Source: Streptomyces sp. TLI_171 (GTDB taxonomy: Bacteria; Actinomycetota; Actinomycetes; Streptomycetales; Streptomycetaceae). Taken from it: a DNA stretch of 64,000 nucleotides. A program made the position numbers and the translations under genes. Positions within the stretch are counted from its first letter, which is position 1, and each line of letters opens with the position of its first letter. Below are positions 1 through 64,000 of the stretch, in pieces. The stretch lies in NCBI RefSeq assembly GCF_003610255.1, contig NZ_RAPS01000001.1, forward strand, positions 7,033,001-7,097,000. The letters are read 5' to 3'. The notes below the pieces were generated by a model. The model saw only the letters and a list, made by a program, of their open reading frames with translations. It did no database searches and had not been told where the DNA came from.

Positions 1-2
1 AG

Positions 3-1433
3 ATCCTGCCCGCGATCAACCAGGCCCGGGCGGTCAACCCGACCATCCGGATCATGGGCACCCCGTGGTCGCCGCCCGCCTGGATGAAGACCTCGGGCTC
101 GCTGAACGGCGGCAGCCTGAAGCCGGAGAACTACGGCGACTTCGCCGACTACCTGGTCAAGGCGGTCCAGGCGTACGGCGCGGCCGGCGCCCCGATCAGC
201 GACCTGACGGTGGCCAACGAGCCGAAGTTCCAGACGGTCTACCCGTCCACCGGCATGACCGCCGCCCAACAGGCCGACTTCATCAAGGTGCTGGACACCA
301 AGCTGACGGCCGCGGGCCTGCCCACCGACGTCTACGCCTACGACCACAACTGGGACGACACCTCCTTCCCGCTGAGCGTGCTCTCCCAGGACGCCTCGGT
401 GACCCGGCTCAAGGGCGCGGCCTTCCACTGCTACGGCGGCCAGCCCGAGGCCGAGCAGCAGGTCGCGAACACCGGCAAGGCGGTGTTCTTCACCGAGTGC
501 ACCGGCACCGACTCGGCGACCCCGGCGCAGACCTTCAGCAACACCCTGAAGTGGCAGACCGAGAACCTGATCATCCGCAACCTGCGCAGCGGCGGCCGCA
601 CCGCCGTGCTGTGGAACGTGGCGCTGGACGCCAACGGCGGCCCGCAGTACGGCAACTGCTCCACCACCTGCAACGGCGTGCTGGAGATCTCCGGCGGCGC
701 CTACAGCAAGAACGCCGAGTACTACGCGCTCGGACACGTCTCCAAGTTCGTCAAGGCGGGCGCCCACCGGATCGGCTCCACCAGCCAGGGCAGCGGCGGC
801 CTCCAGGACGTCGCCTTCCTGAACCCGGACGGCTCGCGCGGCGCGGTCGTGCTCAACGCCACCGGCGGCTCCCAGCACTTCTCGATCACCGACAACGGCC
901 GCTCCCTGGTCTACGACCTCCCGGCCGGCGCGGTCGCCACCTTCACCTGGCCCGGCGCGCCCACCGGCGGCGGGAGCACCGGCGGCCCGATCAACTCCGC
1001 GGCCTGGTACACCCTGGCCAACGCCAACTCCGGCAAGTGCGTGGACGCCACCGCCTGGGGCACCGCCAACGGCACCGCCGTCCAGCAGTGGGCGTGCGGC
1101 AACGGCGCCAACCAGCAGTGGCAGTTCACGCCCACCGACAACGGCTACTACCGCGTCACCAACCGCAACGCCGCCGCCGCGAGCCAGGTCCTCGACGTCA
1201 CCGGCGCCTCCACCGCCGACGGCGCCCCGATCCAGACCTGGCAGTGGTCCGGCGGCGCCAACCAGCAGTTCAAGCCCGTCCAGCAGGCCGACGGCAGCTG
1301 GACGCTGACCAACCGCAACAGCGGCAAGTGCCTGGACGTCACCGGCGTCTCCACCGCCGACGGCGCCCGCCTCCAGCAGTGGACCTGCACCGGCGGCTCC
1401 GCCCAGTCCTTCCGCCTCACCGCGGTCGGCTGA
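3..1433 (+). CDS. GH30-family glycoside hydrolase with C-terminal ricin-type lectin domain (5' partial)
   Basis: The reading frame is open from base 3, so the gene starts before the window. The visible part is the C-terminal two thirds of a GH30 (glucosylceramidase/xylanase-like) TIM barrel. GTPWSPPAWMK is a GH30 signature; the glutamate in ANEPK fits the acid/base and the one in FFTECTGT the nucleophile, giving a retaining mechanism. A beta-sandwich region follows, then a GGGSTGG linker near base 965, and a ricin-type beta-trefoil (CBM13) with three QxW-like repeats in the last 130 residues. A secreted polysaccharide-degrading enzyme is likely; the signal peptide would lie upstream of the window. 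Substrate (glucan, xylan or glucosylceramide) cannot be decided from this part. Confidence 0.9.
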   Translation: MLPAINQARAVNPTIRIMGTPWSPPAWMKTSGSLNGGSLKPENYGDFADYLVKAVQAYGAAGAPISDLTVANEPKFQTVYPSTGMTAAQQADFIKVLDTKLTAAGLPTDVYAYDHNWDDTSFPLSVLSQDASVTRLKGAAFHCYGGQPEAEQQVANTGKAVFFTECTGTDSATPAQTFSNTLKWQTENLIIRNLRSGGRTAVLWNVALDANGGPQYGNCSTTCNGVLEISGGAYSKNAEYYALGHVSKFVKAGAHRIGSTSQGSGGLQDVAFLNPDGSRGAVVLNATGGSQHFSITDNGRSLVYDLPAGAVATFTWPGAPTGGGSTGGPINSAAWYTLANANSGKCVDATAWGTANGTAVQQWACGNGANQQWQFTPTDNGYYRVTNRNAAAASQVLDVTGASTADGAPIQTWQWSGGANQQFKPVQQADGSWTLTNRNSGKCLDVTGVSTADGARLQQWTCTGGSAQSFRLTAVG

Positions 1434-1479
1434 CAACCCCCTGACCGGGACGGCCGGTTGGTGGACCGGCCGCTCCCAC

Positions 1480-1523
1480 GAGGTGCCCGCCCGGGTGTGC
1501 CTGAGCACCCGGGCGGGCACCTC
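1480..1523 (+). terminator. Strong intrinsic-type hairpin after the GH30 gene
   Basis: A perfect 18-bp inverted repeat (1480-1497 with 1506-1523) encloses an 8-base loop, 47 bp after the GH30 stop codon. There is no clear T tract, as is usual for high-GC actinobacterial terminators. It separates the GH30 gene from the radical SAM gene. Confidence 0.8.
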
Positions 1524-1549
1524 TCCACAGCGCTGACAGCCGCCCCGTG

Positions 1550-1555
1550 CATGAT
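1550..1555 (+). promoter_or_regulatory. Candidate -10 element (CATGAT) for a leaderless start
   Basis: CATGAT ends 6 bases before the ATG at 1562. The GAGGGG run abuts the ATG directly, too close to act as a ribosome binding site, so a leaderless mRNA starting at 1562 fits better. Confidence 0.4.
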
Positions 1556-1561
1556 GAGGGG

Positions 1562-2905
1562 ATGAACGGTACCGACCGGCGTTTCCACGTCATCGTGCTG
1601 TCGAACTTCGCCAAGGGCTTCGACAAGTACGCGCTCGCCTACGGCAAGGCGGGCATTCCGGAGAGCACCTTCCCCGACCGGTTCCACCTGCTGACCCGCG
1701 CGGAACTCGGCATCGGCGTCCGCAAGGCGCGACGCCTGCTCGACCGGCTGGCGGTGGCCGGCGACCGGCTGCTGGTGCTGGAGACCGAGGTCGACCCCGG
1801 CGACCTGGTGCCCAACACGGCGACCGGACTCGGCACGGAACTCCACCGCCCCGCCATCCGGCTCGCCGCCGTCCACGAACTCGACGGAACCGAACCCGAG
1901 TTCACGCTGCGTCCGACCACCGTCGAGGACGCGATGGCAGCCTCCCTGCATCTGCACGACTCGGTGCAGCGCCGGTACGCCGAGCTGCGGCCGCGCTCCG
2001 TCTCGGTGCTGCCGGTCGCCTCCGCCTGCCAGGCCAAGTGCTCGTTCTGCTTCTCCGCTGCCTCGATATCCGCCGACCAGCCCCCGGCCCGCGTCCCGTG
2101 GGACACCGTCGCCTCCTGGCTGGAACGGGCCCGCACGGCCGGCGCCGAACGCGCGGTGATCACCGGCGGCGGCGAGCCCACCATCCTGCCGTTCGACCAG
2201 CAGCTGCGGCTGGTCTCCGCCTGCTCCGCGACCTTCCCGAAGGTCGTCCTGATCACCAACGGCCACACCCTGGCGAAGGGCGGGCCCGGCGAGCGCGCCG
2301 ACCGGCTGGCCGCGCTGAGCGACGCGGGCCTGGGCGTGCTGGCCGTCTCCCGGCACCACCAGGACGACGCGGTCAGCGCCCGCCTGATGATGCTCGACAC
2401 GCCCGTCGCCTCGCTGGTCGACGCCTGGCGCACCGGACGCGACCGCTGGCCGGGCCTGCGGCTGCGCCTGATCTGCGTGCTCCAGCACGGCGGCGTCGCC
2501 GACGAGGCCGGCATCGCCGCCTACCTCTCCTGGGCGGCCGCCCTCGGCGTCGAAGAGGTCTGCTTCAAGGAGCTCTACGTCTCCACCAGCACCGAATCGC
2601 TCTACTTCGACCGCGCCGCGAACACCTGGAGCCGCGACCACCAGGTCTCGCTGTCCGTCGTCACCCGGTTCGCGGCCCGGCACGGCTTCGAGACGGCCGA
2701 CCGCCTCCCCTGGGGCGCCCCGGTCCTCGACGGCAGCTGGGCCGGCCGGCCGATGCGGATCGCTGCCTACACCGAGCCCAGCCTGTACTGGGAACGCGCC
2801 CACGGCATCGCCCGCAGCTGGAACGTCCTGGCCGACGGCCGCTGCTACGCCTCCCTGGAGGACCGGGCCAGCGAGATCCTGCCGGAAGGAGCGGTGGCGG
2901 TATGA
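1562..2905 (+). CDS. Radical SAM protein of unknown function
   Basis: A 447-residue protein with the radical SAM cluster motif C-x3-C-x2-C (Cys156, Cys160, Cys163: CQAKCSFC) and the SAM-binding GGGEP motif at about 202-206. It should bind a 4Fe-4S cluster and generate a 5'-deoxyadenosyl radical. About 150 residues precede the cluster, an unusually long N-terminal domain with no motif I recognise. A late segment with a conserved-looking Cys (NVLADGRCYASLED) could help bind a second cluster or substrate. The stop overlaps the next start by ATGA (2902-2905), so it is translationally coupled to an aminotransferase-fold protein. I chose ATG 1562; an in-frame GTG at 1547 has no ribosome binding site. 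The reaction is not predictable from this sequence. Confidence 0.85.
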   Translation: MNGTDRRFHVIVLSNFAKGFDKYALAYGKAGIPESTFPDRFHLLTRAELGIGVRKARRLLDRLAVAGDRLLVLETEVDPGDLVPNTATGLGTELHRPAIRLAAVHELDGTEPEFTLRPTTVEDAMAASLHLHDSVQRRYAELRPRSVSVLPVASACQAKCSFCFSAASISADQPPARVPWDTVASWLERARTAGAERAVITGGGEPTILPFDQQLRLVSACSATFPKVVLITNGHTLAKGGPGERADRLAALSDAGLGVLAVSRHHQDDAVSARLMMLDTPVASLVDAWRTGRDRWPGLRLRLICVLQHGGVADEAGIAAYLSWAAALGVEEVCFKELYVSTSTESLYFDRAANTWSRDHQVSLSVVTRFAARHGFETADRLPWGAPVLDGSWAGRPMRIAAYTEPSLYWERAHGIARSWNVLADGRCYASLEDRASEILPEGAVAV

Positions 2906-3918
2906 GGTTCGACGAGTTCCAGGACTACCGACAGCGGCAACTCAGCGCCACCCCAGGCCTGTTGGACGCCGCGGAGACCAACGTGTACCGGGCGCTCGCC
3001 CCGCTGCGGCCCGCACCCCCGGCGCGGACGGGCACGGTGTACCGGTGCGACCTGGCCCGGACGTGGCTGCGCCGCTACGGGCTGCCCGAGGAGTGGTCCC
3101 GCCGGGCGATGGTCAGCCGGGGCGTCCGGCACGGCCTGTCCCTGATGTTCGGTCAACTGCACGCCGAGAAGGCCCGGTTGTGGATTCCCTCGGACGTGTA
3201 CCCGGTCTACGCCGAGCTGGCCCGCGCCGCCGGCCTGAACCCGGGGACCTACCCGACCCTGCCCGCCCCGGTCCTCCCCGCGTCAGCGGCGACCGACCGC
3301 CCCGAGTACCTGCTGCTCGCCAACCCCAGCAAGCCGCTCGGCCGGTACCTCACCGACCCCGAGTGCGCCGAACTTACCGCCTGGCTGGGGGAGTCGCCGC
3401 AGCGCCGGCTGCTGATCGACAGCGTCTACGACCTGGGCGCCCCGTTCGCCGACGGCACCCGGCGGCTGCTGGAGACCGGCCGCACGATCCTGCTGCACTC
3501 GGTCACCAAGGGCTGGCTGTGGCCGCAGACCTTCGGCGTGGTCCTGCTCGGCCCCGACCGGACGGAGGCGGCCGAGGCGTTCCGGGCGGACCCACCGTCG
3601 CCGGAGCAACTGCAGCTCGCCGAACACCTGTTGGCGGACCACCAGGACACCCCCCGACAGGTCGCCGCCGAACTCGCCGCCCGGGCCGAGCGCCTGTTCG
3701 GCCGGCTGCCCGGCGAGGTGCTCGCGGCGATCCCCGCCGCGAGCCGGACCAGCCCCGGCAACTACTTCTTCCCGGTCGCCGTCCCCGCCGAGACCCTCCG
3801 GCAGGAACACGGCCTGCTCGCCCTCCCGATCACCGTGTTCGGCCCCAGCAGCTGGGCCGGCTCCGTCCTGACCAGCCTCGCCCCCGCGTTCGCCGCACCC
3901 ACGGGGGCGCCCCGCTGA
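2902..3918 (+). CDS. PLP-dependent aminotransferase-fold (class I/II-like) protein
   Basis: A 338-residue protein that resembles fold-type I aminotransferases in its core: NPSKPLGR (141-148) matches the NP-x-NPTG motif, Asp173 and Tyr176 in LLIDSVYD fit the PLP-ring contacts, and Lys203 in HSVTKGW is the candidate Schiff-base lysine. It is shorter than normal class I enzymes (about 390-400), and the N-terminal half is divergent, so the substrate pocket is unlike ordinary transaminases. It is co-translated with the preceding radical SAM gene through an ATGA overlap, which implies a shared pathway, for example radical rearrangement followed by transamination or decarboxylation of the same molecule. 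The specific reaction is inference only. It could also be a PLP enzyme that has lost transamination. Confidence 0.75.
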   Translation: MRFDEFQDYRQRQLSATPGLLDAAETNVYRALAPLRPAPPARTGTVYRCDLARTWLRRYGLPEEWSRRAMVSRGVRHGLSLMFGQLHAEKARLWIPSDVYPVYAELARAAGLNPGTYPTLPAPVLPASAATDRPEYLLLANPSKPLGRYLTDPECAELTAWLGESPQRRLLIDSVYDLGAPFADGTRRLLETGRTILLHSVTKGWLWPQTFGVVLLGPDRTEAAEAFRADPPSPEQLQLAEHLLADHQDTPRQVAAELAARAERLFGRLPGEVLAAIPAASRTSPGNYFFPVAVPAETLRQEHGLLALPITVFGPSSWAGSVLTSLAPAFAAPTGAPR

Positions 3919-3939
3919 GAACCGCCGCTCGCCCGCCGC

Positions 3940-4869
3940 TCAGCGCTGGGCCAGCACCTCCAGCAGGCGGGTCAGCGAAGTGCCCAGGTTCCACCGCTCG
4001 GCGAGCGTCTCCAGCGCCATCGGGTCGCGCGGCTCGCGCGGCAACTCGGGGTCGAAGGGCGGGAGTTCGACATCCTTGGCGACCTGCACCACGGTCGGCG
4101 CGACCTCCAGGTACGGGGCCGCCTCCAGCAGGTTCCGGCGGCGGGCCGGCGTCAGCTTCGAGGACGGATCGGCGGCGGCCGCGCGGACGCCCGCCAGGTC
4201 GCCGTACTCCTGGATCAGCTGGGTCGCGGTCTTCTCGCCGATCCCCTTCACACCCGGCAGGCCGTCACTGGCGTCGCCGCGCAGCGCCGCCAGGTCCGCG
4301 TAACCCGCGCCGCGGACGCCGTACTTCTCCAGCAGCGCCGCATCGTCCATCCGCTGCGCCGCGCCGATCCCCTTCACCGGGTACAGCACCGTCACCGCCC
4401 GGGCGTCGTCGACCAGCTGGAACAGGTCCCGGTCGCCGGTGACGATCTGCACCGGGCCGGTGGCGCGGGTGGCCAGCGTGCCGATCACGTCGTCCGCCTC
4501 GTAGCCCGGCGCGCCGACCCGGGCCAGGCCCACGGCGTCCAGCACCTGCTCGATCACCGGGACCTGCGGGGCGAGGGTGTCCGGCACCTCCTCCTCGCCG
4601 TCGGTGGCGGCCTCCGCGACCCGGTGGGTCTTGTAGGTGGGGATCAGGTCGACCCGCCACTGCGGACGCCAGTCGGCGTCCATGCAGGCCACCAGCTGGT
4701 CGGGACCGTGGTCCTGGACCAGGCGGGAGATGAAGTCCAGCAGGCCGCGCACCGCGTTCACCGGCTCGCCCTGCGGCGAGCGCAGCGAATCCGGGACGCC
4801 GAAGTAGGCGCGGAAGTAGAGGCTCGCGGTGTCGAGCAGCATCAGACGCGGTGCGGTCGGTACGGTCAC
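3940..4869 (-). CDS. 5'-3' exonuclease (PolA N-terminal domain-like, stand-alone)
   Basis: About 309 residues, matching the 5'-3' exonuclease/FEN domain of DNA polymerase I without the polymerase. Visible metal-binding acids include LLDTASLYFRAYF near the start, CMDADWR, EADDVIGTLA and TGDRDLFQL; the helix-hairpin-helix segment LPGVKGIGEKTATQLI binds duplex DNA. It probably trims flaps or RNA primers during replication and repair, as similar stand-alone proteins common in actinobacteria are thought to do. I favour GTG 4869 because CATGAT lies exactly 6 bases upstream (leaderless pattern); the alternative is ATG 4887, which adds MRHDRG. It converges on the aminotransferase-fold gene with a 21-bp gap. 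Confidence 0.9.
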   Translation of the reverse strand: MTVPTAPRLMLLDTASLYFRAYFGVPDSLRSPQGEPVNAVRGLLDFISRLVQDHGPDQLVACMDADWRPQWRVDLIPTYKTHRVAEAATDGEEEVPDTLAPQVPVIEQVLDAVGLARVGAPGYEADDVIGTLATRATGPVQIVTGDRDLFQLVDDARAVTVLYPVKGIGAAQRMDDAALLEKYGVRGAGYADLAALRGDASDGLPGVKGIGEKTATQLIQEYGDLAGVRAAAADPSSKLTPARRRNLLEAAPYLEVAPTVVQVAKDVELPPFDPELPREPRDPMALETLAERWNLGTSLTRLLEVLAQR

Positions 4870-4943
4870 CCCCCGATCATGCCGCATCCCGCCGACAGTC
4901 GGCGGCGACGAGACGGTGACGACCCGTCAGCGGTGCGGGGGCT

Positions 4944-4973
4944 CCCGACGGGGGCGCGGGGGCTCCCGTCGGG
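4944..4973 (-). terminator. Hairpin at the end of the CDF gene, inside a duplicated GC-rich motif
   Basis: CCCGACGGG (4944-4952) pairs with CCCGTCGGG (4965-4973). The arms lie in two imperfect tandem copies of a roughly 20-bp GC-rich unit (about 4935-4979), just beyond the CDF stop codon. Confidence 0.5.
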
Positions 4974-4982
4974 GGTGCGGGA

Positions 4983-6068
4983 TCAGTGCGGGTGCGGGCC
5001 CGAGCGGTGCACCGGGCCGTGCGAGTCCGCGCAGTGCTCCCGCGCCTCCTCCTCGGCCGCGGCCGCCGCCGCGCTGCTCGGCGCGATCTGCAGCAGCCCG
5101 TCCGCGTCCCCCTCGCCGACGTGATCGACCTGCAGCGTGGTGTGGGTGATCCGGTACTCCTCGCGCAGCCGGCGCTGCAGCTCGTGCTGTACCGCGTGGC
5201 AGTCGCCCCCCGGGGTGACCAGGATGTGCGCGGACAGGGCGGGCTCGTTCGAGGTGATCTCCCAGATGTGCAGGTCGTGGATCTCCTCCACCTGCTCCAA
5301 CGCCACCAGCCGGTCGGCGACCCGGTCCGGGTCGATCCCGGCGGGCGCCGCCTCAAGGAAGATCCGCGCCGAGTCCCGGACCAGTCCGATCCCGGCCCGC
5401 AGCATCAGCGCCACCACCACCAGCGAGGCGATCGCGTCCGCCCGCACGAACCCGGTGAACAGCACCACCGCACCCGCCAGCGCCGTGGCGATGAACGCGT
5501 ACAAGTCGGTCAGGACGTGCTGGAAAGCGCCTTCCACGTTCAGCGAGGACCGGTTCGCCCGCGACAGGCACCAGGTCGCCGCGATGTTCACCACCACGCC
5601 GACCAGCGCCGTCACCAGCACCAGCGAACCCGTCACCGCCGGCGGCGAGATCAGCCGCGTCACCGCCTCGTAGCCCAGCCACGCCGACAGCACCAGCAGC
5701 GTGACCCCGTTCGCCTGCGCCGACAGGATCTCCGCCCGCTTCAGCCCGTACGTGTAGCCGCCGCGCGCCGGACGCGCCGCCAGCCGCATCGCCACCAGGG
5801 CCAGCGCGATCGACGCGGCGTCGGTCAGCATGTGCGCCGCGTCCGAGATCAGCGCCAGCGACTGGGCGGCGAAACCGACCACCACCTCGCCCGCCATGAA
5901 GACCAGCAGCAGCACCAGCGCGCTCCACAGCCACTTCCGGTCCGCGTCCGCCGACACCGCGTGGCTGTGACCGCGATGCCCGCCGTGTCCGGCGTGCTCG
6001 TGGCCCTCCGGCCCGGCGTGGTCGTGGCCGTGCTCCTGGTCGTGCGCGTCGTGCGCGTGCTCGGCCAT
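4983..6068 (-). CDS. Cation diffusion facilitator (CDF) family zinc/cobalt-type exporter
   Basis: A 361-residue inner-membrane proton-coupled metal exporter. The first 38 residues are very rich in His, Asp and Glu (HAHDAHDQEHGHDH and similar), a metal-buffering tail. Six hydrophobic helices follow; the transport-site acids and histidines are visible as SDAAHMLTD in helix 2 and HVLTD in helix 5. The cytoplasmic C-terminal domain (HDLHIWEITS) is typical, and the protein ends in another His-containing tail. The start at 6068 has GGAGGGA at good spacing; the frame is open much further upstream but without supporting signals. It is divergent from the chromate transporter across 169 bp. Zn(II) is the most likely substrate; Co, Cd or Ni are possible. 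Confidence 0.93.
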   Translation of the reverse strand: MAEHAHDAHDQEHGHDHAGPEGHEHAGHGGHRGHSHAVSADADRKWLWSALVLLLVFMAGEVVVGFAAQSLALISDAAHMLTDAASIALALVAMRLAARPARGGYTYGLKRAEILSAQANGVTLLVLSAWLGYEAVTRLISPPAVTGSLVLVTALVGVVVNIAATWCLSRANRSSLNVEGAFQHVLTDLYAFIATALAGAVVLFTGFVRADAIASLVVVALMLRAGIGLVRDSARIFLEAAPAGIDPDRVADRLVALEQVEEIHDLHIWEITSNEPALSAHILVTPGGDCHAVQHELQRRLREEYRITHTTLQVDHVGEGDADGLLQIAPSSAAAAAAEEEAREHCADSHGPVHRSGPHPH

Positions 6069-6237
6069 CGAGATCCCTCCGCTCTGGTGCCCGCACGGGA
6101 AGTGAACCCCAATTCGGAGGAAGATCCAAAGGCTGCACTGGTGACCGTTGTCGTTCCCCTGTAGGCCATTCGGGTCCGATAAGGTGCGGCCCGCGTCCGC
6201 GCAGGCCGCGCGGGCATTCGACGGAGGGCGGAGCGGC

Positions 6238-7461
6238 ATGGCGGACGGGACCGCGGATCGGGTGCCACTCACGGTCATCGCCAGGGAGTGGGGCCGGATC
6301 GGCGTCCTCGGCTTCGGCGGACCGCCCGCGCACATCCTGCTGCTGCGCAGGCTCTGCGTGGAACAGCGCGGCTGGATCGCCGCGAGCGAGTTCGAGGACG
6401 GCATCGCCGCCACCAACCTGCTGCCCGGCCCGGCCTCCACCCAGCTGGCGATCTTCACCGCCTGGCGACTGCGCGGCCCCGCCGGCGCACTGGTCGGCGG
6501 CGCGGCGTTCATCGTCCCCGGACTGCTGCTGATCCTGCTGCTGTCCGCCCTGTTCCTGGCCGGCAACCCGCCGCGCTGGGTGCTCGGCGCGGCCGCCGGC
6601 GCGGGCTCGGCCGTCGCCGCCGTCGCCGTCCAGGCCGCCAGCACGCTCGTCCCGCCCAGCCTGCGGCGCTCCGGCCCCGGCCGGGCCCGGCTGCGCTGGG
6701 GCTGCTACCTGCTGCTCGGCGCGGCCGCCGTGATCCTCACCGGCCCCTGGCTGGTGCTCGCCCTGATCGGCGCCGGCGCCGCGGAGATCGCCTTCCGCCG
6801 CCGCACCCGCGGAACCAACCCAACGGGGGACGCCGCGCTGGGCCGACCGGACGCCGACCCGCCCGCCGCACCGAAGGGACCGCGACTCGCGCTCCCGCTG
6901 CTCGCGCCCGGCCTGGCCGCCACCGGCGGGCTCGGCGCGCTCGCCTGGGTGGCGTTCAAGGTCGGCGCGCTGTCCTACGGCGGCGGATTCGTGATCATCC
7001 CGCTGATGCAGCAGGACGCGGTCCACCGCTACCACTGGATGACGGACGGTCAGTTCCTGAACGCCGTCGCGCTCGGCCAGATCACCCCCGGGCCGGTCGT
7101 GCAGACCGTCTCGGTGGTCGGCTACGCGGCCGCCGGCGTCCTCGGCGGACTGCTGGCCGCGACCGTCGCGTTCGCGCCGTCCTTCCTGTTCGTGCTGTTC
7201 GGCGCGGCCCAGTTCGACCGTCTGCGCGCCAACACCGCCGTCCAGGACTTCCTCACCGGCGCGGGCCCCGCCGTGATCGGCGCGATCGCCGGCTCCGCCC
7301 TCCCGCTGGCGCTGGCCCTCAGCCGCCCCTGGCAGTACGCGGTGCTGGCGCTCGCAGCCGGCTGGCTGCTCGGGCTGCGCCGCGGCATCGTCCCCTGCCT
7401 GCTCGGCGCGGCCGCCCTCGGCATCCTCGCCACCACCGCGGCCGGCCTGCCTCTCCCGTAG
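6238..7461 (+). CDS. chrA: Chromate ion transporter ChrA (CHR family)
   Basis: A 407-residue membrane protein with two homologous CHR halves: the first at about 10-190 (WGRIGVLGFGGPPAHILLL, LLPGPASTQLAIF) and the second at about 215-400 (FKVGALSYGGGFVIIPLMQ, LGQITPGPVVQTVSVVGY). The paired GFGGP/SYGGG and LPGP/TPGP motifs define the family. A hydrophilic, Pro-rich linker lies between the halves. It exports chromate, usually giving chromate resistance, though many homologues have unproven substrates. ATG 6238 is preceded by GGAGGG 9 bases upstream. The stop codon lies in a 46-bp sequence that is repeated 74 bp downstream. Confidence 0.92.
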   Translation: MADGTADRVPLTVIAREWGRIGVLGFGGPPAHILLLRRLCVEQRGWIAASEFEDGIAATNLLPGPASTQLAIFTAWRLRGPAGALVGGAAFIVPGLLLILLLSALFLAGNPPRWVLGAAAGAGSAVAAVAVQAASTLVPPSLRRSGPGRARLRWGCYLLLGAAAVILTGPWLVLALIGAGAAEIAFRRRTRGTNPTGDAALGRPDADPPAAPKGPRLALPLLAPGLAATGGLGALAWVAFKVGALSYGGGFVIIPLMQQDAVHRYHWMTDGQFLNAVALGQITPGPVVQTVSVVGYAAAGVLGGLLAATVAFAPSFLFVLFGAAQFDRLRANTAVQDFLTGAGPAVIGAIAGSALPLALALSRPWQYAVLALAAGWLLGLRRGIVPCLLGAAALGILATTAAGLPLP

Positions 7462-7575
7462 CCCGCCCAGGGCGGTCCGCCGACGCTTGCCTGCTGCTCC
7501 CGTGGGCAGACGCCGCCGGCCAGTTGCTGCCGTAGCCCGCCCGGGCCGCCCGCCGACGCTTGCCTGCTGCTCCCG
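7456..7575. repeat. Direct duplication of the chrA stop-codon region
   Basis: Bases 7456-7502 and 7530-7575 are near-identical (about 46 bp each; the 3' 25 bases match exactly). The first copy carries the chrA stop codon; the second ends just before the 3' end of the convergent hydrolase gene. Confidence 0.8.
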
Positions 7576-7582
7576 GCGTCTG

Positions 7583-8338
7583 TCAGACCACCGGGAGGGC
7601 GGCGGATTCCGGGGTGGCGGGGGTGGTGAGCGGGGCCAGCCGGGTGGCGTTGACCAGGGCGCGGGCGATCCGGAGGTCCTCGCCCTGCTCGGGGTGCCAC
7701 TGGACGCCGAGGGTGAAGCCGGCGCCCTCGACCGCCTCGACGGTGCCGTCCGCCGCGTGGGCGCAGACGGCCAGGCCCTCGCCGAGCCGGGCCACCGCCT
7801 GGTGGTGGTAGGTCGGGACGACCACCGACTCCTCCGGCAGCAGGTCGGCGAGGAGGGTGCCGGGCACCGGACGGATCGGGTGCCGCCCGTACTCGCCGGG
7901 CTCGCCGATGTGGCTGAGCTCGTCGCCGACCACGTCCGGCAGGTGCTGGATCAGGGAGCCGCCGCAGACCACGTTCAGCAGTTGCATGCCGCGGCAGATG
8001 CCCAGCAGCGGGGTGCCGGCGGCGAGCGCGGCGCGGATCAGCGCGGCCTCCCACAGGTCGCGCTCGGGGGCGTTGGCCGTGGTCAGGTGGTGGGCGCGCT
8101 CGCCGTAGAGGGTGGGGGAGACGTCCTCGCCGCCCGCGATCACCAGGCCGTCGAGGCGGGCGACGGCGGCCGCGGCGTACTGCGGTGCGTCCGGCGGGAG
8201 CATCACCGCGATGGCGCCGGCGGCCTGGATCAGGGCCGGGTAGCTCTCGGACAGCAGTACCGAGCGCATGCTGTCCCACCTCCCCCAGGCGGCGTCGGTG
8301 AGACAGGTGCTGATGCCGATCACGGGGCGAGAGGTCAT
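7583..8338 (-). CDS. Gamma-glutamyl-gamma-aminobutyrate hydrolase family (PuuD-like, class I glutaminase fold)
   Basis: A 251-residue class I glutamine amidotransferase-fold hydrolase of the peptidase C26 family. The catalytic triad is visible: the Cys nucleophile in GICRGMQLLN, His and Glu in QWHPEQG, with the YHHQAV segment typical of PuuD-like enzymes. These hydrolyse gamma-glutamyl amides, as in putrescine catabolism or removal of glutamyl tags. No other putrescine pathway genes lie nearby, so the substrate is open. I chose ATG 8338 (MTSRPVIG); an in-frame start 9 bases upstream is possible. It is a single gene, convergent with chrA. Confidence 0.9.
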   Translation of the reverse strand: MTSRPVIGISTCLTDAAWGRWDSMRSVLLSESYPALIQAAGAIAVMLPPDAPQYAAAAVARLDGLVIAGGEDVSPTLYGERAHHLTTANAPERDLWEAALIRAALAAGTPLLGICRGMQLLNVVCGGSLIQHLPDVVGDELSHIGEPGEYGRHPIRPVPGTLLADLLPEESVVVPTYHHQAVARLGEGLAVCAHAADGTVEAVEGAGFTLGVQWHPEQGEDLRIARALVNATRLAPLTTPATPESAALPVV

Positions 8339-8553
8339 GGCGCGCATTCTGCCGTGCCGCTGAACCCCCGGCTGCGCGACCCACCCCCCTCGTGCGCCCC
8401 CTCAGGCGCGTGGAGCACATTGCGCGCCCCGGTGGCTCCCGGGAGCACCCCCGAACGGTCCCGCCAGGGGCCGATGCGCGATTCTCACCGGAATCTCATC
8501 GCCCGACCCCCGATTCCGGCCCCGCGCTGATTTCCCGCTTATCCGCAGCCCCC

Positions 8554-8559
8554 TAGGGT
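8554..8559 (+). promoter_or_regulatory. Candidate -10 element TAGGGT for a leaderless GTG start
   Basis: TAGGGT lies 7 bases upstream of GTG 8567 with no ribosome binding site between them. Confidence 0.5.
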
Positions 8560-8566
8560 CGGGGAT

Positions 8567-9646
8567 GTGAGCGAGCAGCAGATTCCGGCCGGGTGGTACC
8601 CGGACCCCGTCGACACCCACAGTGACCCCCGTCCCGAGCGCTGGTGGGACGGCAAGGGCTGGACCTCCAGCACCCGCCCGGCCCCGGCTCCCGGGGCCCC
8701 GACTTCGGACGCGCCCCCCGCCGGCGGCCCCGCCGAGGACACGGCCGTCCTCGAGGGCACCGTGCTGGACGCGTCGGGCCAGGCCGTCCACTACCCGCCG
8801 TTGCCCCCGTACACCGAGCCCTTCGCGGTCCCCAAGCCGCGCCCCCGCCCGTCCAAGCCGGTGCTGATCGCCGCCTCGGTCGCCGCCGTGCTCGGCCTGG
8901 CGATCGGCTCGGGCGTCACCTACCTGGCGATGGACGGCCACGACAGCAAGTCGAGCGCCGCCCCGAGCTCCAACGAGCGCCGTTTCGGCGGAGGCGGCGG
9001 CAGCAACGGCGGCGGGAGCAACGGGAGCAACGGGAGCAACGGCCTCCCCGGCGACGGCCTTCCCGGCTTCGGCGGCGGCAACGGCCAGGGCGGCGGCAGC
9101 GGTGGCAGCGGCGGCAACGGCAACGGGAAGGGCAGCAGCGCCAACCTGGCCGTCGACATGGTCAACGGCGTCTCGCTGCCGATCCTGAGCGGCTGGGAGG
9201 GCGGTACCACCCAGGACGGCTACGCCGCCGCGTCCATCGGCAAGTACACCTGCCCGGACGGCTCGGAGCAGTGCACCCTGGCCGGCGCGAACACCAGCCG
9301 GATCAGCGGCACCGACGCCAAGCAGGCCGCGCAGAGCGACATCGAGGCCGCAGCCAAGGAGGCCTACGTCGACATGACCGGCCACAAGGAGATCAAGAGC
9401 GAGGCGGTCACGGTGGCCGGCCGCTCCGGGTACCTGGTGCGCTGGCAGGTCGACGTGTCCAAGGGCAACGCCGGCTACGTCGAGACGGTGGTGTTCCCGA
9501 CCGCGGACAACAAGGCGCTGATCGCCGTGCACATGGGCTTCGACATCGCCGACAAGGCGCCGAGCGCCGACCAGATGGACGCCATCGTGAAGGGCATCGC
9601 CACCTTCTCCGGCGGCTCGGGCGGTCGCGGAACCACCACCACCTGA
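8567..9646 (+). CDS. DUF2510 domain membrane protein with Gly/Asn-rich linker and extracellular domain
   Basis: A 359-residue protein of unknown function. Residues 5-40 form a DUF2510 module (PAGWYPDP...RWWDGKGWT), a small Trp-rich cytoplasmic domain. A Pro-rich stretch leads to a single transmembrane helix at about 104-125 (PVLIAASVAAVLGLAIGSGV). Outside, a low-complexity segment rich in Gly, Ser and Asn (about 140-190) joins a 150-residue C-terminal domain with a Cys pair (CPDGSEQC) that may form a disulfide. The topology is DUF2510 inside and a sensor-like or lipoprotein-like domain outside, as in other actinobacterial DUF2510 proteins. Transcription is probably leaderless from GTG 8567. 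Confidence 0.8.
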   Translation: MSEQQIPAGWYPDPVDTHSDPRPERWWDGKGWTSSTRPAPAPGAPTSDAPPAGGPAEDTAVLEGTVLDASGQAVHYPPLPPYTEPFAVPKPRPRPSKPVLIAASVAAVLGLAIGSGVTYLAMDGHDSKSSAAPSSNERRFGGGGGSNGGGSNGSNGSNGLPGDGLPGFGGGNGQGGGSGGSGGNGNGKGSSANLAVDMVNGVSLPILSGWEGGTTQDGYAAASIGKYTCPDGSEQCTLAGANTSRISGTDAKQAAQSDIEAAAKEAYVDMTGHKEIKSEAVTVAGRSGYLVRWQVDVSKGNAGYVETVVFPTADNKALIAVHMGFDIADKAPSADQMDAIVKGIATFSGGSGGRGTTTT

Positions 9647-9683
9647 CGCCCAGTCAGCTGCCGACAGCAGCCTCGCTCCCGGC

Positions 9684-10847
9684 TCAACGCCCTTCGCGCA
9701 GAAGGGTGTTGAGCCGAGCTGCTTGCCGGACCAGATGATCGCGCTCGGCCGCCGCGCCCGCCTTCCGGGCGGCCTCGGCGTACAGCCGGGCGGCCGTCGG
9801 CAGCTCGCCCGCCCGCTCGTGCAGGTACGCCGACGCGGCGGTGTGCCGGGGCAGTGCCGCATCGACGGCGGCCAGCGCCGCGAGCCCGGCCTGCGGGCCG
9901 TCCGCCTCGCCGACCGCGACTGCGCGGTTGAGCCGCACCACCGGACTGTCCGTCAGCGCGGCCAGCTCGTCGTACCACTCCACGATCTGCACCCAGTCGG
10001 TCTCGGCGGCGGTCGGCGCGTCCGCGTGCAGCGCGGCGATCGCCGCCTGCGCCTGGAACTCGCCCAGCCGGTCCCGGGCCAGCGCCGCCTGGAGGACCAC
10101 CACGCCCTCGGCGATGGCCGTGGTGTCCCAGCGGGAGCGGTCCTGCTCGGCGAGCGGCACCAGGCTGCCGTCCGGCGCCAGTCGGCCGGCCCGGCGGGCG
10201 TGGTGCAGCAGCATCAGCGCCAGCAGGCCGGACACCTCCGGATGCTCGATGCGGGCGGCCAGCTGCCTGGTCATCCGGATCGCCTCCGCCGCCAGGTCGA
10301 CGTCCCCCGAGTAGCCCTCGTTGAATACCAGGTACAGCACCCGCAGCACCGTCGCCACGTCGCCCGGCCGGTCCAGCCGGACGCCGGAGACGGTCCGCTT
10401 GGCGCGGCTGATCCGCTGCGCCATGGTCGCCTCCGGCACCAGGTACGCCTGGGCGATCTGCCGGGTGGTCAACCCGCCGACCGCGCGCAGGGTCAGTGCC
10501 ACCGCCGAGGCCGGCGTCAACGACGGGTGCGCGCACAGGAAGTACAGCCGCAGCGAGTCGTCGACGTCGGACACCGGCCCGGGCCCGGGCTGCTCGTCCA
10601 CCAGGTCCTCGCGGCGGCGCCGCGAGGCGTCCGCCCGGGCGGCGTCCAGGAACCGCCGCCAGGCGACCGTGATCAGCCAGCCCTTCGGGTCCCGCGGGGG
10701 ATCCTCCGGCCAGCGGTGGACCGCCTCCACCAGCGCCTCCTGGACGGCGTCCTCGGCCGCCGAGAAGTCGGCGCCGCGGCGGACGAGGACGGCCAGCACC
10801 TCGGGGGTGAGCGCGCGCAGCAGCGCCTCGTCCATCGCGGTGGTCAC
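9684..10847 (-). CDS. ECF42-type RNA polymerase sigma factor with C-terminal TPR-like extension
   Basis: A 387-residue sigma factor, twice the usual ECF length. Regions sigma2 (about 1-80, including DFSAAEDAVQEALVEAV) and sigma4 (about 105-165, with LTTRQIAQAYLVPEATMAQRISRAK as helix-turn-helix) are followed by a 210-residue helical domain of the kind predicted to form TPR-like repeats. This architecture and the gene directly upstream encoding a DGPF/YCII protein define the ECF42 group, which has no anti-sigma factor. GTG 10847 lies 4 bp after the DGPF stop with a GGAG upstream, so the two are one operon. The target regulon is not visible. Confidence 0.9.
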   Translation of the reverse strand: MTTAMDEALLRALTPEVLAVLVRRGADFSAAEDAVQEALVEAVHRWPEDPPRDPKGWLITVAWRRFLDAARADASRRRREDLVDEQPGPGPVSDVDDSLRLYFLCAHPSLTPASAVALTLRAVGGLTTRQIAQAYLVPEATMAQRISRAKRTVSGVRLDRPGDVATVLRVLYLVFNEGYSGDVDLAAEAIRMTRQLAARIEHPEVSGLLALMLLHHARRAGRLAPDGSLVPLAEQDRSRWDTTAIAEGVVVLQAALARDRLGEFQAQAAIAALHADAPTAAETDWVQIVEWYDELAALTDSPVVRLNRAVAVGEADGPQAGLAALAAVDAALPRHTAASAYLHERAGELPTAARLYAEAARKAGAAAERDHLVRQAARLNTLLREGR

Positions 10848-10851
10848 CCGG

Positions 10852-11259
10852 TCACTCCGTGACGGTCGGCGGCTCGGACATGAACGGGCGCAGCTCCAGC
10901 CACTCGTGGATCGGCTTGCCGCCGGCGCCGGGCGCCGCCGACAGCTCGGCCGCCAGCTCCAGCGCCCGGTCGTAGCTGTCCACGTCGATCACCATCCAGC
11001 CGGCGATCAGGTCCTTGGTCTCGGCGAACGGCCCGTCGGTGACCGGCGGACGCCCCTCCCCGTCGAACCGCACCCAGGTGCCCTCCGGGGCGAGCGCCTG
11101 GGCGTCCACGAACTCGCCGGACTGTTCGAGCTTCGCTGCGAAGTCCCGCATGTACTGGATGTGCGCGGTGACCTCCTCGGGCGTCCACTGGTCCATCGGG
11201 ATCCAGTTCGGGGGAACGGGGGCGCCCTGGTAGTGCTTCAGCAGCAGGTACTTCGCCAT
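10852..11259 (-). CDS. DGPF/YCII-domain protein, partner of ECF42 sigma factor
   Basis: A 135-residue YCII-fold protein. It contains the VTDGPFAETKDLIAGWMVIDV segment that gives the DGPF family its name. YCII-like proteins have a ferredoxin-like dimeric barrel with a His-Asp pair and are suspected to be small-molecule binding or enzymatic. It is first in a two-gene operon with the ECF42 sigma factor; this linkage is conserved in actinobacteria and suggests the protein senses or produces the signal, but the mechanism is not established. The start ATG 11259 was chosen because the frame upstream lacks similarity. Confidence 0.88.
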   Translation of the reverse strand: MAKYLLLKHYQGAPVPPNWIPMDQWTPEEVTAHIQYMRDFAAKLEQSGEFVDAQALAPEGTWVRFDGEGRPPVTDGPFAETKDLIAGWMVIDVDSYDRALELAAELSAAPGAGGKPIHEWLELRPFMSEPPTVTE

Positions 11260-11418
11260 CGGTCTCACTCCTCGGTGCTGATGCGACCCATTGTGGCCGC
11301 CTTCGACCCTGGGACGGAGCCGCTCACGGGTTCTCGACACGACCGACGAAGATTTTTTGCCGGAAGTTCTTCGGCGCCCGGGGGGATTGTTCCGGTCGGC
11401 CGCCGCCTCCTGACGGGC

Positions 11419-11946
11419 ATGAGCGAGACCGAACCGATCCCCGCCCCCTGGGAGCGCGCCGCCCCGCTGGTCACGGCCGCCAGGGGCGGCGACGCGCTCG
11501 CACTGGACGAGCTGATCACACTGCTGCTGCCGTACGTGACCCGGCTGTGCCGGCCGATCGCGCTCGCCGATGCGCCGGACGCCGCCCAGGAGGCGCTGAT
11601 CGCCGTGCTGCGCGGACTGCCCGGTCTGACCGACCCGCGAGCCCTGTACGGCTGGGTGCGCACCGTCACCGTCCGCGAGGCCGTCCGCACTGCCCGCCGA
11701 ACCCGCCGGCACCTCCCGCTGGACGCCGCGGTCGACCGTGCGGACGGCGCCGACCCCGCGCTGTCCGCCGCGCTGCGCGACTGCCTGCACCGGCTGACGC
11801 CCGAGCACCGCGCCGTACTGGTGCTCCGCGAACTCGAGGGCCTGGACGAGCGGTCCTGCGCCGAACTGCTCGGCCTCAGCCGCGGCACGGTCAAGTCCCG
11901 GCTGCACCGGGCCAAGCACAACTTCCGGCTGGCGTGGACGAGTTGA
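11419..11946 (+). CDS. ECF-type RNA polymerase sigma factor (paralogue 1)
   Basis: A 175-residue compact ECF sigma factor. Region 2 includes DAPDAAQEALIAVLRGL and a GWVRTVTVREAV segment; region 4 carries the helix-turn-helix LDERSCAELLGLSRGTVKSRLHRAK. It is closely similar along its whole length to the sigma factor at 13158-13676, so the two are paralogues flanking an alpha/beta hydrolase gene. No anti-sigma factor is adjacent. Its last 56 bases overlap the 3' end of the convergent hydrolase. ATG 11419 starts the protein; the upstream frame is open but has no coding features. Confidence 0.88.
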   Translation: MSETEPIPAPWERAAPLVTAARGGDALALDELITLLLPYVTRLCRPIALADAPDAAQEALIAVLRGLPGLTDPRALYGWVRTVTVREAVRTARRTRRHLPLDAAVDRADGADPALSAALRDCLHRLTPEHRAVLVLRELEGLDERSCAELLGLSRGTVKSRLHRAKHNFRLAWTS

Positions 11947-12928
11947 GCTGAACCCGGGCGAACAGCCGGCGCGCGGCGGCGGCCACCAGCTCCGGGCGCT
12001 CCTCGTGCAGGTAGTGCCCGGCACCTGCCACGATCACCGTCCGCAAGTCGTCCGCGTGCCGCTCGCCACCCGCGAGCACCTCCGGGGGAAGGATGAAGTC
12101 CTTTTCCCCACCGAGCAGTTCGGTGGGCGTGCTGAGCCGCTGGCGGTGGAACCGGTTGACCGCCAGCGCCGGAACGTCCCGCAGCGCGAAGGCCCGGTGC
12201 AGCAGCTCACCCGCCCGGGCGGACCCCGGCTGCGCGCTCGCCGCCGCGAACTCGGCGAACGCGTCGGCGGTGTCAGCGGCTTCGACGCTCTCAACGGTCT
12301 GTGCGGCCCCGGCGGTCTCAGCGGTCTCGGTGGTCGAGCGGGCGGCCGGGGCGACGGTGCCGCGCCGCAGCAGATAGGTGGTGAACTCCGGTCGCCGGCG
12401 CAGCAGTCGGCGTCCCAGCAGCGGGAACTCCAGCGGCGTGGTGTACCAGAACCGCCACGCCTGCGGCGCCAGCCGCCGGTGCAGCGGCCACGGGTGCACG
12501 ATGTTCAGCGCCAGGAAGGCCCCGAACCGCTCCGGTGCCCGCAGGCACGCGTGGAACCCCGCCCACGCCCCCCACTCGTGTCCGATCAGCTGCACCTGCG
12601 CCAGCCCCAACTCGTCCAGCAGCGCCAGCACATCGGCCACCCGGGTCGCCGTGTCGTAGCCCCGCGCCGGGGCCTGCGACCAGCCGAACCCGCGCAGGTC
12701 CGGGCAGATCAGCCGGTAGCGGTCCGCGAGCAGCGGCACCACCCGCCGCCACGCGTACCAGTGCTGCGGGAACCCGTGCAGCAGCACCACCGGCTCACCG
12801 TCGGAGCGGCCCGCCTCCGCCACGTGCAGCCGCACCCCCGGCAGGTCCAGGTGCCGGTGCCGGGTACCCGACAGCGGCGGGAACGGGCGACGGAGGTCCG
12901 GCTGTTGGGGGTCGACGGTGATGTTCAC
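11891..12928 (-). CDS. Alpha/beta hydrolase (epoxide hydrolase-like) with Glu at the nucleophile position
   Basis: A 345-residue alpha/beta hydrolase. The oxyanion-hole motif HGFPQHWYAW and lid region resemble epoxide hydrolases and haloalkane dehalogenases, whose nucleophile elbow usually reads G-H-D-W-G. Here it reads IGHEWGAW (GAG codon), so Glu replaces the Asp. The general-base His is in GAGHYLHEERPE. A 50-residue Ala/Glu/Thr-rich, low-complexity insertion (about 200-250) interrupts the cap region. GTG 12928 has GGAAGGA 5 bases upstream. It overlaps the convergent ECF sigma gene by 56 bp and is divergent from a second ECF sigma gene. Catalytic activity is uncertain because of the substitution. 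Confidence 0.85.
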   Translation of the reverse strand: MNITVDPQQPDLRRPFPPLSGTRHRHLDLPGVRLHVAEAGRSDGEPVVLLHGFPQHWYAWRRVVPLLADRYRLICPDLRGFGWSQAPARGYDTATRVADVLALLDELGLAQVQLIGHEWGAWAGFHACLRAPERFGAFLALNIVHPWPLHRRLAPQAWRFWYTTPLEFPLLGRRLLRRRPEFTTYLLRRGTVAPAARSTTETAETAGAAQTVESVEAADTADAFAEFAAASAQPGSARAGELLHRAFALRDVPALAVNRFHRQRLSTPTELLGGEKDFILPPEVLAGGERHADDLRTVIVAGAGHYLHEERPELVAAAARRLFARVQLNSSTPAGSCAWPGAAGT

Positions 12929-13157
12929 GGGGTCCTTCCGGTCGGTGCGGCGAGCTGCCGTCCCGTCAGGAGGAGGCGCGGGGCACAAAGGTTCCGGGGG
13001 ATGTCGAGCGGCTGCCCCGGGACGGCGGCGCCGTGACCGGCCGCGTATCGTCGGCGACCGGGCGGCGTGCGCGGCGGACGGGCGTGAAGGCGGCCGGTGC
13101 GCGGGATGCCCGCCCGGCAGGTGGCGGGCGCACGGCGGTGACGGGGGAGCGGTGCCG

Positions 13158-13676
13158 ATGGAGGACGGGACGGCTGCCGGGCTGGTGCGCCGGGCGCAGC
13201 GCGGCGACCTGCTGGCGAGGGACGAACTGCTCACCCTGCTCACCCCGCACGTCGCCCGGATCTGCGCCCCGATCGCCCGCCAGGACGCCGCCGACGCCAC
13301 CCAGGAGACGCTGCTCGCCGTCCTCCGCAACCTGCGCCAACTCCGCGCCCCTGAGGCCCTGTTCGGCTGGGTGAAGGCGATCGCCGTCCGCGAGTCGGTG
13401 CGGGTCGCCGCCCGGGCCGGGCGCACTCCACCGGTCGACCCGGCCACCGCCGACGGCGCATCCGGGCCGTCCGACCCCCAGCTCGCCGCCGACCTCCGCG
13501 ACGTCGTGGCCCGGCTTCCGCCCGCACACCGGGCCGTACTGACGCTCCGTCACCTCGAAGACCTCGACGAACGCACCGTCGCCGCGCTGCTCGACCTCCC
13601 GGTCGGCACCGTGCGCTCCCGCCTGCACCGTGCCCGGGCGCTGCTCCGCCGGGCCTGGTCCTCACCCGAGGGGTGA
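13158..13676 (+). CDS. ECF-type RNA polymerase sigma factor (paralogue 2)
   Basis: A 172-residue ECF sigma factor with the same layout as the one at 11419: region 2 (DAADATQETLLAVLRNL, GWVKAIAVRESV) and region 4 helix-turn-helix (LDERTVAALLDLPVGTVRSRLHRAR). The shared blocks LLTPHVARICAPIA versus LLLPYVTRLCRPIA and HRAVLTLRHLEDLDER versus HRAVLVLRELEGLDER show recent common ancestry. ATG 13158 is 9 bases after GGGGGAG; GTG 13152 is an alternative. Its 3' end overlaps the convergent SRPBCC-like gene by 15 bp. It is divergent from the alpha/beta hydrolase gene, with which it may share regulation. Confidence 0.87.
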   Translation: MEDGTAAGLVRRAQRGDLLARDELLTLLTPHVARICAPIARQDAADATQETLLAVLRNLRQLRAPEALFGWVKAIAVRESVRVAARAGRTPPVDPATADGASGPSDPQLAADLRDVVARLPPAHRAVLTLRHLEDLDERTVAALLDLPVGTVRSRLHRARALLRRAWSSPEG

Positions 13677-14180
13677 GGCGCCCGCCGGGCCGCACACCCG
13701 CCGCTCCAGCCGGTCCATCAGCAGCTCGGCGCGCCGGCGGGCCCGGCCCGGCAGCCGGCGGGTGATCGGGCCCACGACGGGTAGCCGCACCCCACCGAAC
13801 AGGGCGAACCGGACCCGCCCGTCCGCCAGCGCCTCGGCCGCCATCCCGCCGACCACCGCCCGCGACTGCATCAGGCACCAGCCGGGACGGAGCACCACCT
13901 CGAAGCGCTCCCGATACCCGAGCGCGCTCACCGCCACCGCACCGGACCGGTCGCCCCCGCCCGGCCCCGCCTCCATCCTGAAGGAGCGCAACCCGCCGAT
14001 CAGGAGCGGGAGTTCACCCTCCAGATCGGCCGCCACGGGCCAGACCCGGTCGAACGGCGCGGCCAGCACCCGCTCCGCGACCATCGGGTACCCCCCGGCC
14101 TCCGCCAGCACCCGCAGCCGCCGCACCGGGCCGAACCCGCTCTCCACCGCCCACCCCCGTCGCCGTCCGCAGGCCCTCAC
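13662..14180 (-). CDS. SRPBCC-like (polyketide cyclase/START fold) hypothetical protein
   Basis: About 172 residues, or fewer if a later start is used. The part from MVAERVLAAPFDRVWPVAADLEGELPLLI onwards looks like an SRPBCC ligand-binding domain: an N-terminal strand with a V-x-APxxxVW motif, a Gly-rich central sheet and a C-terminal Arg-rich helix (ARRRAELLMDRLERRV). Such domains bind hydrophobic ligands. The GTG at 14180 is the upstream limit; in-frame GTG and ATG codons downstream are alternatives and no ribosome binding site settles it. No functional link to neighbours is evident. Confidence 0.6.
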   Translation of the reverse strand: MRACGRRRGWAVESGFGPVRRLRVLAEAGGYPMVAERVLAAPFDRVWPVAADLEGELPLLIGGLRSFRMEAGPGGGDRSGAVAVSALGYRERFEVVLRPGWCLMQSRAVVGGMAAEALADGRVRFALFGGVRLPVVGPITRRLPGRARRRAELLMDRLERRVCGPAGASPLG

Positions 14181-14202
14181 GCTACCGCCGGGCCGCCGGG
14201 CG

Positions 14203-15423
14203 TCAGAGGAAGGTGTGCCCCTCGCCGCGGTAGGTGGGGACGGTGGCGGTGATCGCGTCGCCCTCGATCAGGTGCAACTCCGGGAAGCGCTCGCACAGTT
14301 CGCCGGCCTTGGCGTGCCGGAACCAGACCCGGTCGCCGATCAGCAGGTCGTCCGCCGGCGAACCCAGCAGCGGGGTCTGCACCTCGCCCGCGCCCTCCTG
14401 CGGGTCGTAGCGCAGGCCGGCCGGCAGGTAGGGGACGGGGGAGCGGTCCGCGCCGGCCGGGCCGGAGGCCGGGTAGCCGCCGCCGAGCACCGTCACCACG
14501 CCGACCCCGGGCCGGCGGACCACGGGCTGGGCGAACAGCGCGGCCGGACGGCCCTGGAACGCCCGGTAGTTGTCGAACAGCCGGGGGACGAACAGACCCG
14601 AACCGGCCGCCACCTCGGTCACCGCGGGCTCCGCCACGGTGGACTCCACGCTGCCCGTGCCGCCACCGTTGACGTACTCCAACTCGGCGACCTGACGCAC
14701 CCGTCGGACCACCTCGGCGCGCCGCTGCGCCAGCTCCGCCCGAGCCTTCGCCTGCATCAGCCGCACCGCCGCCGAGCGCAGCGGACGCCCCGGCACCGCG
14801 TCCCCGACCCCGGCGACGTGGCCCTCGTACGCCATCAGGCCGACCACCTCGAACCCCCGGCGGGCGGTGACCAGTTCGGCGAACCGGCCGAGCTGCTCGG
14901 GCGTGCGCAGCGGCGAGCGCCGCGCCCCGACCCGGATCCGCCCACCGAGCAACTGCAGCGAGGTGTCCAGCTCCAGGCAGACCCGGACCGTCGCGGAACC
15001 CTCGCGGGCCGCGTCGATCAGGTCCAGCTGCGCCACGTCGTCGACCACCACGCTGACCTGGCGCGCCAGTTCCGGATCGGCCGTCAACTGCCCGAACGCG
15101 GCCCGGTCCGCCGACGGGTACGCCAGCAGCACGTCCGTGAACCCGGACCGCACCAGCCACAGCGTCTCCGCCATCGTGAAGCTCATGACGCCCGCGAAGC
15201 CGTCCATCGCCAGCACCCGCTCCAGCAGCGCCCGGCAGCGCACCGACTTGGACGCCACCCGCACCGGCTTGCCCGCCGCGCGCCGCACCAGATCCGCCGC
15301 GTTGGCGTCGAACGCCGCCAGGTCGACGATCGCCAGCGGCGCGTCGAGGTGCGCCGTCGCCCGGTCGTACCGGGCCCGGTCGGTGACAGTGCCGCTGGTC
15401 GCGGTGGTTTCAGCGAGTGCCAT
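14203..15423 (-). CDS. PLP-dependent D-threonine aldolase / D-serine dehydratase-like enzyme
   Basis: A 406-residue fold-type III PLP enzyme with an alanine-racemase-like N-terminal TIM barrel. The Schiff-base lysine is in KPVRVASKSVRC near residue 60. A C-terminal DSD1-like domain (about 280-400) carries the metal-ligand His residues (FRHAKAGELCERF and the terminal GEGHTF). Family members cleave D-threonine or dehydrate D-serine. The usual annotation for actinobacterial versions is amino acid deaminase/aldolase. ATG 15423 is preceded by CAGTCT exactly 6 bases upstream, the leaderless pattern; ATG 15441 is an alternative. It is divergent from the HEAT-like gene. Confidence 0.85.
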   Translation of the reverse strand: MALAETTATSGTVTDRARYDRATAHLDAPLAIVDLAAFDANAADLVRRAAGKPVRVASKSVRCRALLERVLAMDGFAGVMSFTMAETLWLVRSGFTDVLLAYPSADRAAFGQLTADPELARQVSVVVDDVAQLDLIDAAREGSATVRVCLELDTSLQLLGGRIRVGARRSPLRTPEQLGRFAELVTARRGFEVVGLMAYEGHVAGVGDAVPGRPLRSAAVRLMQAKARAELAQRRAEVVRRVRQVAELEYVNGGGTGSVESTVAEPAVTEVAAGSGLFVPRLFDNYRAFQGRPAALFAQPVVRRPGVGVVTVLGGGYPASGPAGADRSPVPYLPAGLRYDPQEGAGEVQTPLLGSPADDLLIGDRVWFRHAKAGELCERFPELHLIEGDAITATVPTYRGEGHTFL

Positions 15424-15536
15424 GGGCGCAGACTGCCACATCCCCCTACTGGGCGGTAGATCCCGAGGTCCCCGAATCCACCGTGCCGCACGGCCCCGGC
15501 CGGTACCCTTCCGGCGGCGCAGCGGCGAGGTGGCGG

Positions 15537-15980
15537 GTGGGGACGATCCTGAAAGGCCTGCACCGCGTCCGCCGGCACGAACTACAACACGCGAACCGCC
15601 CCGCCGAGGCCGTGCCCGGCCTGCTGGGGCGACTCGCCCGGGGTGACGGGACGACTGCCGAAGCCGCACTCGACGACCTCGGCCTCCGGCTCGCCCACCT
15701 CGCGGTGTTAGACGCGACGGTCGCCGCCGTCCCGCACCTGTGGGACCTCGCCGCGACGCGGACGGTCCGCGCCCGCCCCGGCGTGCTCGCCCTGCTGAAC
15801 TCGGTGCCGGCCCACGGCGGCCCGCCCCGCGCCGAGGTCCAGCGGGCCGCACACCTCGCCGTCCGGCAGGGCCGCGCCACCGCGGACCGCCTGACCCGGG
15901 ACGCCGACCCGGCGGTCGCCGCCGCGCACGAACTGCTCGCGGAGACCGACGGCCACCGCTGCGAGACCTGCGAGAGGTGA
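15537..15980 (+). CDS. HEAT-repeat-like hypothetical protein with a TTA (bldA-dependent) codon
   Basis: A 147-residue, mostly helical protein. Alternating Leu/Ala-rich helices with Pro turns (AEAVPGLLGRLARGD, VAAVPHLWDLAATRT, RPGVLALLNSVP) resemble HEAT repeats; the C-terminus has a C-x2-C (CETCER). Codon 58 (15708-15710) is TTA, a leucine codon that in Streptomyces needs the bldA tRNA, so translation may be tied to development. GTG 15537 has GAGG about 7 bases upstream; the frame is open further back to 15417 but that part overlaps the divergent gene. No function can be assigned. Confidence 0.65.
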   Translation: MGTILKGLHRVRRHELQHANRPAEAVPGLLGRLARGDGTTAEAALDDLGLRLAHLAVLDATVAAVPHLWDLAATRTVRARPGVLALLNSVPAHGGPPRAEVQRAAHLAVRQGRATADRLTRDADPAVAAAHELLAETDGHRCETCER

Positions 15981-15986
15981 TCGGCC

Positions 15987-17075
15987 CTACGGCCGGGCCG
16001 TGTGCCGGACCCGGAACCGGACCGGGTCGGCCGGGTCCCGGTCCACCACCTGGACCGGCGGCCACGCCCACTGCCACACCCCGGTCCCCGGCGTGCGGGA
16101 GAACCGGATCGTCCCCCGGGTGCCCTCCACCGCCACCTCCGCCCAGCCGTCGGCGATCGCCGCCCGGTCCGGGCCGTGCACCCGCAGCAGCTCGGCCAGC
16201 ACGGTCACCGTGTCGTGACCCTCGAACGCGACGAACGACGGTTCACCGCCCAGGAGTTCACGCAGTGCGCGCGCCACCCGGCGGCCCCGCCCGTCGAACC
16301 GCTCGGGCAGGTAGCGCAGGAACGGGACACCCGCGCCGTCCTCGCCCAGCAGCTCCGCCCAGTCCGCCAACTCCGGCTGCCCGGCCGGGGCGCCGAGCAG
16401 CACGCCCGCCGACCGGGGGTCGCGGCGCACCGCCCGCACCAGCGACACCGCCGGCTCCGGGTGGCCGACCAGCAGCAGGAGCGCCGTCGCCCCGTCGGCC
16501 GCCAGCGCCTCGCAGACCCCGTCCGGGCCGAGCTCGCGCGCATCGAGCGCGAGCAGGCTGCCGCCGCGGCCGGCCAGCCGCTCGCGCAGGATCCCCGTCC
16601 CCGCCGCCCAGTAGACGCCGGGGTCGGCGACCACCGCGATCCGGCGGTGCCCCCCGTCGAGCAGGAAGTCCGCGTACGTCCGCCAGCCGTGCGACTGGGT
16701 CGGCGCGACCCGCGCCACCCACCGCGACGGGCCGTCCGTCAGCGCGTCCAGCACCGCCGAGGAACACAGGTACGGCACCCCGAGCGCCTCCGCCCGTCCG
16801 GCCAGCGCCCGCGCCACCACGCTGTGGTACTCCCCGGCCAGCGCCACCACCCCGAGCTCCGCCAGCTCCGCCACCGCCGCCACGGCCCGCTCCGGATCCG
16901 CCGCGGTGTCCCGCACCACCAGCTGCAGCGGCCGCCCGCCGATCCCCCCGCCCTCGTTGACCTCCCGAACACCCAGCTCCAACCCCGCCAACAGCTGACG
17001 CCCCGCCCCGACCCACCCCGGCCGACTCAACGGAACCAACGCCCCGACCCGCACCGACACCCCGTCACCCCGCAC
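15987..17075 (-). CDS. Periplasmic-binding-protein-fold (Leu/Ile/Val receptor type) protein lacking an export signal
   Basis: A 362-residue type I periplasmic-binding-fold protein of the branched-chain amino acid receptor family: VGALVPLSRPGWVGAGRQLLAGLELGVREVNEGGGIGG at the start, a second lobe with GHRRIAVVADPGVYWAAG, and a hinge and closing domain as in Peripla_BP_6. The predicted start GTG 17075 has GGAAGGGGAG at 7 bases, and the next residues lead straight into the first beta strand. There is no signal peptide, lipobox or transmembrane helix, and no ABC permease or ATPase gene is adjacent. It is therefore probably a cytoplasmic ligand sensor or amide-binding protein, like AmiC, rather than a transporter subunit. 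That is inference. Confidence 0.8.
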   Translation of the reverse strand: MRGDGVSVRVGALVPLSRPGWVGAGRQLLAGLELGVREVNEGGGIGGRPLQLVVRDTAADPERAVAAVAELAELGVVALAGEYHSVVARALAGRAEALGVPYLCSSAVLDALTDGPSRWVARVAPTQSHGWRTYADFLLDGGHRRIAVVADPGVYWAAGTGILRERLAGRGGSLLALDARELGPDGVCEALAADGATALLLLVGHPEPAVSLVRAVRRDPRSAGVLLGAPAGQPELADWAELLGEDGAGVPFLRYLPERFDGRGRRVARALRELLGGEPSFVAFEGHDTVTVLAELLRVHGPDRAAIADGWAEVAVEGTRGTIRFSRTPGTGVWQWAWPPVQVVDRDPADPVRFRVRHTARP

Positions 17076-17208
17076 CGCTGCTCTCCCCTTCCACCCACCC
17101 GCGCCCGGCCGGGCCACCCGCTGTGCACCCGCCCCGCGACCCGCCAGGCGGCCAACGCGCGGCGCCGGCTCCCCGTTCCGCTCACCCGCACCTGCAACGG
17201 GACACCGG

Positions 17209-17895
17209 CTACGCGCCCGTCCCGCGGCACGCCCGGGCCGCCCCGCACGCCCGGACCGCCCCGCATGCCGCCGACTCCACCGCGGCGACGCCCTCCGCCA
17301 GCGACGGCCAGCCGTCGGAGAGCACCGCGACCAGCACCGACCGCCCCCCGTCCGCGGCCACCGCGCCGGTGCTGTTGACCACCCACAGGCCCGTCGCGGT
17401 CCGCGGCAGCCAGCCGTTCTTCAGACGGGCCCGGCCCCCGCCGGCCGCCGACACCCCCCACGCCTGCTCCGGTACCACCCGCCCCAGCAGCCCCGCCAAC
17501 CAGCGCCGCCCGCCCGGCTCCAGCGACCCGCCGCCCACGAACACCTGCCGCAACAACCGCACCCGGTCCGCGGCGGTCGTACCGGTCAGCCCCCAGTACC
17601 CGTCCCGCCCGGCCACGGTCTCCACCAGCCCGAGGGCCCGGTACGCCGCGTCCAGACCGGCCGCGCCGCCCACCTCCCGGTACAGCTCGCTCGCCGCCGC
17701 ATTGTCACTGCGCACCACCGCCAGCTCCGCCGCGGCCCGCTGATGCTCGGTCAGCCCGCCGAGGCCGCCGCGGTGCAGCAACAGCGCGGCCACCAGGTCC
17801 ACCTTCACCACGCTCGCCGTCACGAACACCCCCGCCCCACGCGCCACCGCCACCCCCGTCCCCGCCACCACCGCGGCCACCGCGACCCTCCCCAC
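17209..17895 (-). CDS. Class A beta-lactamase-fold serine hydrolase, short N-terminus
   Basis: A 228-residue serine hydrolase. The class A motifs are present: S-x-x-K as SVVK (28-31), SDN as VRSDNAA, and the KTG-equivalent as LKNGW. Normal class A enzymes have about 40-50 residues of mature protein plus a signal peptide before SxxK; here only 27 residues, mostly a hydrophobic stretch, precede it. GTG 17895 follows a strong GGAGGAGGAG. The missing N-terminal strands could reflect an in-frame deletion or a real shortened member. KNG instead of KTG also argues against efficient beta-lactam turnover; a D,D-peptidase-like or inactive protein is possible. Confidence 0.75.
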   Translation of the reverse strand: MGRVAVAAVVAGTGVAVARGAGVFVTASVVKVDLVAALLLHRGGLGGLTEHQRAAAELAVVRSDNAAASELYREVGGAAGLDAAYRALGLVETVAGRDGYWGLTGTTAADRVRLLRQVFVGGGSLEPGGRRWLAGLLGRVVPEQAWGVSAAGGGRARLKNGWLPRTATGLWVVNSTGAVAADGGRSVLVAVLSDGWPSLAEGVAAVESAACGAVRACGAARACRGTGA

Positions 17896-17973
17896 CGCTC
17901 CTCCTCCGCCTCGCCCGGCCCACCGCCTCCGGCCCGCCCCCACACCCTCGTCGGGATCGGCATCAACGTGGCA

Positions 17974-17979
17974 TAGGCT
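17974..17979 (+). promoter_or_regulatory. Candidate -10 element TAGGCT, leaderless start
   Basis: TAGGCT is followed by exactly 6 bases and then GTG 17986; no ribosome binding site is present. Confidence 0.55.
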
Positions 17980-17985
17980 CGCAGG

Positions 17986-18720
17986 GTGGACCGCAAGAAC
18001 ATCCCCAACCCCGGGTTCGCCGAGGACGACGGCACGGCCGACCCCGCCCTCGCCGCCGCCCTCGTCGCCTGGCAGCAGGACCCGTCCGCCGAGCCGGACC
18101 TGCTGGCCGCGCTGACGCCCAGCCGCCTGATGGTGCCGATCGTGGCGCTGCTCGGCGAGGTGGAGGTCGACGAGCACGGCCACCAGCACGAGAAGACCAG
18201 CGACATGGCGGTGCCGGTCCTGGAGGCCGCCGACGGCCGCCGCGCTCTCCCCGCCTTCACCTCCCTCGCGACCATGACCCGCTGGCGCGCGGACGCCCGC
18301 CCCGCTCCCGTGGTCGCTCCGCAGGCCGCGATGGTCGCCTACTCGGAGCGTGCCGACACCTTGCTGATCGACCCGGCCGGCCCGGTCAGTTACCGGCTGA
18401 GCGGCGCCCGCCTGCGCGCCGTCGCCGAGAACCGGCCCTACCTGCCGCCGCACCTCGACCCCGAGGTCCACCGCGCCCTGCGTCAACTCCTCGCCGCCGT
18501 ACCGGAGATCGCCGCCGCCCACCTGGCCCCGGCCACCGACGCGGACGCCACCCTCGCCCTGGTCCTCACCGACCCCGGCGCCGACCCCCGCCCGCTCGCC
18601 ACCCACCTCGGCCCCGCCCTCGCCGCCGACCCCACCCTCCGCCTCCGCCTCGACCAGGGCCTCCAACTGGCCTTCCTCGCCGAGCAGCTCGACCAACAGC
18701 CGTTCTACCTCCGTCCCTGA
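17986..18720 (+). CDS. SseB family protein
   Basis: A 244-residue soluble protein with an SseB-type N-terminal domain: LVAWQQDPSAEPDLLAALTPSRLMVPIVALLGE, then a conserved block around DMAVPVLEAADGRRALPAFTSLATMTRW. SseB-like domains in actinobacteria are widespread, often near type VII secretion or ribosome-related genes, and have no proven enzymatic role. Both copies of such a domain may be present: the C-terminal half (about 150-240) has a similar alternating pattern. Translation probably starts at GTG 17986 on a leaderless mRNA. A short hairpin with 6-bp arms (18719-18736) overlaps and follows the stop codon. Confidence 0.82.
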   Translation: MDRKNIPNPGFAEDDGTADPALAAALVAWQQDPSAEPDLLAALTPSRLMVPIVALLGEVEVDEHGHQHEKTSDMAVPVLEAADGRRALPAFTSLATMTRWRADARPAPVVAPQAAMVAYSERADTLLIDPAGPVSYRLSGARLRAVAENRPYLPPHLDPEVHRALRQLLAAVPEIAAAHLAPATDADATLALVLTDPGADPRPLATHLGPALAADPTLRLRLDQGLQLAFLAEQLDQQPFYLRP

Positions 18721-18768
18721 CCTGGCCTTACAGGTCGGAACTGCCGACCGTGAGCGACTCCGTCGACC

Positions 18769-18811
18769 GCAGGTCTGATCGGCCTGAGGTGGCGCTCCAC
18801 GTCAGATCTGC
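18769..18811. repeat. Inverted repeat in the intergenic region before merR
   Basis: Ten-base arms at 18769-18778 and 18802-18811 match with one G:T position and a 23-base loop. It lies between the SseB gene terminator and the merR promoter; role unknown. Confidence 0.4.
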
Positions 18812-18921
18812 CGGGCGGCCTCTGAGCTCGGTCAGCATGGAACGGCCCGTCCGTCCGTCGGTCGGTGCTGCCTCCCTGACGGATCCCGGCCGGGGGAGGC
18901 GAGCGGAGGGATCGTCCGGGC

Positions 18922-18953
18922 TTGACCTTCGACTCGGGTGGAAGGTTTAGCGT
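18922..18953 (+). promoter_or_regulatory. MerR-type promoter/operator with extended spacer
   Basis: TTGACC (-35, 18922-18927) and TAGCGT (-10, 18948-18953) are 20 bp apart, the over-long spacing typical of MerR-controlled promoters. Between and across them lies the dyad ACCTTC-N10-GAAGGT (18925-18946). Seven bases after the -10 comes the GTG start of the MerR gene itself, so autoregulated leaderless transcription is predicted. Confidence 0.75.
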
Positions 18954-18960
18954 CGGCGCT

Positions 18961-19837
18961 GTGACGAGCTACCGCATATCGCAGCTCGCCGAGCGCTCCG
19001 GCGACCACGCTGCGCTTCTACGAGAGCGCCGGCCTGCTACCGGCCGAGCGGACCCCGGCCGGGTACCGCGTGTACGGGCAACAGGCGGTGGAGCGGCTGG
19101 AGTTCATCTCCTCGGCGAAGCTGCTGGGCCTGCCGCTGGAGGAGATCCGGGGCCTGCTCGACGTCCGCGAGCAGGGCGCGTGCGCACCGGTCCGCTCGCG
19201 GATGCGGGCACTGGTCGCGGACCGGATCGCCGACACCGACGCCCGCATCGCCGAACTGACCGCCTTCTCCGCCCGCCTGGCCGACGTCCACGCCACCCTC
19301 GAAGGCCCCGCCCCCGCCGGCGCCTGCGGCCCCCAGCGCGGCTGCACCGGCAACCCCGCCACCGGAGCGACCCTGCACCTCTCGCCCACTCGCACCCTCG
19401 CCCACCCCGAACCCGGAACCGGCCACGACCGTCCCGAGGTCGCCCCCGAATCCGACCCCGCCCGCGACTCCGGGCCCCACGCCGGGGCCGGCTCCAACTC
19501 CGGGCCCGATCAGGGTGCGGAGCCGGCGGAGGCGTGGCGGCAGGCCCCGGTGGCGTGCACGCTCGGCGGTGAACGGCTCGGCGCGCGTGTCGCCCAGTGG
19601 CAGGAGCTGATCGCCGAGGCCGTGGGCCGCGAGACGATCCCCGACGGGTTGCGGCTGACCTTCCCCGCGCACCCCGGTCTGGTGGGCCGGCTCGCCGAAC
19701 TCGCCACAGCCGAACAGGGCTGCTGCGCGTTCTTCGACTTCACCCTCCGGCTCACCCCCTCCACCGTGCACCTGTCCGTGCGCGCCCCCGAGGAGGGCGC
19801 CGAGCTGCTGGCCGACCTGTTCGGAGTGACCTCATGA
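18961..19837 (+). pseudogene. MerR family regulator with extra C-terminal domain, disrupted by a frameshift near codon 15
   Basis: The N-terminal MerR start SYRISQLAERSG is in frame with GTG 18961, but the continuation TTLRFYESAGLLPAERTPAGYRVYG lies in a different frame from base 19004. Relative to the usual RSGVPATTLRFYE, about 8 bases are missing; the site reads GGCGACC, consistent with deletion between two GGCG copies. After the break the frame is intact to 19837: the coiled-coil effector region (EEIRGLLDVREQGACAPVRSRM), a Cys-containing loop (CGPQRGCTG), and a fused C-terminal domain with EQGCCAFFDF. The Cys set suggests a metal or thiol-reactive sensor. An internal ATG at 19070 would give a protein without DNA-binding helices. 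A sequencing error is possible. Confidence 0.75.
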
Positions 19838-20130
19838 CCTCCACCCCCGCCCGCCCGGCCCGCCCTTGGGCCCTCCTCGGCGCCGGCACGGCCGCGCCGG
19901 CCGCGTGCGCGGGCCCGCTGCTGGCGGTGCTGGGTGGCGTCGGCGCGCTCTCCGCGATCGGCGCCCTGTGGATGCCGGCCCTCGCCATCACCGCCGCGGC
20001 CGCCGCCATCGGCCTGGTGGTCGTCCGCCGTCGCCGCCGGAGGGCGGCGTGCTCGACGGCCCCGGCGAAGGCCGACCTCGGCATGCCCTCGCTCCGCCCG
20101 CCCGACCATGGCCCCACCGCACCTCGGTAG
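19834..20130 (+). CDS. Small MerT/MerF-like membrane protein
   Basis: A 98-residue protein whose ATG overlaps the merR stop (ATGA, 19834-19837), so it is translationally coupled to it. It has two hydrophobic segments (about 14-32 and 35-52) joined by a short turn, with a Cys in the first helix (AACAGPLLAVLGGVGALSA), then an Arg-rich cytoplasmic tail with another Cys. The helix pattern recalls MerT/MerF mercury-uptake proteins, although the vicinal Cys pair of those proteins is not present. The gene order merR-small membrane protein supports a metal or organometal role. The substrate is unknown. Confidence 0.6.
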   Translation: MTSTPARPARPWALLGAGTAAPAACAGPLLAVLGGVGALSAIGALWMPALAITAAAAAIGLVVVRRRRRRAACSTAPAKADLGMPSLRPPDHGPTAPR

Positions 20131-20544
<414 letters not shown>

Positions 20545-21105
20545 GTGATGACTGTGCTGGTGAACGGCCTGCCGGGGGCGGGCAAGAGCACGCTGGCCCG
20601 GGCCCTCGCGGCGGAGCTCGGCCTCCCGCTGTTCAGCAGGGACGCGGTGAAGGAGACCCTGGCCGACCGCCTCGCCGAGGCCCGCGCACCCGGTACCGGC
20701 GACCGCGAGTGGAGCCGCCTGCTGGGGGTCGCCGCCGCCGAGACGCTCTGGACGCTGCTGCGTGACGCTCGCGGTGCCGCCGTCCTGGAGTCGCCGTGGC
20801 TCGGCGCCGAGCTGCGCCCGGTGGTCCGGGCCGGCCTGACCGGGGCGGGGGTCGGCGAGCCGCAGGAGGTCTGGTGCGAGGTCCCGGTCGCGCTGGCCCG
20901 CCGTCGCTACGAAGCCCGCACCGCCGCCCGCCACCCCGTGCACGCCGAACCGCCCGGCACGTTCGACGGCCGCTGGGCTGCCTGGGCCCGCGACGCCCAC
21001 CCGCTGGCCCTCGGGCCCGTCCACCGGGTCGACACCGCGGGCCCGGTGGACGTCCGCGCGCTGGCTGCCGCGCTCACCGCCTCCGCCGCCGGAAAACCCG
21101 CATGA
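20545..21105 (+). CDS. Small P-loop kinase-like ATPase
   Basis: A 186-residue P-loop protein. The Walker A motif GLPGAGKST sits at about residues 8-16, directly after the first beta strand (MTVLVNG), and a Thr/Ser-rich switch (LPLFSRDAVKETLADRL) follows, as in small-molecule or chloramphenicol-phosphotransferase-like kinases of the AAA_33 group. Acceptor residues are not identifiable. GTG 20545 is 6 bases after TACCGT; the adjacent ATG 20548 is an equal candidate. It is upstream of a GNAT gene with a 67-bp AT-rich gap. Confidence 0.78.
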   Translation: MMTVLVNGLPGAGKSTLARALAAELGLPLFSRDAVKETLADRLAEARAPGTGDREWSRLLGVAAAETLWTLLRDARGAAVLESPWLGAELRPVVRAGLTGAGVGEPQEVWCEVPVALARRRYEARTAARHPVHAEPPGTFDGRWAAWARDAHPLALGPVHRVDTAGPVDVRALAAALTASAAGKPA

Positions 21106-21172
21106 CGGCCCTCGCCCGCCCTGTGTAATATTCAAAACTGAAGAGAGACCATTACAGATCTGGAGAGTGCCC

Positions 21173-21880
21173 ATGCTCGACGACGCCACCGTCCCCGAAC
21201 TCGTCCGGGCCTGGATTAGCGGCTGGACGGTCTCCCGCGGCGCCGCCGACCCGCACCCGGAGCCCTGGGGCTGGAGCATCGACGTCGGCCAGGCCCGCCA
21301 CGTGTGGCGGCACGTGCTCCCCGCCCCCGTGGAGGCGGACGTCCGCAAGCTCACCGACGGCACCACCGTTCCCTGGACGTGGCTCAAGCTGTTCGCCGAG
21401 GACGAGCAGGTCATGCCGTGGATCGGCCCGGGCTGGCACCAGGACGGCCCCGGCCACCTGATGACCCGTCCGCTGCGCCCCGAGCAGACCGCCGTCCCGG
21501 CCGGTTACCGGGTCACCACCTGGAGCCGCGGCGGCGTGGTCCGCGCCATGATCCGCACCACCGACGGGGAGTTCGCCGCCCGCGGCCAGATCGGTCTCGG
21601 CCCCGCCACCCCGCTGGCCGGCCGGGTGGACGTCCCGCTGCTCGCCGTCGCCGACCAGATCGAGACCGCCCCCGCGCACCGCCGCCGCGGCCTCGGCTCG
21701 GTGCTGATGCGCACCCTGCAGAACGAGGCGCACGCGGCCGGCGCGCGCACCGCCCTGCTGGTCGGCACCACCGAGGGCCGCGCCCTCTACAGCAGCCTCG
21801 GCTGGACCCTGCGTTCCCCGATGGCCAGCCTCTGGTACGACCCGTCGACGCCCACCGGCCGCCCGCACGGCGGCTCCTGA
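21173..21880 (+). CDS. GNAT family N-acetyltransferase
   Basis: A 235-residue protein with the acetyl-CoA-binding motif A of GNAT enzymes at about 165-185 (IETAPAHRRRGLGSVLMRTLQNEA, matching Q/R-x-x-G-x-G/A) and the downstream AGARTALLVGTTEGRALYSSLGW, a typical motif B with the Tyr general acid. The N-terminal 100 residues (Trp-rich, VGQARHVWRHVLP) are specific to an actinobacterial subgroup of unknown substrate. ATG 21173 has TGGAG 7 bases upstream. The leader 21121-21160 is unusually AT-rich (TAATATTCAAAACTG) and may hold the promoter. Confidence 0.85.
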   Translation: MLDDATVPELVRAWISGWTVSRGAADPHPEPWGWSIDVGQARHVWRHVLPAPVEADVRKLTDGTTVPWTWLKLFAEDEQVMPWIGPGWHQDGPGHLMTRPLRPEQTAVPAGYRVTTWSRGGVVRAMIRTTDGEFAARGQIGLGPATPLAGRVDVPLLAVADQIETAPAHRRRGLGSVLMRTLQNEAHAAGARTALLVGTTEGRALYSSLGWTLRSPMASLWYDPSTPTGRPHGGS

Positions 21881-21975
21881 CCCCCGCCCGGAGGCCCACC
21901 GGCCGCCCGAGCCGCGGCTCCTGACCCGCCGACGGGTGTCGTGGGGTCCGGCAGCGGCAGCTGTCCGCGAACACG

Positions 21976-22015
21976 CCGCTGCCCGCCCGGAGGGCACACC
22001 CCGGGCGGGCAGCGG
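21976..22015. terminator. Bidirectional terminator hairpin
   Basis: Perfect 15-bp stem (21976-21990 with 22001-22015) and 10-base loop, between the convergent GNAT and DUF5999 genes; it can serve both. Confidence 0.75.
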
Positions 22016-22040
22016 GGGAGTCGAGGAGGGAGCGAAGCGC

Positions 22041-22232
22041 TCAGGCCGCGATCAGCAAGGTCCGGCGCGGGGCGATCACCCGGCCGTCCGGCAGCAGCTC
22101 ACCGGTGTCGTCGAACAGCAGCACCCCGTTGCACAGCAGGCTCCAGCCCTGCTCGGGGTGGCGGGCCACCGGCACGGCGGCCTCGCGGTCCGCCGAGTCC
22201 GCGGTCGGACAGTCGGTTCGGTGCTGGCACAT
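22041..22232 (-). CDS. DUF5999 family small protein
   Basis: A 63-residue protein typical of Streptomycetaceae: MCQHRTDCP at the N-terminus (Cys-His-Cys cluster that could bind a metal), then HPEQGWSLLCNGVLLFDDTGELLPDGRVIAP. The function is not known. The start was set at ATG 22232 because the family begins with MCQH and a GAGG is 7 bases upstream; the frame runs open much further upstream without family similarity. A 377-bp region rich in repeats precedes it. Confidence 0.88.
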   Translation of the reverse strand: MCQHRTDCPTADSADREAAVPVARHPEQGWSLLCNGVLLFDDTGELLPDGRVIAPRRTLLIAA

Positions 22233-22609
22233 CCTTGTACCTCGCTTCGCTCGGATTCTCGCCGCCGCCCGGCCGCCCCCTCGGGTGCCGCTCCGCCGGC
22301 GGGCAGAGATTGTGCACCGAATCGGGTGTGAAACGGCGTCAGCCGGGTAGGACGATTGGTCCTCCTCCCGACCGACACCAGTGTCCGACTCCGCGGGCGT
22401 TCGCGCAGGCATTTGGTGACATGCGCCACAGAAGAACGGCCGAGATCACCCGACCGGGCGGCCGTCGGTCCGATCCGCGCACAGACGGGCCATGTCGGAC
22501 CGATCCGATCGGATCAGTTCGCCATGGCCCGTCCGGGTGGTACCGGGTAGTGCCGGGTAGTACCGGATCAGTACGGGGCTCGGAGTCGGTGCCGCAGGTT
22601 CGCGGGCGG
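22233..22609. other. 377-bp intergenic region with nested palindromes and a 10-bp tandem repeat
   Basis: No gene seen. It holds an 11-bp inverted repeat (22484-22494 and 22523-22533) that encloses a perfect 14-bp palindrome (22502-22515, GATCCGATCGGATC). Directly after it are four imperfect 10-bp tandem units (22531-22570, consensus TACCGGGTAG). The region is the upstream sequence of the DUF5999 gene and the 3' flank of the next gene. Confidence 0.7.
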
Positions 22610-23257
22610 TCAGCCGATCAGTGCGGTGGGGCGCGCCGCGGGGGAGCGCTCCAGCCGGGCCAGCAGTTCGGCGGCGGGCAGCACCTGATGCCCCGCCACC
22701 CCGAGCGGCGCGGGCGCCAGCGGGATCATCAGGTCCTCCCCGGGCAACGCGCTGTGCAGCCAGAGGGCCGACGCGTAGTGCTCGGGCAGCGAGAGCAGCC
22801 GGGGCTCGAACCGGCTCGGCGAGCCCTGGGTGAGCTGCCAGGCCTGGCGCAGCGCCCGGACCGTGGAGTCCAGGTACGGCCCGGCGGTGACGTGCGAGAA
22901 GACCGGGCCGGCGGGGCCGATGTTCACCTCGGCGGCGGCCACCACCGCGTCCAGCCCCTCCTCGCTGAACTCGCCGGCGCGGGAGGGGGCCGGCGAGTTC
23001 GGCGCCTCGGCGGGGGAGGGGGCGCCGTCCGGCTCGTCGCGGCGCAGCAGGAACCGCCACCCGGTGCCTTCGGCGCCGGCGAGCCGGGGCGCGGGCCCGC
23101 GCAGCACGTGGACGGGGAGCGCGAGCAGCGGCTGCGGGCGGCCGGCGGCATGGCGCAGGACGGCCGCCGCGGACGGCGGCAGCCCGCCCTCGTGGACCAG
23201 GGCGGCGAGCACGGCGCGCTGTGCGCCGGCCGGGGGCTGGGGCAGGTGCAAGGTCAT
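22610..23257 (-). CDS. Hypothetical protein
   Basis: A 215-residue soluble protein I do not recognise. Visible features are an N-terminal Pro/Ala-rich start, a central acidic/Pro-rich segment (RRDEPDGAPSPAEAPNSPAPSRAGEF) that is probably disordered, and a helical C-terminal half (VRALRQAWQLTQGSPSRFEPRLLSLPEHYASALWLHS). There are no membrane helices, signal peptide or catalytic motif. The codon bias is normal for the window. GGAGAGG upstream of ATG 23257 supports the start. It stands alone; the neighbouring ligase gene is divergent. Confidence 0.7.
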   Translation of the reverse strand: MTLHLPQPPAGAQRAVLAALVHEGGLPPSAAAVLRHAAGRPQPLLALPVHVLRGPAPRLAGAEGTGWRFLLRRDEPDGAPSPAEAPNSPAPSRAGEFSEEGLDAVVAAAEVNIGPAGPVFSHVTAGPYLDSTVRALRQAWQLTQGSPSRFEPRLLSLPEHYASALWLHSALPGEDLMIPLAPAPLGVAGHQVLPAAELLARLERSPAARPTALIG

Positions 23258-23627
23258 GGCTGAGTCGCCTCTCCGTGCGAGATCGGCGTGCTGATGCGGC
23301 ATACCGGCGTGGCGTCGAGATGAGGGCCTGGCCGTGTCCGGTTGAGCATGAGCGCCGAGTGGGTGGGCGGGTCGTCGACGAGCCCACCCGGGGAAAAGGA
23401 AGGGGTGTCTCGGACGGCCTTGTCCGGGCCTGAGCGGCGTGCGAATTCTACTCGAACAGGTGCGCAGGGTGACCTTCATATCACGTTCCGTGGTGCCGCA
23501 CAAGTCGGGGTCCAGCTGAATGGGCGTCAGAAAGCCTGTCTCGTCCGGGTGTTCGCATCGTGGGCTATCGATCTTCCGGCTGGGCATGATGCTCAGGCAC
23601 TGTCGACCGAGGGGAGGGAAGGCACCC
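23258..23627. other. 370-bp divergent intergenic region
   Basis: No gene seen. It contains a hairpin with 8-bp GGGTGGGC/GCCCACCC arms (23361-23368 and 23382-23389) and a locally AT-richer stretch (about 23440-23490), probably holding the promoters of the two divergent genes. No known operator is recognised. Confidence 0.5.
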
Positions 23628-25127
23628 GTGGGCGAGAAGGTCGTGGCGACCCGGGCGGAGCTGGCCGACCGGCAGCTGTACCGCCGCAAGCTGCAGTCCT
23701 GTCTGGACGTGCTGGAGCGGATGCTCAGGGAGGAGCGGTTCGACCGCCCGAAGGCCATGATGGGCCTGGAGATCGAGCTGAACCTGGCCGACGAGCAGGG
23801 CCGGCCGATGCTCGCCAACGAACGGGTGCTGGACGCGATCGCCTCCGCGGACTTCCAGACCGAGCTCGGCCGGTTCAACATCGAGGTGAACGTCGCCCCG
23901 CGCCGGCTGAGCGGGCACGTGTTCGAGGACCTGCGCGAGGAACTGGACACCGGCCTGCGCTACGCGGACCGGCGGGCCGCCGACGCGGGTGCCCGGATCG
24001 TGATGGTCGGCATCCTGCCGACCCTCGACCTGGAGCACGCCGGGCTGGACGCGATGAGCCACAACGACCGGTACAGCCTGCTCAGCGAGCAGATCCTGGC
24101 CGCCCGCGGCGAGGACATCGCGCTGGACATCGACGGCGTGGAGCGCCTCGCGGTGGACTCGGTGTCGATGGTCGCGGAGGCCGCCGCCACCTCGCTGCAA
24201 CTGCACCTGCAGGTCACCCCGGCCCGGTTCGCCTCGGTGTGGAACGCCGCCCAGGCGATCTGCGGCGTCCAGCTCGCGCTCGGCGCGAACTCGCCGTTCC
24301 TGTTCGGCCGGGAGCTGTGGCGGGAGACCCGCCCGGTGCTGTTCCAGCAGGCCTGCGACACCCGCTCGGCCGAGCTCAAGGCCCAGGGCGTGCGCCCCAT
24401 CACCTGGTTCGGGGAGCGCTGGGTGGACTCCGCGCTGGACCTGTTCGCCGAGAACCTGCGGTACTTCCCGGCGCTGCTGCCGATCTGCGACGACGAGGAC
24501 CCGGTCAAGGTGCTGTCCTCCGGCGGCGTCCCCCGGCTCGGCGAGATGCGCCTGCACAACGGCACCATCTACCGCTGGAACCGGCCCGTGTACGACGTCG
24601 CCGACGGCATCGCCCACCTGCGGGTGGAGAACCGCTGCCTGCCGGCCGGCCCGACCGTCGCCGACACCCTCGCCAACGCCGCCTTCTACTACGGCCTGGT
24701 CCGGGTGCTCGCCGAGCAGTCCCGCCCGATCTGGAGCAGGCTGCCGTTCGACCGGGCCGACCAGAACTTCCAGCAGGGCGCCCGCCACGGCATCGACGCC
24801 GTCCAGTGGTGGCCGCGCTCCGGCCGCGGCGCCCGCGGCCTGGCCGAACTGCCCGCCACCGACCTGGTGCTGAACGAACTGCTGCCGCTGGCCCACCAGG
24901 GTCTGGACGAGTGGGGCATCGAGGCCCGCGACCGGGACCGCTACCTGGGCATCATCGAGCAGCGCTGCCTGCGCCGCACCAACGGCGCCGCCTGGCAGGC
25001 CGCCACCGTGCACCGGCTGCGCGAGCACCACAACCTCGACCCGAACGCCGCGATAGCCGCCATGACCCGCCGCTACATCGAGTGCATGCGCACCGGCGAG
25101 CCCGTGCACACCTGGCCGGTCGACTGA
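23628..25127 (+). CDS. GCS2-type glutamate-cysteine ligase family protein
   Basis: A 499-residue member of the carboxylate-amine ligase/GCS2 superfamily (COG2170-like). Motifs include MMGLEIELNLADEQGRP near residue 45, GRFNIEVNVAPR, MVGILPTL, and LHLQVTPARFASVWNAAQAICGVQLALGANSPFLFG. These form the ATP-grasp-like glutamine synthetase fold with Mg-ATP-binding glutamates. Related enzymes ligate glutamate to cysteine or another amine; in mycothiol-producing actinobacteria such genes are often unassigned, or serve ergothioneine (EgtA) or other gamma-glutamyl synthesis. GTG 23628 follows GGAGGGAAGG by about 6 bases. The exact substrate is not determined here. Confidence 0.85.
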   Translation: MGEKVVATRAELADRQLYRRKLQSCLDVLERMLREERFDRPKAMMGLEIELNLADEQGRPMLANERVLDAIASADFQTELGRFNIEVNVAPRRLSGHVFEDLREELDTGLRYADRRAADAGARIVMVGILPTLDLEHAGLDAMSHNDRYSLLSEQILAARGEDIALDIDGVERLAVDSVSMVAEAAATSLQLHLQVTPARFASVWNAAQAICGVQLALGANSPFLFGRELWRETRPVLFQQACDTRSAELKAQGVRPITWFGERWVDSALDLFAENLRYFPALLPICDDEDPVKVLSSGGVPRLGEMRLHNGTIYRWNRPVYDVADGIAHLRVENRCLPAGPTVADTLANAAFYYGLVRVLAEQSRPIWSRLPFDRADQNFQQGARHGIDAVQWWPRSGRGARGLAELPATDLVLNELLPLAHQGLDEWGIEARDRDRYLGIIEQRCLRRTNGAAWQAATVHRLREHHNLDPNAAIAAMTRRYIECMRTGEPVHTWPVD

Positions 25128-25195
25128 GCCCCGCCCCGCGGGCGGACACACGCGCGCCGGCGTTTCAGGAACGGCTCATCTTCCTGTGAAAGGAT

Positions 25196-25232
25196 GATCG
25201 GCCCGGGGACAGCAGCGAGCTCCGGGCCGATC
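25196..25232 (+). promoter_or_regulatory. Hairpin in the 5' leader of the CPBP gene
   Basis: Eleven-base arms 25196-25206 and 25222-25232 pair perfectly. It lies 20 bp upstream of GTG 25253 and its ribosome binding site, or marks the end of the ligase transcript. Confidence 0.4.
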
Positions 25233-25252
25233 CACCGCCCTCGGGGAGACCA

Positions 25253-26038
25253 GTGACCACCGCCTCGGCCGAGCCCACCGACACCAAGCCCCTCTCGCGC
25301 CGGCTGCTGGCCGCCGAACTGCTGATCGTCCTCGGGCTCTCGCTCGGCGCCAGCGGCGTCACCGCGTTGATCAGCTTCGTCGGCTCGCTCACCGAACCCG
25401 TCGCGCTCGGCAAGCAGGTCGCCACCCTCAACGCCTCCCGCGCCCCGGGCCGCCCCTGGCTCGACCTCGCCTGGCAGCTGTACTACGTCGCCCGCGGCCT
25501 GATGCCCGTCGTCCTGGTCGGCTACCTGCTGGTCCGCGAGGGCTCCTCGCTGCGCGCCCTCGGCTTCGACCTGCGCCGCAAACTCTCCGACCTCGGCCGC
25601 GGCGCCCTGGTCGCCGCCTGCATCGGCGGCTCCGGCCTCGCCCTGTACCTCGGCGCGCAGGCCGCCGGCTTCAACCTCACCGTCGCCCCCTCCGGCCTGC
25701 CCGACGTGTGGTGGCGGATCCCCGTCCTGATCGCCTCCGCCTGGCAGAACGCCATTCTGGAGGAGGTCATCGTGGTCGGCTACCTGCTGCGCCGGCTGAC
25801 CCAACTCGGCTGGTCCTGGCCCGCGATGGTGATCGCCAGCTCCGTGCTGCGCGGCTCCTACCACCTGTACCAGGGCGTCGGCGGCCTGGTCGGCAACATG
25901 GTGATGGGCGTGGTGTTCTGCCTGCTCTACCGCCGCTGGAAGCGGGTCGGCCCGCTGGTCGCCGCGCACGGCCTGATCGACACCGTCGCCTTCGTCGGCT
26001 ACGCGCTGCTCGCCGGCCACGTCAGCTGGCTGCCCTGA
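25253..26038 (+). CDS. CPBP family intramembrane protease-like protein
   Basis: A 261-residue membrane protein with about seven hydrophobic helices and the CPBP/Abi (Rce1-like) signatures: motif 1 as EEVIVVGYLLRRL, motif 2 as RGSYHLYQG, motif 3 as HGLIDTVAF. The paired Glu and the two His would bind the catalytic metal or water. The canonical motif 1 is EExxxR; here the Arg position is Val, although an Arg follows in the next turn. Family roles include CAAX-type processing, bacteriocin immunity and maturation. GTG 25253 has GGGGAG upstream. Substrate unknown. Confidence 0.83.
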   Translation: MTTASAEPTDTKPLSRRLLAAELLIVLGLSLGASGVTALISFVGSLTEPVALGKQVATLNASRAPGRPWLDLAWQLYYVARGLMPVVLVGYLLVREGSSLRALGFDLRRKLSDLGRGALVAACIGGSGLALYLGAQAAGFNLTVAPSGLPDVWWRIPVLIASAWQNAILEEVIVVGYLLRRLTQLGWSWPAMVIASSVLRGSYHLYQGVGGLVGNMVMGVVFCLLYRRWKRVGPLVAAHGLIDTVAFVGYALLAGHVSWLP

Positions 26039-26129
26039 CCCCGGCCCCGCCGCCGGGCTGACGGACTGTCAGTCGCCCTCAGTAGGGTGACGGCCGACCC
26101 GGGAGCACCGGGCGGAACGGGAGCGGCAC

Positions 26130-26399
26130 ATGGACGGGCGGACGGGCTGGCACGGCGACCGGGACCGGGCCCGCCGGATCGCGGACGCGCTGCACCGGCT
26201 GACCGGCCGCCCCCCGGTGGCCCACCGCACCCGCACGGGCGCCACCCGGCTGTTCGTCCGGGTCACCGAACAGCCCGACGACGCGCAGGCGCTCGCCCTG
26301 CTCCGGGTCCTCGGCCTCGGCGACCGCTTCGGTCACAGCGACACCGCCCGCTGGGAGCGCCTCTGGGTGGAGATCGCCGCCCCGCCGCCCCGCCGCTGA
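26130..26399 (+). CDS. Small hypothetical protein
   Basis: An 89-residue basic, soluble protein without recognised domain. The order is a charged N-terminus (MDGRTGWHGDRDRARRIADAL), a strand-like TRLFVRVTE, and a C-terminal Trp-containing segment. GGGAG 7 bases before ATG 26130 and third-position GC support it as a real gene. It ends 7 bp from the convergent HAD-like gene. No function can be proposed. Confidence 0.6.
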   Translation: MDGRTGWHGDRDRARRIADALHRLTGRPPVAHRTRTGATRLFVRVTEQPDDAQALALLRVLGLGDRFGHSDTARWERLWVEIAAPPPRR

Positions 26400-26406
26400 C
26401 GGCGGG

Positions 26407-26925
26407 TCAGCAGGCCCACGGGTTCGGCCAGGCCCGCGACGGCGGATGCCGCAGCAGCCGGTCCACGTGCTCGCGCCGCAGACCGTGCGCCGGATCGATC
26501 CGCAGCAGCACCCGGTCCGCCCGCAGCACGCTGCGCCGCACCAGCCTCGGCGGGATGCAGTCGTCGACCCAGGCGAACGGGCGGCCCTGCGCGTGCCGCA
26601 GGATCGGCGCCCACTTGTGCGCGGAGAACAGCTCCATCAGCGGGACCCGCGGATCGCCCGGCTGCGGCACGTAGCCGCTGAACACCACCACCGGCAGTTC
26701 CGGCAGGCCGAGCAGCGGCGCGATGTGCGCGTTCGCCTGCTCCTCCCAGGTGGTCGCCCACACCAGCTCGTAGTGGGCGGCGAGTTCGCGCAGCCACTCC
26801 CCGTGGCGCGGCGACAGCAGCACCGAGTAGCCCAGCAGGGTGTGCGGGTCGAAGCCGTCGTCGGGGTGCGGGAACACCGGGTTCAGCACCCCGTCGACGT
26901 CAAGGTACAGCAGTGGTTTGCCCAT
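26407..26925 (-). CDS. HAD-domain hydrolase-like protein
   Basis: A 172-residue HAD-like protein. Motif I is LLYLDVDGVLNP (catalytic Asp pair), motif II is the Thr in VWATTWEEQAN, and the acidic motif IV is WVDDCIPP near residue 120. It is smaller than ordinary HAD phosphatases and has a short cap, like the actinobacterial HAD-domain-in-Swiss-Army-Knife RNA repair proteins. The substrate is unknown; phosphatase activity is likely by family. ATG 26925 is followed directly by the first strand. It is convergent with the preceding small gene. Confidence 0.83.
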   Translation of the reverse strand: MGKPLLYLDVDGVLNPVFPHPDDGFDPHTLLGYSVLLSPRHGEWLRELAAHYELVWATTWEEQANAHIAPLLGLPELPVVVFSGYVPQPGDPRVPLMELFSAHKWAPILRHAQGRPFAWVDDCIPPRLVRRSVLRADRVLLRIDPAHGLRREHVDRLLRHPPSRAWPNPWAC

Positions 26926-27006
26926 TCGGCTTCCTCCCCCGGGTCGCGACCTGTCATCTGGTCGGACGAGCCGCGGGCGCGGGAGGTTGCAAGCTGTCAG
27001 CGACTG

Positions 27007-28272
27007 TCACCCGGAAGTGGCCGGTTCCGGTTCGCGCGTCGCGGCCGGCGCCTGCGGGAGCGCGCGCTCCAACCGCCGGACCTCCGGCACCAGCAGCACC
27101 GCCGCGGCCAGCGCCAGGCACACCGCCGAGCACGCCCACAGCGCGCCCGTGATCCCCAGCGCCTTCGCCACCGGACCGGCCAGCGCCGTCCCCGCGGGCA
27201 TCAGCGCGAACGAACCGAACGAGTCGTAGGCCGACACCCGCGACAGCAGCTCCTCCGGGATCTCCTGCTGCAGCGTCACCATCCAGCCCACCACGAACAC
27301 CGTGATGCCCACGCCGGAGAGGAACATCGCGGCCACCACCGGCACCAGCGGCAGGCCCAGCGCCAGGGCCAGCGCGGGCATCCCGAACAGGAACACCCCG
27401 CCGTTGCCCACCAGCAGCATCCGCCGCGGCTGCCAGCGCGCCATCAGGAACCCGCTCAGCACCATGCCCGCGCTCATCGCCGCCATCGCCACGCCCCAGG
27501 ACCCGGCGCCGCCCATCCGCTCCTTGGCGATGGTCGGCCCGTACACCGCCTCCACGGCCAGCACGCACGCGTTGATCAGCGAGAACTGCACCACGATCGA
27601 CCACAGCCACTGCCGCGAGCGGAACTCCTGCCACCCGACCCGCAGTTCGTGCACCAGCCCGGGCCTCGCCGGCCCCCGGTCGGCGGACACGTCGTCCAGG
27701 CCCACCCGGAGCGCCGCGGCGGCCGCGAAGCACCCGGCGTCGACCACCAGCACCCAGCCCGGCCCGACCGCCGCGACCAGCACGCCGCCGAGCGCCGCGC
27801 CCGCGATCTGCGAGCCGTTCATCGCCATCTTGAACACCGAGAACGCCTTCGCGGCGTGCTCCGCCGGCACCGTCCCCAGGATCACGCCCTCCGCGGCGGG
27901 TGCGTAGAACGCCTGGCCCGCGCCGCCCGCCGCCGACAGCAGCAGCAGCGCCCACAGGCTCGGATGCCCGATCAGCACCAGCGCCGCCAGCACCGCCTGC
28001 GACCCGGCGTTGAACACGTTCGCGCCGACCATCACCAGGTGCCGCGGCAGCCGGTCCGCGACCGCGCCGCCGACCAGCAGCAGCACCACCAGCGGCACGG
28101 TGCGCGCGGCCGTCACGTACCCGACCTCGGTCTCGTGCCAGCCCTGGCCGGCGTTCAGCACGGCGAACGCGGTGGCGATCGGGGCCGCGGCGTTGCCGAA
28201 GCCGCTCACCACCGTCGCGGCGGTCTGGATGCGGTAGTTGCGGCCGGCCCAGGCCGGATCGAAGATCTGCAC
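27007..28272 (-). CDS. MFS transporter (MFS_3/enterobactin-exporter-like)
   Basis: A 421-residue, 12-helix major facilitator. Typical segments are GFGNAAAPIATAFAVL (helix 1), the helix 2-3 loop GGAVADRLPRHLVMVGANVF, and a second half from LWSIVVQFSLINACVL. The overall pattern and the YNYRI-like start (GRNYRIQTAATVVSGFG) match MFS_3 exporters of siderophores, macrolides or other small drugs. There is no linked biosynthetic gene. The start is GTG 28272 by family alignment; the ribosome binding site is weak. Confidence 0.85.
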   Translation of the reverse strand: MQIFDPAWAGRNYRIQTAATVVSGFGNAAAPIATAFAVLNAGQGWHETEVGYVTAARTVPLVVLLLVGGAVADRLPRHLVMVGANVFNAGSQAVLAALVLIGHPSLWALLLLSAAGGAGQAFYAPAAEGVILGTVPAEHAAKAFSVFKMAMNGSQIAGAALGGVLVAAVGPGWVLVVDAGCFAAAAALRVGLDDVSADRGPARPGLVHELRVGWQEFRSRQWLWSIVVQFSLINACVLAVEAVYGPTIAKERMGGAGSWGVAMAAMSAGMVLSGFLMARWQPRRMLLVGNGGVFLFGMPALALALGLPLVPVVAAMFLSGVGITVFVVGWMVTLQQEIPEELLSRVSAYDSFGSFALMPAGTALAGPVAKALGITGALWACSAVCLALAAAVLLVPEVRRLERALPQAPAATREPEPATSG

Positions 28273-28325
28273 CGCCCGACGATGTACCTGCCAGGGCGCC
28301 GCTGTCCACGGGTTTTTCGCGCCGC

Positions 28326-28856
28326 CTAGCCCTTCCACTCGCGGGCGAGCAGCCCCAGCACCACCTCGTCGGCGAACCGGCCCAGCACCCACCCGGCCTC
28401 GCGGATCGTGCCCTCGACCGTGAAGCCCGCCCGGCGGGCCGTCGCGATCATCGCCGCGTTGTCGGACAGCGTCTCCACCTGCACCCGGTTCAGCCCGCGC
28501 ACCTCGAACGCGTACCGGCACAGCAACCGCACCACGTCCGCCCCCAGTCCGCGCCCGCGGAACGACGGGCGCAGCGAGATCCCGATGTGCGCCGCCCGGC
28601 TGTGCGTCTGGATCCCCCACAGCAGCGCCTCGCCGGCCAGCTCGCCGCCGGCCCGCTCCACCACCGAGAACACCGCCGCATCGGCCATCGGCTCCCGCAC
28701 CCGGAACGGCGACTGCCCCGACTCCACCGAGACGGGCTGCCACGGCCGCGAATCGGCCCGCGACCGCATCACCACGTCCTCGTACAGCTCCTCGTGCAGG
28801 ACGGCCACGTCACTCTCGGCCCGCGCCCGCAGCGCGACCTTCTCCCCGATCAACAT
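28326..28856 (-). CDS. GNAT family N-acetyltransferase (RimJ/RimL-like)
   Basis: A 176-residue GNAT of the RimJ/RimL group, which acetylate N-terminal amines of proteins or small amines. The N-terminal LIGEKVALRARAESDVAVLHEELYED is the typical opening, AHIGISLRPSFRGRGLGADVVRLLCRYAF is the acetyl-CoA motif A, and ETLSDNAAMIATARRAGFTVEGTIRE is motif B. ATG 28856 is preceded by GGGGG and by TAAGCA, so both leadered and leaderless translation are possible. It is close to the MFS gene (53 bp) in the same direction. Confidence 0.88.
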   Translation of the reverse strand: MLIGEKVALRARAESDVAVLHEELYEDVVMRSRADSRPWQPVSVESGQSPFRVREPMADAAVFSVVERAGGELAGEALLWGIQTHSRAAHIGISLRPSFRGRGLGADVVRLLCRYAFEVRGLNRVQVETLSDNAAMIATARRAGFTVEGTIREAGWVLGRFADEVVLGLLAREWKG

Positions 28857-28935
28857 GCCCCCTGCTTAGCACCCCCTCCGCGCCCGAACCACCGAATAAC
28901 GCCCCGGCGCCGCTCCGGCCGGAGGCGGCGCCCCG

Positions 28936-29628
28936 TCAGCCGAGGTGCCCCCACAGGAAGCTGACGGTGCGCCGCCAGGCGATCTCGGCCTGCAGCGGGT
29001 CGTAGCTGCTCGGGGTCTTCTCGTCGTTCATGAACGCGTGCCCCGCCGGGTAGAAGTGGATCTCCGGTCGCCGCCCGGTCGCCTCGCCGATGCGGACGGC
29101 GGCCTCGTCGACCGCGTCGACGGGCAGCGAGGCGTCCTGTTCGCCGAAGTGGCCGAGGACGTGCGCGGTCAGGCCCCGGTAGTCGTAGTCCTCCTCGCCG
29201 GGCAGCCCGTAGAAGGGGACGACCGCGGCGACCCGGTCGCCCTCCTGCGCGGCGAGGCGCAGCGCCAGGCCGCCGCCCATGCAGAACCCGGCGACGCCGA
29301 TCGTGTCGCCGACGGTCGCCGGGTGGTCGAGCAGGTGGCCGACGGCGGCGGAGAGCTCGGCCGCGGCCCGGTCGGCGGGGAGCTCGCGTTTCATCCGGGC
29401 GGCCTGCTCCCGGTCGTGGGTGACGACGCCGCCGTACAGGTCGGGCGCGAGGGCGACGAAGCCCTCCGCGGCGAACCGGTCGGTGAGGTCGGCGATGTGC
29501 CGGGTGAGGCCCCACCACTCCTGGATCAGCAGGACGCCCGGGCCGATCCCGGCGGGCGGCAGGACCAGGTAGCCGTGCAGGGTCCGGCCGGGGCCGGGGA
29601 AGGCGATGTTCTGGCGGGGAGCGCCCAT
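28936..29628 (-). CDS. Dienelactone hydrolase family protein
   Basis: A 230-residue alpha/beta hydrolase with the dienelactone hydrolase triad: Cys in GVAGFCMGGGLAL, Asp in FGEQDASLPVDAV, and His in PAGHAFMN, plus the conserved Glu in LLIQEWWGL that modulates the Cys nucleophile. These enzymes hydrolyse dienelactones in chloroaromatic degradation, but many actinobacterial members act on other esters or lactones. There are no aromatic degradation genes nearby. ATG 29628 has GGAGAGG upstream. Confidence 0.9.
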   Translation of the reverse strand: MGAPRQNIAFPGPGRTLHGYLVLPPAGIGPGVLLIQEWWGLTRHIADLTDRFAAEGFVALAPDLYGGVVTHDREQAARMKRELPADRAAAELSAAVGHLLDHPATVGDTIGVAGFCMGGGLALRLAAQEGDRVAAVVPFYGLPGEEDYDYRGLTAHVLGHFGEQDASLPVDAVDEAAVRIGEATGRRPEIHFYPAGHAFMNDEKTPSSYDPLQAEIAWRRTVSFLWGHLG

Positions 29629-29787
29629 GACCTCTCCGTCGGGACGGCCGCGCGGCGGCGGCTCGCTGGGGCAGCGTGGTTCGGCCGGCACTCCAGGCGC
29701 GGCGGGCGGCGGCATCCACGTCCGCCGCCCGCTTTCCTGACTCGGTGTCAGCAGTCGGTCAACAGTCAACAGCCTCTCGGGGCGGGT

Positions 29788-31284
29788 TCAGCCCATCTCC
29801 TCCAGCGCCTTGCCCTTGGTCTCCTTGATGCAGAAGGCCACGAACGGGATGGACAGCAGCGCGAAGCAGGCGTAGATGACGTACGTCGCCGACAGGTTCC
29901 AGTCGGAGAGGTTGGGGAAGCTGACGGTGATCGCCCAGTTGGCGATCCACTGCGCGGAGGCGGCCACCGACAGGGCGAGGGCGCGGATCCGGTTGGGGAA
30001 CATCTCGCCGAGCAGCACCCAGACCACCACGCCCCAGGAGAAGGCGAAGCAGAACACGAAGACGTGGGCGGCGACCAGCGCCGTGGTGGCGTAGCTGTCG
30101 GCGAGGGTCGCGGTGTCACCGGTGCCCTCCCGGAAGGAGAACGCCCAGGCCGCGACCCCGAGCGCGGCGGCCATGCCCGCGGAGCCGGCCAGCGCCAGCG
30201 GCTTGCGGCCGATCCGGTCGACCAGCAGCATCGCGACGACGGTGCCGATGACGTTGACGATCGAGGTGGAGAGCGAGATCAGCAGCGAGTTGGACTCGTC
30301 GATGCCGACCGACTGCCACAGGAAGGAGGAGTAGTAGAAGATCACGTTGATGCCGACGAACTGCTGGAACACCGAGGCGCCGATGCCGACCCAGACGATC
30401 GGCAGCAGCCCGAACCGGCCGCCCAGCAGGTCCTTCAGGCGAGGTTTGTGCGCGGTGTTGAGGACGCCGCGGATCTCGGCGATCCGGGCGTCCAGGTCGA
30501 CGTCGGCCCCCTCCACCTCGGCGAGCACCTTGCGGGCCTGCGCCTCCCGCCCGTCGGAGATCAGGTAGCGCGGCGACTCGGGGATGGACAGCGCCATCAG
30601 CCCGTAGATCACCGCGGGCACGGCCTCCACGCCGAGCATCCACTGCCAGGCCTGGACGCCGCCCAGGTGATTGGTGGACTCGCCGCCCGCGGCCTGGTTG
30701 AGCGCCCAGTTGGCGAGCTGCGAGACGGTGATGCCGAGCACGATCGCCATCTGCTGGAAGGAGGCCAGCCGGCCGCGGTACGCGGTCGGGGCGACCTCGG
30801 CGATGTAGGTCGGCGCGATCACCGAGGCGATGCCGATGGCGATGCCGCCCAGCACGCGCCACACCCCGAGCACCTGGATGCTGGGCGGGAACATCGAGCC
30901 GACGCCGCTGATCGCGAACAGTGCCGCGGCCAGCAGCATGGTCCGCACCCGGCCGAAGTGGTCGGCCAGCCAGCCGGCCACCACCGCGCCGCCGGCCGAG
31001 CCGAGCAGCGCGATGGCCACCACGAACGCGGTCTCGCCGTTGCCGACGCCGAAGTGCTTCTGGATGCCGGTGACCGCGCCGTTGATCACTGCACTGTCGT
31101 AGCCGAACAGGAACCCGCCCATCGCGGCGGCGGCGGAGATGAACACCACATGGCCGAGGTGCTCGTCCCGGACGGCGGAGTGGGTACCCAGTGGTCTCTC
31201 CCTACGTGACGATCCGTCCGGGTTGGGACGGAAATATCCGGAGGTAATTCGACCAGCGGTTACCCCGCCGCGCGCAGTCGACAC
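29788..31284 (-). CDS. Sugar porter family MFS transporter
   Basis: A 12-helix sugar:H+ symporter. Signatures are GGFLFGYDSAVINGAV (helix 1), DHFGRVRTM (loop 2-3), PTYIAEVAPTAYRGRLASFQQ, PESPRYLI (central loop), QQFVGINVIFYYSS (helix 7, sugar contact) and DRIGRKPL. It should import a hexose or pentose. The annotated start at 31284 has no ribosome binding site. The first similarity to the family begins around DEHLGHVVF, and an in-frame CTG at 31191 follows GGGAGAG with 4-5 bases spacing, so that CTG may be the true start. No other ATG or GTG fits between. Confidence 0.9.
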   Translation of the reverse strand: MSTARGGVTAGRITSGYFRPNPDGSSRRERPLGTHSAVRDEHLGHVVFISAAAAMGGFLFGYDSAVINGAVTGIQKHFGVGNGETAFVVAIALLGSAGGAVVAGWLADHFGRVRTMLLAAALFAISGVGSMFPPSIQVLGVWRVLGGIAIGIASVIAPTYIAEVAPTAYRGRLASFQQMAIVLGITVSQLANWALNQAAGGESTNHLGGVQAWQWMLGVEAVPAVIYGLMALSIPESPRYLISDGREAQARKVLAEVEGADVDLDARIAEIRGVLNTAHKPRLKDLLGGRFGLLPIVWVGIGASVFQQFVGINVIFYYSSFLWQSVGIDESNSLLISLSTSIVNVIGTVVAMLLVDRIGRKPLALAGSAGMAAALGVAAWAFSFREGTGDTATLADSYATTALVAAHVFVFCFAFSWGVVVWVLLGEMFPNRIRALALSVAASAQWIANWAITVSFPNLSDWNLSATYVIYACFALLSIPFVAFCIKETKGKALEEMG

Positions 31285-31303
31285 GCCCGTAACCGATCAG
31301 CCG

Positions 31304-31999
31304 TCAGTCCGATGAACTGTCAGCGCCCCGCTGCGGCCCCACTCGCGCCGGCCCGCACGCCTGCTCGGCGCCCGCCGTCCGCAGCGCCATCCGCCGTAGC
31401 AGCTGCGCCCGCGCCCCCGCGTCCTGCGGGTTCCCGGTGGCGGCCGCGCGCTCGGCCAGCCGCTCGGCGACCTCGCCCTGCAGCTCCACCGGCTTCTTGT
31501 CGTCGTACTTGAACTTCGCCCGCACCCGGCGCACCGTCAGCCGCAGCCCGCGGAGCCCCGTCAGCATCGGCCCGTACGGCTCGGCGCCGGCCGTCACCCG
31601 GTCCTCGGGCCACTCGGGCTGGAAGTGCGCCAGCTGCCGGTTGAGGATCGCCGCCTTCCCGGCCGGGTCCTCGACCAGCTCGGCGGTGCAGGAGAACTGC
31701 ACCGAGGCGTAGTAGCTGGTCGGCACGTAGGGGGCGCCGCGCCAGCGGCCCGGGGCGAAGGCGTAGTCGTCGGTGACGGCCAGCGTCACCCGCGGGTCGG
31801 CCCGCACCGCGGCCAGTAGCGGATTGGCCGCGGCCAGGTGCAGCAGCACCTCGCCCGCCCCGGCGTCCAGCAGGAAGTGCGTGGGCACCAGCACCGGGCC
31901 CTCGGGCCCGTTGGCGGCGAGCGTGCCGAAGTCGCGCCCGGCCGCCAGCCACTGCCGCCACTCGTCCTCCGCGCCCCGGTCCCAGCCGCGGATCAGCAC
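31304..31999 (-). CDS. Pyridoxamine 5'-phosphate oxidase-like (split-barrel flavin/FMN-binding) protein
   Basis: A 231-residue split beta-barrel protein. LVPTHFLLDAGAGEVLLHLAAANPLLAAVRADPRVTLAVTDDYAF and YVPTSYYASVQFSC resemble FMN-binding PaiB-type proteins. Bacillus PaiB is a negative regulator or polyamine-linked protein; a flavin cofactor is expected here. GTG 31999 has AAGGAG 5 bases upstream and overlaps the stop of the next upstream gene by 7 bp, so the two split-barrel genes form one operon, divergent from a MocR regulator. Confidence 0.82.
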   Translation of the reverse strand: MLIRGWDRGAEDEWRQWLAAGRDFGTLAANGPEGPVLVPTHFLLDAGAGEVLLHLAAANPLLAAVRADPRVTLAVTDDYAFAPGRWRGAPYVPTSYYASVQFSCTAELVEDPAGKAAILNRQLAHFQPEWPEDRVTAGAEPYGPMLTGLRGLRLTVRRVRAKFKYDDKKPVELQGEVAERLAERAAATGNPQDAGARAQLLRRMALRTAGAEQACGPARVGPQRGADSSSD

Positions 32000-32661
32000 G
32001 TCAACTCCTTCAGGTATCCCGGCAGTTCGACCGCGGTGTGCGGGGAGGGCAGCGGGTTGCCGTAGGCCGGGGCGACCGGCAGCACGCCCGCCCAGTAGGG
32101 CAGGTCGAGGTCCTCCTCCTCGTCGTTGACCCCGCCGGTCCGGGTCTTCGCCGACACCTGGTCCAGCTCCAGCCGGATCACCGCGGTGGCCGCCAGCTCC
32201 TTGGCGTTGCCCGGCCGGCAGTCCGCCGAGCGGCCCGGCACCACCTGCTCGACGATCGCGTCCAGCGCGCTGCGCAGCTCCTCCGGGTCGGTGACCTGGT
32301 ACGCGGTGCCGTGCGCGACCACCGAGCGGTAGTTGACGGAGTGATGGAACGCCGACTTGGCCAGCACCAGCCCGTCCAGGTGCGTCACCGTCACGCACAC
32401 CGGCAGGCCCTGCTCGTCCCGCGCGCCGCGCAGCGGGCGGCTGCCGGTGGAGCCGTGGACGTACAGCCGGTCGCCGACCCGCGCGTACAGGGTGGGCAGC
32501 ACCACCGGCGCGCCGTCCCGGACGAAGCCCAGGTGGCACAGGTACCCGGCGTCGAGGATCGCGTGCACCGCGGCCTTGTCCCAGGCGGCCCGTTCCTTGC
32601 TCCGGGTCGGGGTGGTGCGATCGTTGCGGGTGTAGGACGGGGTGGACGACGCCTCCGACAT
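31993..32661 (-). CDS. Pyridoxamine 5'-phosphate oxidase family (Pdx-like, PNPOx split barrel) protein
   Basis: A 222-residue PNPOx-family flavin-nucleotide-binding protein. LCHLGFVRDGAPVVLPTLYARVGDRLYVHGSTGSRPLRG is the FMN-binding barrel; the charged tail VSAKTRTGGVNDEEEDL is typical of the heme/flavin-type group 5-nitroimidazole-resistance-like subset. ATG 32661 has GAGG upstream. Being divergent from a MocR/PdxR regulator suggests control by pyridoxal phosphate, though the substrate (B6 vitamers or another flavin task) is not proven. It is first in an operon with the following split-barrel gene. Confidence 0.85.
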   Translation of the reverse strand: MSEASSTPSYTRNDRTTPTRSKERAAWDKAAVHAILDAGYLCHLGFVRDGAPVVLPTLYARVGDRLYVHGSTGSRPLRGARDEQGLPVCVTVTHLDGLVLAKSAFHHSVNYRSVVAHGTAYQVTDPEELRSALDAIVEQVVPGRSADCRPGNAKELAATAVIRLELDQVSAKTRTGGVNDEEEDLDLPYWAGVLPVAPAYGNPLPSPHTAVELPGYLKELTC

Positions 32662-32688
32662 GACAACCTCTATGTACTAGTGCATAAT
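32660..32688 (+). promoter_or_regulatory. Promoter and palindromic operator of the mocR gene
   Basis: ATGACA (-35, 32660-32665) and CATAAT (-10, 32683-32688) are spaced 17 bp. The near-palindrome TATGTACT/AGTGCATA (32671-32686, 7 of 8 matches per arm) spans the spacer and overlaps the -10. The -10 is 7 bases before an in-frame GTG at 32696, and the -35 overlaps the start codon of the divergent PNPOx gene. Confidence 0.65.
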
Positions 32689-34015
32689 GGTGTTTGTGCT
32701 AGGAGAGTATCGGATCACCGGTCGGCGTGCCAGCGAGATTGCCGCCGACGTCGAACGCGCGGTCGCGGCGGGGGAGTTGCCCCCGGGGGCCGCCCTGCCG
32801 CCACTGCGCGACCTGGCCGGCGAGCTCGGCGTCAACCCCAACACGGTGGCCGCCGCCTACCGCCTGCTGCGCGAACGCGGCGTCATCGAGACCGCCGGGC
32901 GGCGCGGCAGCCGGATCCGCCCCCGCCCCGTCACCACCCCCCGCGACCAGGCCCGGCTGCCCGTCCCGTCCGGCGCCCGCGACCTGTCCGCCGGCAACCC
33001 CGACCCGGCCCTGCTGCCGCCGCTCGGCCCCGCCCTGGCCGCCGCCGCGGCCGGCCCCACCGTCCTCTACGGCGACCCCGTCGCCGAACCGGAGCTGCTC
33101 GACGACTTCCGCGCCGAGTTCCGCGCCGACGGCGCCCCCGAGGGCGAACTCGCCGTCTGCTCGGGCGCGTTGGACACCATCGCGCGGGTCCTGACCGCCA
33201 CCCTCCGCCCCGGCGACACCGTCGCCGTCGAGGACCCGGGCTGGGGCAGCGTGCTCGACCTGCTGCCCGCCCTCGGCCTGCGCACCGCGCCCGTCCCCCT
33301 CGACGACCAGGGCCCGCTGCCCGAGGCGGTGGCGGCCGCCCTGGACGCGGGCGCCCGCGCCCTGATCGTCACCAGCCGCGCCCAGAACCCCACCGGTGCC
33401 GCCCTCACCCCCGCCCGCGCCGCCGCCCTGCGCGCCGTGCTGGCCGCCCGCCCCACCACCGTGCTGATCGAGGACGATCACGGCCACGGCATGGTCGACC
33501 AGCCCTTCCAGTCCCTCGCCGCCGGCACCGTCACCCACTGGGCGCTGATCCGCTCCGCCGCCAAGGCGCTCGGCCCCGACCTGCGGGTGGCCGTCTCGAT
33601 CGGCGACGCCGACACCGTCGCCCGCGTGCTCGGCCGCCAGCGGCTGGACGCCGGCTGGGTCAGCCACCTGCTGCAACGCGCCGTCCTCGAACTGCGCCGC
33701 CGCCCCGTCGCCCCCGCCCCCGTCTACCGCGCCCGCCGCGACGCGCTGCTCACCGCGCTGGCCGCGCACGGCATCCGCGCCCACGGCGAGAGCGGACTCA
33801 ACGTCTGGATCCCCGTCCCCGACGAGACCGCCACCGCCGCCGCCCTGCTGCAGCGCGGCTGGGTCACCGCCCCCGGCGCCCGGTTCCGCCTCGGCTCCCC
33901 GCCCGGCGTCCGGATCAGCATCTCCACCCTCCTCCCCGCCGAGGCCACCGCCCTGGCCGCCGACCTGGCCGCCGTCCTGGCCCGCCCAGCCCCCGGCGGC
34001 TCCCGCCTCACCTGA
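32687..34015 (+). CDS. MocR/PdxR-type regulator (GntR winged helix fused to class I aminotransferase)
   Basis: A 442-residue regulator. The GntR winged helix spans about 8-75 (GELPPGAALPPLRDLAGELGVNPNTVAAAYRLLRERGVIETAGRRGSRI). A short linker leads to an aminotransferase-fold effector domain with SRAQNPTGAALT, EDDHGHGM, and the Schiff-base Lys in IRSAAKALGPDL. MocR proteins sense pyridoxal phosphate and regulate vitamin B6 or amine genes. Alone with its operator next to a PNPOx gene, this is the textbook PdxR arrangement. The reported start is ATG 32687; a leaderless GTG 32696 is equally likely, shortening it by three residues. Confidence 0.9.
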   Translation: MVFVLGEYRITGRRASEIAADVERAVAAGELPPGAALPPLRDLAGELGVNPNTVAAAYRLLRERGVIETAGRRGSRIRPRPVTTPRDQARLPVPSGARDLSAGNPDPALLPPLGPALAAAAAGPTVLYGDPVAEPELLDDFRAEFRADGAPEGELAVCSGALDTIARVLTATLRPGDTVAVEDPGWGSVLDLLPALGLRTAPVPLDDQGPLPEAVAAALDAGARALIVTSRAQNPTGAALTPARAAALRAVLAARPTTVLIEDDHGHGMVDQPFQSLAAGTVTHWALIRSAAKALGPDLRVAVSIGDADTVARVLGRQRLDAGWVSHLLQRAVLELRRRPVAPAPVYRARRDALLTALAAHGIRAHGESGLNVWIPVPDETATAAALLQRGWVTAPGARFRLGSPPGVRISISTLLPAEATALAADLAAVLARPAPGGSRLT

Positions 34016-34048
34016 GCGCGAGCCCGAGCCCGGGGCGCCCGACAGCCG

Positions 34049-34084
34049 CGAGCCCCCGCCCGGCAGGCGCCGGACGGGGGCTCG
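34049..34084 (+). terminator. Hairpin after mocR/ndh
   Basis: Ten-base arms 34049-34058 and 34075-34084, 16-base loop with internal pairing, between the convergent mocR and NADH dehydrogenase genes. Confidence 0.6.
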
Positions 34085-34112
34085 AAGGACGGGAACGCAG
34101 CGGGCGGGGTGC

Positions 34113-35471
34113 TCAGCCCTTGGCTAGCAGCGCCTGCGCGTGCTCGCGGACCTGGTCGCGGGTCAGGTACGCGTCGGTGTACTCGAAGTCCCGCAGCCGG
34201 GCGGGCTGGCGGGCCAGGAACCCGGTGCGCACGAAGTCGTCGCCGGCGGTGGCGTTCAGCAGCCAGTTCGCCCCGGTGCGGTACTTCGCGGCGTTGGTCC
34301 GCATCGCCATCACGTGGTAGCCGCGGGCCACCAACTGGGCCGGCATGCCGTGCAGTTCGATGCCCAGCGGCTTCGACACCGCATCCGTGCCGCCCAGGTC
34401 GACGACCAGGCCGAGGTCCTTGTGGAAGTACGGCTGCAGCGGCTGGTTGCGCAGCGCCGCCACCAGGTTGTCGGCGCACTTCTTGCCCTGCCGGGCGGAG
34501 TGCTGCGCGGTGGGCGGGCAGACCGCGCCGTCGCCCTTCGCCAGGTCCGGCACCGCGGCCGCGTCGCCGAGCGCGAACACGCCCTCGAACTGCGGCACCC
34601 GCATCTCCGCCGTCACCGCGAGCCGCCCGCGCACCGTCTCCGCGTCCAGCGTGCCCACCAGCGGCGAGGCGGCGACGCCCGCCGTCCAGATCAGCGTCCG
34701 GCAGGGCAGCGTGCGGCCGTCGGTGAACTTCACCGTCTCCGCGCCGACCTCCGCCACCGACACGCCCAGCGACACGTCCACGCCGCGCTTGCGCAGGATC
34801 TCCATCGCGGTCACGCCGAGCTTGTCGCCGAGCTCCGGCATCAACTTCGGCGCGATGTCGATCAGGTGCCACTTGACCAGCTCCGGGTCCAGCCGCGGGT
34901 AGCGCCGGACCGCCGCCGTGGTCAGCCGCTGCAGGCAGGCCGCGGTCTCGGTGCCCGCGTAGCCGCCGCCGACCACCACGAACTGCAGCCGGGAGGCCCG
35001 CTCCCGCTCGTCCATGGACGCCGAGGCCAGGTCGAGCTGGGCGATCACGTGGTCGCGGATGTACGTCGCCTCGGCGAGCGTCTTCATCCCGCGCGCGTAG
35101 TCCGGCAGGCCGGGGATGTCGAACGTCCGGGTGACGCTGCCCGGCGCGAGCACCAGGTAGTCGTACTTCTCCGCCACCACCTCGTCGGTGATCTTGCGGA
35201 CCACCGCGACCTTCGACCGCGGATCGATGCCGATCGCCCCGCCCGGCACGATGTGGGTGCGCCGCAGCGTCCGGCGCAGCGAGATCGCCACCGACTGGGG
35301 GGTCAGCACCCCGGCGGCGACGTGCGGCAGCAGCGGCAGGTACAGCTGGTACGAGAACGGCGTGACCAGGGAGATCTCCGCCTCGGAGGGGGCGAGCTTG
35401 CGCTCCAGTCGGCGCGCGCACTCGAGCCCGGCGAAGCCGCCGCCGACGATCAGGATCCGAGGTCGTTCCAT
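34113..35471 (-). CDS. ndh: Type II NADH dehydrogenase (NDH-2)
   Basis: A 452-residue flavoprotein of the membrane-associated, non-proton-pumping NADH:quinone oxidoreductase family. The N-terminal FAD Rossmann motif is ILIVGGGFAGLECARRL; the NADH Rossmann motif is FVVVGGGYAGTETAACL; the FAD-adenine segment GVFALGDAAAVPD and the quinone-site TAQHSARQGKKCADNL match NDH-2. The C-terminus has basic and hydrophobic segments for peripheral membrane binding. It feeds NADH electrons to menaquinone. ATG 35471 is supported by family length. Single gene. Confidence 0.93.
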   Translation of the reverse strand: MERPRILIVGGGFAGLECARRLERKLAPSEAEISLVTPFSYQLYLPLLPHVAAGVLTPQSVAISLRRTLRRTHIVPGGAIGIDPRSKVAVVRKITDEVVAEKYDYLVLAPGSVTRTFDIPGLPDYARGMKTLAEATYIRDHVIAQLDLASASMDERERASRLQFVVVGGGYAGTETAACLQRLTTAAVRRYPRLDPELVKWHLIDIAPKLMPELGDKLGVTAMEILRKRGVDVSLGVSVAEVGAETVKFTDGRTLPCRTLIWTAGVAASPLVGTLDAETVRGRLAVTAEMRVPQFEGVFALGDAAAVPDLAKGDGAVCPPTAQHSARQGKKCADNLVAALRNQPLQPYFHKDLGLVVDLGGTDAVSKPLGIELHGMPAQLVARGYHVMAMRTNAAKYRTGANWLLNATAGDDFVRTGFLARQPARLRDFEYTDAYLTRDQVREHAQALLAKG

Positions 35472-35613
35472 CGTTCATCCCCTACGTTTGCAGGTCCGTG
35501 AGTAGCAAGGACGACTGTTGGCCACACTCGCACGCGGTATCGGCGGGTGCATCTCCAACGGCTACGGGCCGCCTGCCCGCCGGACGCCGGGCCATGCCCC
35601 GCGGCCGGGCCGC

Positions 35614-35619
35614 TAGGCT
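35614..35619 (+). promoter_or_regulatory. Candidate -10 element TAGGCT, leaderless start
   Basis: TAGGCT, 6 bases, then ATG 35626. Confidence 0.55.
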
Positions 35620-35625
35620 GTCCGG

Positions 35626-36381
35626 ATGCTCTCCGAGGTGACGGCCGTCCGCTATGCGACGCCGCTGCGCGAAGGCGGCTCGATGCCCGGCCTGATCGAG
35701 GCCGACGACCGCCGGCTGTACGTCCTGAAATGGGTCGGCGCGGCCCAGGGCCGCAAGGCGCTGGTCGCCGAGGTGCTGGCCGGCGAACTCGGCCGCCGGC
35801 TCGGCCTGCCGGTGCCCGAACTCGCCCTGGTCGACCTGGACCCGGTGCTCGCCCGCAGCGAGCCCGAGGTGCAGATCCAGGACCAGATGCGGGCCAGCGG
35901 CGGCACCAACCTCGGCATGGCCTACGTCTCCGGGGCGCTGAACTTCGACCCGCTGTGCTTCGAGGTCGAGCCCGACGTCGCCGCCCGGGTGCTCTGGTTC
36001 GACGCCCTGATCGGCAACGTCGACCGGTCCTGGCGCAACCCCAACCTGCTGGTCGCCACCGGCGGCCTGCGGCTCATCGACCACGGCGCCAGCCTGATCT
36101 TCCACCACAGCTGGGCGGGCGCCGAGAAGTGGCGCCGCAAGCCCTACGACGCCTCCGACCACGCCCTGCGGCACGCCGCCGGCCACCTGGCGCAGGTCGA
36201 CGCCGAACTCGCCGCGCTGGCCGAGAAGGCGCTGCCCGCCGCCGTCGCCGCCGTCCCCGACCTCTGGCTGGCCGAGGAGCCCGGCTTCGCCGGCCCCGAG
36301 GACGTCCGCGCCGCCTACACCGCGCAGCTCACCGCCCGGCTGGCCGGGCCCCGCGACTGGCTCCCGGAGGTGGCCGCCTGA
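35626..36381 (+). CDS. HipA-like Ser/Thr kinase domain protein
   Basis: A 251-residue protein with a HipA-type kinase core: ATP-binding Lys in RRLYVLKWVG, catalytic loop LIGNVDRSWRNPN (Asp as base), and the metal-binding IDHG loop. It is shorter than HipA toxins (about 430-440 residues) and lacks the N-terminal HipA subdomain. No HipB-like repressor is present. Its stop overlaps the start of a DUF3037 gene (TGATG), so the two are co-translated. Expression is probably from a leaderless mRNA. Substrate unknown; HipA phosphorylates glutamyl-tRNA synthetase, but that cannot be assumed here. Confidence 0.83.
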   Translation: MLSEVTAVRYATPLREGGSMPGLIEADDRRLYVLKWVGAAQGRKALVAEVLAGELGRRLGLPVPELALVDLDPVLARSEPEVQIQDQMRASGGTNLGMAYVSGALNFDPLCFEVEPDVAARVLWFDALIGNVDRSWRNPNLLVATGGLRLIDHGASLIFHHSWAGAEKWRRKPYDASDHALRHAAGHLAQVDAELAALAEKALPAAVAAVPDLWLAEEPGFAGPEDVRAAYTAQLTARLAGPRDWLPEVAA

Positions 36382-36767
36382 TGGACGGACGACTCGGCGA
36401 CTACGAGTACGCGCTGATCCGGGCCGTGCCCCGGGTCGAACGCGGTGAGTGCGTCAACGTCGGCGTGCTGCTGTACTGCCGCGAGGCAGGCTTCCTCGGC
36501 GCCCGCACCCACCTCGACCAGGGGCGGCTGCTGGCGCTCGACCCGGTCGCCGACGTCACCGGGGTGCGGCGCGCGCTGCGCGGCATCGAGGCGGTCTGCG
36601 CGGGCGGCGAGGCCGCCGGTCCGGCCGCCCGGGACAGCGCCGGGCAGCGGTTCCGCTGGCTCACCGCCCCGCGCAGCGCCGTCGTCCAGCCCGGGCCGGT
36701 GCACACCGGGCTGACCGCCGACCCCGAGGCGGAACTGCACCACCTGTTCGACCGTCTGGTCCTCTGA
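36381..36767 (+). CDS. DUF3037 protein, partner of HipA-like kinase
   Basis: A 128-residue protein of the DUF3037 family: YEYALIRAVPRVERGECVNVGVLLYCREAGFLGART near the N-terminus, and a C-terminal AELHHLFDRLVL. The family has no established activity. It is translated in overlap with the HipA-like kinase (TGATG) and is found next to such kinases in other bacteria by my recollection, which suggests it is the kinase's substrate, adaptor or inhibitor. Its length and small fold fit a regulatory partner. There are no membrane segments. Confidence 0.82.
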   Translation: MDGRLGDYEYALIRAVPRVERGECVNVGVLLYCREAGFLGARTHLDQGRLLALDPVADVTGVRRALRGIEAVCAGGEAAGPAARDSAGQRFRWLTAPRSAVVQPGPVHTGLTADPEAELHHLFDRLVL

Positions 36768-36826
36768 GGCGCACCGTCCACGGAATCCCCTGAATACTTG
36801 CCCCGTTCAATACTGGAGGCAATGAA

Positions 36827-37297
36827 ATGAATGGGCGTACCCTGACCGCCATGGGCACCACAGGCACCGGTACCGGCACCGCACCCTCCACCACCGAACT
36901 GATGGAGCAGGTCGCGGCCGTCGGCACGGCCTACTTCCACGACTTCGCCGCCGCGGCGGCCCGCCACGGGCTGAACTCCTCCCAGGCCAAGGCCCTCAAG
37001 GCCGTCCTGGAGCCGGTCCCGATGCGCGCGCTGGCCGGGCGCCTCGGCTGCGACGCCTCCAACGTCACGGGCATCGTCGACCGCCTCGAAGCACTCGGCT
37101 ACGCCCGCCGCGAAGCCGCCGCCGCCGACCGGCGCGTCAAGATCGTCACCATCACCGACCAGGGCAGCACCGTCCTCGACCGGATCCGCGACGACATGAC
37201 CCGGGCCCGCGCCGCCTTCGACAGCCTCGACCCCGAACAGCGCGCCGCCCTCTCCCGGCTCTGCGACCAGGTCCTGCCCCTGCTGCTGCGCCCCTGA
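36827..37297 (+). CDS. MarR family transcriptional regulator
   Basis: A 156-residue MarR protein: dimerisation helices at both ends, winged helix at about 65-115 with MRALAGRLGCDASNVTGIVDRLEALGYARREAAAADRR (the DxRxxR-like wing tip). MarR proteins are usually repressors of neighbouring or own genes and respond to phenols or oxidants. Two starts are credible: ATG 36827 with GGAGG 7 bases upstream, and ATG 36851 preceded by TACCCT 7 bases upstream. A direct repeat of AATACT (about 36793 and 36809) just before the start may be a regulatory site. Confidence 0.88.
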   Translation: MNGRTLTAMGTTGTGTGTAPSTTELMEQVAAVGTAYFHDFAAAAARHGLNSSQAKALKAVLEPVPMRALAGRLGCDASNVTGIVDRLEALGYARREAAAADRRVKIVTITDQGSTVLDRIRDDMTRARAAFDSLDPEQRAALSRLCDQVLPLLLRP

Positions 37298-37331
37298 CCC
37301 CGGACGTCGCCTGACTGTCAGTGGCGTGACG

Positions 37332-37337
37332 TACGCT
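37332..37337 (+). promoter_or_regulatory. Candidate -10 element TACGCT, leaderless start
   Basis: TACGCT, 6 bases, then ATG 37344. Confidence 0.5.
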
Positions 37338-37343
37338 CTCCGG

Positions 37344-38243
37344 ATGCACCAGGCGAGCGGATGGACCGCCACCGGACTGCGCTGGCACGACGGCGCACCC
37401 CAACTCACCGCCACCGACGGCCGGCAGCGCCACGCCCGGCCGCTCACCGACGGGCTCCCGGTCGCCTGGCGGATCGCCGGCCCCCGCCGCTGCACCGGCG
37501 CGTACACCGCCCGCGGCCACCGCGACTGCCCGCACCGCGCCACCGTCGAACCCGAGGGCACCAGCAGCCAGTGCCCGAGCTGCCAGAGCGCCGACCGCGG
37601 ACTCCAACTCGCCCGCGACCGGATTCTCGACGACGGCCGCAGCTACCGCCTGTACCTCGCCTGGTTCGCCCCCGGCCTGCTCAAGGTCGGCCTCACCGCG
37701 GAGGAACGCGGCACCGTCCGCCTGCTCGAACAGGCCGCCCTGACCTGGACGTTCCTCGCCAACGGTCCGCTGCCCGCCGTCCGCCGCGCCGAACTCGCGC
37801 TGGCCCACAGCAAATTGGCCCGCGAACGGATCCCCGCCGCGGCCAAGTACCCCGCCTGGTGGAGCCTGCCCGAGGCCGCCCAGCGGCACGCCGAACTCAC
37901 CGCCGCCCGCACCCGCGCCCACCGGCTGCTCGCCGACCACCCGCTGACCCTGCTGCCCGACCACCCCGTCACCGACCAGGTCGAGCTGTACGGCCTCACC
38001 GGCGGCGCCCCCGACCACTACCAGCAGATCAAGGCCCTCGCCGACGGCGCCCGCCTGACCGGCACCCTGCGCCGACCGATCGGCGGCCACCTCTTCCTCG
38101 ACCCGCCCGACGGCCCGCCGCTGCTGCTCGACACCCGCCTGCTCAGCGGCTGGACGCTGCACCCCGAGGACGCCGACACCTGCGCCGGACTGGCCCTGCT
38201 GCCCAGGGCCAGGCCCGCCGCCGAACAGGACGCGCTGTTCTGA
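37344..38243 (+). CDS. DUF2797 domain protein
   Basis: A 299-residue protein. A four-Cys cluster (CTGAY...CPH...CPSCQ) at about 45-85 can hold a zinc ribbon. The following YRLYLAWFAPGLLKVGLTAEERG region has the GIY-YIG-like spacing of Tyr residues and a Gly-Leu-Thr turn that is diagnostic for DUF2797. A helical Arg/Ala-rich tail follows. The family's function is unknown, but GIY-YIG-like folds often bind or cut nucleic acids. ATG 37344 was chosen over GTG 37326 because of the TACGCT element. Confidence 0.85.
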   Translation: MHQASGWTATGLRWHDGAPQLTATDGRQRHARPLTDGLPVAWRIAGPRRCTGAYTARGHRDCPHRATVEPEGTSSQCPSCQSADRGLQLARDRILDDGRSYRLYLAWFAPGLLKVGLTAEERGTVRLLEQAALTWTFLANGPLPAVRRAELALAHSKLARERIPAAAKYPAWWSLPEAAQRHAELTAARTRAHRLLADHPLTLLPDHPVTDQVELYGLTGGAPDHYQQIKALADGARLTGTLRRPIGGHLFLDPPDGPPLLLDTRLLSGWTLHPEDADTCAGLALLPRARPAAEQDALF

Positions 38244-38244
38244 A

Positions 38245-38601
38245 CTAGCCCTTCTTCCGGGCCTCCTGCTTCTGCCGTGCGCCGACCGCCGCCAGCGCCA
38301 TGTCCTGCGCCTGCGACTTCAGGTTCTTGTAGCCGTACCCGCGGTCCGTCAGCCACAGCTCGGCCGCGGTCTCCGCCCGGACCGACGCCGCCACCACGTC
38401 CTCCTCCGCCTCCCCGTACTCCAGGAACCGGAAGGTGAAGAACGGGCGGGCCGACAGGTCGTACGTCAGGTGGCCCTCCTCGGTGAACTGCGCGTGCAGC
38501 ACGTCGTGTTCGGCGGCCGCGGCGGTCAGCTCGGCCCGCTGCTGGTCGGTCAGGGCGTCGAAGGAGCCGCGGACCATGATCCGGAAGGTGCGCTTGGTCA
38601 T
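38245..38601 (-). CDS. DUF6204 family protein
   Basis: A 118-residue protein of an actinobacterial family of unknown function: FRIMVRGSFDALTDQQRAELTAAAAEHDVLHAQFTEEGHLTYDLSARPFFTFRFLEYG followed by a helical C-terminal half. The beta-strand/helix arrangement suggests a small alpha/beta domain. ATG 38601 follows TAGGGT exactly 6 bases upstream (minus strand), so it is probably leaderless. It is convergent with the DUF2797 gene (1-bp gap). Confidence 0.82.
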   Translation of the reverse strand: MTKRTFRIMVRGSFDALTDQQRAELTAAAAEHDVLHAQFTEEGHLTYDLSARPFFTFRFLEYGEAEEDVVAASVRAETAAELWLTDRGYGYKNLKSQAQDMALAAVGARQKQEARKKG

Positions 38602-38607
38602 GCCCGG

Positions 38608-38613
38608 ACCCTA
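38608..38613 (-). promoter_or_regulatory. Candidate -10 element TAGGGT (minus strand), leaderless start
   Basis: Minus-strand TAGGGT, 6 bases, ATG 38601. Confidence 0.5.
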
Positions 38614-38680
38614 ACCCGGCCCCGCCGCCCCGCTCATCCCGGTTTTCGGACGTGCTGCGTTCCCTCCTGACCTCGACTGT

Positions 38681-38686
38681 TAGGCT
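38681..38686 (+). promoter_or_regulatory. Candidate -10 element TAGGCT for purB
   Basis: TAGGCT is 8 bases before GTG 38695; no ribosome binding site. Confidence 0.45.
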
Positions 38687-38694
38687 TGCGAAGC

Positions 38695-40125
38695 GTGAGC
38701 GCGAAGCCCAAGATCCCCAATGTCCTGGCCTCCCGGTACGCCTCGGCGACCCTGGCCCAGCTGTGGTCCCCCGAACACAAGGTGGTCCTCGAGCGCCACC
38801 TGTGGCTGGCCGTCCTCAAGGCGCAGCAGGACCTCGGCATCGAGGTGCCGCCCACCGCGATCGCCGACTACGAGCGGGTGGTCGACCAGGTCGACCTGGC
38901 CTCGATCGCCGCTCGCGAGCAGGTCACCCGGCACGACGTGAAGGCCCGCATCGAGGAGTTCTCCGAGCTCGCCGGGCACGAGCAGATCCACAAGGGCATG
39001 ACCTCGCGCGACCTCACCGAGAACGTCGAGCAGCTGCAGATCCGCCAGTCGCTGGAGCACGTCCGCGACCGCACGGTGGCCGTCCTGGTCCGTCTCGGCC
39101 GGCTCGCCGCCCAGTACGGCGAGCTCGTGATGGCCGGCCGCTCGCACAACGTCGCCGCCCAGGCCACCACCCTCGGCAAGCGCTTCGCGACCGCCGCCGA
39201 CGAGGTCCTGGTCGCCTACGCCCGCCTCGAGGACCTGATCGCCCGCTACCCGCTGCGCGGCGTCAAGGGCCCGGTCGGCACCTCGCAGGACATGCTCGAC
39301 CTGCTCGGCGGGGACGCCGAGAAGCTCGCCGAGCTGGAGCGCCGGGTGGCCGGCCACCTCGGCTTCGAGAACGTCTTCACCTCGGTCGGCCAGGTCTACC
39401 CGCGCTCGCTCGACTACGACGTGGTCTCCGCGCTGGTCCAGCTCGCCGCCGGCCCGTCCAGCATCGCCAAGACCATCCGCCTGATGGCCGGCCACGAGCT
39501 GGTCACCGAGGGCTTCAAGGCCGGCCAGGTCGGCTCTTCGGCGATGCCGCACAAGATGAACACCCGCTCCTGCGAGCGCGTCAACGGCCTCGCCGTCATC
39601 CTGCGCGGCTACGCCTCGATGACCGCCGAGCTCGGCGGCGACCAGTGGAACGAGGGCGACGTCTCCTGCTCCGTGGTCCGCCGGGTCGCCCTGCCGGACG
39701 CGTTCTTCGCCTTCGACGGCCTGCTGGAGACGTTCCTGACCGTCCTCGACGAGTTCGGCGCGTTCCCCGCCGTCATCGAGGCCGAGCTGGACCGCTACCT
39801 GCCGTTCCTGGCCACCACCAAGGTCCTGATGGGCGCGGTCCGGGCCGGCGTCGGCCGGGAGACCGCGCACGAGGTCATCAAGGAGCACGCGGTCGCCGCC
39901 GCCCTCGCCATGCGCGAAGGCGCCCGCGAGAACACCCTGGTGCCCGCGCTCGCCGCCGACCCGCGCATCCCGCTGGACCGCGCCGCGCTCGACGCCCTGC
40001 TCGCCGACCGGCTCTCCTTCACCGGCGCCGCCTCCGCCCAGGTCGGCGAACTGGTCCGCCGCATCGAGGCCGTCGCCGCCGCCCACCCCGAGGCCGCCAA
40101 GTACGCGCCCGGCGACATCCTCTGA
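38695..40125 (+). CDS. purB: Adenylosuccinate lyase
   Basis: A 476-residue fumarase/aspartase-superfamily lyase. It converts SAICAR to AICAR and adenylosuccinate to AMP plus fumarate in purine synthesis. Conserved elements are MTSRDLTENVEQLQ (residues near 100), AGRSHNVAAQATTLGKRFA with the catalytic His, and the mobile loop GQVGSSAMPHKMNTRSCERVNG containing the catalytic Ser and the SSxMPxKxN fingerprint. Length is normal. GTG 38695 was chosen from TAGGCT spacing and the lack of ribosome binding site; TTG 38686 would add RSV. It is a monocistronic housekeeping gene with a terminator hairpin after it. Confidence 0.96.
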   Translation: MSAKPKIPNVLASRYASATLAQLWSPEHKVVLERHLWLAVLKAQQDLGIEVPPTAIADYERVVDQVDLASIAAREQVTRHDVKARIEEFSELAGHEQIHKGMTSRDLTENVEQLQIRQSLEHVRDRTVAVLVRLGRLAAQYGELVMAGRSHNVAAQATTLGKRFATAADEVLVAYARLEDLIARYPLRGVKGPVGTSQDMLDLLGGDAEKLAELERRVAGHLGFENVFTSVGQVYPRSLDYDVVSALVQLAAGPSSIAKTIRLMAGHELVTEGFKAGQVGSSAMPHKMNTRSCERVNGLAVILRGYASMTAELGGDQWNEGDVSCSVVRRVALPDAFFAFDGLLETFLTVLDEFGAFPAVIEAELDRYLPFLATTKVLMGAVRAGVGRETAHEVIKEHAVAAALAMREGARENTLVPALAADPRIPLDRAALDALLADRLSFTGAASAQVGELVRRIEAVAAAHPEAAKYAPGDIL

Positions 40126-40144
40126 CGGATCGTCAGCAGCCCTG

Positions 40145-40175
40145 ACCGGCCCCGGCGGACTCCGCCGGGGCCGGT
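40145..40175 (+). terminator. purB terminator hairpin
   Basis: Arms 40145-40159 and 40161-40175 are perfect complements; the usable stem is about 13 bp with a small loop, 20 bp after the purB stop. Confidence 0.8.
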
Positions 40176-40217
40176 TCGCGTCGCTCGGGCCCCATTCGGG
40201 CCCGGGCCTCGTCCGGC

Positions 40218-41702
40218 TCAGGCCTCGTCCGGGTGGATCGGGGGCGAGGTCGGGGCGCAGTACCAGTCGCAGTCGGGTTCGGCCACGGGGTGGGGCGGGG
40301 TCAGCGCGTCGGAGCGGATGGTGGCGAGGGCGAGGACGGCGCCCGTGGCGAGCAGGCCCGCACAGATCAGCATGGCGGTGTGGAACGCGCTGTCGACCTC
40401 GGCGGGGATCCGGTAGGCGTCGCCGCTCAGGCCCGCCAGCGGCGGGATGGCGGCGACCGCGAACAGGCCGGCGGCGCGCGCGGCGGCGTTGTTCACGCCG
40501 GAGGCGATGCCCGCGCGGCGGACGTCGACGGCGGCCAGCACGGTCGCGGTGAGCGGGGCGACCAGCAGCGTCATTCCGGCGCCCTGCACGGTGACGGCGG
40601 GCAGCACGTCGGTCCAGTAGTTCGCGTCCGGGCCGATCCGCAGCATCAGCAGCACGCCCGCGGCGACCACCAGCGGCCCGACGGTCAGCGGGATCCGCGG
40701 CCCCACCGAGCGGCCGAAGCGGCCCGCCCGGCCGGAGAACAGCAGCATCAGCACGGTGATCGGCACCAGCGCCAGGCCGGACAGCAGCGGGGTGAAGCCG
40801 GAGACGATCTGCAGCTGCACCGTGAGCAGCAGGAACACCCCGCTGAACGCGCCGTACACGCAGAGCGTGACCAGGTTGACGGAGCTGAACAGGCGGGAGC
40901 GGAACAGCGACAGCGGCAGCATCGGGTTCGCGGAGCGGTGCTCGACCAGGAGGAACAGCGCGGCCAGGACGAGGCCCGCGAGGCCGGCCACCACCGCGCC
41001 CGGGGTGAGGCCGGAGCCGGCCTCGGTCAGCGCGTAGGTGATCCCGGCGAGGGCGAGGGCGGCGAGCAGCGCGCCCAGCACGTCGAAGCGGCCCTGCTCG
41101 TCGGGGTCGCGGCTCTCCGGGACGTGACGGGCCGTCACCGCGACCACCACGGCGGCCAGCGGCAGGTTCAGCAGGAAGATCCACCGCCAGCCCGGCCCGT
41201 CCACCAGCCAGCCGCCCAGGAACGGTCCGACCGCCGCCGCCACCCCGCCCAGGCCCGACCACGCGCCGACCGCGCCCGCCCGGTCCTCCTCGGCGAACAC
41301 CGCCTGCAGCATGGCCAGCGAGCCCGGCGTCAGCAGGGCGCCGCCGATGCCCTGCAACGCCCGGGCGAAGATCAGGAGTTCGACGTTCGGCGCGGCCGCG
41401 CAACCGGCCGAGGCGACGGCGAACCAGCCCACCCCGAGCAGGAAGATCCGCCGCCGCCCGTACCGGTCGCCCAGCGAGCCGCCCAGCAGGATCAGCGCGG
41501 CCAGCGTCAGCATGTACGCGTTGATCGTCCACTGCAGCGACGCCAGGCCGGCGCCCAGGTCCTCGCCGATCCGCGGCAGCGCGACGTTCACCACCGTGCC
41601 GTCCAGCATCGCCATGCCGGAGCCCAGGGCGGTCGCCGCGACCACCCACCGGCCGCGATTCGTCCCGAGCCGGATCCCGTCAGTTGCGCTCGTCTCGCTC
41701 AC
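40218..41702 (-). CDS. DHA2-type MFS transporter (14-TM EmrB/QacA-like)
   Basis: A 494-residue, 14-helix drug:H+ antiporter. Motifs: helix 1 with MAMLDGTVVNVALPRI (DHA2 motif D1), loop 2-3 GGSLGDRYGRRR, helix 4 ALQGIGGALLTPGSLAML and the antiporter motif C region GLGGVAAAVGPFLGGWLVD. The C-terminus ends with CDWYCAPTSPP. GTG 41702 has GGAGG 10 bases upstream. The gene is co-directional with and downstream of the AurF-like oxygenase (107-bp gap), suggesting export of that enzyme's product or substrate. Confidence 0.88.
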   Translation of the reverse strand: MSETSATDGIRLGTNRGRWVVAATALGSGMAMLDGTVVNVALPRIGEDLGAGLASLQWTINAYMLTLAALILLGGSLGDRYGRRRIFLLGVGWFAVASAGCAAAPNVELLIFARALQGIGGALLTPGSLAMLQAVFAEEDRAGAVGAWSGLGGVAAAVGPFLGGWLVDGPGWRWIFLLNLPLAAVVVAVTARHVPESRDPDEQGRFDVLGALLAALALAGITYALTEAGSGLTPGAVVAGLAGLVLAALFLLVEHRSANPMLPLSLFRSRLFSSVNLVTLCVYGAFSGVFLLLTVQLQIVSGFTPLLSGLALVPITVLMLLFSGRAGRFGRSVGPRIPLTVGPLVVAAGVLLMLRIGPDANYWTDVLPAVTVQGAGMTLLVAPLTATVLAAVDVRRAGIASGVNNAAARAAGLFAVAAIPPLAGLSGDAYRIPAEVDSAFHTAMLICAGLLATGAVLALATIRSDALTPPHPVAEPDCDWYCAPTSPPIHPDEA

Positions 41703-41809
41703 GCATCCGATCCTCCGGCAGCCGGGCACCGGGCGGGAGGTCCGCCGCGCGGGCGGGGGAGTGGCGGGGTGCCGGCCGGGTGAGGCGGCTGGGTGTCAGC
41801 GGCGGGGTG

Positions 41810-42736
41810 TCAGGGGAGCAGGGCGCCGCGCTGCCAGGGGCGGCCGGTCTCGGGGGTGACGATGCCGAGGTCGGCGAAGAACTCCATCGCCTTGCGCGCC
41901 CAGTCGACCCGGGCCTGCTGCCAGTGCGGGTTGGCGGCGGCGGCCCGGCGGGCCTCGGCCGGGTCGAGGCCCGCCAGGGCGTAGACCCGGGGGTGGACGA
42001 TCTCGGCGACCGACTGGCGGGCCAGCAGCGCCAGCGCCCGGCGGAACACCACCCGCCGGGCCGGCGACATCCTCGCCCAGCGCCGCTCCAGCTCCGGCTT
42101 GGCGTAGCCGATGTGCCGGGCCTCCTCGATCACGTGGATCCGGGCCACCGAACGGGCCAGCGGCTGCAGGCTCTCGTCGCGGATCATCTCGCGCTGCATC
42201 GCGTCGGTGAACTCCTCCACGAAGATCGCCCCGGCGAAGGTCATGGTGGTGTCGTTCAGCAGGAAGTGCAGCCGTCCGAGCCGGTCCGCGCGCCGGGTAG
42301 GCCGGGCGGAGGGGTAGCCGGTGGCGGTGATGTAGCGGGCGAACATGGTGGAGTGCCGGCATTCGTCCGCGACCTCGGTCAGCGCGTACTGGGCGTGCCG
42401 GGTGGTCAGGTCGCCCTCGTACACGTGCCGGATCAGGCCCTCCATCAGCACCAGCTCGAACCAGATGCCGGCCGCGGTGGTCGATGCGAACTGATGGACG
42501 CTCAGCTGCGCGCGCTGCCGCTCGTCCAGGCGCTCCCAGAGCGGGGTGCCGTAGAGCGAGACGCGGTGGGCGGGCAGCGCGTACTGGTCCGGGTCGAGCG
42601 GCGCGTCCCAGTCGATCTCGGTGAGCGGGTCGTAGGAGTGCTTGGCGGAGGCGCGCAGCAGGCGCGCCGCGTTGAGTTCGCGGTCGGCGTTGCGCTGCTG
42701 GGCGATCGTCCCGGTGGGGGCGGCGGTGTCGGGCAT
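41810..42736 (-). CDS. AurF-like diiron N-oxygenase family protein
   Basis: A 308-residue diiron-carboxylate oxygenase of the AurF/CmlI (p-aminobenzoate N-oxygenase) family. Ligand motifs are visible: EVADECRHSTMF, VEEFTDAMQREM and IHVIEEARHIGYAKPE. AurF and CmlI oxidise aryl amines to nitro groups. It is alone apart from a downstream DHA2 exporter; no chloramphenicol- or aureothin-type genes are in the window, so its substrate is not predictable. ATG 42736 has CGGAG 7 bases upstream, and a consensus -35 TTGACA lies about 65 bp upstream, inside a GACA-GAG-TGTC palindrome. Confidence 0.88.
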   Translation of the reverse strand: MPDTAAPTGTIAQQRNADRELNAARLLRASAKHSYDPLTEIDWDAPLDPDQYALPAHRVSLYGTPLWERLDERQRAQLSVHQFASTTAAGIWFELVLMEGLIRHVYEGDLTTRHAQYALTEVADECRHSTMFARYITATGYPSARPTRRADRLGRLHFLLNDTTMTFAGAIFVEEFTDAMQREMIRDESLQPLARSVARIHVIEEARHIGYAKPELERRWARMSPARRVVFRRALALLARQSVAEIVHPRVYALAGLDPAEARRAAAANPHWQQARVDWARKAMEFFADLGIVTPETGRPWQRGALLP

Positions 42737-42791
42737 CGGCGGGCTCCGGAGGGTGGGGGCGGCAGGGGCTTCAGGAGGAGTAAACCAATGA

Positions 42792-42804
42792 GACAGAGTG
42801 TCAA
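42792..42804 (-). promoter_or_regulatory. -35 TTGACA with overlapping GACAGAGTGTC palindrome
   Basis: The minus strand reads TTGACA at 42804-42799. The 11-bp palindrome 42792-42802 overlaps it, a plausible repressor site for the AurF-like gene. The -10 is not clear. Confidence 0.4.
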
Positions 42805-43001
42805 CAAGGGGTTCGGGCAGATCACCGGGCGGATTCCCGCGCGGATGGCCGGACGGCCTCGGGTGGATCGCCGGACGGTCAGCGGGTCGACCGAGGGCGC
42901 GGCGGGGGCCGGTGCGGTGCGGTGCCGCGCCGGAGGTCGCGCGGCGCCACGGCGGAGGTCGCCCGCGTGCGACCCCGCCGGGCCCCCCGCAGACTGGCCG
43001 C

Positions 43002-44005
43002 ATGGACCCGGTCACCACCCTGGAACGCATCGCCTTCCTGCTGGAACGCGAACTCGCCTCCCCGTACCGGGTGAAGGCCTTCCGCACCGCCGCCGAGGCC
43101 GCAGCCCAACTGCCCGCCGAACCCATCGACGTCGCCACCGCCGAACGCCTCCCGGGCGTCGGCCCCGCCACCGCCCGGGTGATCGCCGACGCCTCCGTCG
43201 GCCGCACCCCGCAGTACCTGCTGGAGGCCGAGGCCCGCGCCGCCGCCGGACCCGCCCCTCCACCGGCGCGCTGCGGCTGCGCGAGAAGATCCAGGGCGAC
43301 TGCCACCTGCACTCGGACTGGTCCGACGGCACCGTCCCGATCGAACTGATGGCCCGCACCGCCAGCTCCCTCGGCCACCACTGGGCCGTCCTCACCGACC
43401 ACTCGCCCCGCCTCACCGTCGCGGGCGGCCTCAGCGCGGAACGGCTGCGCGAACAGCTCGACGTGATCGAGGAGCTGAACGGTCGACTCGCCCCGTTCCG
43501 GCTCCTCACCGGCATCGAGTGCGACATCCTCGACGACGGCTCGCTCGACCAGGACGAGGAACTGCTCGGCCGGCTGGACGTGGTGGTCGCCTCGGTGCAC
43601 TCCAAACTGCGGATGGACAGCTCCGCGATGACCCGGCGGATGCTCGCGGCCGTCCGCAACCCGCTGGTCGACGTCCTCGGCCACTGCACCGGGCGGCGAC
43701 TCGGCGAGAAGCCCCGCCCGCAGTCCGAGTTCGACGCGGAGGCCGTGTTCACGGCCTGCCGGGAACACGACACCGCCGTCGAGATCAACTGCCGCCCCGA
43801 CCGCCAGGACCCCCCGGACGACCTCCTCACCCTCGCCGCCGACCTCGGCTGCCTCTTCTCCATCGACACCGACGCCCACGCGCCGGGCCAGCTCGACTGG
43901 CAGATCACGGGCTGCGAACGCGCCGCGGACCTCGGCCTGGACGCGGAACGGATCCTGACGGCCTGGTCGGTGGACCACCTGTTGGCCTGGGCGGGAGCCC
44001 GGTGA
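43002..44005 (+). pseudogene. HhH-PHP domain protein (PolX-like nuclease/phosphoesterase) with one-base frameshift
   Basis: From ATG 43002 the first 85 residues form a DNA polymerase beta-like HhH domain (MDPVTTLERIAFLLERELASPYRVKAFRTAA and the hairpin LPGVGPATARVIA). The PHP phosphoesterase domain follows from DCHLHSDWSDG, with TDHSPRLTV, GIECDIL, VVASVHSKL, GHCTGR, VEINCRP and DTDAHAPGQL, a full set of metal ligands. The two parts are in different frames: around the CCCC run at 43255-43258 one base is missing, and one extra C restores a continuous frame. A recent loss or a sequencing error are both possible. The leaderless element CAGACT (42990-42995) is 6 bases from the ATG. Confidence 0.8.
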
Positions 44006-44185
44006 GCTCGCGCCCGCGGCAGCAGGCGGTCGCCCACCTGCCCGACCTCGTCGGCTCCGGCTGAGCCTGCTCCGGGGGCCCGGCGGGCCCCCGGAACCGG
44101 CGATGAAGTCCCGGGCCGGGCCTGGCCGGTGGGGGGCCGTCAGCAGTGGTGCGGCCCGCGACCGCGGGTGGTCACGGCGCTGCCG

Positions 44186-45706
44186 TCAGCCCGCGCGGAC
44201 GGCGGCCACCAGGTCGGGCAGCAGCTTCGCCGCGTTGGGCGTGCCGAGGCCGGTGACCGGGTCCCAGCCGGTGGTGACGGGGTAGCCGGGCACCGACGGG
44301 TCGGCGGTGTTGTTGCCGAGGGTGATGTCGTAGAAGTCGGCCGCGTACGTGCCCGGGTCACCGGCGATCTTGTACAGCGCCGGGTTGATCAGGCCGAGGC
44401 CGCCACCGTTGATCTGGTCGGCGATGGAGACCAGGCCGGCCCACTCGGGGCAGGCGAGCGAGGTGCCGCCGATGTCGTACCAGCCGGTGCTGCACGGCGT
44501 GCCGCCGCAGTCCAGGCCGCCCTGGCCGTCGGGCGGGAGCGAGACGTACACCAGCGCGCCGGTGCCGGCGCTGGCCTGCAGCGCGATGTCGGGGACGCCG
44601 CGCTTGGCGCCGACCGCGGTGGACCCGGCCGGCAGGGAGTTCTGGTAGGCGGGACGGTCGAAGACCTGGCTGAAGCCGCCGCCGGAGAAGGTCCAGCCGA
44701 CCTCCGCCGCGCCGGGGCTGGCCGCGCACTTCGCGGGGGCGCCACCGGTCGCGGTACGGCCGCCGGTCGCGTCCGGGTCGGTGCACAGGTAGGTGCCACC
44801 GACGCCGGTGACCAACGGGTCGGAGGCGGGCCACTCGACGGCCGGGTCGGGCAGCGTGGTGCCGCCGTCCTTGACCGGGGTCTTCTTCGAGCCGCTGCTG
44901 CCGTCGTCGCCGGAGGAGCCGAGCACGGTGACCCCGTTCTCGGCGGCCGACTTGAAGGCGTGCCGCAGGTGCTCGATCGACTGGGCGCTGCCGAACGCCC
45001 CCTCGGCGGACGCGAAGGACTGCGAGATGACGGTGGCCAGGTGGTGGTCGACCACGTACTGCTCGGCGTTCATCATCGCCGGGAAGCCCTGCACGCCGAG
45101 GGTCTCGGCGGTCGGGGTGGAGACCAGCAGGATGTTGGCGTTGGGCGCCATCGCGTGGGCGGTCTCGACGTCCAGGGCGACTTCGAGCGCCCACGCGCTC
45201 CTGTCCTCCTGGCCGGTGCCCTTGCCGGTCGCCGGCGGGGCCTTGGTGTCGGGCGAGCCCTGGACGTGCAGCGTGCTGAACGTCGGCATGCCGGGCGCGC
45301 AGGTGACGCCCTCCTCGCCGCACATCGGCTGCACGCCGAAGGCCTGGTCGAAGACGTGCAGGTCGTGCGCCATGGTGTCGCTGCCGTAGGAGTCGACGAC
45401 GGCGATGGTCTGGCCGCGCCCGTCGAAGCCGTCGGCGTACAGCGGGCCGAGGTTGTACGCCGCGCGGATCGCCTGCGGGGCGAAACAGCGCCGGCCGGCC
45501 GCGGCGCACTGGGCCTGGGTCGGCGGGACCTCCCCGGCGGTGACCTGGGCGTACTCGGCCACGGTGGGCCGCAGTTCGGGGTAGGCGGCGAGCGAGATCG
45601 GGCCGCTCGCGGTGGTGACCGCCGGCGCGGCGAGCACGCCGGAGGCGGCGAGGGCCAGGCTGCTCACCCCCACAAGCAGCCAGCGACGTGCTGATGGAGC
45701 CTTCAA
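44186..45706 (-). CDS. Secreted S53 family (sedolisin) serine-carboxyl peptidase, no long prodomain
   Basis: A 506-residue exported protease. A signal peptide is evident (basic MKAPSARRW, hydrophobic LLVGVSSLALAASGVLA, cleavage after ALA/AP). Sedolisin residues are present: Glu and Asp in SAWALEVALDVETA, oxyanion Asp in VLGSSGDDGSSG, nucleophile Ser in IGGTSLACPEWAG, and the C-terminal Ca-binding site around WDPVTGLGTPN. Most sedolisins have an N-terminal propeptide of about 180 residues; this protein passes from signal peptide to the catalytic start (CFAPQAIRAAYNLGP) in about 75. Acid-active endopeptidase is expected from the family. Confidence 0.92.
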   Translation of the reverse strand: MKAPSARRWLLVGVSSLALAASGVLAAPAVTTASGPISLAAYPELRPTVAEYAQVTAGEVPPTQAQCAAAGRRCFAPQAIRAAYNLGPLYADGFDGRGQTIAVVDSYGSDTMAHDLHVFDQAFGVQPMCGEEGVTCAPGMPTFSTLHVQGSPDTKAPPATGKGTGQEDRSAWALEVALDVETAHAMAPNANILLVSTPTAETLGVQGFPAMMNAEQYVVDHHLATVISQSFASAEGAFGSAQSIEHLRHAFKSAAENGVTVLGSSGDDGSSGSKKTPVKDGGTTLPDPAVEWPASDPLVTGVGGTYLCTDPDATGGRTATGGAPAKCAASPGAAEVGWTFSGGGFSQVFDRPAYQNSLPAGSTAVGAKRGVPDIALQASAGTGALVYVSLPPDGQGGLDCGGTPCSTGWYDIGGTSLACPEWAGLVSIADQINGGGLGLINPALYKIAGDPGTYAADFYDITLGNNTADPSVPGYPVTTGWDPVTGLGTPNAAKLLPDLVAAVRAG

Positions 45707-45921
45707 GAGTCCTCCTGAGGGTTGTTTCGGGGGACTTGCGTGGCCCGGACGACCCGGTGTGGATCAGGCGCACCGGGTCCGGACCGGCGCGAGCGTAGAA
45801 GGCGGGCGGGCAACACTCAATGCCCTCACGGTCGTTGAGTAGGCAAGGGTTCACCAAATCTGGGTCAAGGAACATCCTGACCGAGGAGGTCCGCGCCCGC
45901 CGACGACGCCACCGCAGGCTC

Positions 45922-45927
45922 TAGGCT
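45922..45927 (+). promoter_or_regulatory. Candidate -10 element TAGGCT, leaderless start
   Basis: TAGGCT, 6 bases, then ATG 45934. Confidence 0.55.
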
Positions 45928-45933
45928 GCCGGG

Positions 45934-46608
45934 ATGAGTGACAACCAGGTGAGTGGGCGGATCAGGCCGTCGGCGTTCCACGCGGCGCCCGGGACCGAGG
46001 ACTGGCGGGTGCTGGGGGAGGGGGCGTGCGCCTTCTTCCGGACCGGGTCGTTCGCGGGTGGGGTTCGGCTGGTCGAGGCGATCGGGGCGGCGGTGGACGG
46101 GGTCGGGGAGGTGGACCTCGACCTGCGGGCCGAAGGGGTGACCGCCCGGCTGATCGAGGCGGGCGAGGAGTACTACGGGCTGACGGAGCGGCACGTCGAG
46201 CTGGCGCGCCGGGTGTCCGAGGCCGCGCGCGAGGTGGGCGCGGTGGCCGAGCCGCAGGGCGTGCAGACGGTGCAGGTGACGATCGACGCACTGGAGCAGC
46301 CCGCCGTGGTCGCGTTCTGGCGCGCGCTGCTCGGCTACCGGGACCGGTCGGGCAGCCCGGAGGACCTGATCGATCCGCTGCGCCGCGGCGCGCCGTTCTA
46401 CTTCCAGCAGATGGACGAGCCGCGCCCGCAGCGCAACCGGGTGCACGTGGACGTGTGGGTGCCGCACGACCTGGCCGAGGCACGGATCGCCGCCGCGCTC
46501 GCCGCCGGCGGCCGGCTGGTGACGGACGAGCACGCGCCGAACCACTGGGTGCTGGCCGACCCCGAGGGCAACGAGGCCTGCGTGGGCGCGGCGGGGGCCG
46601 CCGGCTGA
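45934..46608 (+). CDS. Pterin-4a-carbinolamine dehydratase-like / VOC fusion protein
   Basis: A 224-residue two-domain protein. Residues about 12-100 (EDWRVLGEGACAFFRTGSFAGGVRLVEAIGAAV...ELARRVSEAAREVG) resemble 4a-hydroxytetrahydrobiopterin dehydratase, and residues about 105-220 form a VOC/glyoxalase-like domain (VQVTIDALEQPAVVAFWRALLGY... HWVLADPEGNEACVG). The dehydratase domain has His/Glu rather than the full His-His catalytic set in the part I can align, so activity is uncertain. A fused module could recycle or bind a pterin- or aromatic-type ligand. Leaderless from ATG 45934. Confidence 0.75.
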   Translation: MSDNQVSGRIRPSAFHAAPGTEDWRVLGEGACAFFRTGSFAGGVRLVEAIGAAVDGVGEVDLDLRAEGVTARLIEAGEEYYGLTERHVELARRVSEAAREVGAVAEPQGVQTVQVTIDALEQPAVVAFWRALLGYRDRSGSPEDLIDPLRRGAPFYFQQMDEPRPQRNRVHVDVWVPHDLAEARIAAALAAGGRLVTDEHAPNHWVLADPEGNEACVGAAGAAG

Positions 46609-46684
46609 CGCACCGTCGGCGGGAAGGCGGGAAGGCCGGAAGGCGGAGGCCGGCGGGAGTGGGAAAGCGGTTTCCGTGTGCGGA

Positions 46685-47485
46685 TCAGGCGGCCTCGACC
46701 AGTCGGGACCGCAGGCTGTCGAGGGTGTCGTCCTTGAGGCCGAGCCCCGCGCGGGCGTAGCTCTCCGGGTCGCCCCAGTGGTCGGCGAGGGTGTCGAGGG
46801 CGGCGTCCAGGTACTCGGCGCGGACGGAGAGGACGGCGTCGGCGATCTCGGGGTCGCCGCCCGCGGCGGTGAAGCGTTCGACCAGCGGGCCGTAGTGCGC
46901 GCGGACGGCCGGGTCGACGGACAGGTACTCGGTGCGCACGGTGGCCAGGTCCGCGCCGAGCAGCAGCAGGATCAGGGTGGCGCCCCAGCCGGTGCGGTCC
47001 TTGCCGGCGGTGCAGTGGAACAGGACGGGGCCGCCGCCCTGGTGGGCGAGCGCGGTGATCAGCTGCTTGTAGGCCTGGCGAGCGGCGGGGGAGGTGACGA
47101 AGGCCCGGTAGTCCTCGCACACCGCCGCGGCCGCCCGTCCGCGGTCCAGCGTGCGGTTGGCGGCGGCCGGGTCGGTCAGTGCGGCGGCGAGCGCCGCCGT
47201 CGCACCGCTGCCCGCCTGGTCCGCGAGGACGTCCGCGACCAGCAGGTGCGCCCCGCCGGGGACCCGGTCGGGGAACGCGGCGCGCTCCAGCTCGGTGCGC
47301 AGGTCGACCACGGTGCGCACGCCCAGCGCGCTGAACATCGGGTCTCCCGACGGGTCGAGCCGGTCCAACTGCCCCGAGCGCAGCGCCAGTCCGGGCCGCA
47401 CCCGGGCGCCGCCCGGCAGGTCGATGCCCCCCAGATCGCGCAGGTTGGCAACGGTGGCGGAGTCCACGAAGTACGAGTGCTGCAT
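46685..47485 (-). CDS. Tyrosine-protein phosphatase (Y_phosphatase3 / Iphp type)
   Basis: A 266-residue protein with the Cys-based phosphatase loop HCTAGKDRTGW (C-x5-R with added Lys/Asp) typical of the Y_phosphatase3 group, plus the N-terminal VANLRDLGGIDLPGGARVRPGLALRSGQL hallmark. These act on phosphotyrosine and some on phosphoinositides. ATG 47485 has GGGAGG 5 bases upstream. It stands alone and is convergent with the VOC gene. Confidence 0.9.
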   Translation of the reverse strand: MQHSYFVDSATVANLRDLGGIDLPGGARVRPGLALRSGQLDRLDPSGDPMFSALGVRTVVDLRTELERAAFPDRVPGGAHLLVADVLADQAGSGATAALAAALTDPAAANRTLDRGRAAAAVCEDYRAFVTSPAARQAYKQLITALAHQGGGPVLFHCTAGKDRTGWGATLILLLLGADLATVRTEYLSVDPAVRAHYGPLVERFTAAGGDPEIADAVLSVRAEYLDAALDTLADHWGDPESYARAGLGLKDDTLDSLRSRLVEAA

Positions 47486-47720
47486 GACGACCTCCCTGCC
47501 GACGGACCTTGCCAGCACGCTAGGCGCGTCCCGGGCGGGTCGCCCCCGGAGTACCCCCGCCCGGGCGGGTCGGTGCGGCGAGCGGGGGAGCGTACGCCCC
47601 GGCGGCGCGCCGTAGGACGTGCGCCCCTTGATTGACGGGGCGTCAGCGGGCAGGGTGGGCAGCGCCCGGTCCCGCCGGGGCCGGCGCGTGCCAGGCGTGA
47701 CGAAGGGACGGAAACCCCGG

Positions 47721-48287
47721 ATGGCAGCGAAGATCCTGATCATCACCGGCGACGCGGCCGAATCGCTGGAGGTGTTCTACCCGTACCAGCGACTGCTGGA
47801 GGAGGGCTACCAGGTCGACATCGCCGCGCCCACCAAGAAGACCCTGCAGTTCGTGGTGCACGACTTCGTGCCCGGCTTCGACACGTACACCGAGAAGGCC
47901 GGCTACACCTGGCCCGCCGACCTCGCCTTCGCCGACGTCGACCCGGCGCAGTACGTGGCGCTGGTGCTGCCCGGCGGCCGCGCCCCCGAGTACCTGCGCA
48001 ACGACCCCGAGGTGCAGCGGATCGTCGCGCACTTCTTCGAGGACGACAAGCCGCTCGCCCAGATCTGCCACGGCCCGCTGATCCCGCTGCGCACCGGTGC
48101 GCTGGCGGGCCGCCGCACCGCCGCCTACCCGGCACTGGAGCCCGACGTGGCGGCCGGCGGCGCGGACTTCGTCGACGGCGGCGCGGTGGTCGACGGCACC
48201 GTGGTCTCCGCCCGGGCCTGGCCCGACCACCCCACGTGGATGCGGGCGTTCGTGCAGCTGCTGCGCGAGAAGGCCCCGGTCGAGTAG
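47721..48287 (+). CDS. DJ-1/PfpI family protein
   Basis: A 188-residue DJ-1/PfpI fold protein: AKILIITGDAAESLEVFYPYQRLLEEGYQVDIAAP at the start, LPGGRAPEYL, and the Cys nucleophile at IAQICHGP-like LAQICHGPLIPL (residue near 115). The Glu in ESLEVF is the partner of the Cys in the family. PfpI-type proteins are chaperones, deglycases or proteases by report; the physiological task here is unknown. ATG 47721 is the first fitting start. A hairpin terminator follows the stop. Confidence 0.88.
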   Translation: MAAKILIITGDAAESLEVFYPYQRLLEEGYQVDIAAPTKKTLQFVVHDFVPGFDTYTEKAGYTWPADLAFADVDPAQYVALVLPGGRAPEYLRNDPEVQRIVAHFFEDDKPLAQICHGPLIPLRTGALAGRRTAAYPALEPDVAAGGADFVDGGAVVDGTVVSARAWPDHPTWMRAFVQLLREKAPVE

Positions 48288-48320
48288 TCCGGACCGAACG
48301 GGCCCTCATCGGGGTGTCGG

Positions 48321-48348
48321 CTTGCCCGTCCGGGGTCGGGCGGGCAAG
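48321..48348 (+). terminator. Hairpin after the DJ-1 gene
   Basis: Eight-base arms CTTGCCCG/CGGGCAAG (48321-48328 and 48341-48348), 34 bp after the stop codon. Confidence 0.5.
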
Positions 48349-48358
48349 CGTGTACCGC

Positions 48359-48967
48359 ATGGCAGCTGCACACCTCGACGGGCCCGGCCTGCTCGCGCTC
48401 CACGCCCGGGCCCTGGACCACTTCGGCGACCTGGTCCGCGCCGTCCCCGACGACGCCTGGCAGGCGCCCACGCCGTGCACGGACTGGACGGTGCGTCAGC
48501 TGGTGGGCCACCTGACGTCCGAGCAGCTGTGGGTGCCCCCGCTGCTGGGCGGTGCCACCGTCGCCGAGATCGGCGACCGCTTCGACGGCGACGTACTGGG
48601 CGAGGACCCGGTCGCGGCGTGGACGGCCGCCGCAGCGGCCGCCCGGGACGCGTTCGCCGAGCCCGGGGCGCTGGAGCGCACCGTCCAGCTGTCGTACGGC
48701 GCGCGCCGGGCCGCCGGGTACGCCCGCGAGATGACCGTGGACGCGATCGTGCACGCCTGGGACCTCGCCCAGGGCATCGGCGCGGACGCCCGGATCGACC
48801 CCGCCGCCGCCGAGTTCGGACTCGCCGAAATCGGCCCGCAGGCAAGCGCGTTGGCCACCTCCGGGCTGTTCGCCGACGCCGTTCCGGTGCCCGCCGACGC
48901 GGAGCCGGGCGACCGTCTGCTGGGCCTGGTCGGGCGCGACCCCGCACACCCGTTCGGGACGGCCTGA
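48359..48967 (+). CDS. TIGR03086 family metal-binding protein (DinB/maleylpyruvate isomerase-like)
   Basis: A 202-residue four-helix-bundle protein of the mycothiol-dependent maleylpyruvate isomerase/DinB superfamily. Metal-ligand His residues are at LVGHLTSEQ and DAIVHAWDLAQ, with the intermediate CTDWTVRQL motif defining TIGR03086. Several members use mycothiol; a thiol-transfer or detoxification role is possible. The ATG at 48359 is the best start; no strong ribosome binding site is visible. Confidence 0.85.
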   Translation: MAAAHLDGPGLLALHARALDHFGDLVRAVPDDAWQAPTPCTDWTVRQLVGHLTSEQLWVPPLLGGATVAEIGDRFDGDVLGEDPVAAWTAAAAAARDAFAEPGALERTVQLSYGARRAAGYAREMTVDAIVHAWDLAQGIGADARIDPAAAEFGLAEIGPQASALATSGLFADAVPVPADAEPGDRLLGLVGRDPAHPFGTA

Positions 48968-48996
48968 GGGTCCGCCGGGCGTGCCCCGCGGGCCCG

Positions 48997-49575
48997 TCAG
49001 CGCCGGGCCCGCACCCCGTCCAGGGCGATGGCAAGGACCCGGTCGCGCTGCTCCTCGCTCGGGAACGCCACCGAGGTGATGCCGGAGACCATCCGCAGCA
49101 GGTCGTCGATGCTCATGTCCTCGCGCACCTCGCCGGCCGCCTGGGCGCGCAGCAGCAGCGGGGTGCCCGCGTCGTACATCGACTGCAGGCAGGCCAGGAA
49201 GACGGTGGACTCCTCGCCCGCGAGCGCCTCGCGGATCGCGCGCTTGGTCATCGCGTACTCGACGAACCGGCGCAGCCAGGCGGTCAGGGCCGGCCACGGG
49301 GGCTGGTCGGCGACCTCCGCGGCGACCCGGCCGAGGTCGTCGACCTCGTTGGCGTAGACCGCCTCGAAGAGGTGGCGGCGGGTCGGGAAGTTGCGGTAGA
49401 GGGTGCCGATGCCGACGCCGGCGCGCCGCGCGATGTCCTCCAGGGACGCCTCGGCGCCGTGCTCGGCGAACGCCTCGCGGGCGGCGGCCAGCAGCGCGTC
49501 GAAGTTGCGCGCGGCGTCCGCACGGCGCGGGCGGCGCGCGGCGAGGAACTCGCTGACGACGATCTGATCCGGCAC
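48997..49575 (-). CDS. TetR family transcriptional regulator
   Basis: A 192-residue TetR regulator: helix-turn-helix at about 20-65 (LLAAAREAFAEHGAEASLEDIARRAGVGIGTLYRNFPTRRHLFEAVY), then a helical ligand-binding domain ending RVLAIALDGVRARR. GTG 49575 has GAGG 6 bases upstream. The upstream frame to 49653 lacks similarity and contains the operator sequence. It is divergent from a DHA2-like MFS gene; paired GAGGCATGCCTC palindromes in the shared region are its probable sites, so it represses the exporter and itself. Confidence 0.9.
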   Translation of the reverse strand: MPDQIVVSEFLAARRPRRADAARNFDALLAAAREAFAEHGAEASLEDIARRAGVGIGTLYRNFPTRRHLFEAVYANEVDDLGRVAAEVADQPPWPALTAWLRRFVEYAMTKRAIREALAGEESTVFLACLQSMYDAGTPLLLRAQAAGEVREDMSIDDLLRMVSGITSVAFPSEEQRDRVLAIALDGVRARR

Positions 49576-49600
49576 GGGTGACCTCGTTTCGACATCCGGA

Positions 49601-49642
49601 TTGAACCGGAGGCATGCCTCCGCTAATCTGGAGGCATGCCTC
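49601..49642 (+). promoter_or_regulatory. MFS promoter with twin TetR operators
   Basis: TTGAAC (-35, 49601-49606) and TAATCT (-10, 49624-49629) are 17 bp apart. Palindrome 1 (CGGAGGCATGCCTCCG, 49607-49622) fills the spacer; palindrome 2 (GAGGCATGCCTC, 49631-49642) covers the predicted transcription start. Their centres are 22 bp apart, about two helical turns, so two dimers would bind on the same face. Confidence 0.8.
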
Positions 49643-49826
49643 GACTTTAGCACCGGGGCCCCTGCTTCGGCCTGCCCCGTGCCGGTCGGCCCCTCACTCT
49701 TCCGTGCCCGTCACCCGCTCGATCGTCGCTGGGTGACCGCTCCGTCACCGCTCGTCCCCCGTCTGCTTTCCTGCCGGGGCGCGCCGCCGATCCCGCGTGC
49801 CCCGACCCGAGTCCCGAGAGGGTTCG

Positions 49827-51269
49827 ATGAACCGCCAGTCCCCCCGTGTGACCTTCGGCGTGCTCGCCACCGGCGCGGGCGTGTTCGCCCTGCTCCAGTC
49901 ACTGATCACGCCCGCCCTGCCGATCGTCCAGCAGGCGATGCACACCTCGCAGTCCACCGTCACCTGGGTGATGACGGCGTACCTGCTCTCCGCCTCCGTC
50001 TTCACCCCGATCCTCGGCCGGGTCGGCGACCTGGCCGGCAAGAAGCGCACCCTGGTCGCCGCGCTCGGCGCCCTGCTGATCGGCTGCCTGGTCGACGCCC
50101 TCGCGCCCAACATCACCGTGCTGATCCTCGGCCGCGTCCTGCAGGGCATCGGCGGCGCGCTGTTCCCGCTGTCCTTCGGCATCATCCGGGACGAGTTCCC
50201 GGCCGGGAAGGTGGCCGGCGGCATCAGCAACCTGTCCGCCGTGATCGCCGTCGGCAGCGGCCTCGGCATGGTGCTGGCCGGTCCGATCGTCGGCGCCCTC
50301 GACTACCGCTGGCTGTTCTGGCTGCCCGTCATCGTGGTCGCCGCCACCATCGCGCTCGCCCACCGCTACATCCCCGAGTCGCCCACCCGCAGCGAGGGCG
50401 CCGTCGACTGGCTCTCCGCGGTGCTGCTCTCCGGCTGGCTGGTCGCGCTGCTGCTGCCGGTCAGTCAGGCCGCCCAGTGGGGCTGGGGGTCCGCCCGGGT
50501 GCTCGGCCTGCTCGCCGTCGCCGTCCTGCTGTTCGCCGCCTGGGCGTTCAACGAGGCCCGCTCCCGCAACCCGCTGATCGACCTGCGCGTCATGCGGCTG
50601 CCCGCCGTCTGGACCACCAACACGGCCGCCCTGCTGTTCGGCGCCGGCATGTACGCGGTCTGGGCCTTCCTGCCCGGCTTCGTCCAGACGCCCGTGAGCG
50701 CCGGCTACGGCTTCGGCTCCACCGTCTCCGGCGCCGGCCTGCTGATGCTCCCGATGGTCGGCGCGATGTTCGTCGCCGGCGTGGTCGGCGGGCGGATCGC
50801 CGGACGCTTCCCCGCCAAGGCGCAGCTCACCACCGGCGCCCTGCTCGGCGCGGTCGCCTGCGCGCTGCTCGCCGCCCGGCACGGCACGCCCGCGGACGTC
50901 GCCCTCGCGGCCGGCGTGTTCGGCCTCGGCATCGGCCTGGCCTTCGCCTCGATGAGCAACCTCATCGTGCAGAGCGTGCCCGCCGCGCAGACCGGCGCCG
51001 CCACCGGCATGAACGCCAACATCCGCACCATCGGCGGCTCGATGGGCGCCGCCCTGATGACCGGTCTGGTCACCGGCCACCTGCAGCCCTCCGGCCGCCC
51101 CTACGAATCCGGCTACACCCACGGCTTCGCGCTGCTGGCCGTGTTCTGCCTGGCCGCCGCCTTCGCCGCGCTGCTCGTCCCGGCCCGCCGCGCGGTGCCG
51201 GCAACCGTCCCGGTCGAGGCCGCGGCAGCCCAGCGGGAGACCGTCGCGCAGCGCGAGACCGTCGGGTAG
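49827..51269 (+). CDS. MFS transporter (DHA2-like drug exporter)
   Basis: A 480-residue, 12-14 helix exporter. FALLQSLITPALPIVQQAM and VTWVMTAYLLSASVFTPILGRVGDLAGKKR are typical DHA2 helix 1-2 and the loop motif A; LGRVLQGIGGALFPLSFGIIRDEFP is motif C-like. The C-terminal tail has an imperfect QRETV repeat. ATG 49827 has GAGAGGG upstream. A TetR gene lies divergently, with a double operator at the -10/-35 region (49601-49642), about 190 nt from the start codon. The exported compound is unknown. Confidence 0.9.
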   Translation: MNRQSPRVTFGVLATGAGVFALLQSLITPALPIVQQAMHTSQSTVTWVMTAYLLSASVFTPILGRVGDLAGKKRTLVAALGALLIGCLVDALAPNITVLILGRVLQGIGGALFPLSFGIIRDEFPAGKVAGGISNLSAVIAVGSGLGMVLAGPIVGALDYRWLFWLPVIVVAATIALAHRYIPESPTRSEGAVDWLSAVLLSGWLVALLLPVSQAAQWGWGSARVLGLLAVAVLLFAAWAFNEARSRNPLIDLRVMRLPAVWTTNTAALLFGAGMYAVWAFLPGFVQTPVSAGYGFGSTVSGAGLLMLPMVGAMFVAGVVGGRIAGRFPAKAQLTTGALLGAVACALLAARHGTPADVALAAGVFGLGIGLAFASMSNLIVQSVPAAQTGAATGMNANIRTIGGSMGAALMTGLVTGHLQPSGRPYESGYTHGFALLAVFCLAAAFAALLVPARRAVPATVPVEAAAAQRETVAQRETVG

Positions 51270-51393
51270 CGGGTGCCCGTCGGCGGCGGAGCGTCGGGGA
51301 CGGGTGGATGTTCGGGCCGGACGCGCCTTCGGCGGCGCGCCCGGCCCGTCGTGCCTGCCCCCCGGGGTCCTGGCCGTGCTCCCGGCGGTGCGT

Positions 51394-51783
51394 TCAGCAG
51401 TCGCGGAGCTCCGGCGACTGGTTCAGCAGCTGCGCCCGCGGCGAGGTGAACTTCCGGTAGGCGTCCGTGAGTTCGGCGTGCGGGTGGAAGACCGCCAGGC
51501 GGTGGCAGTTCTGGAAGGCGAGCTTCACCGAGAAGTGCCGCTCCAGCGCCCCGCGGATCGAGTCGCTGGCCAGCGCGCGCAGCAACTGGGCCCGCTCGGC
51601 CTCGCTCGGGGCCACCGTGTTGTCGGCGAACTCGGCGTCCGTGGTCGCGAGTTCGGCCGTCAGGTCGTTGACCAGGCGGTACGCGTACGGCAGGGAGGTG
51701 CGGACGGTGGCGAGGAAGTCGGCGTCGGCGACCTCGTCGCGCTCGGCGAGGGCCAGCAGTGAGGGGGAGACGTCCAGGGACAT
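51394..51783 (-). CDS. SCO5389-family protein
   Basis: A 129-residue protein matching the Streptomyces SCO5389 family: MSLDVSPSLLALAERDEVADADFLATVRTSLPYAYRLV, then GALERHFSVKLAFQNCHRLAVF and the ending LLNQSPELRDC. Function is unknown; it is soluble and helical. ATG 51783 was chosen from the family start. A 15-bp Zur-like box lies 32 bp upstream, so it may respond to zinc. Monocistronic. Confidence 0.82.
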   Translation of the reverse strand: MSLDVSPSLLALAERDEVADADFLATVRTSLPYAYRLVNDLTAELATTDAEFADNTVAPSEAERAQLLRALASDSIRGALERHFSVKLAFQNCHRLAVFHPHAELTDAYRKFTSPRAQLLNQSPELRDC

Positions 51784-51814
51784 GGCGGGGCGGACCTTTC
51801 CAGGATCATGAAAG

Positions 51815-51829
51815 TGGAAGTCGTTTTCA
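51815..51829 (-). promoter_or_regulatory. Zur-like operator
   Basis: The minus strand reads TGAAAACGACTTCCA (51829-51815), a 7-1-7 dyad agreeing with the actinobacterial Zur consensus TGAAAATGATTTTCA at 12 of 15 positions by my count. It lies in a larger inverted repeat (CAGGATCA at 51801-51808 and TGATCCTG at 51834-51841) next to a TTGAAA element. Confidence 0.45.
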
Positions 51830-51964
51830 ATAAGTGATCCTGTCGCTCGCCTGATGCACTGTCAATTCCGCTCCCTCGTTCGGGGCAACACGGCGTGTCG
51901 CCCGGCTCGCGGCCCGCACCGGCCCTTCCTAGAGTGGGTGGAGACGACCGCGAGGAGGCCCCCG

Positions 51965-52234
51965 ATGGACGAGCAGCGCACGAAAGGCGGCACCGACCGC
52001 CACATCCTGGAGCGGATCAGCGAGATGGTCGAGGCCGAACGCGGCCTGCGCGCGGCGCTCGCCGAGGGGCGCATCGACGAGTCCACCGAACACCGCGAAC
52101 TCAAGGACATCGAGGAGCAGCTCGACCAGTGCTGGGACCTGCTCCGCCAGCGCCGCGCCCGGGTCAACGTCGGAGAGGACCCGGACCAGGCCGCCGTGCG
52201 CAGCGTCGAAGAGGTCGAACGCTACGAGTCGTAG
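51965..52234 (+). CDS. DUF2630 family protein
   Basis: An 89-residue acidic, helical protein: DRHILERISEMVEAERGLRAALAEGRIDESTEHRELKDIEEQLDQCWDLLRQRRAR, a long coiled-coil-like stretch typical of DUF2630, then a VRSVEEVERYES tail. Its function is unknown. ATG 51965 has GAGGAGG 6 bases upstream. A TAGAGT element lies 30 bp upstream. Confidence 0.85.
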   Translation: MDEQRTKGGTDRHILERISEMVEAERGLRAALAEGRIDESTEHRELKDIEEQLDQCWDLLRQRRARVNVGEDPDQAAVRSVEEVERYES

Positions 52235-52273
52235 CGGGGGCCGCCGGGCGGCCCGGCTCGGAGCGGGGGCGCG

Positions 52274-52783
52274 TCAGGCGCCGGAGGCGTCCAGGTTCGC
52301 GGTGACGCGGTCGAGCAGTTCGCGCAGGGCGCGCACGTCCTCGATCGGGAGGCCGGCGGCGGTCAGGATGTGGCGCGGGACGGCGCGGGCGGGGGCGCGC
52401 AGCGCGCGGCCGGCCTCGGTGGGCGTGACCAGCACCGAGCGCTCGTCCTGCGGGCTGCGCTCGCGCACGATCAGGCCGGCCGCCTCCAGGCGCTTGAGCA
52501 GCGGCGAGAGGGTGCCGGAGTCCAGTCGCAGCCGCTCGCCGAGCTGCTTGACCGGCAGTTCGCCGTCCTCCCAGAGCACCAGCATCACCAGGTACTGCGG
52601 ATACGTCAGGCCGAGGTCCTTGAGCGCGGTGCGGTAGACGCTGCCGAAGGCGCGGGAGGCGGCGTTCAGCGCGAAGCAGATCTGCTGGTCGAGCAGGAGC
52701 AGGTCGTCCGTGCCGTCGAGCAGCGGGCCGTTGCCGCCGCTCGCGTCGCTCCCGCCGTGCCGGTTCTCGCCGTGCCAGGTCAT
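52274..52783 (-). CDS. ohrR: MarR family regulator, OhrR-like
   Basis: A 169-residue MarR protein. Cys36 in LLDQQICFALNAASRAF matches the peroxide-sensing Cys of OhrR. The winged helix is at about 70-115 (VKQLGERLRLDSGTLSPLLKRLEAAGLIVRERSPQDERS). It is divergent from ohr. TACCCT lies 6 bases before ATG 52783 (minus strand), a leaderless arrangement. Organic hydroperoxides should oxidise Cys36 and release repression of ohr. Confidence 0.9.
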   Translation of the reverse strand: MTWHGENRHGGSDASGGNGPLLDGTDDLLLLDQQICFALNAASRAFGSVYRTALKDLGLTYPQYLVMLVLWEDGELPVKQLGERLRLDSGTLSPLLKRLEAAGLIVRERSPQDERSVLVTPTEAGRALRAPARAVPRHILTAAGLPIEDVRALRELLDRVTANLDASGA

Positions 52784-52789
52784 GGGACA

Positions 52790-52840
52790 AGGGTAGCGCG
52801 CGGCCGATTCAGTTGTGCGCAATTGAGTTGTGTGCTGTAG
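52790..52840. promoter_or_regulatory. ohrR-ohr divergent control region
   Basis: TTGTGCGCAA at 52813-52822 and a similar GAGTTGTGTGC unit following at 52825-52835 resemble OhrR boxes, with the minus-strand TACCCT of ohrR at 52790-52795. A -10 for ohr is not clear. Confidence 0.5.
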
Positions 52841-52938
52841 TTGTGGGCAGGACAGGGCGGAGCGCCCGGCACCGGGGAACGGCGACGGACGGCTCCGACG
52901 GGCAACTGGTCTGACGAACGACGAAGGAGAAGCAGGAC

Positions 52939-53349
52939 ATGGACGCGCTCTACACCGCTGTGGCCACCGCGAACGGCCGCGAGGGCCGCGCCGTCAGCTC
53001 CGACGGCCAGCTCGACCTCAAGCTCTCGCCGCCGCCCGCGCTCGGCGGCAGCGGCGAGGGGACCAACCCGGAGCAGCTGTTCGCGGCCGGCTACGCGGCG
53101 TGCTTCGCCGGCGCGCTCGGCGTGGTCGCCCGGCAGTCGAAGGTCGACATCTCCGAGGTGTCGGTGACCGCCGAGGTCACCATCGGCAAGGACGAGAACG
53201 GCTTCGGCCTGTCCGCCGTCATCCGGGTCGAGCTGCCCGAGGAGCTGGCCGGCGAGCCCGGTGAGCTGCTGGTCAAGCAGGCCCACCAGGTCTGCCCGTA
53301 CTCCAAGGCCACCGCGGGGAACATTCCGGTGGAGCTGATCGTCGAATAA
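52939..53349 (+). CDS. ohr: Organic hydroperoxide resistance protein Ohr
   Basis: A 136-residue Ohr/OsmC-fold peroxidase. Catalytic Cys in GYAACFAGAL (near residue 55-60) and resolving Cys in HQVCPYSKA (near 120) form the active dithiol that reduces organic hydroperoxides. It is divergent from ohrR, its repressor. ATG 52939 has GAAGGAG upstream. Two GC-rich terminator hairpins follow the stop codon (53376-53414 and 53420-53461), the second with 15-bp arms. The 3' half of the gene is overlapped by an antisense reading frame of the convergent GDSL gene. Confidence 0.95.
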   Translation: MDALYTAVATANGREGRAVSSDGQLDLKLSPPPALGGSGEGTNPEQLFAAGYAACFAGALGVVARQSKVDISEVSVTAEVTIGKDENGFGLSAVIRVELPEELAGEPGELLVKQAHQVCPYSKATAGNIPVELIVE

Positions 53350-54275
53350 GGCGAGGCAGGGGTCTCACCTGGGGTCTGCGGGCCGCATCCGCGTGGGGGC
53401 GGGGCGGCCCGCAGTGGTGTCCGCTCGCACACCGGACGCCGGGGCGCGGTGTGCGAGCGGAAGTTCGGAACGGGTCGGACGGGACGGGGCGGGTCAGAGG
53501 GGAGCAGCTCCGGGCGCTTCGCCTCCACGTGGTCACCGGAGGACTCGCCGCGCAACCGGCGCCCCACCCAGGGCAGCAGGAAGGTGCGCGCCCACTGCAG
53601 GTTCTCCCGGCGCTGGTCGGCCGCAGTGGTGAACGGCGCCGGCGGCCACGCGGCCTCCGGGTCCCCGTCCACGGCCAGGCCGAGCGAGCGGGCCGCGAGC
53701 AGGGCCACCCGCTGGTGCCCCTCCGGGGACAGGTGCAGCCGGTCGTCCGACCAGGCCCGGCGGTCGTGCACCGCGCGCAGCGACCACAGGTCCGCGACGG
53801 CCAGGCCGTTGCGGTCGGCGATCGCCCGCAGGTGCGCGTTGTAGGTGGCGATCTTGCCGCGCAGGTGGCGCAGCACCGGCACGGTGCGGGTGTCGAAGCC
53901 GGTGCAGATCAGCACCGTTCCGGCGCTCTCGCGCAGTTCCAGCACGGCCGACTCGAAGTGCTCGGCGATCAGGTCCGGGTCGCTGCCCGGGCGCAGGATG
54001 TCGTTGCCGCCCGCGCACAGGGTCACCAGGTCCGGGCGGAGTTGACGGACCTTCGGAACCTGCTCGGCGACGATCTGGTCCAGCAGGCGGCCGCGGACGG
54101 CCAGGTTGGCGTACCGGAAGTCGTGCTCCGGGCGGCGCGCGGCCAGCATCCCGGCCAGGCGGTCGGCCCAGCCGGCGAACTGGCCGTCCGGGCCGGGATC
54201 GTTCAGGCCCTCGGTGAAGCTGTCCCCGAGGGCGGCGTACGAACTGAGGTCAAGGGTCTCCTGGTAGTCGGCCAT
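53091..54275 (-). CDS. SGNH/GDSL hydrolase with long antisense C-terminal extension
   Basis: The first 250 residues are a typical SGNH hydrolase: block I LGDSFTEGLNDP (Ser nucleophile), VRGRLLDQIV, the GGND block CAGGNDILRP, and the catalytic Asp/His in WSDDRLHLSPEGHQ. It should be an esterase or lipase of small substrates. Related proteins normally stop near the AKRPELLPS segment; here no stop occurs and the frame continues another 130 residues (53091-53460) through the ohr terminators and 259 bp antisense to ohr. The extension is low-complexity and probably not functional. The stop may have been lost. ATG 54275 is the start; an AACTATCT element is just upstream. Confidence 0.8.
   Translation of the reverse strand: MADYQETLDLSSYAALGDSFTEGLNDPGPDGQFAGWADRLAGMLAARRPEHDFRYANLAVRGRLLDQIVAEQVPKVRQLRPDLVTLCAGGNDILRPGSDPDLIAEHFESAVLELRESAGTVLICTGFDTRTVPVLRHLRGKIATYNAHLRAIADRNGLAVADLWSLRAVHDRRAWSDDRLHLSPEGHQRVALLAARSLGLAVDGDPEAAWPPAPFTTAADQRRENLQWARTFLLPWVGRRLRGESSGDHVEAKRPELLPSDPPRPVRPVPNFRSHTAPRRPVCERTPLRAAPPPRGCGPQTPGETPASPYSTISSTGMFPAVALEYGQTWWACLTSSSPGSPASSSGSSTRMTADRPKPFSSLPMVTSAVTDTSEMSTFDCRATTPSAPAKHAA
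53376..53414 (+). terminator. ohr terminator hairpin 1
   Basis: CTGCGGGCCGC (53376-53386) pairs perfectly with 53404-53414; 17-base loop. Confidence 0.65.
53420..53461. terminator. Second ohr/GDSL hairpin
   Basis: Perfect 15-bp arms 53420-53434 and 53447-53461 with a 12-base loop. It lies inside the 3' part of the GDSL reading frame. Confidence 0.65.
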
Positions 54276-54428
54276 GCAGGAGATAGTTCACCTTGTGAAG
54301 TGACTTACGCCACCGTAGGTGCCACGTGGCACAGGGTGATCTCTGCCACGGGGGCCGAGCCGTTACCCTTCAGAGGTCTTCAGGGGTTCGAAACAGCCAG
54401 GCCGAGCAGCGAGGAGAGGAGGGTCGGC

Positions 54429-54560
54429 GTGACCAGCGATGCCGTCCGCGAGGAGAAGTCGCGGCGCAAGCAGATGATGATCCGGGCGCTGATCTACATC
54501 GTGGGCACCCACCTCTTCGCCGGGTTCGTGATCCTGCTGTTCGCCGTCGGGCACCACTGA
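54429..54560 (+). CDS. DUF6126 small membrane protein
   Basis: A 43-residue protein. A short basic N-terminus (VREEKSRRKQ) precedes a single membrane helix (ALIYIVGTHLFAGFVILLFAV), ending HH. This matches the actinobacterial DUF6126 family. GTG 54429 has GGAGGG 6 bases upstream. In related genomes such genes often follow a helix-turn-helix gene; here none is adjacent. Function unknown. Confidence 0.85.
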   Translation: MTSDAVREEKSRRKQMMIRALIYIVGTHLFAGFVILLFAVGHH

Positions 54561-54605
54561 CGCCGCGCTCCGGGCGGCTCGACCACGGCCGTTCCTCGGC
54601 GCTGC

Positions 54606-54962
54606 TCACTCGCGGTCGGCTGCGGGCGGCCCGTCGGCACCGTCGGCTGCGGGGAGCACCCGGGCGGCGACCTTGGCCAGGTGAACGTCGAACGCGGCGG
54701 CCGGATCCGGGTGCACCCGGGTCAGGGCGACCAGCGCCGTGATCACCACGTCGCACAGCTCGCCCGCCACGTCGTCCCAGGTGTGCGAGAAACCCTTGCG
54801 CGGGTTCTGGCCGAGTGCGCCGATCACCGCCTCGGCCACCTCGCCGGCCTCCTCGCTGAGCTTGAGGCACTGCAACACCCGCTGCATCTCCGGGGGTTGG
54901 GTGCTTCCCTCGGCCAGCCACGCCGCCAGGCGGCGCACCGTCTCCCACTGCTGCGCGTCCAC
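54606..54962 (-). CDS. MazG-like nucleotide pyrophosphohydrolase family protein
   Basis: A 118-residue all-helical protein with the MazG/dUTPase-like metal motif EExxE-N-ExxD: KLSEEAGEVAEAVIGALGQ (about 42-60) and DDVAGELCDVVITALVAL (near 75-90). It should hydrolyse nucleoside triphosphates to monophosphates. GTG 54962 follows GGAGGGGG; ATG 55049 would add a charged tail without similarity. The substrate (dCTP, dUTP or modified nucleotides) is open. Confidence 0.83.
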   Translation of the reverse strand: MDAQQWETVRRLAAWLAEGSTQPPEMQRVLQCLKLSEEAGEVAEAVIGALGQNPRKGFSHTWDDVAGELCDVVITALVALTRVHPDPAAAFDVHLAKVAARVLPAADGADGPPAADRE

Positions 54963-55113
54963 GACGCCCCCCTCCACCCTCGGTGTCCCCCCGCGGAGCG
55001 GTGCGGAACCCGCCGTGCCGTCCGCATTCGTCTCCGCGTCGGTGTCCACGTCGCCGACGCCTCTGACCGTACCGGGCGGGCGGGCGGTGGCCGGGGCCGG
55101 CGCTGACGGGGTG

Positions 55114-55476
55114 TCAGTGCAGGCGCTGCTGCCAGTCGATCGGCACGTGGCCGAGCGGGCCGGGGGTGGGCTGGGTGACCGGGTGCGCGGACGGGCCGGC
55201 CAGGGGCGGGCCCTCGTAGAACTGCTCGGTCTCGGTGTTCCAGAACCAGTCCTCGCCGGGTTCGAAACTGGTCAGGAACGGGTGGCCGGCCGCCCGGGCG
55301 TGGGCCGTGGCGTGCTGGGACGGCGAGGAGTCGCAGCACCCGATGTGCCCGCACGCCGCGCACCTGCGCAGGTGGAACCACCAGCCCTGGCCCTCTCCCG
55401 CCAGACACTCCACGCAGCCGTCGCCACTGGGCGGCACGCTCGGGTCGATACCGGGGATCCCCGTGTCTTCGCTCAT
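55114..55476 (-). CDS. UBP-type zinc finger protein
   Basis: A 120-residue protein with a zf-UBP domain: CVECLAG...WWFHLRRCAACGHIGCCDSSPSQHATAHARAAGHP, giving Cys and His ligands for two or three zinc ions, then the motif FEPGEDWFWN with Trp residues. In eukaryotes zf-UBP binds the ubiquitin C-terminus; in actinobacteria its ligand is unknown. ATG 55476 has GGAGGTG 6 bases upstream. Single gene. Confidence 0.9.
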   Translation of the reverse strand: MSEDTGIPGIDPSVPPSGDGCVECLAGEGQGWWFHLRRCAACGHIGCCDSSPSQHATAHARAAGHPFLTSFEPGEDWFWNTETEQFYEGPPLAGPSAHPVTQPTPGPLGHVPIDWQQRLH

Positions 55477-55791
55477 CGCGGCACCTCCGTGACGAGCCTA
55501 TGCCCGGGGTGGCGGTCGGCGCGGCAGGCGGACCCGGCGCGGCGAAGTGATGCGGCGGGGTGCTGCGGCGGCGAGGTGCGGGGAGGGGGCGATTCGGGCG
55601 GGCTCCGGGGTGTCGCCGTCGGCCGGAGAGACGGCGCCTGACGGGGCGTCGGTGCGGCCCGCAGACGGATTCCTAACTGATCTACAGTGCTGTAGATTCA
55701 AGGGTGGGGCCGGGTCCCGTCCGAGTGGCCGGGTGATGGCCGCCGGGCCGAACTGCCGGGCCCGGTACGGGGATACCACAGGAGGGCACAC
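55477..55791. other. 315-bp region upstream of terD
   Basis: No gene seen. It carries the sharp palindrome 55680-55697 in an AT-richer pocket, about 95 bp from the terD start; the rest is GC-rich. Confidence 0.6.
55680..55697. promoter_or_regulatory. 18-bp palindrome ATCTACAG-TG-CTGTAGAT
   Basis: Eight-base arms match perfectly around TG. It resembles BlaI/MecI-type operators (TACA-N4-TGTA core). It probably regulates the downstream TerD-family gene; the regulator is not in the window. Confidence 0.6.
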
Positions 55792-56367
55792 ATGGGAGTC
55801 ACGCTCGCCAAGGGCGGCAACGTCTCGCTGACGAAGGAGGCCCCCGGGCTCACCAACGTCATCGTCGGCCTCGGCTGGGACGTCCGGGCCACCACGGGCG
55901 CCGACTTCGACCTGGACGCCAGCGCGCTGCTGTGCGGCGACGGCGGCCGGGTGCTCAGCGACCAGCACTTCGTCTTCTACAACAACCTGCGCAGCCCCGA
56001 GGGCTCGGTCGAGCACAGCGGCGACAACCTCACCGGTGGCGGTGGCGGTGACGACGAGCAGATCAGGGTCGACCTGACCGCCGTCCCGCCGCAGGTCGCC
56101 AAGGTGGTCTTCCCGGTGTCGATCTACGACGCGGAGAACCGGCACCAGAGCTTCGGCCAGGTGCGCAACGCCTTCATCCGGATCGTCAACGAGGCCGACG
56201 GCAGCGAGGTGGCGCGCTACGACCTGTCCGAGGACGCCTCCACCGAGACCGCGATGGTCTTCGGCGAGCTGTACCGCTACGGCGTCGAATGGAAGTTCCG
56301 CGCCATCGGCCAGGGTTACGCCTCCGGCCTGCGCGGCATCGCGCTGGACTACGGCGTCAACGTCTGA
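55792..56367 (+). CDS. TerD family tellurium-resistance/calcium-binding protein
   Basis: A 191-residue TerD-family protein: [30 protein letters not shown], the two Ca-binding acidic loops ([11 protein letters not shown] and [18 protein letters not shown]), and the ending [24 protein letters not shown]. TerD homologues bind Ca and are linked to tellurite resistance, phage and stress phenotypes; in Streptomyces they are multicopy. ATG 55792 has GGAGGG upstream. It stands alone with a regulated palindrome upstream. Confidence 0.93.
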
Positions 56368-56590
56368 CCCATCCTTCGGACGGCCTCCCGACGTCGTCCC
56401 GACGTTCTCCTGATGACCGCTTCGGCGACCCCGCTGGTCGGGGGCGTCGGGGCGGTCGCGCCCGCTGCGGTGCCGGGTGCCGGGTGCTGGGTGCCACTGC
56501 GGGCTCGGTGTGCCGGGTTCCGGGGGTCGAGGTCGGTAACGGATCGGCCCGGCCGGGGTGTCGGCTGTTGGGCCGCACGGGGCCCTGTGG

Positions 56591-56596
56591 CAGGCT
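56591..56596 (+). promoter_or_regulatory. Candidate -10 element CAGGCT, leaderless start
   Basis: CAGGCT, 6 bases, then ATG 56603. Confidence 0.4.
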
Positions 56597-56602
56597 CGGC
56601 GC

Positions 56603-57586
56603 ATGGAACAGCGTGTACTTGGCAGGACCGGACGTCCGGTCTCGGTGATCGGTCTCGGGACGTGGCAGCTCGGCGCGGACTGGGGCGTGGTGCTGGAGGA
56701 GGACGCGCTCGCGGTGCTGGACGCCGCCGCGGACGCCGGGGTGACCTTCTTCGACACCGCGGACGTCTACGGGGACGGCCGCAGCGAGCAGTTGATCGGC
56801 CGTTTCCTGAAGGGCCGGCAGGACGACGGCCTGATGGTCGCCACCAAGCTCGGCCGCCGGCTGCCGCAGCTGCCGGCGAACTACACCCTCGCCAACTTCC
56901 GAGAGTGGACCGACCGTTCGCGCCGCAACCTGGGAGTGGAGCGGCTCGACCTGGTGCAGCTGCACTGCCCGCCCAGCGAGGTGTACTCGACCGACGCCGT
57001 GTTCGACGCCCTCGACACCCTGGTCGAGGAGGGCCGCACCGCCGCCTACGGCGTCAGCGTGGAGACCTGTGAGGAGGCGCTGACCGCGATCGCCCGACCC
57101 GGCGTCGCCAGCGTGCAGATCATCCTCAACCCGTTCCGCCTGAAGCCGCTCGACCGGGTGCTGCCCGCCGCCGAACGGGCCGGGGTCGGCATCATCGCCC
57201 GGGTGCCGCTGGCCTCCGGCCTGCTGTCCGGCAAGTACACCAAGAACACCCTGTTCGGCGCCGACGACCACCGGACCTACAACCGGGACGGCTCCGCCTT
57301 CGACCAGGGCGAGACCTTCTCCGGGGTGGACTTCGCCACCGGTGTGGACGCCGCCGACGAGTTCGCCCGGCTCGCCCCGCCCGGCGCGAGCTCCGCACAG
57401 ACCGCGCTGCGCTGGATCGTCCAGCAGCCCGGTGTCACCACCGTCATCCCGGGCGCCCGCAACCCCGAGCAGGCCCGCGCGAACGCCGAGGCGATGGCGC
57501 TCCCGCCGTTGCCGCAGTCGACCCTGAAGGCCGTCCAGGACCTGTACGACCGCCGACTGCGCGCCGAGGTTCACTCGCGCTGGTGA
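56603..57586 (+). CDS. Aldo/keto reductase
   Basis: A 327-residue TIM-barrel NADPH oxidoreductase. FFDTADVYGDGRSEQLIGRFL contains Asp and Tyr of the catalytic tetrad; ATKLGRR the Lys; and LVQLHCPP the His. The NADPH loop GARNPEQARANAEA at the C-terminus (near 285-300) is typical. It reduces aldehydes or ketones; the natural substrate is unknown. Single gene, leaderless from ATG 56603. Confidence 0.92.
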   Translation: MEQRVLGRTGRPVSVIGLGTWQLGADWGVVLEEDALAVLDAAADAGVTFFDTADVYGDGRSEQLIGRFLKGRQDDGLMVATKLGRRLPQLPANYTLANFREWTDRSRRNLGVERLDLVQLHCPPSEVYSTDAVFDALDTLVEEGRTAAYGVSVETCEEALTAIARPGVASVQIILNPFRLKPLDRVLPAAERAGVGIIARVPLASGLLSGKYTKNTLFGADDHRTYNRDGSAFDQGETFSGVDFATGVDAADEFARLAPPGASSAQTALRWIVQQPGVTTVIPGARNPEQARANAEAMALPPLPQSTLKAVQDLYDRRLRAEVHSRW

Positions 57587-57627
57587 GCTGAGCACCGATG
57601 GCGCGATGCAAGGGCGGGCACAGCTTC

Positions 57628-57725
57628 GTGCGCACGGCTGCGTGAGCACGGAAGCGTGAGCACGGAAGCGTGAGCGCGGATCGGTGCGCACGGAAGCGTG
57701 GGCACGGAACGGTGAGCACGGGACG
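57628..57725. repeat. 14-bp tandem repeat, seven copies
   Basis: Seven contiguous 14-bp units (consensus GTGAGCACGGAAGC) occupy 98 bp, with units 2 and 3 identical and others differing by 1-5 bases. It sits between the AKR gene and a terminator hairpin. There are no spacers of different sequence, so it is a minisatellite. Confidence 0.9.
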
Positions 57726-57730
57726 GACGC

Positions 57731-57770
57731 GGGAAAGCGCTTGCCGACTGCGGTCGGCAAGCGCTTTCCC
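57731..57770. terminator. Perfect 18-bp hairpin terminator
   Basis: GGGAAAGCGCTTGCCGAC and its exact complement flank a TGCG loop (57731-57748, 57753-57770). It can terminate both the AKR gene and the convergent DUF6296 gene. Confidence 0.85.
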
Positions 57771-57798
57771 GTTGCAGCGGGGGGTGGGCGGTCCGGGG

Positions 57799-58029
57799 TC
57801 AGTCCAGCGGCTCGGCGTGCACCGGGTTGCGCGGGCTCTGGTGGCCGCCGCTGGCCAGCATCCGGACTTCGCCGAGATCGCTGATCTCGGCCTGCACGAT
57901 GCCGGATGGGTCCGTGTACACGGGATGCCCGCCCGGCCCGCGGGTGCCGGTCGCCTCGACCACCACCACGTCCTGCTCGGCGTGGCCGCCGGTATCCCCG
58001 GGGAACGTGAGTGCGAATCGTCGCGCCAT
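57799..58029 (-). CDS. DUF6296 family small protein
   Basis: A 76-residue protein with family pattern RFALTFPGDTGGHAEQDVVVVEATGTRGPGGHPVYTDPSGIVQAEISDLGEVRMLASGGHQ. The function is unknown. AAGGAGG precedes ATG 58029. I associate this family mainly with Kitasatospora, which hints at the host genus; that is from memory and unverified. Confidence 0.83.
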   Translation of the reverse strand: MARRFALTFPGDTGGHAEQDVVVVEATGTRGPGGHPVYTDPSGIVQAEISDLGEVRMLASGGHQSPRNPVHAEPLD

Positions 58030-58086
58030 GGCCGGGCCTCCTTGCCGTCCGTCGTTCCATCGTAGGCGGCTGCCCGGCAGCTGGTC

Positions 58087-58115
58087 GCACCCGCGCGGCG
58101 CGGCGCGGCGGGTGC
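58087..58115 (-). terminator. Hairpin after the NAD-kinase-fold gene
   Basis: GCACCCGC (58087-58094) and GCGGGTGC (58108-58115) form an 8-bp stem with a GC-rich loop. Confidence 0.4.
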
Positions 58116-58140
58116 CCCCGGCCGGGCGGGGCCCGCGGCG

Positions 58141-59040
58141 TCAGACGAGCAGGTGGAGGCGCTGGGCCGCGGGGCCGACCTGGACGGTCTGGCCCCAGGT
58201 GAGGTGGAGGGCGTCCGCCTCGATGCCGTCACCGAAGGCAACCAGACGTTCGGACTCGACCGTCACGGTGAGGCGCTGCTCGGCCCCGAGCAGGCCCTCG
58301 ACGCGGGAGGTGCCGGTCACGGGGGAGGGCCAGGCCTCGCGGACGAACCAGGACAGGCCGGGGGCGGTCGGGGAGGGCAGGGCGAGCCGGCTGGAGCGTT
58401 CGAGCCAGGCGGAGCGGCACCAGCCGGTCGCGCCGGTGCCGGTTCCGACCAGGACGCCGGAGGAGGCCTGCGACTCCGCCTCGCCGCCCGGCGCGGACAG
58501 CCGGTAGCGGGCGGTCTGGTGTCCGGGCTGGCCGAGGTAGATCTCGTTCAGCGCGAGCAGCCGCTGGGTGTCGTCGGCGACGGCCTCCACCATGGTGCGC
58601 AGTTCCAACCGCCGTTCCACGCCCGGCGCGACGGCCGCCCGCAGCAGCGGGCCGGCCTGTGCCGAGCGGTGGCGCACCAGCACGCCGGGGTTGCGGCCGG
58701 GTTCGGCGTCGACGCCGATCACCGGCTGGCCGGCCAGGTACTTGGCGGTGTTGGCGACCAGCCCGTCCTGGCCGACCACCACCACCAGGTCCTCCGGGCC
58801 GAACAGGAAGCGGTCCAGGTCGGTGCGCTCCACCCGGGTCTGCCGCCAGTCCAGCGGCACCGCCGCCGACACCTCCGCCAGCGCGCCCCGGGTCAGGTGG
58901 TGCCGCTGCTCGGCCTCGGCCAGCGAGCGGCCGCGCCGGGCGAGGAAGAACTCCGCCTGGCCCTTGGTGCCGTGATGGGCGATCAACTCCTCGTACTCGG
59001 TGCGCCGGTGGACCAGCACCACCCTGGGGGCGAGGCTCAT
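58141..59040 (-). CDS. NAD kinase-fold (ATP-NAD kinase-like) protein
   Basis: A 299-residue protein with the ATP-NAD kinase fold. The usual GGDG motif reads GQDG ([35 protein letters not shown]); the NE/D motif is LALNEIYLG; the substrate loop is [12 protein letters not shown] in place of the usual GSTAYS. The C-terminal beta-rich domain ends [15 protein letters not shown]. The changed motifs suggest a different phosphoryl-acceptor or a non-catalytic binding role. ATG 59040 overlaps the SPFH stop (ATGA), so the two are one operon. Confidence 0.78.
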
Positions 59041-60104
59041 CGACCCGGTCCCTCGGCACCGCCCGGGGCCGCGGTGGTCGAACCCGACAGGCGGGTGAGC
59101 AGGCCGGTCAACACGTCGGGGGTGAGCGTGACGCTGTCGATCCGGGGCAGGTGCTCGGCCAGCCGGATCAGCGCCAGCGCCTGCAGGACCTCCGGGCCCA
59201 CCTGCTGGTGCGCGGCCAGCCAGGCCGCCTCGGCCGCGGCCTTCGCCTCGCCCAACGTCCGTGCCGCTTCGGCCTGTTGCACGGCCAGGGTGCCCGCCGC
59301 CTCGGCCTCCGCGACCGCCAGCTTGGTGCGCCGGATCGCCTCGGCGTCGGTGCGGACGGCGTCCGCGGCGGCCTTCTGCTCGGCGTCGCGGCGCGCGTTG
59401 GTGCCCTTCTGCGCGACCAACTCCTCCTCTCGGCGGGCCAGTTCGATCTGGCTGGCGAGTTCGTTCTCGGCGATCGCCCGTTCCCGCTCGACCGCGACGG
59501 CGCGCCGCTCGTAGGTGGCGCGGTCCGCCTCCTGCTGGACCTGCTCGCGGGCCGGGGTGCGCAGGGCCCGCTCCATCTCGGCCTCCGGGCGGACGGCGGT
59601 GACACGGACCGCGAGCACGGTCAGGCCGATCTCGGCCAGCCGGGGTTCGGCGGCCAACCCCTCCGAGATCCGCTCCCGGACGGTGGTCACCCCGTCGATC
59701 AGGGTGTCGGCGAGCGGGGTGCGGGCGATCGACTGGAGCGCGTGCTGCTGCGCGGTCTCGGTGAGCAGGGTGCCGAGCTGGGCGAGCGGCTCGGAGCGCC
59801 AGACGCCGGTGTCCGGGTCGATGCCGAAGTCGAGACGGGTGGCGGCCACGGTCGGGTCGCTGATCCGGTAGGTGACGGTGGCCTGCACCGCGAGGTCCTG
59901 GAAGTCGGCCGTGCGGGCGTGGAACATCATCGCCAACTCGCGGTCTTCCGACGGGACTTCGGATATCGCTGCGGCGAGCGGGCGGAACCAGAAGGCGAGC
60001 CCGGTGCCTTCGTGGGCGAGCTCGCCGCCGCGCAGGTGACGGATGTGGCTGGTGGGTGCGGAGCGCAGGTGGCGGAAGCCGAAGCGGCGCGTGATGTCGG
60101 CCAT
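59037..60104 (-). CDS. SPFH/Band 7 domain protein
   Basis: A 355-residue prohibitin/stomatin-like protein: the SPFH beta domain at about 10-180 ([58 protein letters not shown]), then a long Ala/Glu/Arg coiled coil (about 190-300, with [34 protein letters not shown]) and a short helical tail. No transmembrane helix is obvious, so it may sit at the membrane face or be cytosolic, forming large rings. It is upstream of and overlaps the NAD-kinase-fold gene. Paired TCGTC-N5-GACGA operators sit at its promoter. Confidence 0.88.
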
Positions 60105-60125
60105 GGGAGTCGCGGTCCTCTCTTT

Positions 60126-60174
60126 TCGTCGCAATGACGATAACGCCCACTCGGCATTGTCGTCAATACGACGA
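60126..60174 (-). promoter_or_regulatory. SPFH operon promoter with twin TCGTC-N5-GACGA operators
   Basis: Site 1 is 60126-60140 and site 2 60160-60174, each TCGTC-N5-GACGA, centres 34 bp apart. The larger context forms a 22-bp inverted repeat with three mismatches (about 60122-60177). On the minus strand TTGACG (60166-60161) and TATCGT (60142-60137) are spaced 18 bp. Site 2 overlaps the -35 and site 1 the -10. Confidence 0.8.
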
Positions 60175-60200
60175 AAAGGGGGCCCGCCCCGACAGCGCGA

Positions 60201-61070
60201 TCAGATCGCGGCGCGGGCCCGGGACGTGGTGGAGACCGCCGCCAGGTCCGCTTCGCCGTGGCCGTGGGCGACCGCCTGCAGCAGTGCGTCGCGCAGCAGG
60301 GAGGCCAGCGGGAGCGGGACCTGAGAGGCCGCGCCGGTGTCCAGCGCCAGGTTCACGTCCTTCAAGCCGAGCGCGAGGCGGAACCCGGCCGGCTCGAAGG
60401 ACTGTTGGGTGATCATCGCGCCGTAGCCCGCGTACACCGGGCCGGGGAACAGCGAGTTGGTGAGGACCTCCAGCAGGGCCGCCGGGTCGAGCCCGTTCGC
60501 CTCGGCCAGGGCAGCGGCCTCGGAGAACGCCTCGATCGCCGACACCAGCAGGAAGTTGGCGCCGATCTTGGCGACGTTCGCGGCCGCCGGGTCCTCGCCG
60601 AGCGGCCAGGTGCGCCGCCCCATCGCCTCGAACAGCGGTGCCAGCCGGTCGAGTTCGGCGGACGGCCCGGCGGCCAGGATGTTCAGGTTCCCGGCCGCCG
60701 CGACGTCGGTGCGCCCCAGCACCGGCGCGGCCACGTACGCCAGCCCGTGCCGGGCGTGCAGTTCGGCCGCCCGGCGGGCCAGTGCGGGGGAGACGGTGGC
60801 CATGTTGACGTGCACCGCGGCCCGCGCGCCGGCCAGCAACTCCTCGTCCAGCAGCAGGCTCTCCACCACCCGGTCGTCCGCCAGCATGGAGAGCACCACC
60901 GGTGCCTCGAACGCCTCGGCGAGCGACCCGGCCGCCGAGGCGCCGGCCCGGACCAGCTCGGCGACCGGCTCCGGCGAGCGGTTCCACACCCGCACCGGGT
61001 GGCCCTCCGCCAACAGCCGGCGGGCCATCGCCCGGCCCATCGCTCCCAGACCGACGAATCCGACGTCCAT
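60201..61070 (-). CDS. NAD(P)-dependent 3-hydroxyacid dehydrogenase-like oxidoreductase
   Basis: A 289-residue protein of the 3-hydroxyisobutyrate/6-phosphogluconate dehydrogenase superfamily. The Rossmann motif GFVGLGAMGRAMARRL starts the protein, the NHS-like DVNLALDTG follows, and the catalytic Lys is in AKIGANFLLVSAIE (near 165-175). A NADPH preference is likely. It reduces or oxidises beta-hydroxy acids or imines; the substrate is unknown. It is monocistronic on the minus strand, ending just before the SPFH control region. Confidence 0.92.
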   Translation of the reverse strand: MDVGFVGLGAMGRAMARRLLAEGHPVRVWNRSPEPVAELVRAGASAAGSLAEAFEAPVVLSMLADDRVVESLLLDEELLAGARAAVHVNMATVSPALARRAAELHARHGLAYVAAPVLGRTDVAAAGNLNILAAGPSAELDRLAPLFEAMGRRTWPLGEDPAAANVAKIGANFLLVSAIEAFSEAAALAEANGLDPAALLEVLTNSLFPGPVYAGYGAMITQQSFEPAGFRLALGLKDVNLALDTGAASQVPLPLASLLRDALLQAVAHGHGEADLAAVSTTSRARAAI

Positions 61071-61215
61071 GCTCAGTGCCTCCCGGCGGGTGGTGGATCT
61101 CTCCCGGGCGATGCTACGGCGCGCGGCACGGCGGCCGACGCACCGTCAGGGCTGTTCGGCGAGAACGTCCGTCGGGTCGGGCCCGGGGGCGGTGCGGCGT
61201 GGCACGATGCCCGGC

Positions 61216-61758
61216 ATGGCGACGGTGCGGACGGTGACGGTACACACGGCGGAACTGGACGGGGCGACCCGGCAGGCGGCCAGGGCCCTGTTGTTCGAGG
61301 TCTTCGGTGCGGAGATGACCGAGGAGGACTGGGTGCACTGCCTCGGCGGCCTCCATGTGCTGGCCTGGGAGGGTCCGGAGCTGGTGGGCCACGCCGCGGT
61401 GGTCCAGCGCCGCCTGCTGAACGGCGCCCGGATCCTGCGGGCCGGCTACGTGGAGGGCGTGGCGGTCCGGGCCGACCGCCGGCGGCTGGGCATCGGCGGC
61501 CGGTTGATGGACGAGGCGGAACGCATCGTGCGGGCCGCCCACGACCTGGGCGCGCTCGGCTCCAGCGACGACGGCGTCCCGTTCTACCTGGCCCGCGGCT
61601 GGCGTCCGTGGACGAATCCGACCTGGGCGCTCGGCCCGCAGGGGCGGGTGCGGACCGCAGAGGAGGACGGCTGGATCTACCTGCTGGGCGGCGAGGCGCA
61701 GTTGGACCCGGACGGCGACCTGACGGTGTGCGAGTGGCGGGAGGGCGACATCTGGTGA
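61216..61758 (+). CDS. GNAT acetyltransferase, aminoglycoside 2'-N-acetyltransferase (AAC(2'))-like
   Basis: A 180-residue GNAT. The acetyl-CoA motif is GYVEGVAVRADRRRLGIGGRLMDEAERIV. The AAC(2') family traits are LGALGSSDDGVPFYLARGWRPWTNPTWALGP and the ending CEWREGDIW (like CDWRAGDVW in mycobacterial AAC(2')-I). Those enzymes acetylate the 2'-amine of aminoglycosides; the true role may be housekeeping thiol or amine acetylation. ATG 61216 lies 7 bases after CACGAT. A three-copy GGTCCCCA repeat follows the stop (61759-61782). Confidence 0.85.
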   Translation: MATVRTVTVHTAELDGATRQAARALLFEVFGAEMTEEDWVHCLGGLHVLAWEGPELVGHAAVVQRRLLNGARILRAGYVEGVAVRADRRRLGIGGRLMDEAERIVRAAHDLGALGSSDDGVPFYLARGWRPWTNPTWALGPQGRVRTAEEDGWIYLLGGEAQLDPDGDLTVCEWREGDIW

Positions 61759-61786
61759 GGTCCCCAGGTCCCCAGGTCCCCAGGTC
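61759..61786. repeat. GGTCCCCA tandem repeat, three copies
   Basis: 61759-61782 is three exact 8-bp units plus a partial fourth, directly after the AAC(2')-like stop. Confidence 0.6.
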
Positions 61787-61918
61787 GCCGGTGCCGGGAG
61801 GCGCCGGATCGGACCGCCGGGCGGCGCGGACCGTCCGGCGGACGTCGGCTCCGGCTGCCGATCTGACGACCCGTGAACGCCGAGACGCTCGGACGTCCGC
61901 AGCCCTGGTCCCGCGTGA

Positions 61919-62860
61919 CTACCCGCCGGTGGGCGTGCTGGTGGCGGTGTCCTCGGCCGTGGCGTCGGCGACGGCGGCGGCGGCCTCACCGGCGGTGGGC
62001 TCGACGGGCTTCGGGGGTGCGGACCGGGGACGGGGGACGGTGGCGGTGAGGCGGGCGAGGATCTCGGCGGTGGCGCGGGCGTCGGCCTGGTCGAGGCGGC
62101 GGGTGGAGCCGCGCAGCAGGTGGCGGGCTTCGACCGCGGCGAGGGCGACCAGGCCCGGCAGCAGGTCGGTGGAGCGCGCGGCCACCCAGCGGGTGCCCTG
62201 GGTCAGCATCCACCACAGGTCCGCGCCGGGCCGGGGAGCGTCGGCTGCCAGTTCGGCGGGCGGCGCGCCCACGGGGCGGCCCGCCCCGGCGAGCAGCGCA
62301 TGGAACCCGCGGGCGATCATCTGGTGGCCCGTCGCGCTCGGGTGGAGCCGGTCCACGCTGAGCAGCGCGCGGTCCTCGGTCCACGGCAGGTCCACGAGGT
62401 GCTGGTGCACCGCACCGTAGTGCTCGGACAGCCCGTGCACGACCGCGTTCACCCCGCGCATCCGCCGGGCGAGCGGGCGGGCCAGCGGGGCGGGCAGGCC
62501 CAGCAGCCGGCCCGGGTCGGGCAGGCACGCGGTCAGCGGCACGATGCCTGCGGAGGTCAACGAGGACAGGGTCGCGGCAAGGTGGCGTGCCGTCAGGTCC
62601 AGGTCGAAGGAGGCGCGCAGCGTGTCGTTGCCGCCGACCAGCACGGCCGCGTACTGCGGGCGCAGGGCGAGTGCGGTGGGCAGTTGGGAGACCAGCAGGT
62701 CGCGGCTGAGCGCACCGCTGTTGGCGAGGTTGCGGAACTCCACGGTGTCCGGCGAGAGGCTGGGGGCGAGCAGCGCCGCCCAGCCACGCCAGCCGCCGGG
62801 GACGGGATCGCCGACTCCTTCGGTGAGGGAGTCGCCGAGTGCCGCGAATCGAACTGTCAT
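61919..62860 (-). CDS. SGNH/GDSL hydrolase family protein
   Basis: A 313-residue SGNH hydrolase: block I FAALGDSLTEGVGDP, LANSGALSRDLLVSQL, the GGND block VLVGGNDTLR, and the catalytic Asp/His in LLSVDRLHPSATGHQ. A 60-residue Ala/Glu/Thr-rich tail follows. It should be a cytosolic esterase; it lacks a signal peptide. ATG 62860 has GGAGGG upstream. A second SGNH gene is at 53091-54275. It is convergent with the AAC(2')-like gene. Confidence 0.9.
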   Translation of the reverse strand: MTVRFAALGDSLTEGVGDPVPGGWRGWAALLAPSLSPDTVEFRNLANSGALSRDLLVSQLPTALALRPQYAAVLVGGNDTLRASFDLDLTARHLAATLSSLTSAGIVPLTACLPDPGRLLGLPAPLARPLARRMRGVNAVVHGLSEHYGAVHQHLVDLPWTEDRALLSVDRLHPSATGHQMIARGFHALLAGAGRPVGAPPAELAADAPRPGADLWWMLTQGTRWVAARSTDLLPGLVALAAVEARHLLRGSTRRLDQADARATAEILARLTATVPRPRSAPPKPVEPTAGEAAAAVADATAEDTATSTPTGG

Positions 62861-63025
62861 CACGACCCTCCGGTGGGGTGTGGCGGGTGCGGAAGTGCTT
62901 TGAGGGGAACGGGAGTCGGGAGTGGGGCCCGCGGTGGGCCGCCGCTCCGCCGGGCGGCGGAGCGGCACGGCGACGGCCCGACGTGCCGTCAACTCACGGG
63001 AAATGAGAGGTGATCAGTCGGATTC

Positions 63026-64000
63026 TCACCCGGCGAAGGGTGCTCCGACCGGGGCGTCGGCGGGCGCCGGTTCGGTCGGTGTGCGGACAGGGGCGTGGTG
63101 CGCGGTGAGGAAGGCGGTGGCGGCGGCGTCCCAGCCGAACTCCTCCGCGCGGGCGCGGGCTGCGGCCCGCCGGTCCGCCTCCGGCCGGTCCAGCAAGTCC
63201 CGTACCGCCTGGGCGAATCCGGTGCCGGTGTCGGCCGCGGCCAGGCCCGCTCGGCCGACCACCTGGGGGAGCGCGGAGGAGCGGCTGACGGCGACGGGGG
63301 TGCCGCAGGCCAGGGTCTCCAGCGCGGCCAGACCGAAGGTCTCCACCGGGCCCGGGGCGATCACCGCGTCCGCGGTGGCCAACAGGGCGGCCACCTCGGC
63401 GCGTTCGGCGAGGTGCCCGAGGAAGGTGACCGGCAGGCGCAGTTCCTCGGCCCGGCGCTCCAGGCGCCCGCGCAGCGGACCCGTTCCGGCGACCGCGAGC
63501 ACCGCCGGGACGCGGTGGCGGCGACGGAGCTCCGCGAGGGCGTCCAGGGCCCGTTCGGGGCGTTTCTCGGCTGACAGTCGCGAGCACATCACCAGCAGCA
63601 CCTGGTGCGGGTCGGCGAGCCGTCCGCGCAACTGCGGGTCGCGCCGGTCGGGGTGCATGGTGTCGAGGTCCACGCCCAGCGGGGCCTGCGTGACGTTGCG
63701 GGCCCCGATCCGGGCGAACTCCTCGGCGGCCCACGCGGTGGTGCACAGTACCGTGTCGTAGGCCTGCGCGGTACGGGAGTTGAGCCGGTCCGCGAGGCCG
63801 CGGGCGAGGCCCGGCGGCACGCCCCACGCGCCGATCACGCCGGTGGCGCTCTCGTGCGAGACCATCATCGAGCGGACGCCGTGCGCGCGCGCCCACGCGC
63901 CCGTCCAGCGCAGCGTGGTGCGGTCCGAGACCTCCAGCCGATCCGGAGCCAACTCCTCCAGCACGGCCGCGACCTGGCGGCGGTCCCGGAGGATCCGGTA
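63026..64000 (-). CDS. GT4-type glycosyltransferase (5' partial at window end)
   Basis: The frame is open to the last base of the window, so the N-terminus (acceptor-binding Rossmann domain start) is missing. Visible parts are MMVSHESATGVIGAW, the donor-domain motifs LLVMCSRLSAEKRPERALDAL, FLGHLAERAEVAALLATADAVIAPGPVETFGLAALETLACGTPVAVS with the E-x7-E motif of GT4. This is typical of PimB-like or alpha-mannosyltransferase enzymes that build phosphatidylinositol mannosides or other glycolipids. Its exact donor and acceptor are not decided. Confidence 0.9.
   Translation of the reverse strand, partial: YRILRDRRQVAAVLEELAPDRLEVSDRTTLRWTGAWARAHGVRSMMVSHESATGVIGAWGVPPGLARGLADRLNSRTAQAYDTVLCTTAWAAEEFARIGARNVTQAPLGVDLDTMHPDRRDPQLRGRLADPHQVLLVMCSRLSAEKRPERALDALAELRRRHRVPAVLAVAGTGPLRGRLERRAEELRLPVTFLGHLAERAEVAALLATADAVIAPGPVETFGLAALETLACGTPVAVSRSSALPQVVGRAGLAAADTGTGFAQAVRDLLDRPEADRRAAARARAEEFGWDAAATAFLTAHHAPVRTPTEPAPADAPVGAPFAG

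Follow-up and report, generated by a model that had tools for sequence, protein, structure and literature searches.

A radical SAM–PLP enzyme pair shared by four phyla and a phage contig, found in a Streptomyces genome without its usual methyltransferase

Our analysis of a 64,000-nucleotide stretch of the Streptomyces sp. TLI_171 genome (hereafter the window) revealed a compact, coupled enzyme set that is kept in four phyla and in one phage and whose chemistry is unassigned. In the window it comprises genes for a radical SAM (rSAM) protein and a fold-type-I PLP protein (Table 1). This pair is a real unit. The preliminary description of this DNA had the pair standing alone, which is half right: the fuller unit has three genes, the third encoding a class I SAM methyltransferase (MT), and the window holds a methyltransferase-deleted derivative. 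The reading frames given in that description, their ATGA overlap and the lysine it singled out in the PLP protein, Lys203, were all borne out. Its view of the pair as an undescribed system in which neither gene fits a known pathway is likewise supported, as neither gene matched a characterized pathway and no paper on the rSAM–PLP pair or the triad was found in the open-access literature. A new pairing of this kind would serve enzymologists and natural-product chemists.

Table 1. Features of the cassette and its boundaries, in window coordinates
Feature	Position	Strand	Basis or remark
Strong inverted repeat in the gap that separates the cassette from the glycoside hydrolase gene upstream	1482..1521	none	MFE −51.2 kcal/mol, z −6.6
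CATGAT, resembling a −10 box; distance to the rSAM start codon exactly 6 nt	1550..1555	+	Same distance in most actinobacterial loci
rSAM protein, 447 aa	1562..2905	+	ORF, Pfam, homologue and fold matches
rSAM N-terminal alpha/beta domain, about residues 1 to 135	1562..1966	+	In all homologues; mostly high-confidence prediction
CQAKCSFC, the CxxxCxxC [4Fe-4S] motif (C156, C160, C163)	2027..2050	+	Cysteines invariant in homologues
ATGA start/stop overlap of the rSAM and PLP genes	2902..2905	+	ATGA or GTGA overlap in many homologues too
Fold-type-I PLP protein, aminotransferase fold, 338 aa	2902..3918	+	ORF, Pfam, homologue and fold matches
K203, predicted PLP Schiff-base lysine	3508..3510	+	Lines up with the lysine region in aminotransferases of solved structure
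Deletion junction, MT gene missing	3918..3919	+	Alignment to a sister locus (L027)

The first protein belongs to the Radical SAM superfamily, with residues 152 to 269 matching the Pfam Radical_SAM domain (9.6e-9; 36.1 bits against the 29.5 needed) and the cluster-binding motif lying in that domain. About 100 of its residues are invariant. Among 11 diverse homologues, the invariant elements include CxxxCxxC, the GGGEP loop, C305, C334, LPWG, AAYTEPS and RSWN, together with 20 invariant residues of the N-terminal domain, where the LSNF and KY motifs lie. This domain had been described as 150 unrecognized residues; it is nearer 135 residues long, and Pfam and PDB sequence searches with it indeed returned no match. 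The fold searches took in residues 137 onward, and the novelty of the domain is claimed at the level of sequence. In the AlphaFold model (mean pLDDT 86), the core is about as similar to Tes (GDGT-MAS) as to MoaA, SuiB, viperin and BlsE, and therefore the fold names no substrate. A search of a viral fold library gave general rSAM matches only. In an NCBIfam profile search of both cassette proteins, no model came near its cut-off. Specifically, the rSAM protein scored 26.9 bits against 284 for MoaA (TIGR02666) and 29.9 bits against 180 for prokaryotic viperin (NF038283), for which the phage member reached 41.2 bits.

The second protein matches Pfam Aminotran_1_2 over residues 46 to 318 (1.2e-10; 41.6 bits against the 19.7 needed), and its AlphaFold model (mean pLDDT 91) aligns with fold-type-I enzymes with Z of about 26 over 310 to 325 residues. 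Across 11 PLP homologues, down to 22% identity, K203, S200, D173 and Y176 are invariant, as are R76 and a DVYP motif. The fold, the Schiff-base lysine and the Asp and Tyr at the PLP ring, roles usual for these residues in the fold, place the protein among the class I/II aminotransferases, the group that includes the threonine-phosphate decarboxylase CobD and shares the K203/D173/Y176/S200 pattern. It is not a CobD (23.2 bits against a cut-off of 290 for TIGR01140). It also differs from class I/II aminotransferases in being shorter, in its obligate rSAM partner and in three positions that its family does not conserve: the Asn in the NPxNPTG loop, the arginine that follows the lysine on the phosphate side and, characteristic of the aspartate-aminotransferase type, a C-terminal arginine for the carboxylate; no arginine is conserved in the C-terminal 30 columns of the PLP alignment. 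Without a conserved arginine to bind the carboxylate, the protein is unlikely to carry out ordinary amino-acid transamination; its reaction could instead be a lyase reaction or a decarboxylation. As a whole, the pattern of motif conservation argues for an active PLP enzyme that would work on an unusual substrate.

A homologue scan of 84,980 genomes yielded 42 loci. In 41 of them the rSAM gene is essentially complete, and each of these has the PLP gene directly adjacent; in the other (L042), the first 99 rSAM residues remain and the PLP gene is absent. Strong matches to the two proteins fell in the identical 12 of 61 related genomes, 10 of them among 36 other genomes of the same genus, so that neither gene was found alone in this co-occurrence check. 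Adjacency is kept even where the gene order is reversed, in the metagenome-assembled genome (MAG) L040. Distances between rSAM proteins and between PLP proteins correlate with r of 0.94 to 0.95 (0.945 for 36 actinobacterial loci), a value as high as which arose in none of 1,000 permutations. Coupling and co-inheritance make plausible the suggestion of the preliminary description that the enzymes are made in fixed stoichiometry and that one substrate passes through both.

The pair is conserved well beyond chance: identities are 75 to 84% (rSAM) and 66 to 79% (PLP) in dozens of Actinomycetota, and 43 to 60% and 22 to 52%, respectively, in other phyla and one phage. Outside Actinomycetota the carriers are Dyella, Pleionea, a Tenacibaculum MAG, planctomycetes and a 465-kb phage contig; the cassette also resides on Embleya megaplasmids. 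Its distribution is sparse and patchy. In wide scans that scored only four or five candidates per genome, and whose rates are lower bounds, it was present in at least 2 of the 345 genomes from the class, at least 1 of 398 genomes of the Pleionea phylum and at least 1 of 395 genomes of the Tenacibaculum order (the match being the centre genome itself in both of the latter), and in at least 5 of 294 genomes of the phylum of L040, one of these a partial match. The phage contig (L075, 5983–8219; IMGVR_UViG_3300034072_000926 in IMG/VR) is of jumbo-phage size, carries a terminase and a tail-fibre gene, and encodes the pair, whose genes overlap by GTGA, without an MT. PHROGs has no family for the pair.

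The MT is the usual third gene; it occurs in four phyla, and at most of its loci it overlaps the PLP gene. It encodes a class I SAM methyltransferase (Methyltransf_25; 77.6 and 64.8 bits against 27 needed). An intact copy lies downstream of the PLP gene, overlapping it or close by, in 15 actinobacterial loci of the scan, whereas many actinobacterial copies of the cassette have lost it; the gene is broken in L007 (8351–9047) and reduced to a 27-residue relic in L018 (3306–3386). The order rSAM–PLP–MT, mostly with overlaps, recurs in Dyella (L037), the Tenacibaculum MAG (L039), Pleionea (L041) and three planctomycete-like genomes (L099 to L101, whose phylum was assigned through kinship to L040, itself placed in Planctomycetota by gene content). 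As it occurs in several phyla, the triad is probably ancestral. L040, like the phage contig, has no MT.

From the window cassette the MT has been cleanly deleted. The end of the PLP gene up to its stop codon (3721–3918) aligns with 8271–8468 of the Kitasatospora locus L027 at 80% identity, and the alignment resumes from window position 3919 with L027 9228–9456, matching at 10 of 10 positions and then at 77%. The 759 bp between these L027 segments contain the entire MT gene, an intact copy between homologous flanks. In the rSAM tree the window protein groups as sister with four MT-retaining Kitasatospora copies (SH-aLRT 96), and parsimony counts 10 changes in MT presence or absence, at least 3 of them forced. 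No strong MT copy was found elsewhere in the genome of the window, and no rSAM or PLP gene was recognized beside stand-alone MT homologues in other Actinomycetota. Pairwise dN/dS of the cassette genes is 0.23 to 0.51 (Nei-Gojobori; rough at a GC3 of 0.95), which is below 1, and therefore both remaining genes appear to be still constrained.

The cassette probably has its own leaderless promoter, judging from the CATGAT box. At 31 of 38 actinobacterial loci the box sits exactly 6 nt upstream of the start codon. Background ATG/GTG positions show it in 34 of 13,271 cases, the cassette loci themselves being counted among them. In several of the other seven loci the box precedes a start codon other than the listed one. 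No −35 box was recognized at normal spacing upstream. Leaderless mRNAs are common in Streptomyces; in S. lividans about 20% of genes are leaderless, and the −10 consensus is TANNNT (PMC6742748). In two Kitasatospora loci (L025 and L029) the rSAM protein appears to start earlier, upstream of position 6001, with a low-complexity, Gln/Arg/Ser-rich N-terminal extension that follows the conserved CATGAT box. A conserved ATGATGACGGGATGA was considered as a coupled mini-ORF and rejected, since L004 and L020 do not have its stop codon.

Upstream, the hairpin of Table 1 is probably the terminator of the preceding gene. It occurs once in the window and never in shuffles; it has no U-tract and is therefore missing from the terminator scan. 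Downstream, a gene that by eye encodes a 5'-3' exonuclease converges on the cassette at 3940. The upstream gene (54–1433) encodes, also by eye, a GH30-like glycosidase that carries a ricin-B-type lectin domain. A related glycosidase gene precedes the cassette in L025, whose neighbourhood is common to L025 through L029, which suggests a shared chromosomal site.

What the cassette makes can be proposed tentatively. The reading that we prefer, as a possibility short of a probability, is a self-contained, small-molecule (non-ribosomal) pathway of oxidation, amination and N-methylation, for which we infer cofactor use, the order of steps and the methylated atom. The rSAM enzyme would generate a 5'-deoxyadenosyl radical at its CxxxCxxC cluster and abstract a hydrogen from a substrate held between the TIM-barrel and the N-terminal domain, leaving the product oxidized (carbonyl-type) or rearranged. 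On this product the PLP enzyme would act next, most likely adding or handling an amine through K203, but it would do so without the arginine that aspartate aminotransferases usually provide for a free alpha-carboxylate. In full cassettes the MT would N-methylate the amine last. N-methylation is suggested by the nearest characterized relatives of the MT, mostly N-methyltransferases: CcbJ, CypM, YunM, glycine/sarcosine MT, the DesVI/TylM1-type N,N-dimethyltransferases and the daptide MT. DesVI/TylM1, CcbJ, CypM and glycine/sarcosine MT work with other partners. Because the MT has been lost repeatedly and is absent from the phage, methylation would be a last, dispensable step, and since it is deleted in the window, this strain should make the unmethylated compound. 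The full, MT-less and phage versions form a natural experiment, by which the order of steps becomes directly testable.

The same oxidize–aminate–dimethylate logic operates in formation of the daptide Dmp residue by MpaB/C, MpaD and MpaM (PMC10036551), and the daptide MT family is the best match of the cassette MT. In contrast to the daptide pathway, the cassette uses a radical SAM enzyme, shows neither a precursor peptide nor an RRE protein nor an alcohol dehydrogenase, and has an MT that scores under the family cut-off.

A Pfam tally of 109 flanking proteins placed no family in more than three and gave no recurring transporter, regulator or resistance gene. This is unusual for an exported natural product and counts against the small-molecule pathway. 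Together with the phage copy, it makes a serious rival of a role in modifying macromolecules, whether tRNA, rRNA, DNA or protein side chains, even if on balance we consider this role unlikely. The N-terminal domain would dock the polymer, the rSAM and PLP enzymes would remodel a base or residue, and the MT would finish. The pair on a contig with terminase and tail-fibre genes fits such a role at least as well as it fits the small-molecule pathway; the absence of a recurring precursor, a PLP enzyme with no conserved arginine for a free carboxylate and the very high conservation of the rSAM protein are also in keeping with it. However, presence in 10 of 36 genomes of one genus would be unusually patchy for RNA modification, the relatives of the MT act mostly on small molecules or peptides, and no nucleic-acid-binding domain is recognizable. 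A more speculative reading, which we regard as quite unlikely, would be a new kind of radical SAM–PLP pathway, common to a jumbo phage and bacteria of four phyla and used in phage–host conflict, in which the rSAM enzyme remodels a nucleotide, nucleoside or RNA by means of a new substrate-docking domain and methylation comes last and is optional.

Rather improbable is a nucleotide-analogue system of the viperin/MoaA type, in which the rSAM enzyme would act on a nucleotide or nucleoside and the PLP enzyme and MT decorate it, as an antiviral in bacteria and a counter-measure or resource in the phage. MoaA and viperin share the CxxxCxxC barrel and are among the best folds (Z 19 to 20), there are weak pVip matches (7e-8), and the top sequence matches among solved structures are MoaA and AbmM, which we take to belong to albomycin nucleoside biosynthesis. 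Yet the match is limited to the rSAM core from residue 137 onward, RiPP maturases and Tes match equally well, the viperin scores (30 to 41 bits) stay far below the cut-off of 180, and no defence-gene neighbourhood emerged from the flanking Pfam tally. The extra N-terminal domain and the obligate PLP partner further set the cassette rSAM apart from viperin and MoaA.

We give little credence to ovothiol/ergothioneine-like C–S chemistry, with thioether formation by the rSAM enzyme, C–S lysis by the PLP enzyme and finishing by the MT: C–S lyases and OvoB are among the PLP matches and the Pleionea MT has a weak match to the OvoA C-terminal methyltransferase (1e-7), but transaminases match the PLP protein equally or better and no arginine is conserved for a cysteine carboxylate. 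A daptide-like RiPP pathway, in which the three enzymes would modify a ribosomal peptide, is disfavoured and very hard to credit; the daptide MT is the best NCBIfam match of the MT (1.8e-27) and SuiB, SkfB and EpeE are among the rSAM fold matches, but the MT reaches 96.3 of the 175 bits needed for that family (NF041820), no RRE or SPASM domain was found, no conserved small ORF lies within about 1.2 kb on either side across the 42 loci, and only about 40 bp separate hairpin and start codon in the window. Small-ORF clusters considered as precursors were only shadows of the main genes or of flanking genes specific to a lineage.

Some cassettes are decaying: L010 has a PLP gene with an internal deletion (7338–8177) and L042 the truncated rSAM gene (6001–6297). 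In two further genomes (G005:C2:900559-901722 and G020:C19:7718-9052) the rSAM gene was matched in two pieces or has an in-frame TGA, by assembly error or as a pseudogene. Short, solitary rSAM genes, with no PLP gene recognized nearby, occur on large phage contigs (L076, 5938–6930; L077, 5974–6918; L078, 5938–6837; L080, 5980–6894). Their products are without the N-terminal domain and carry, after the TNG strand of the barrel, the SRH motif seen in the cassette rSAM family.
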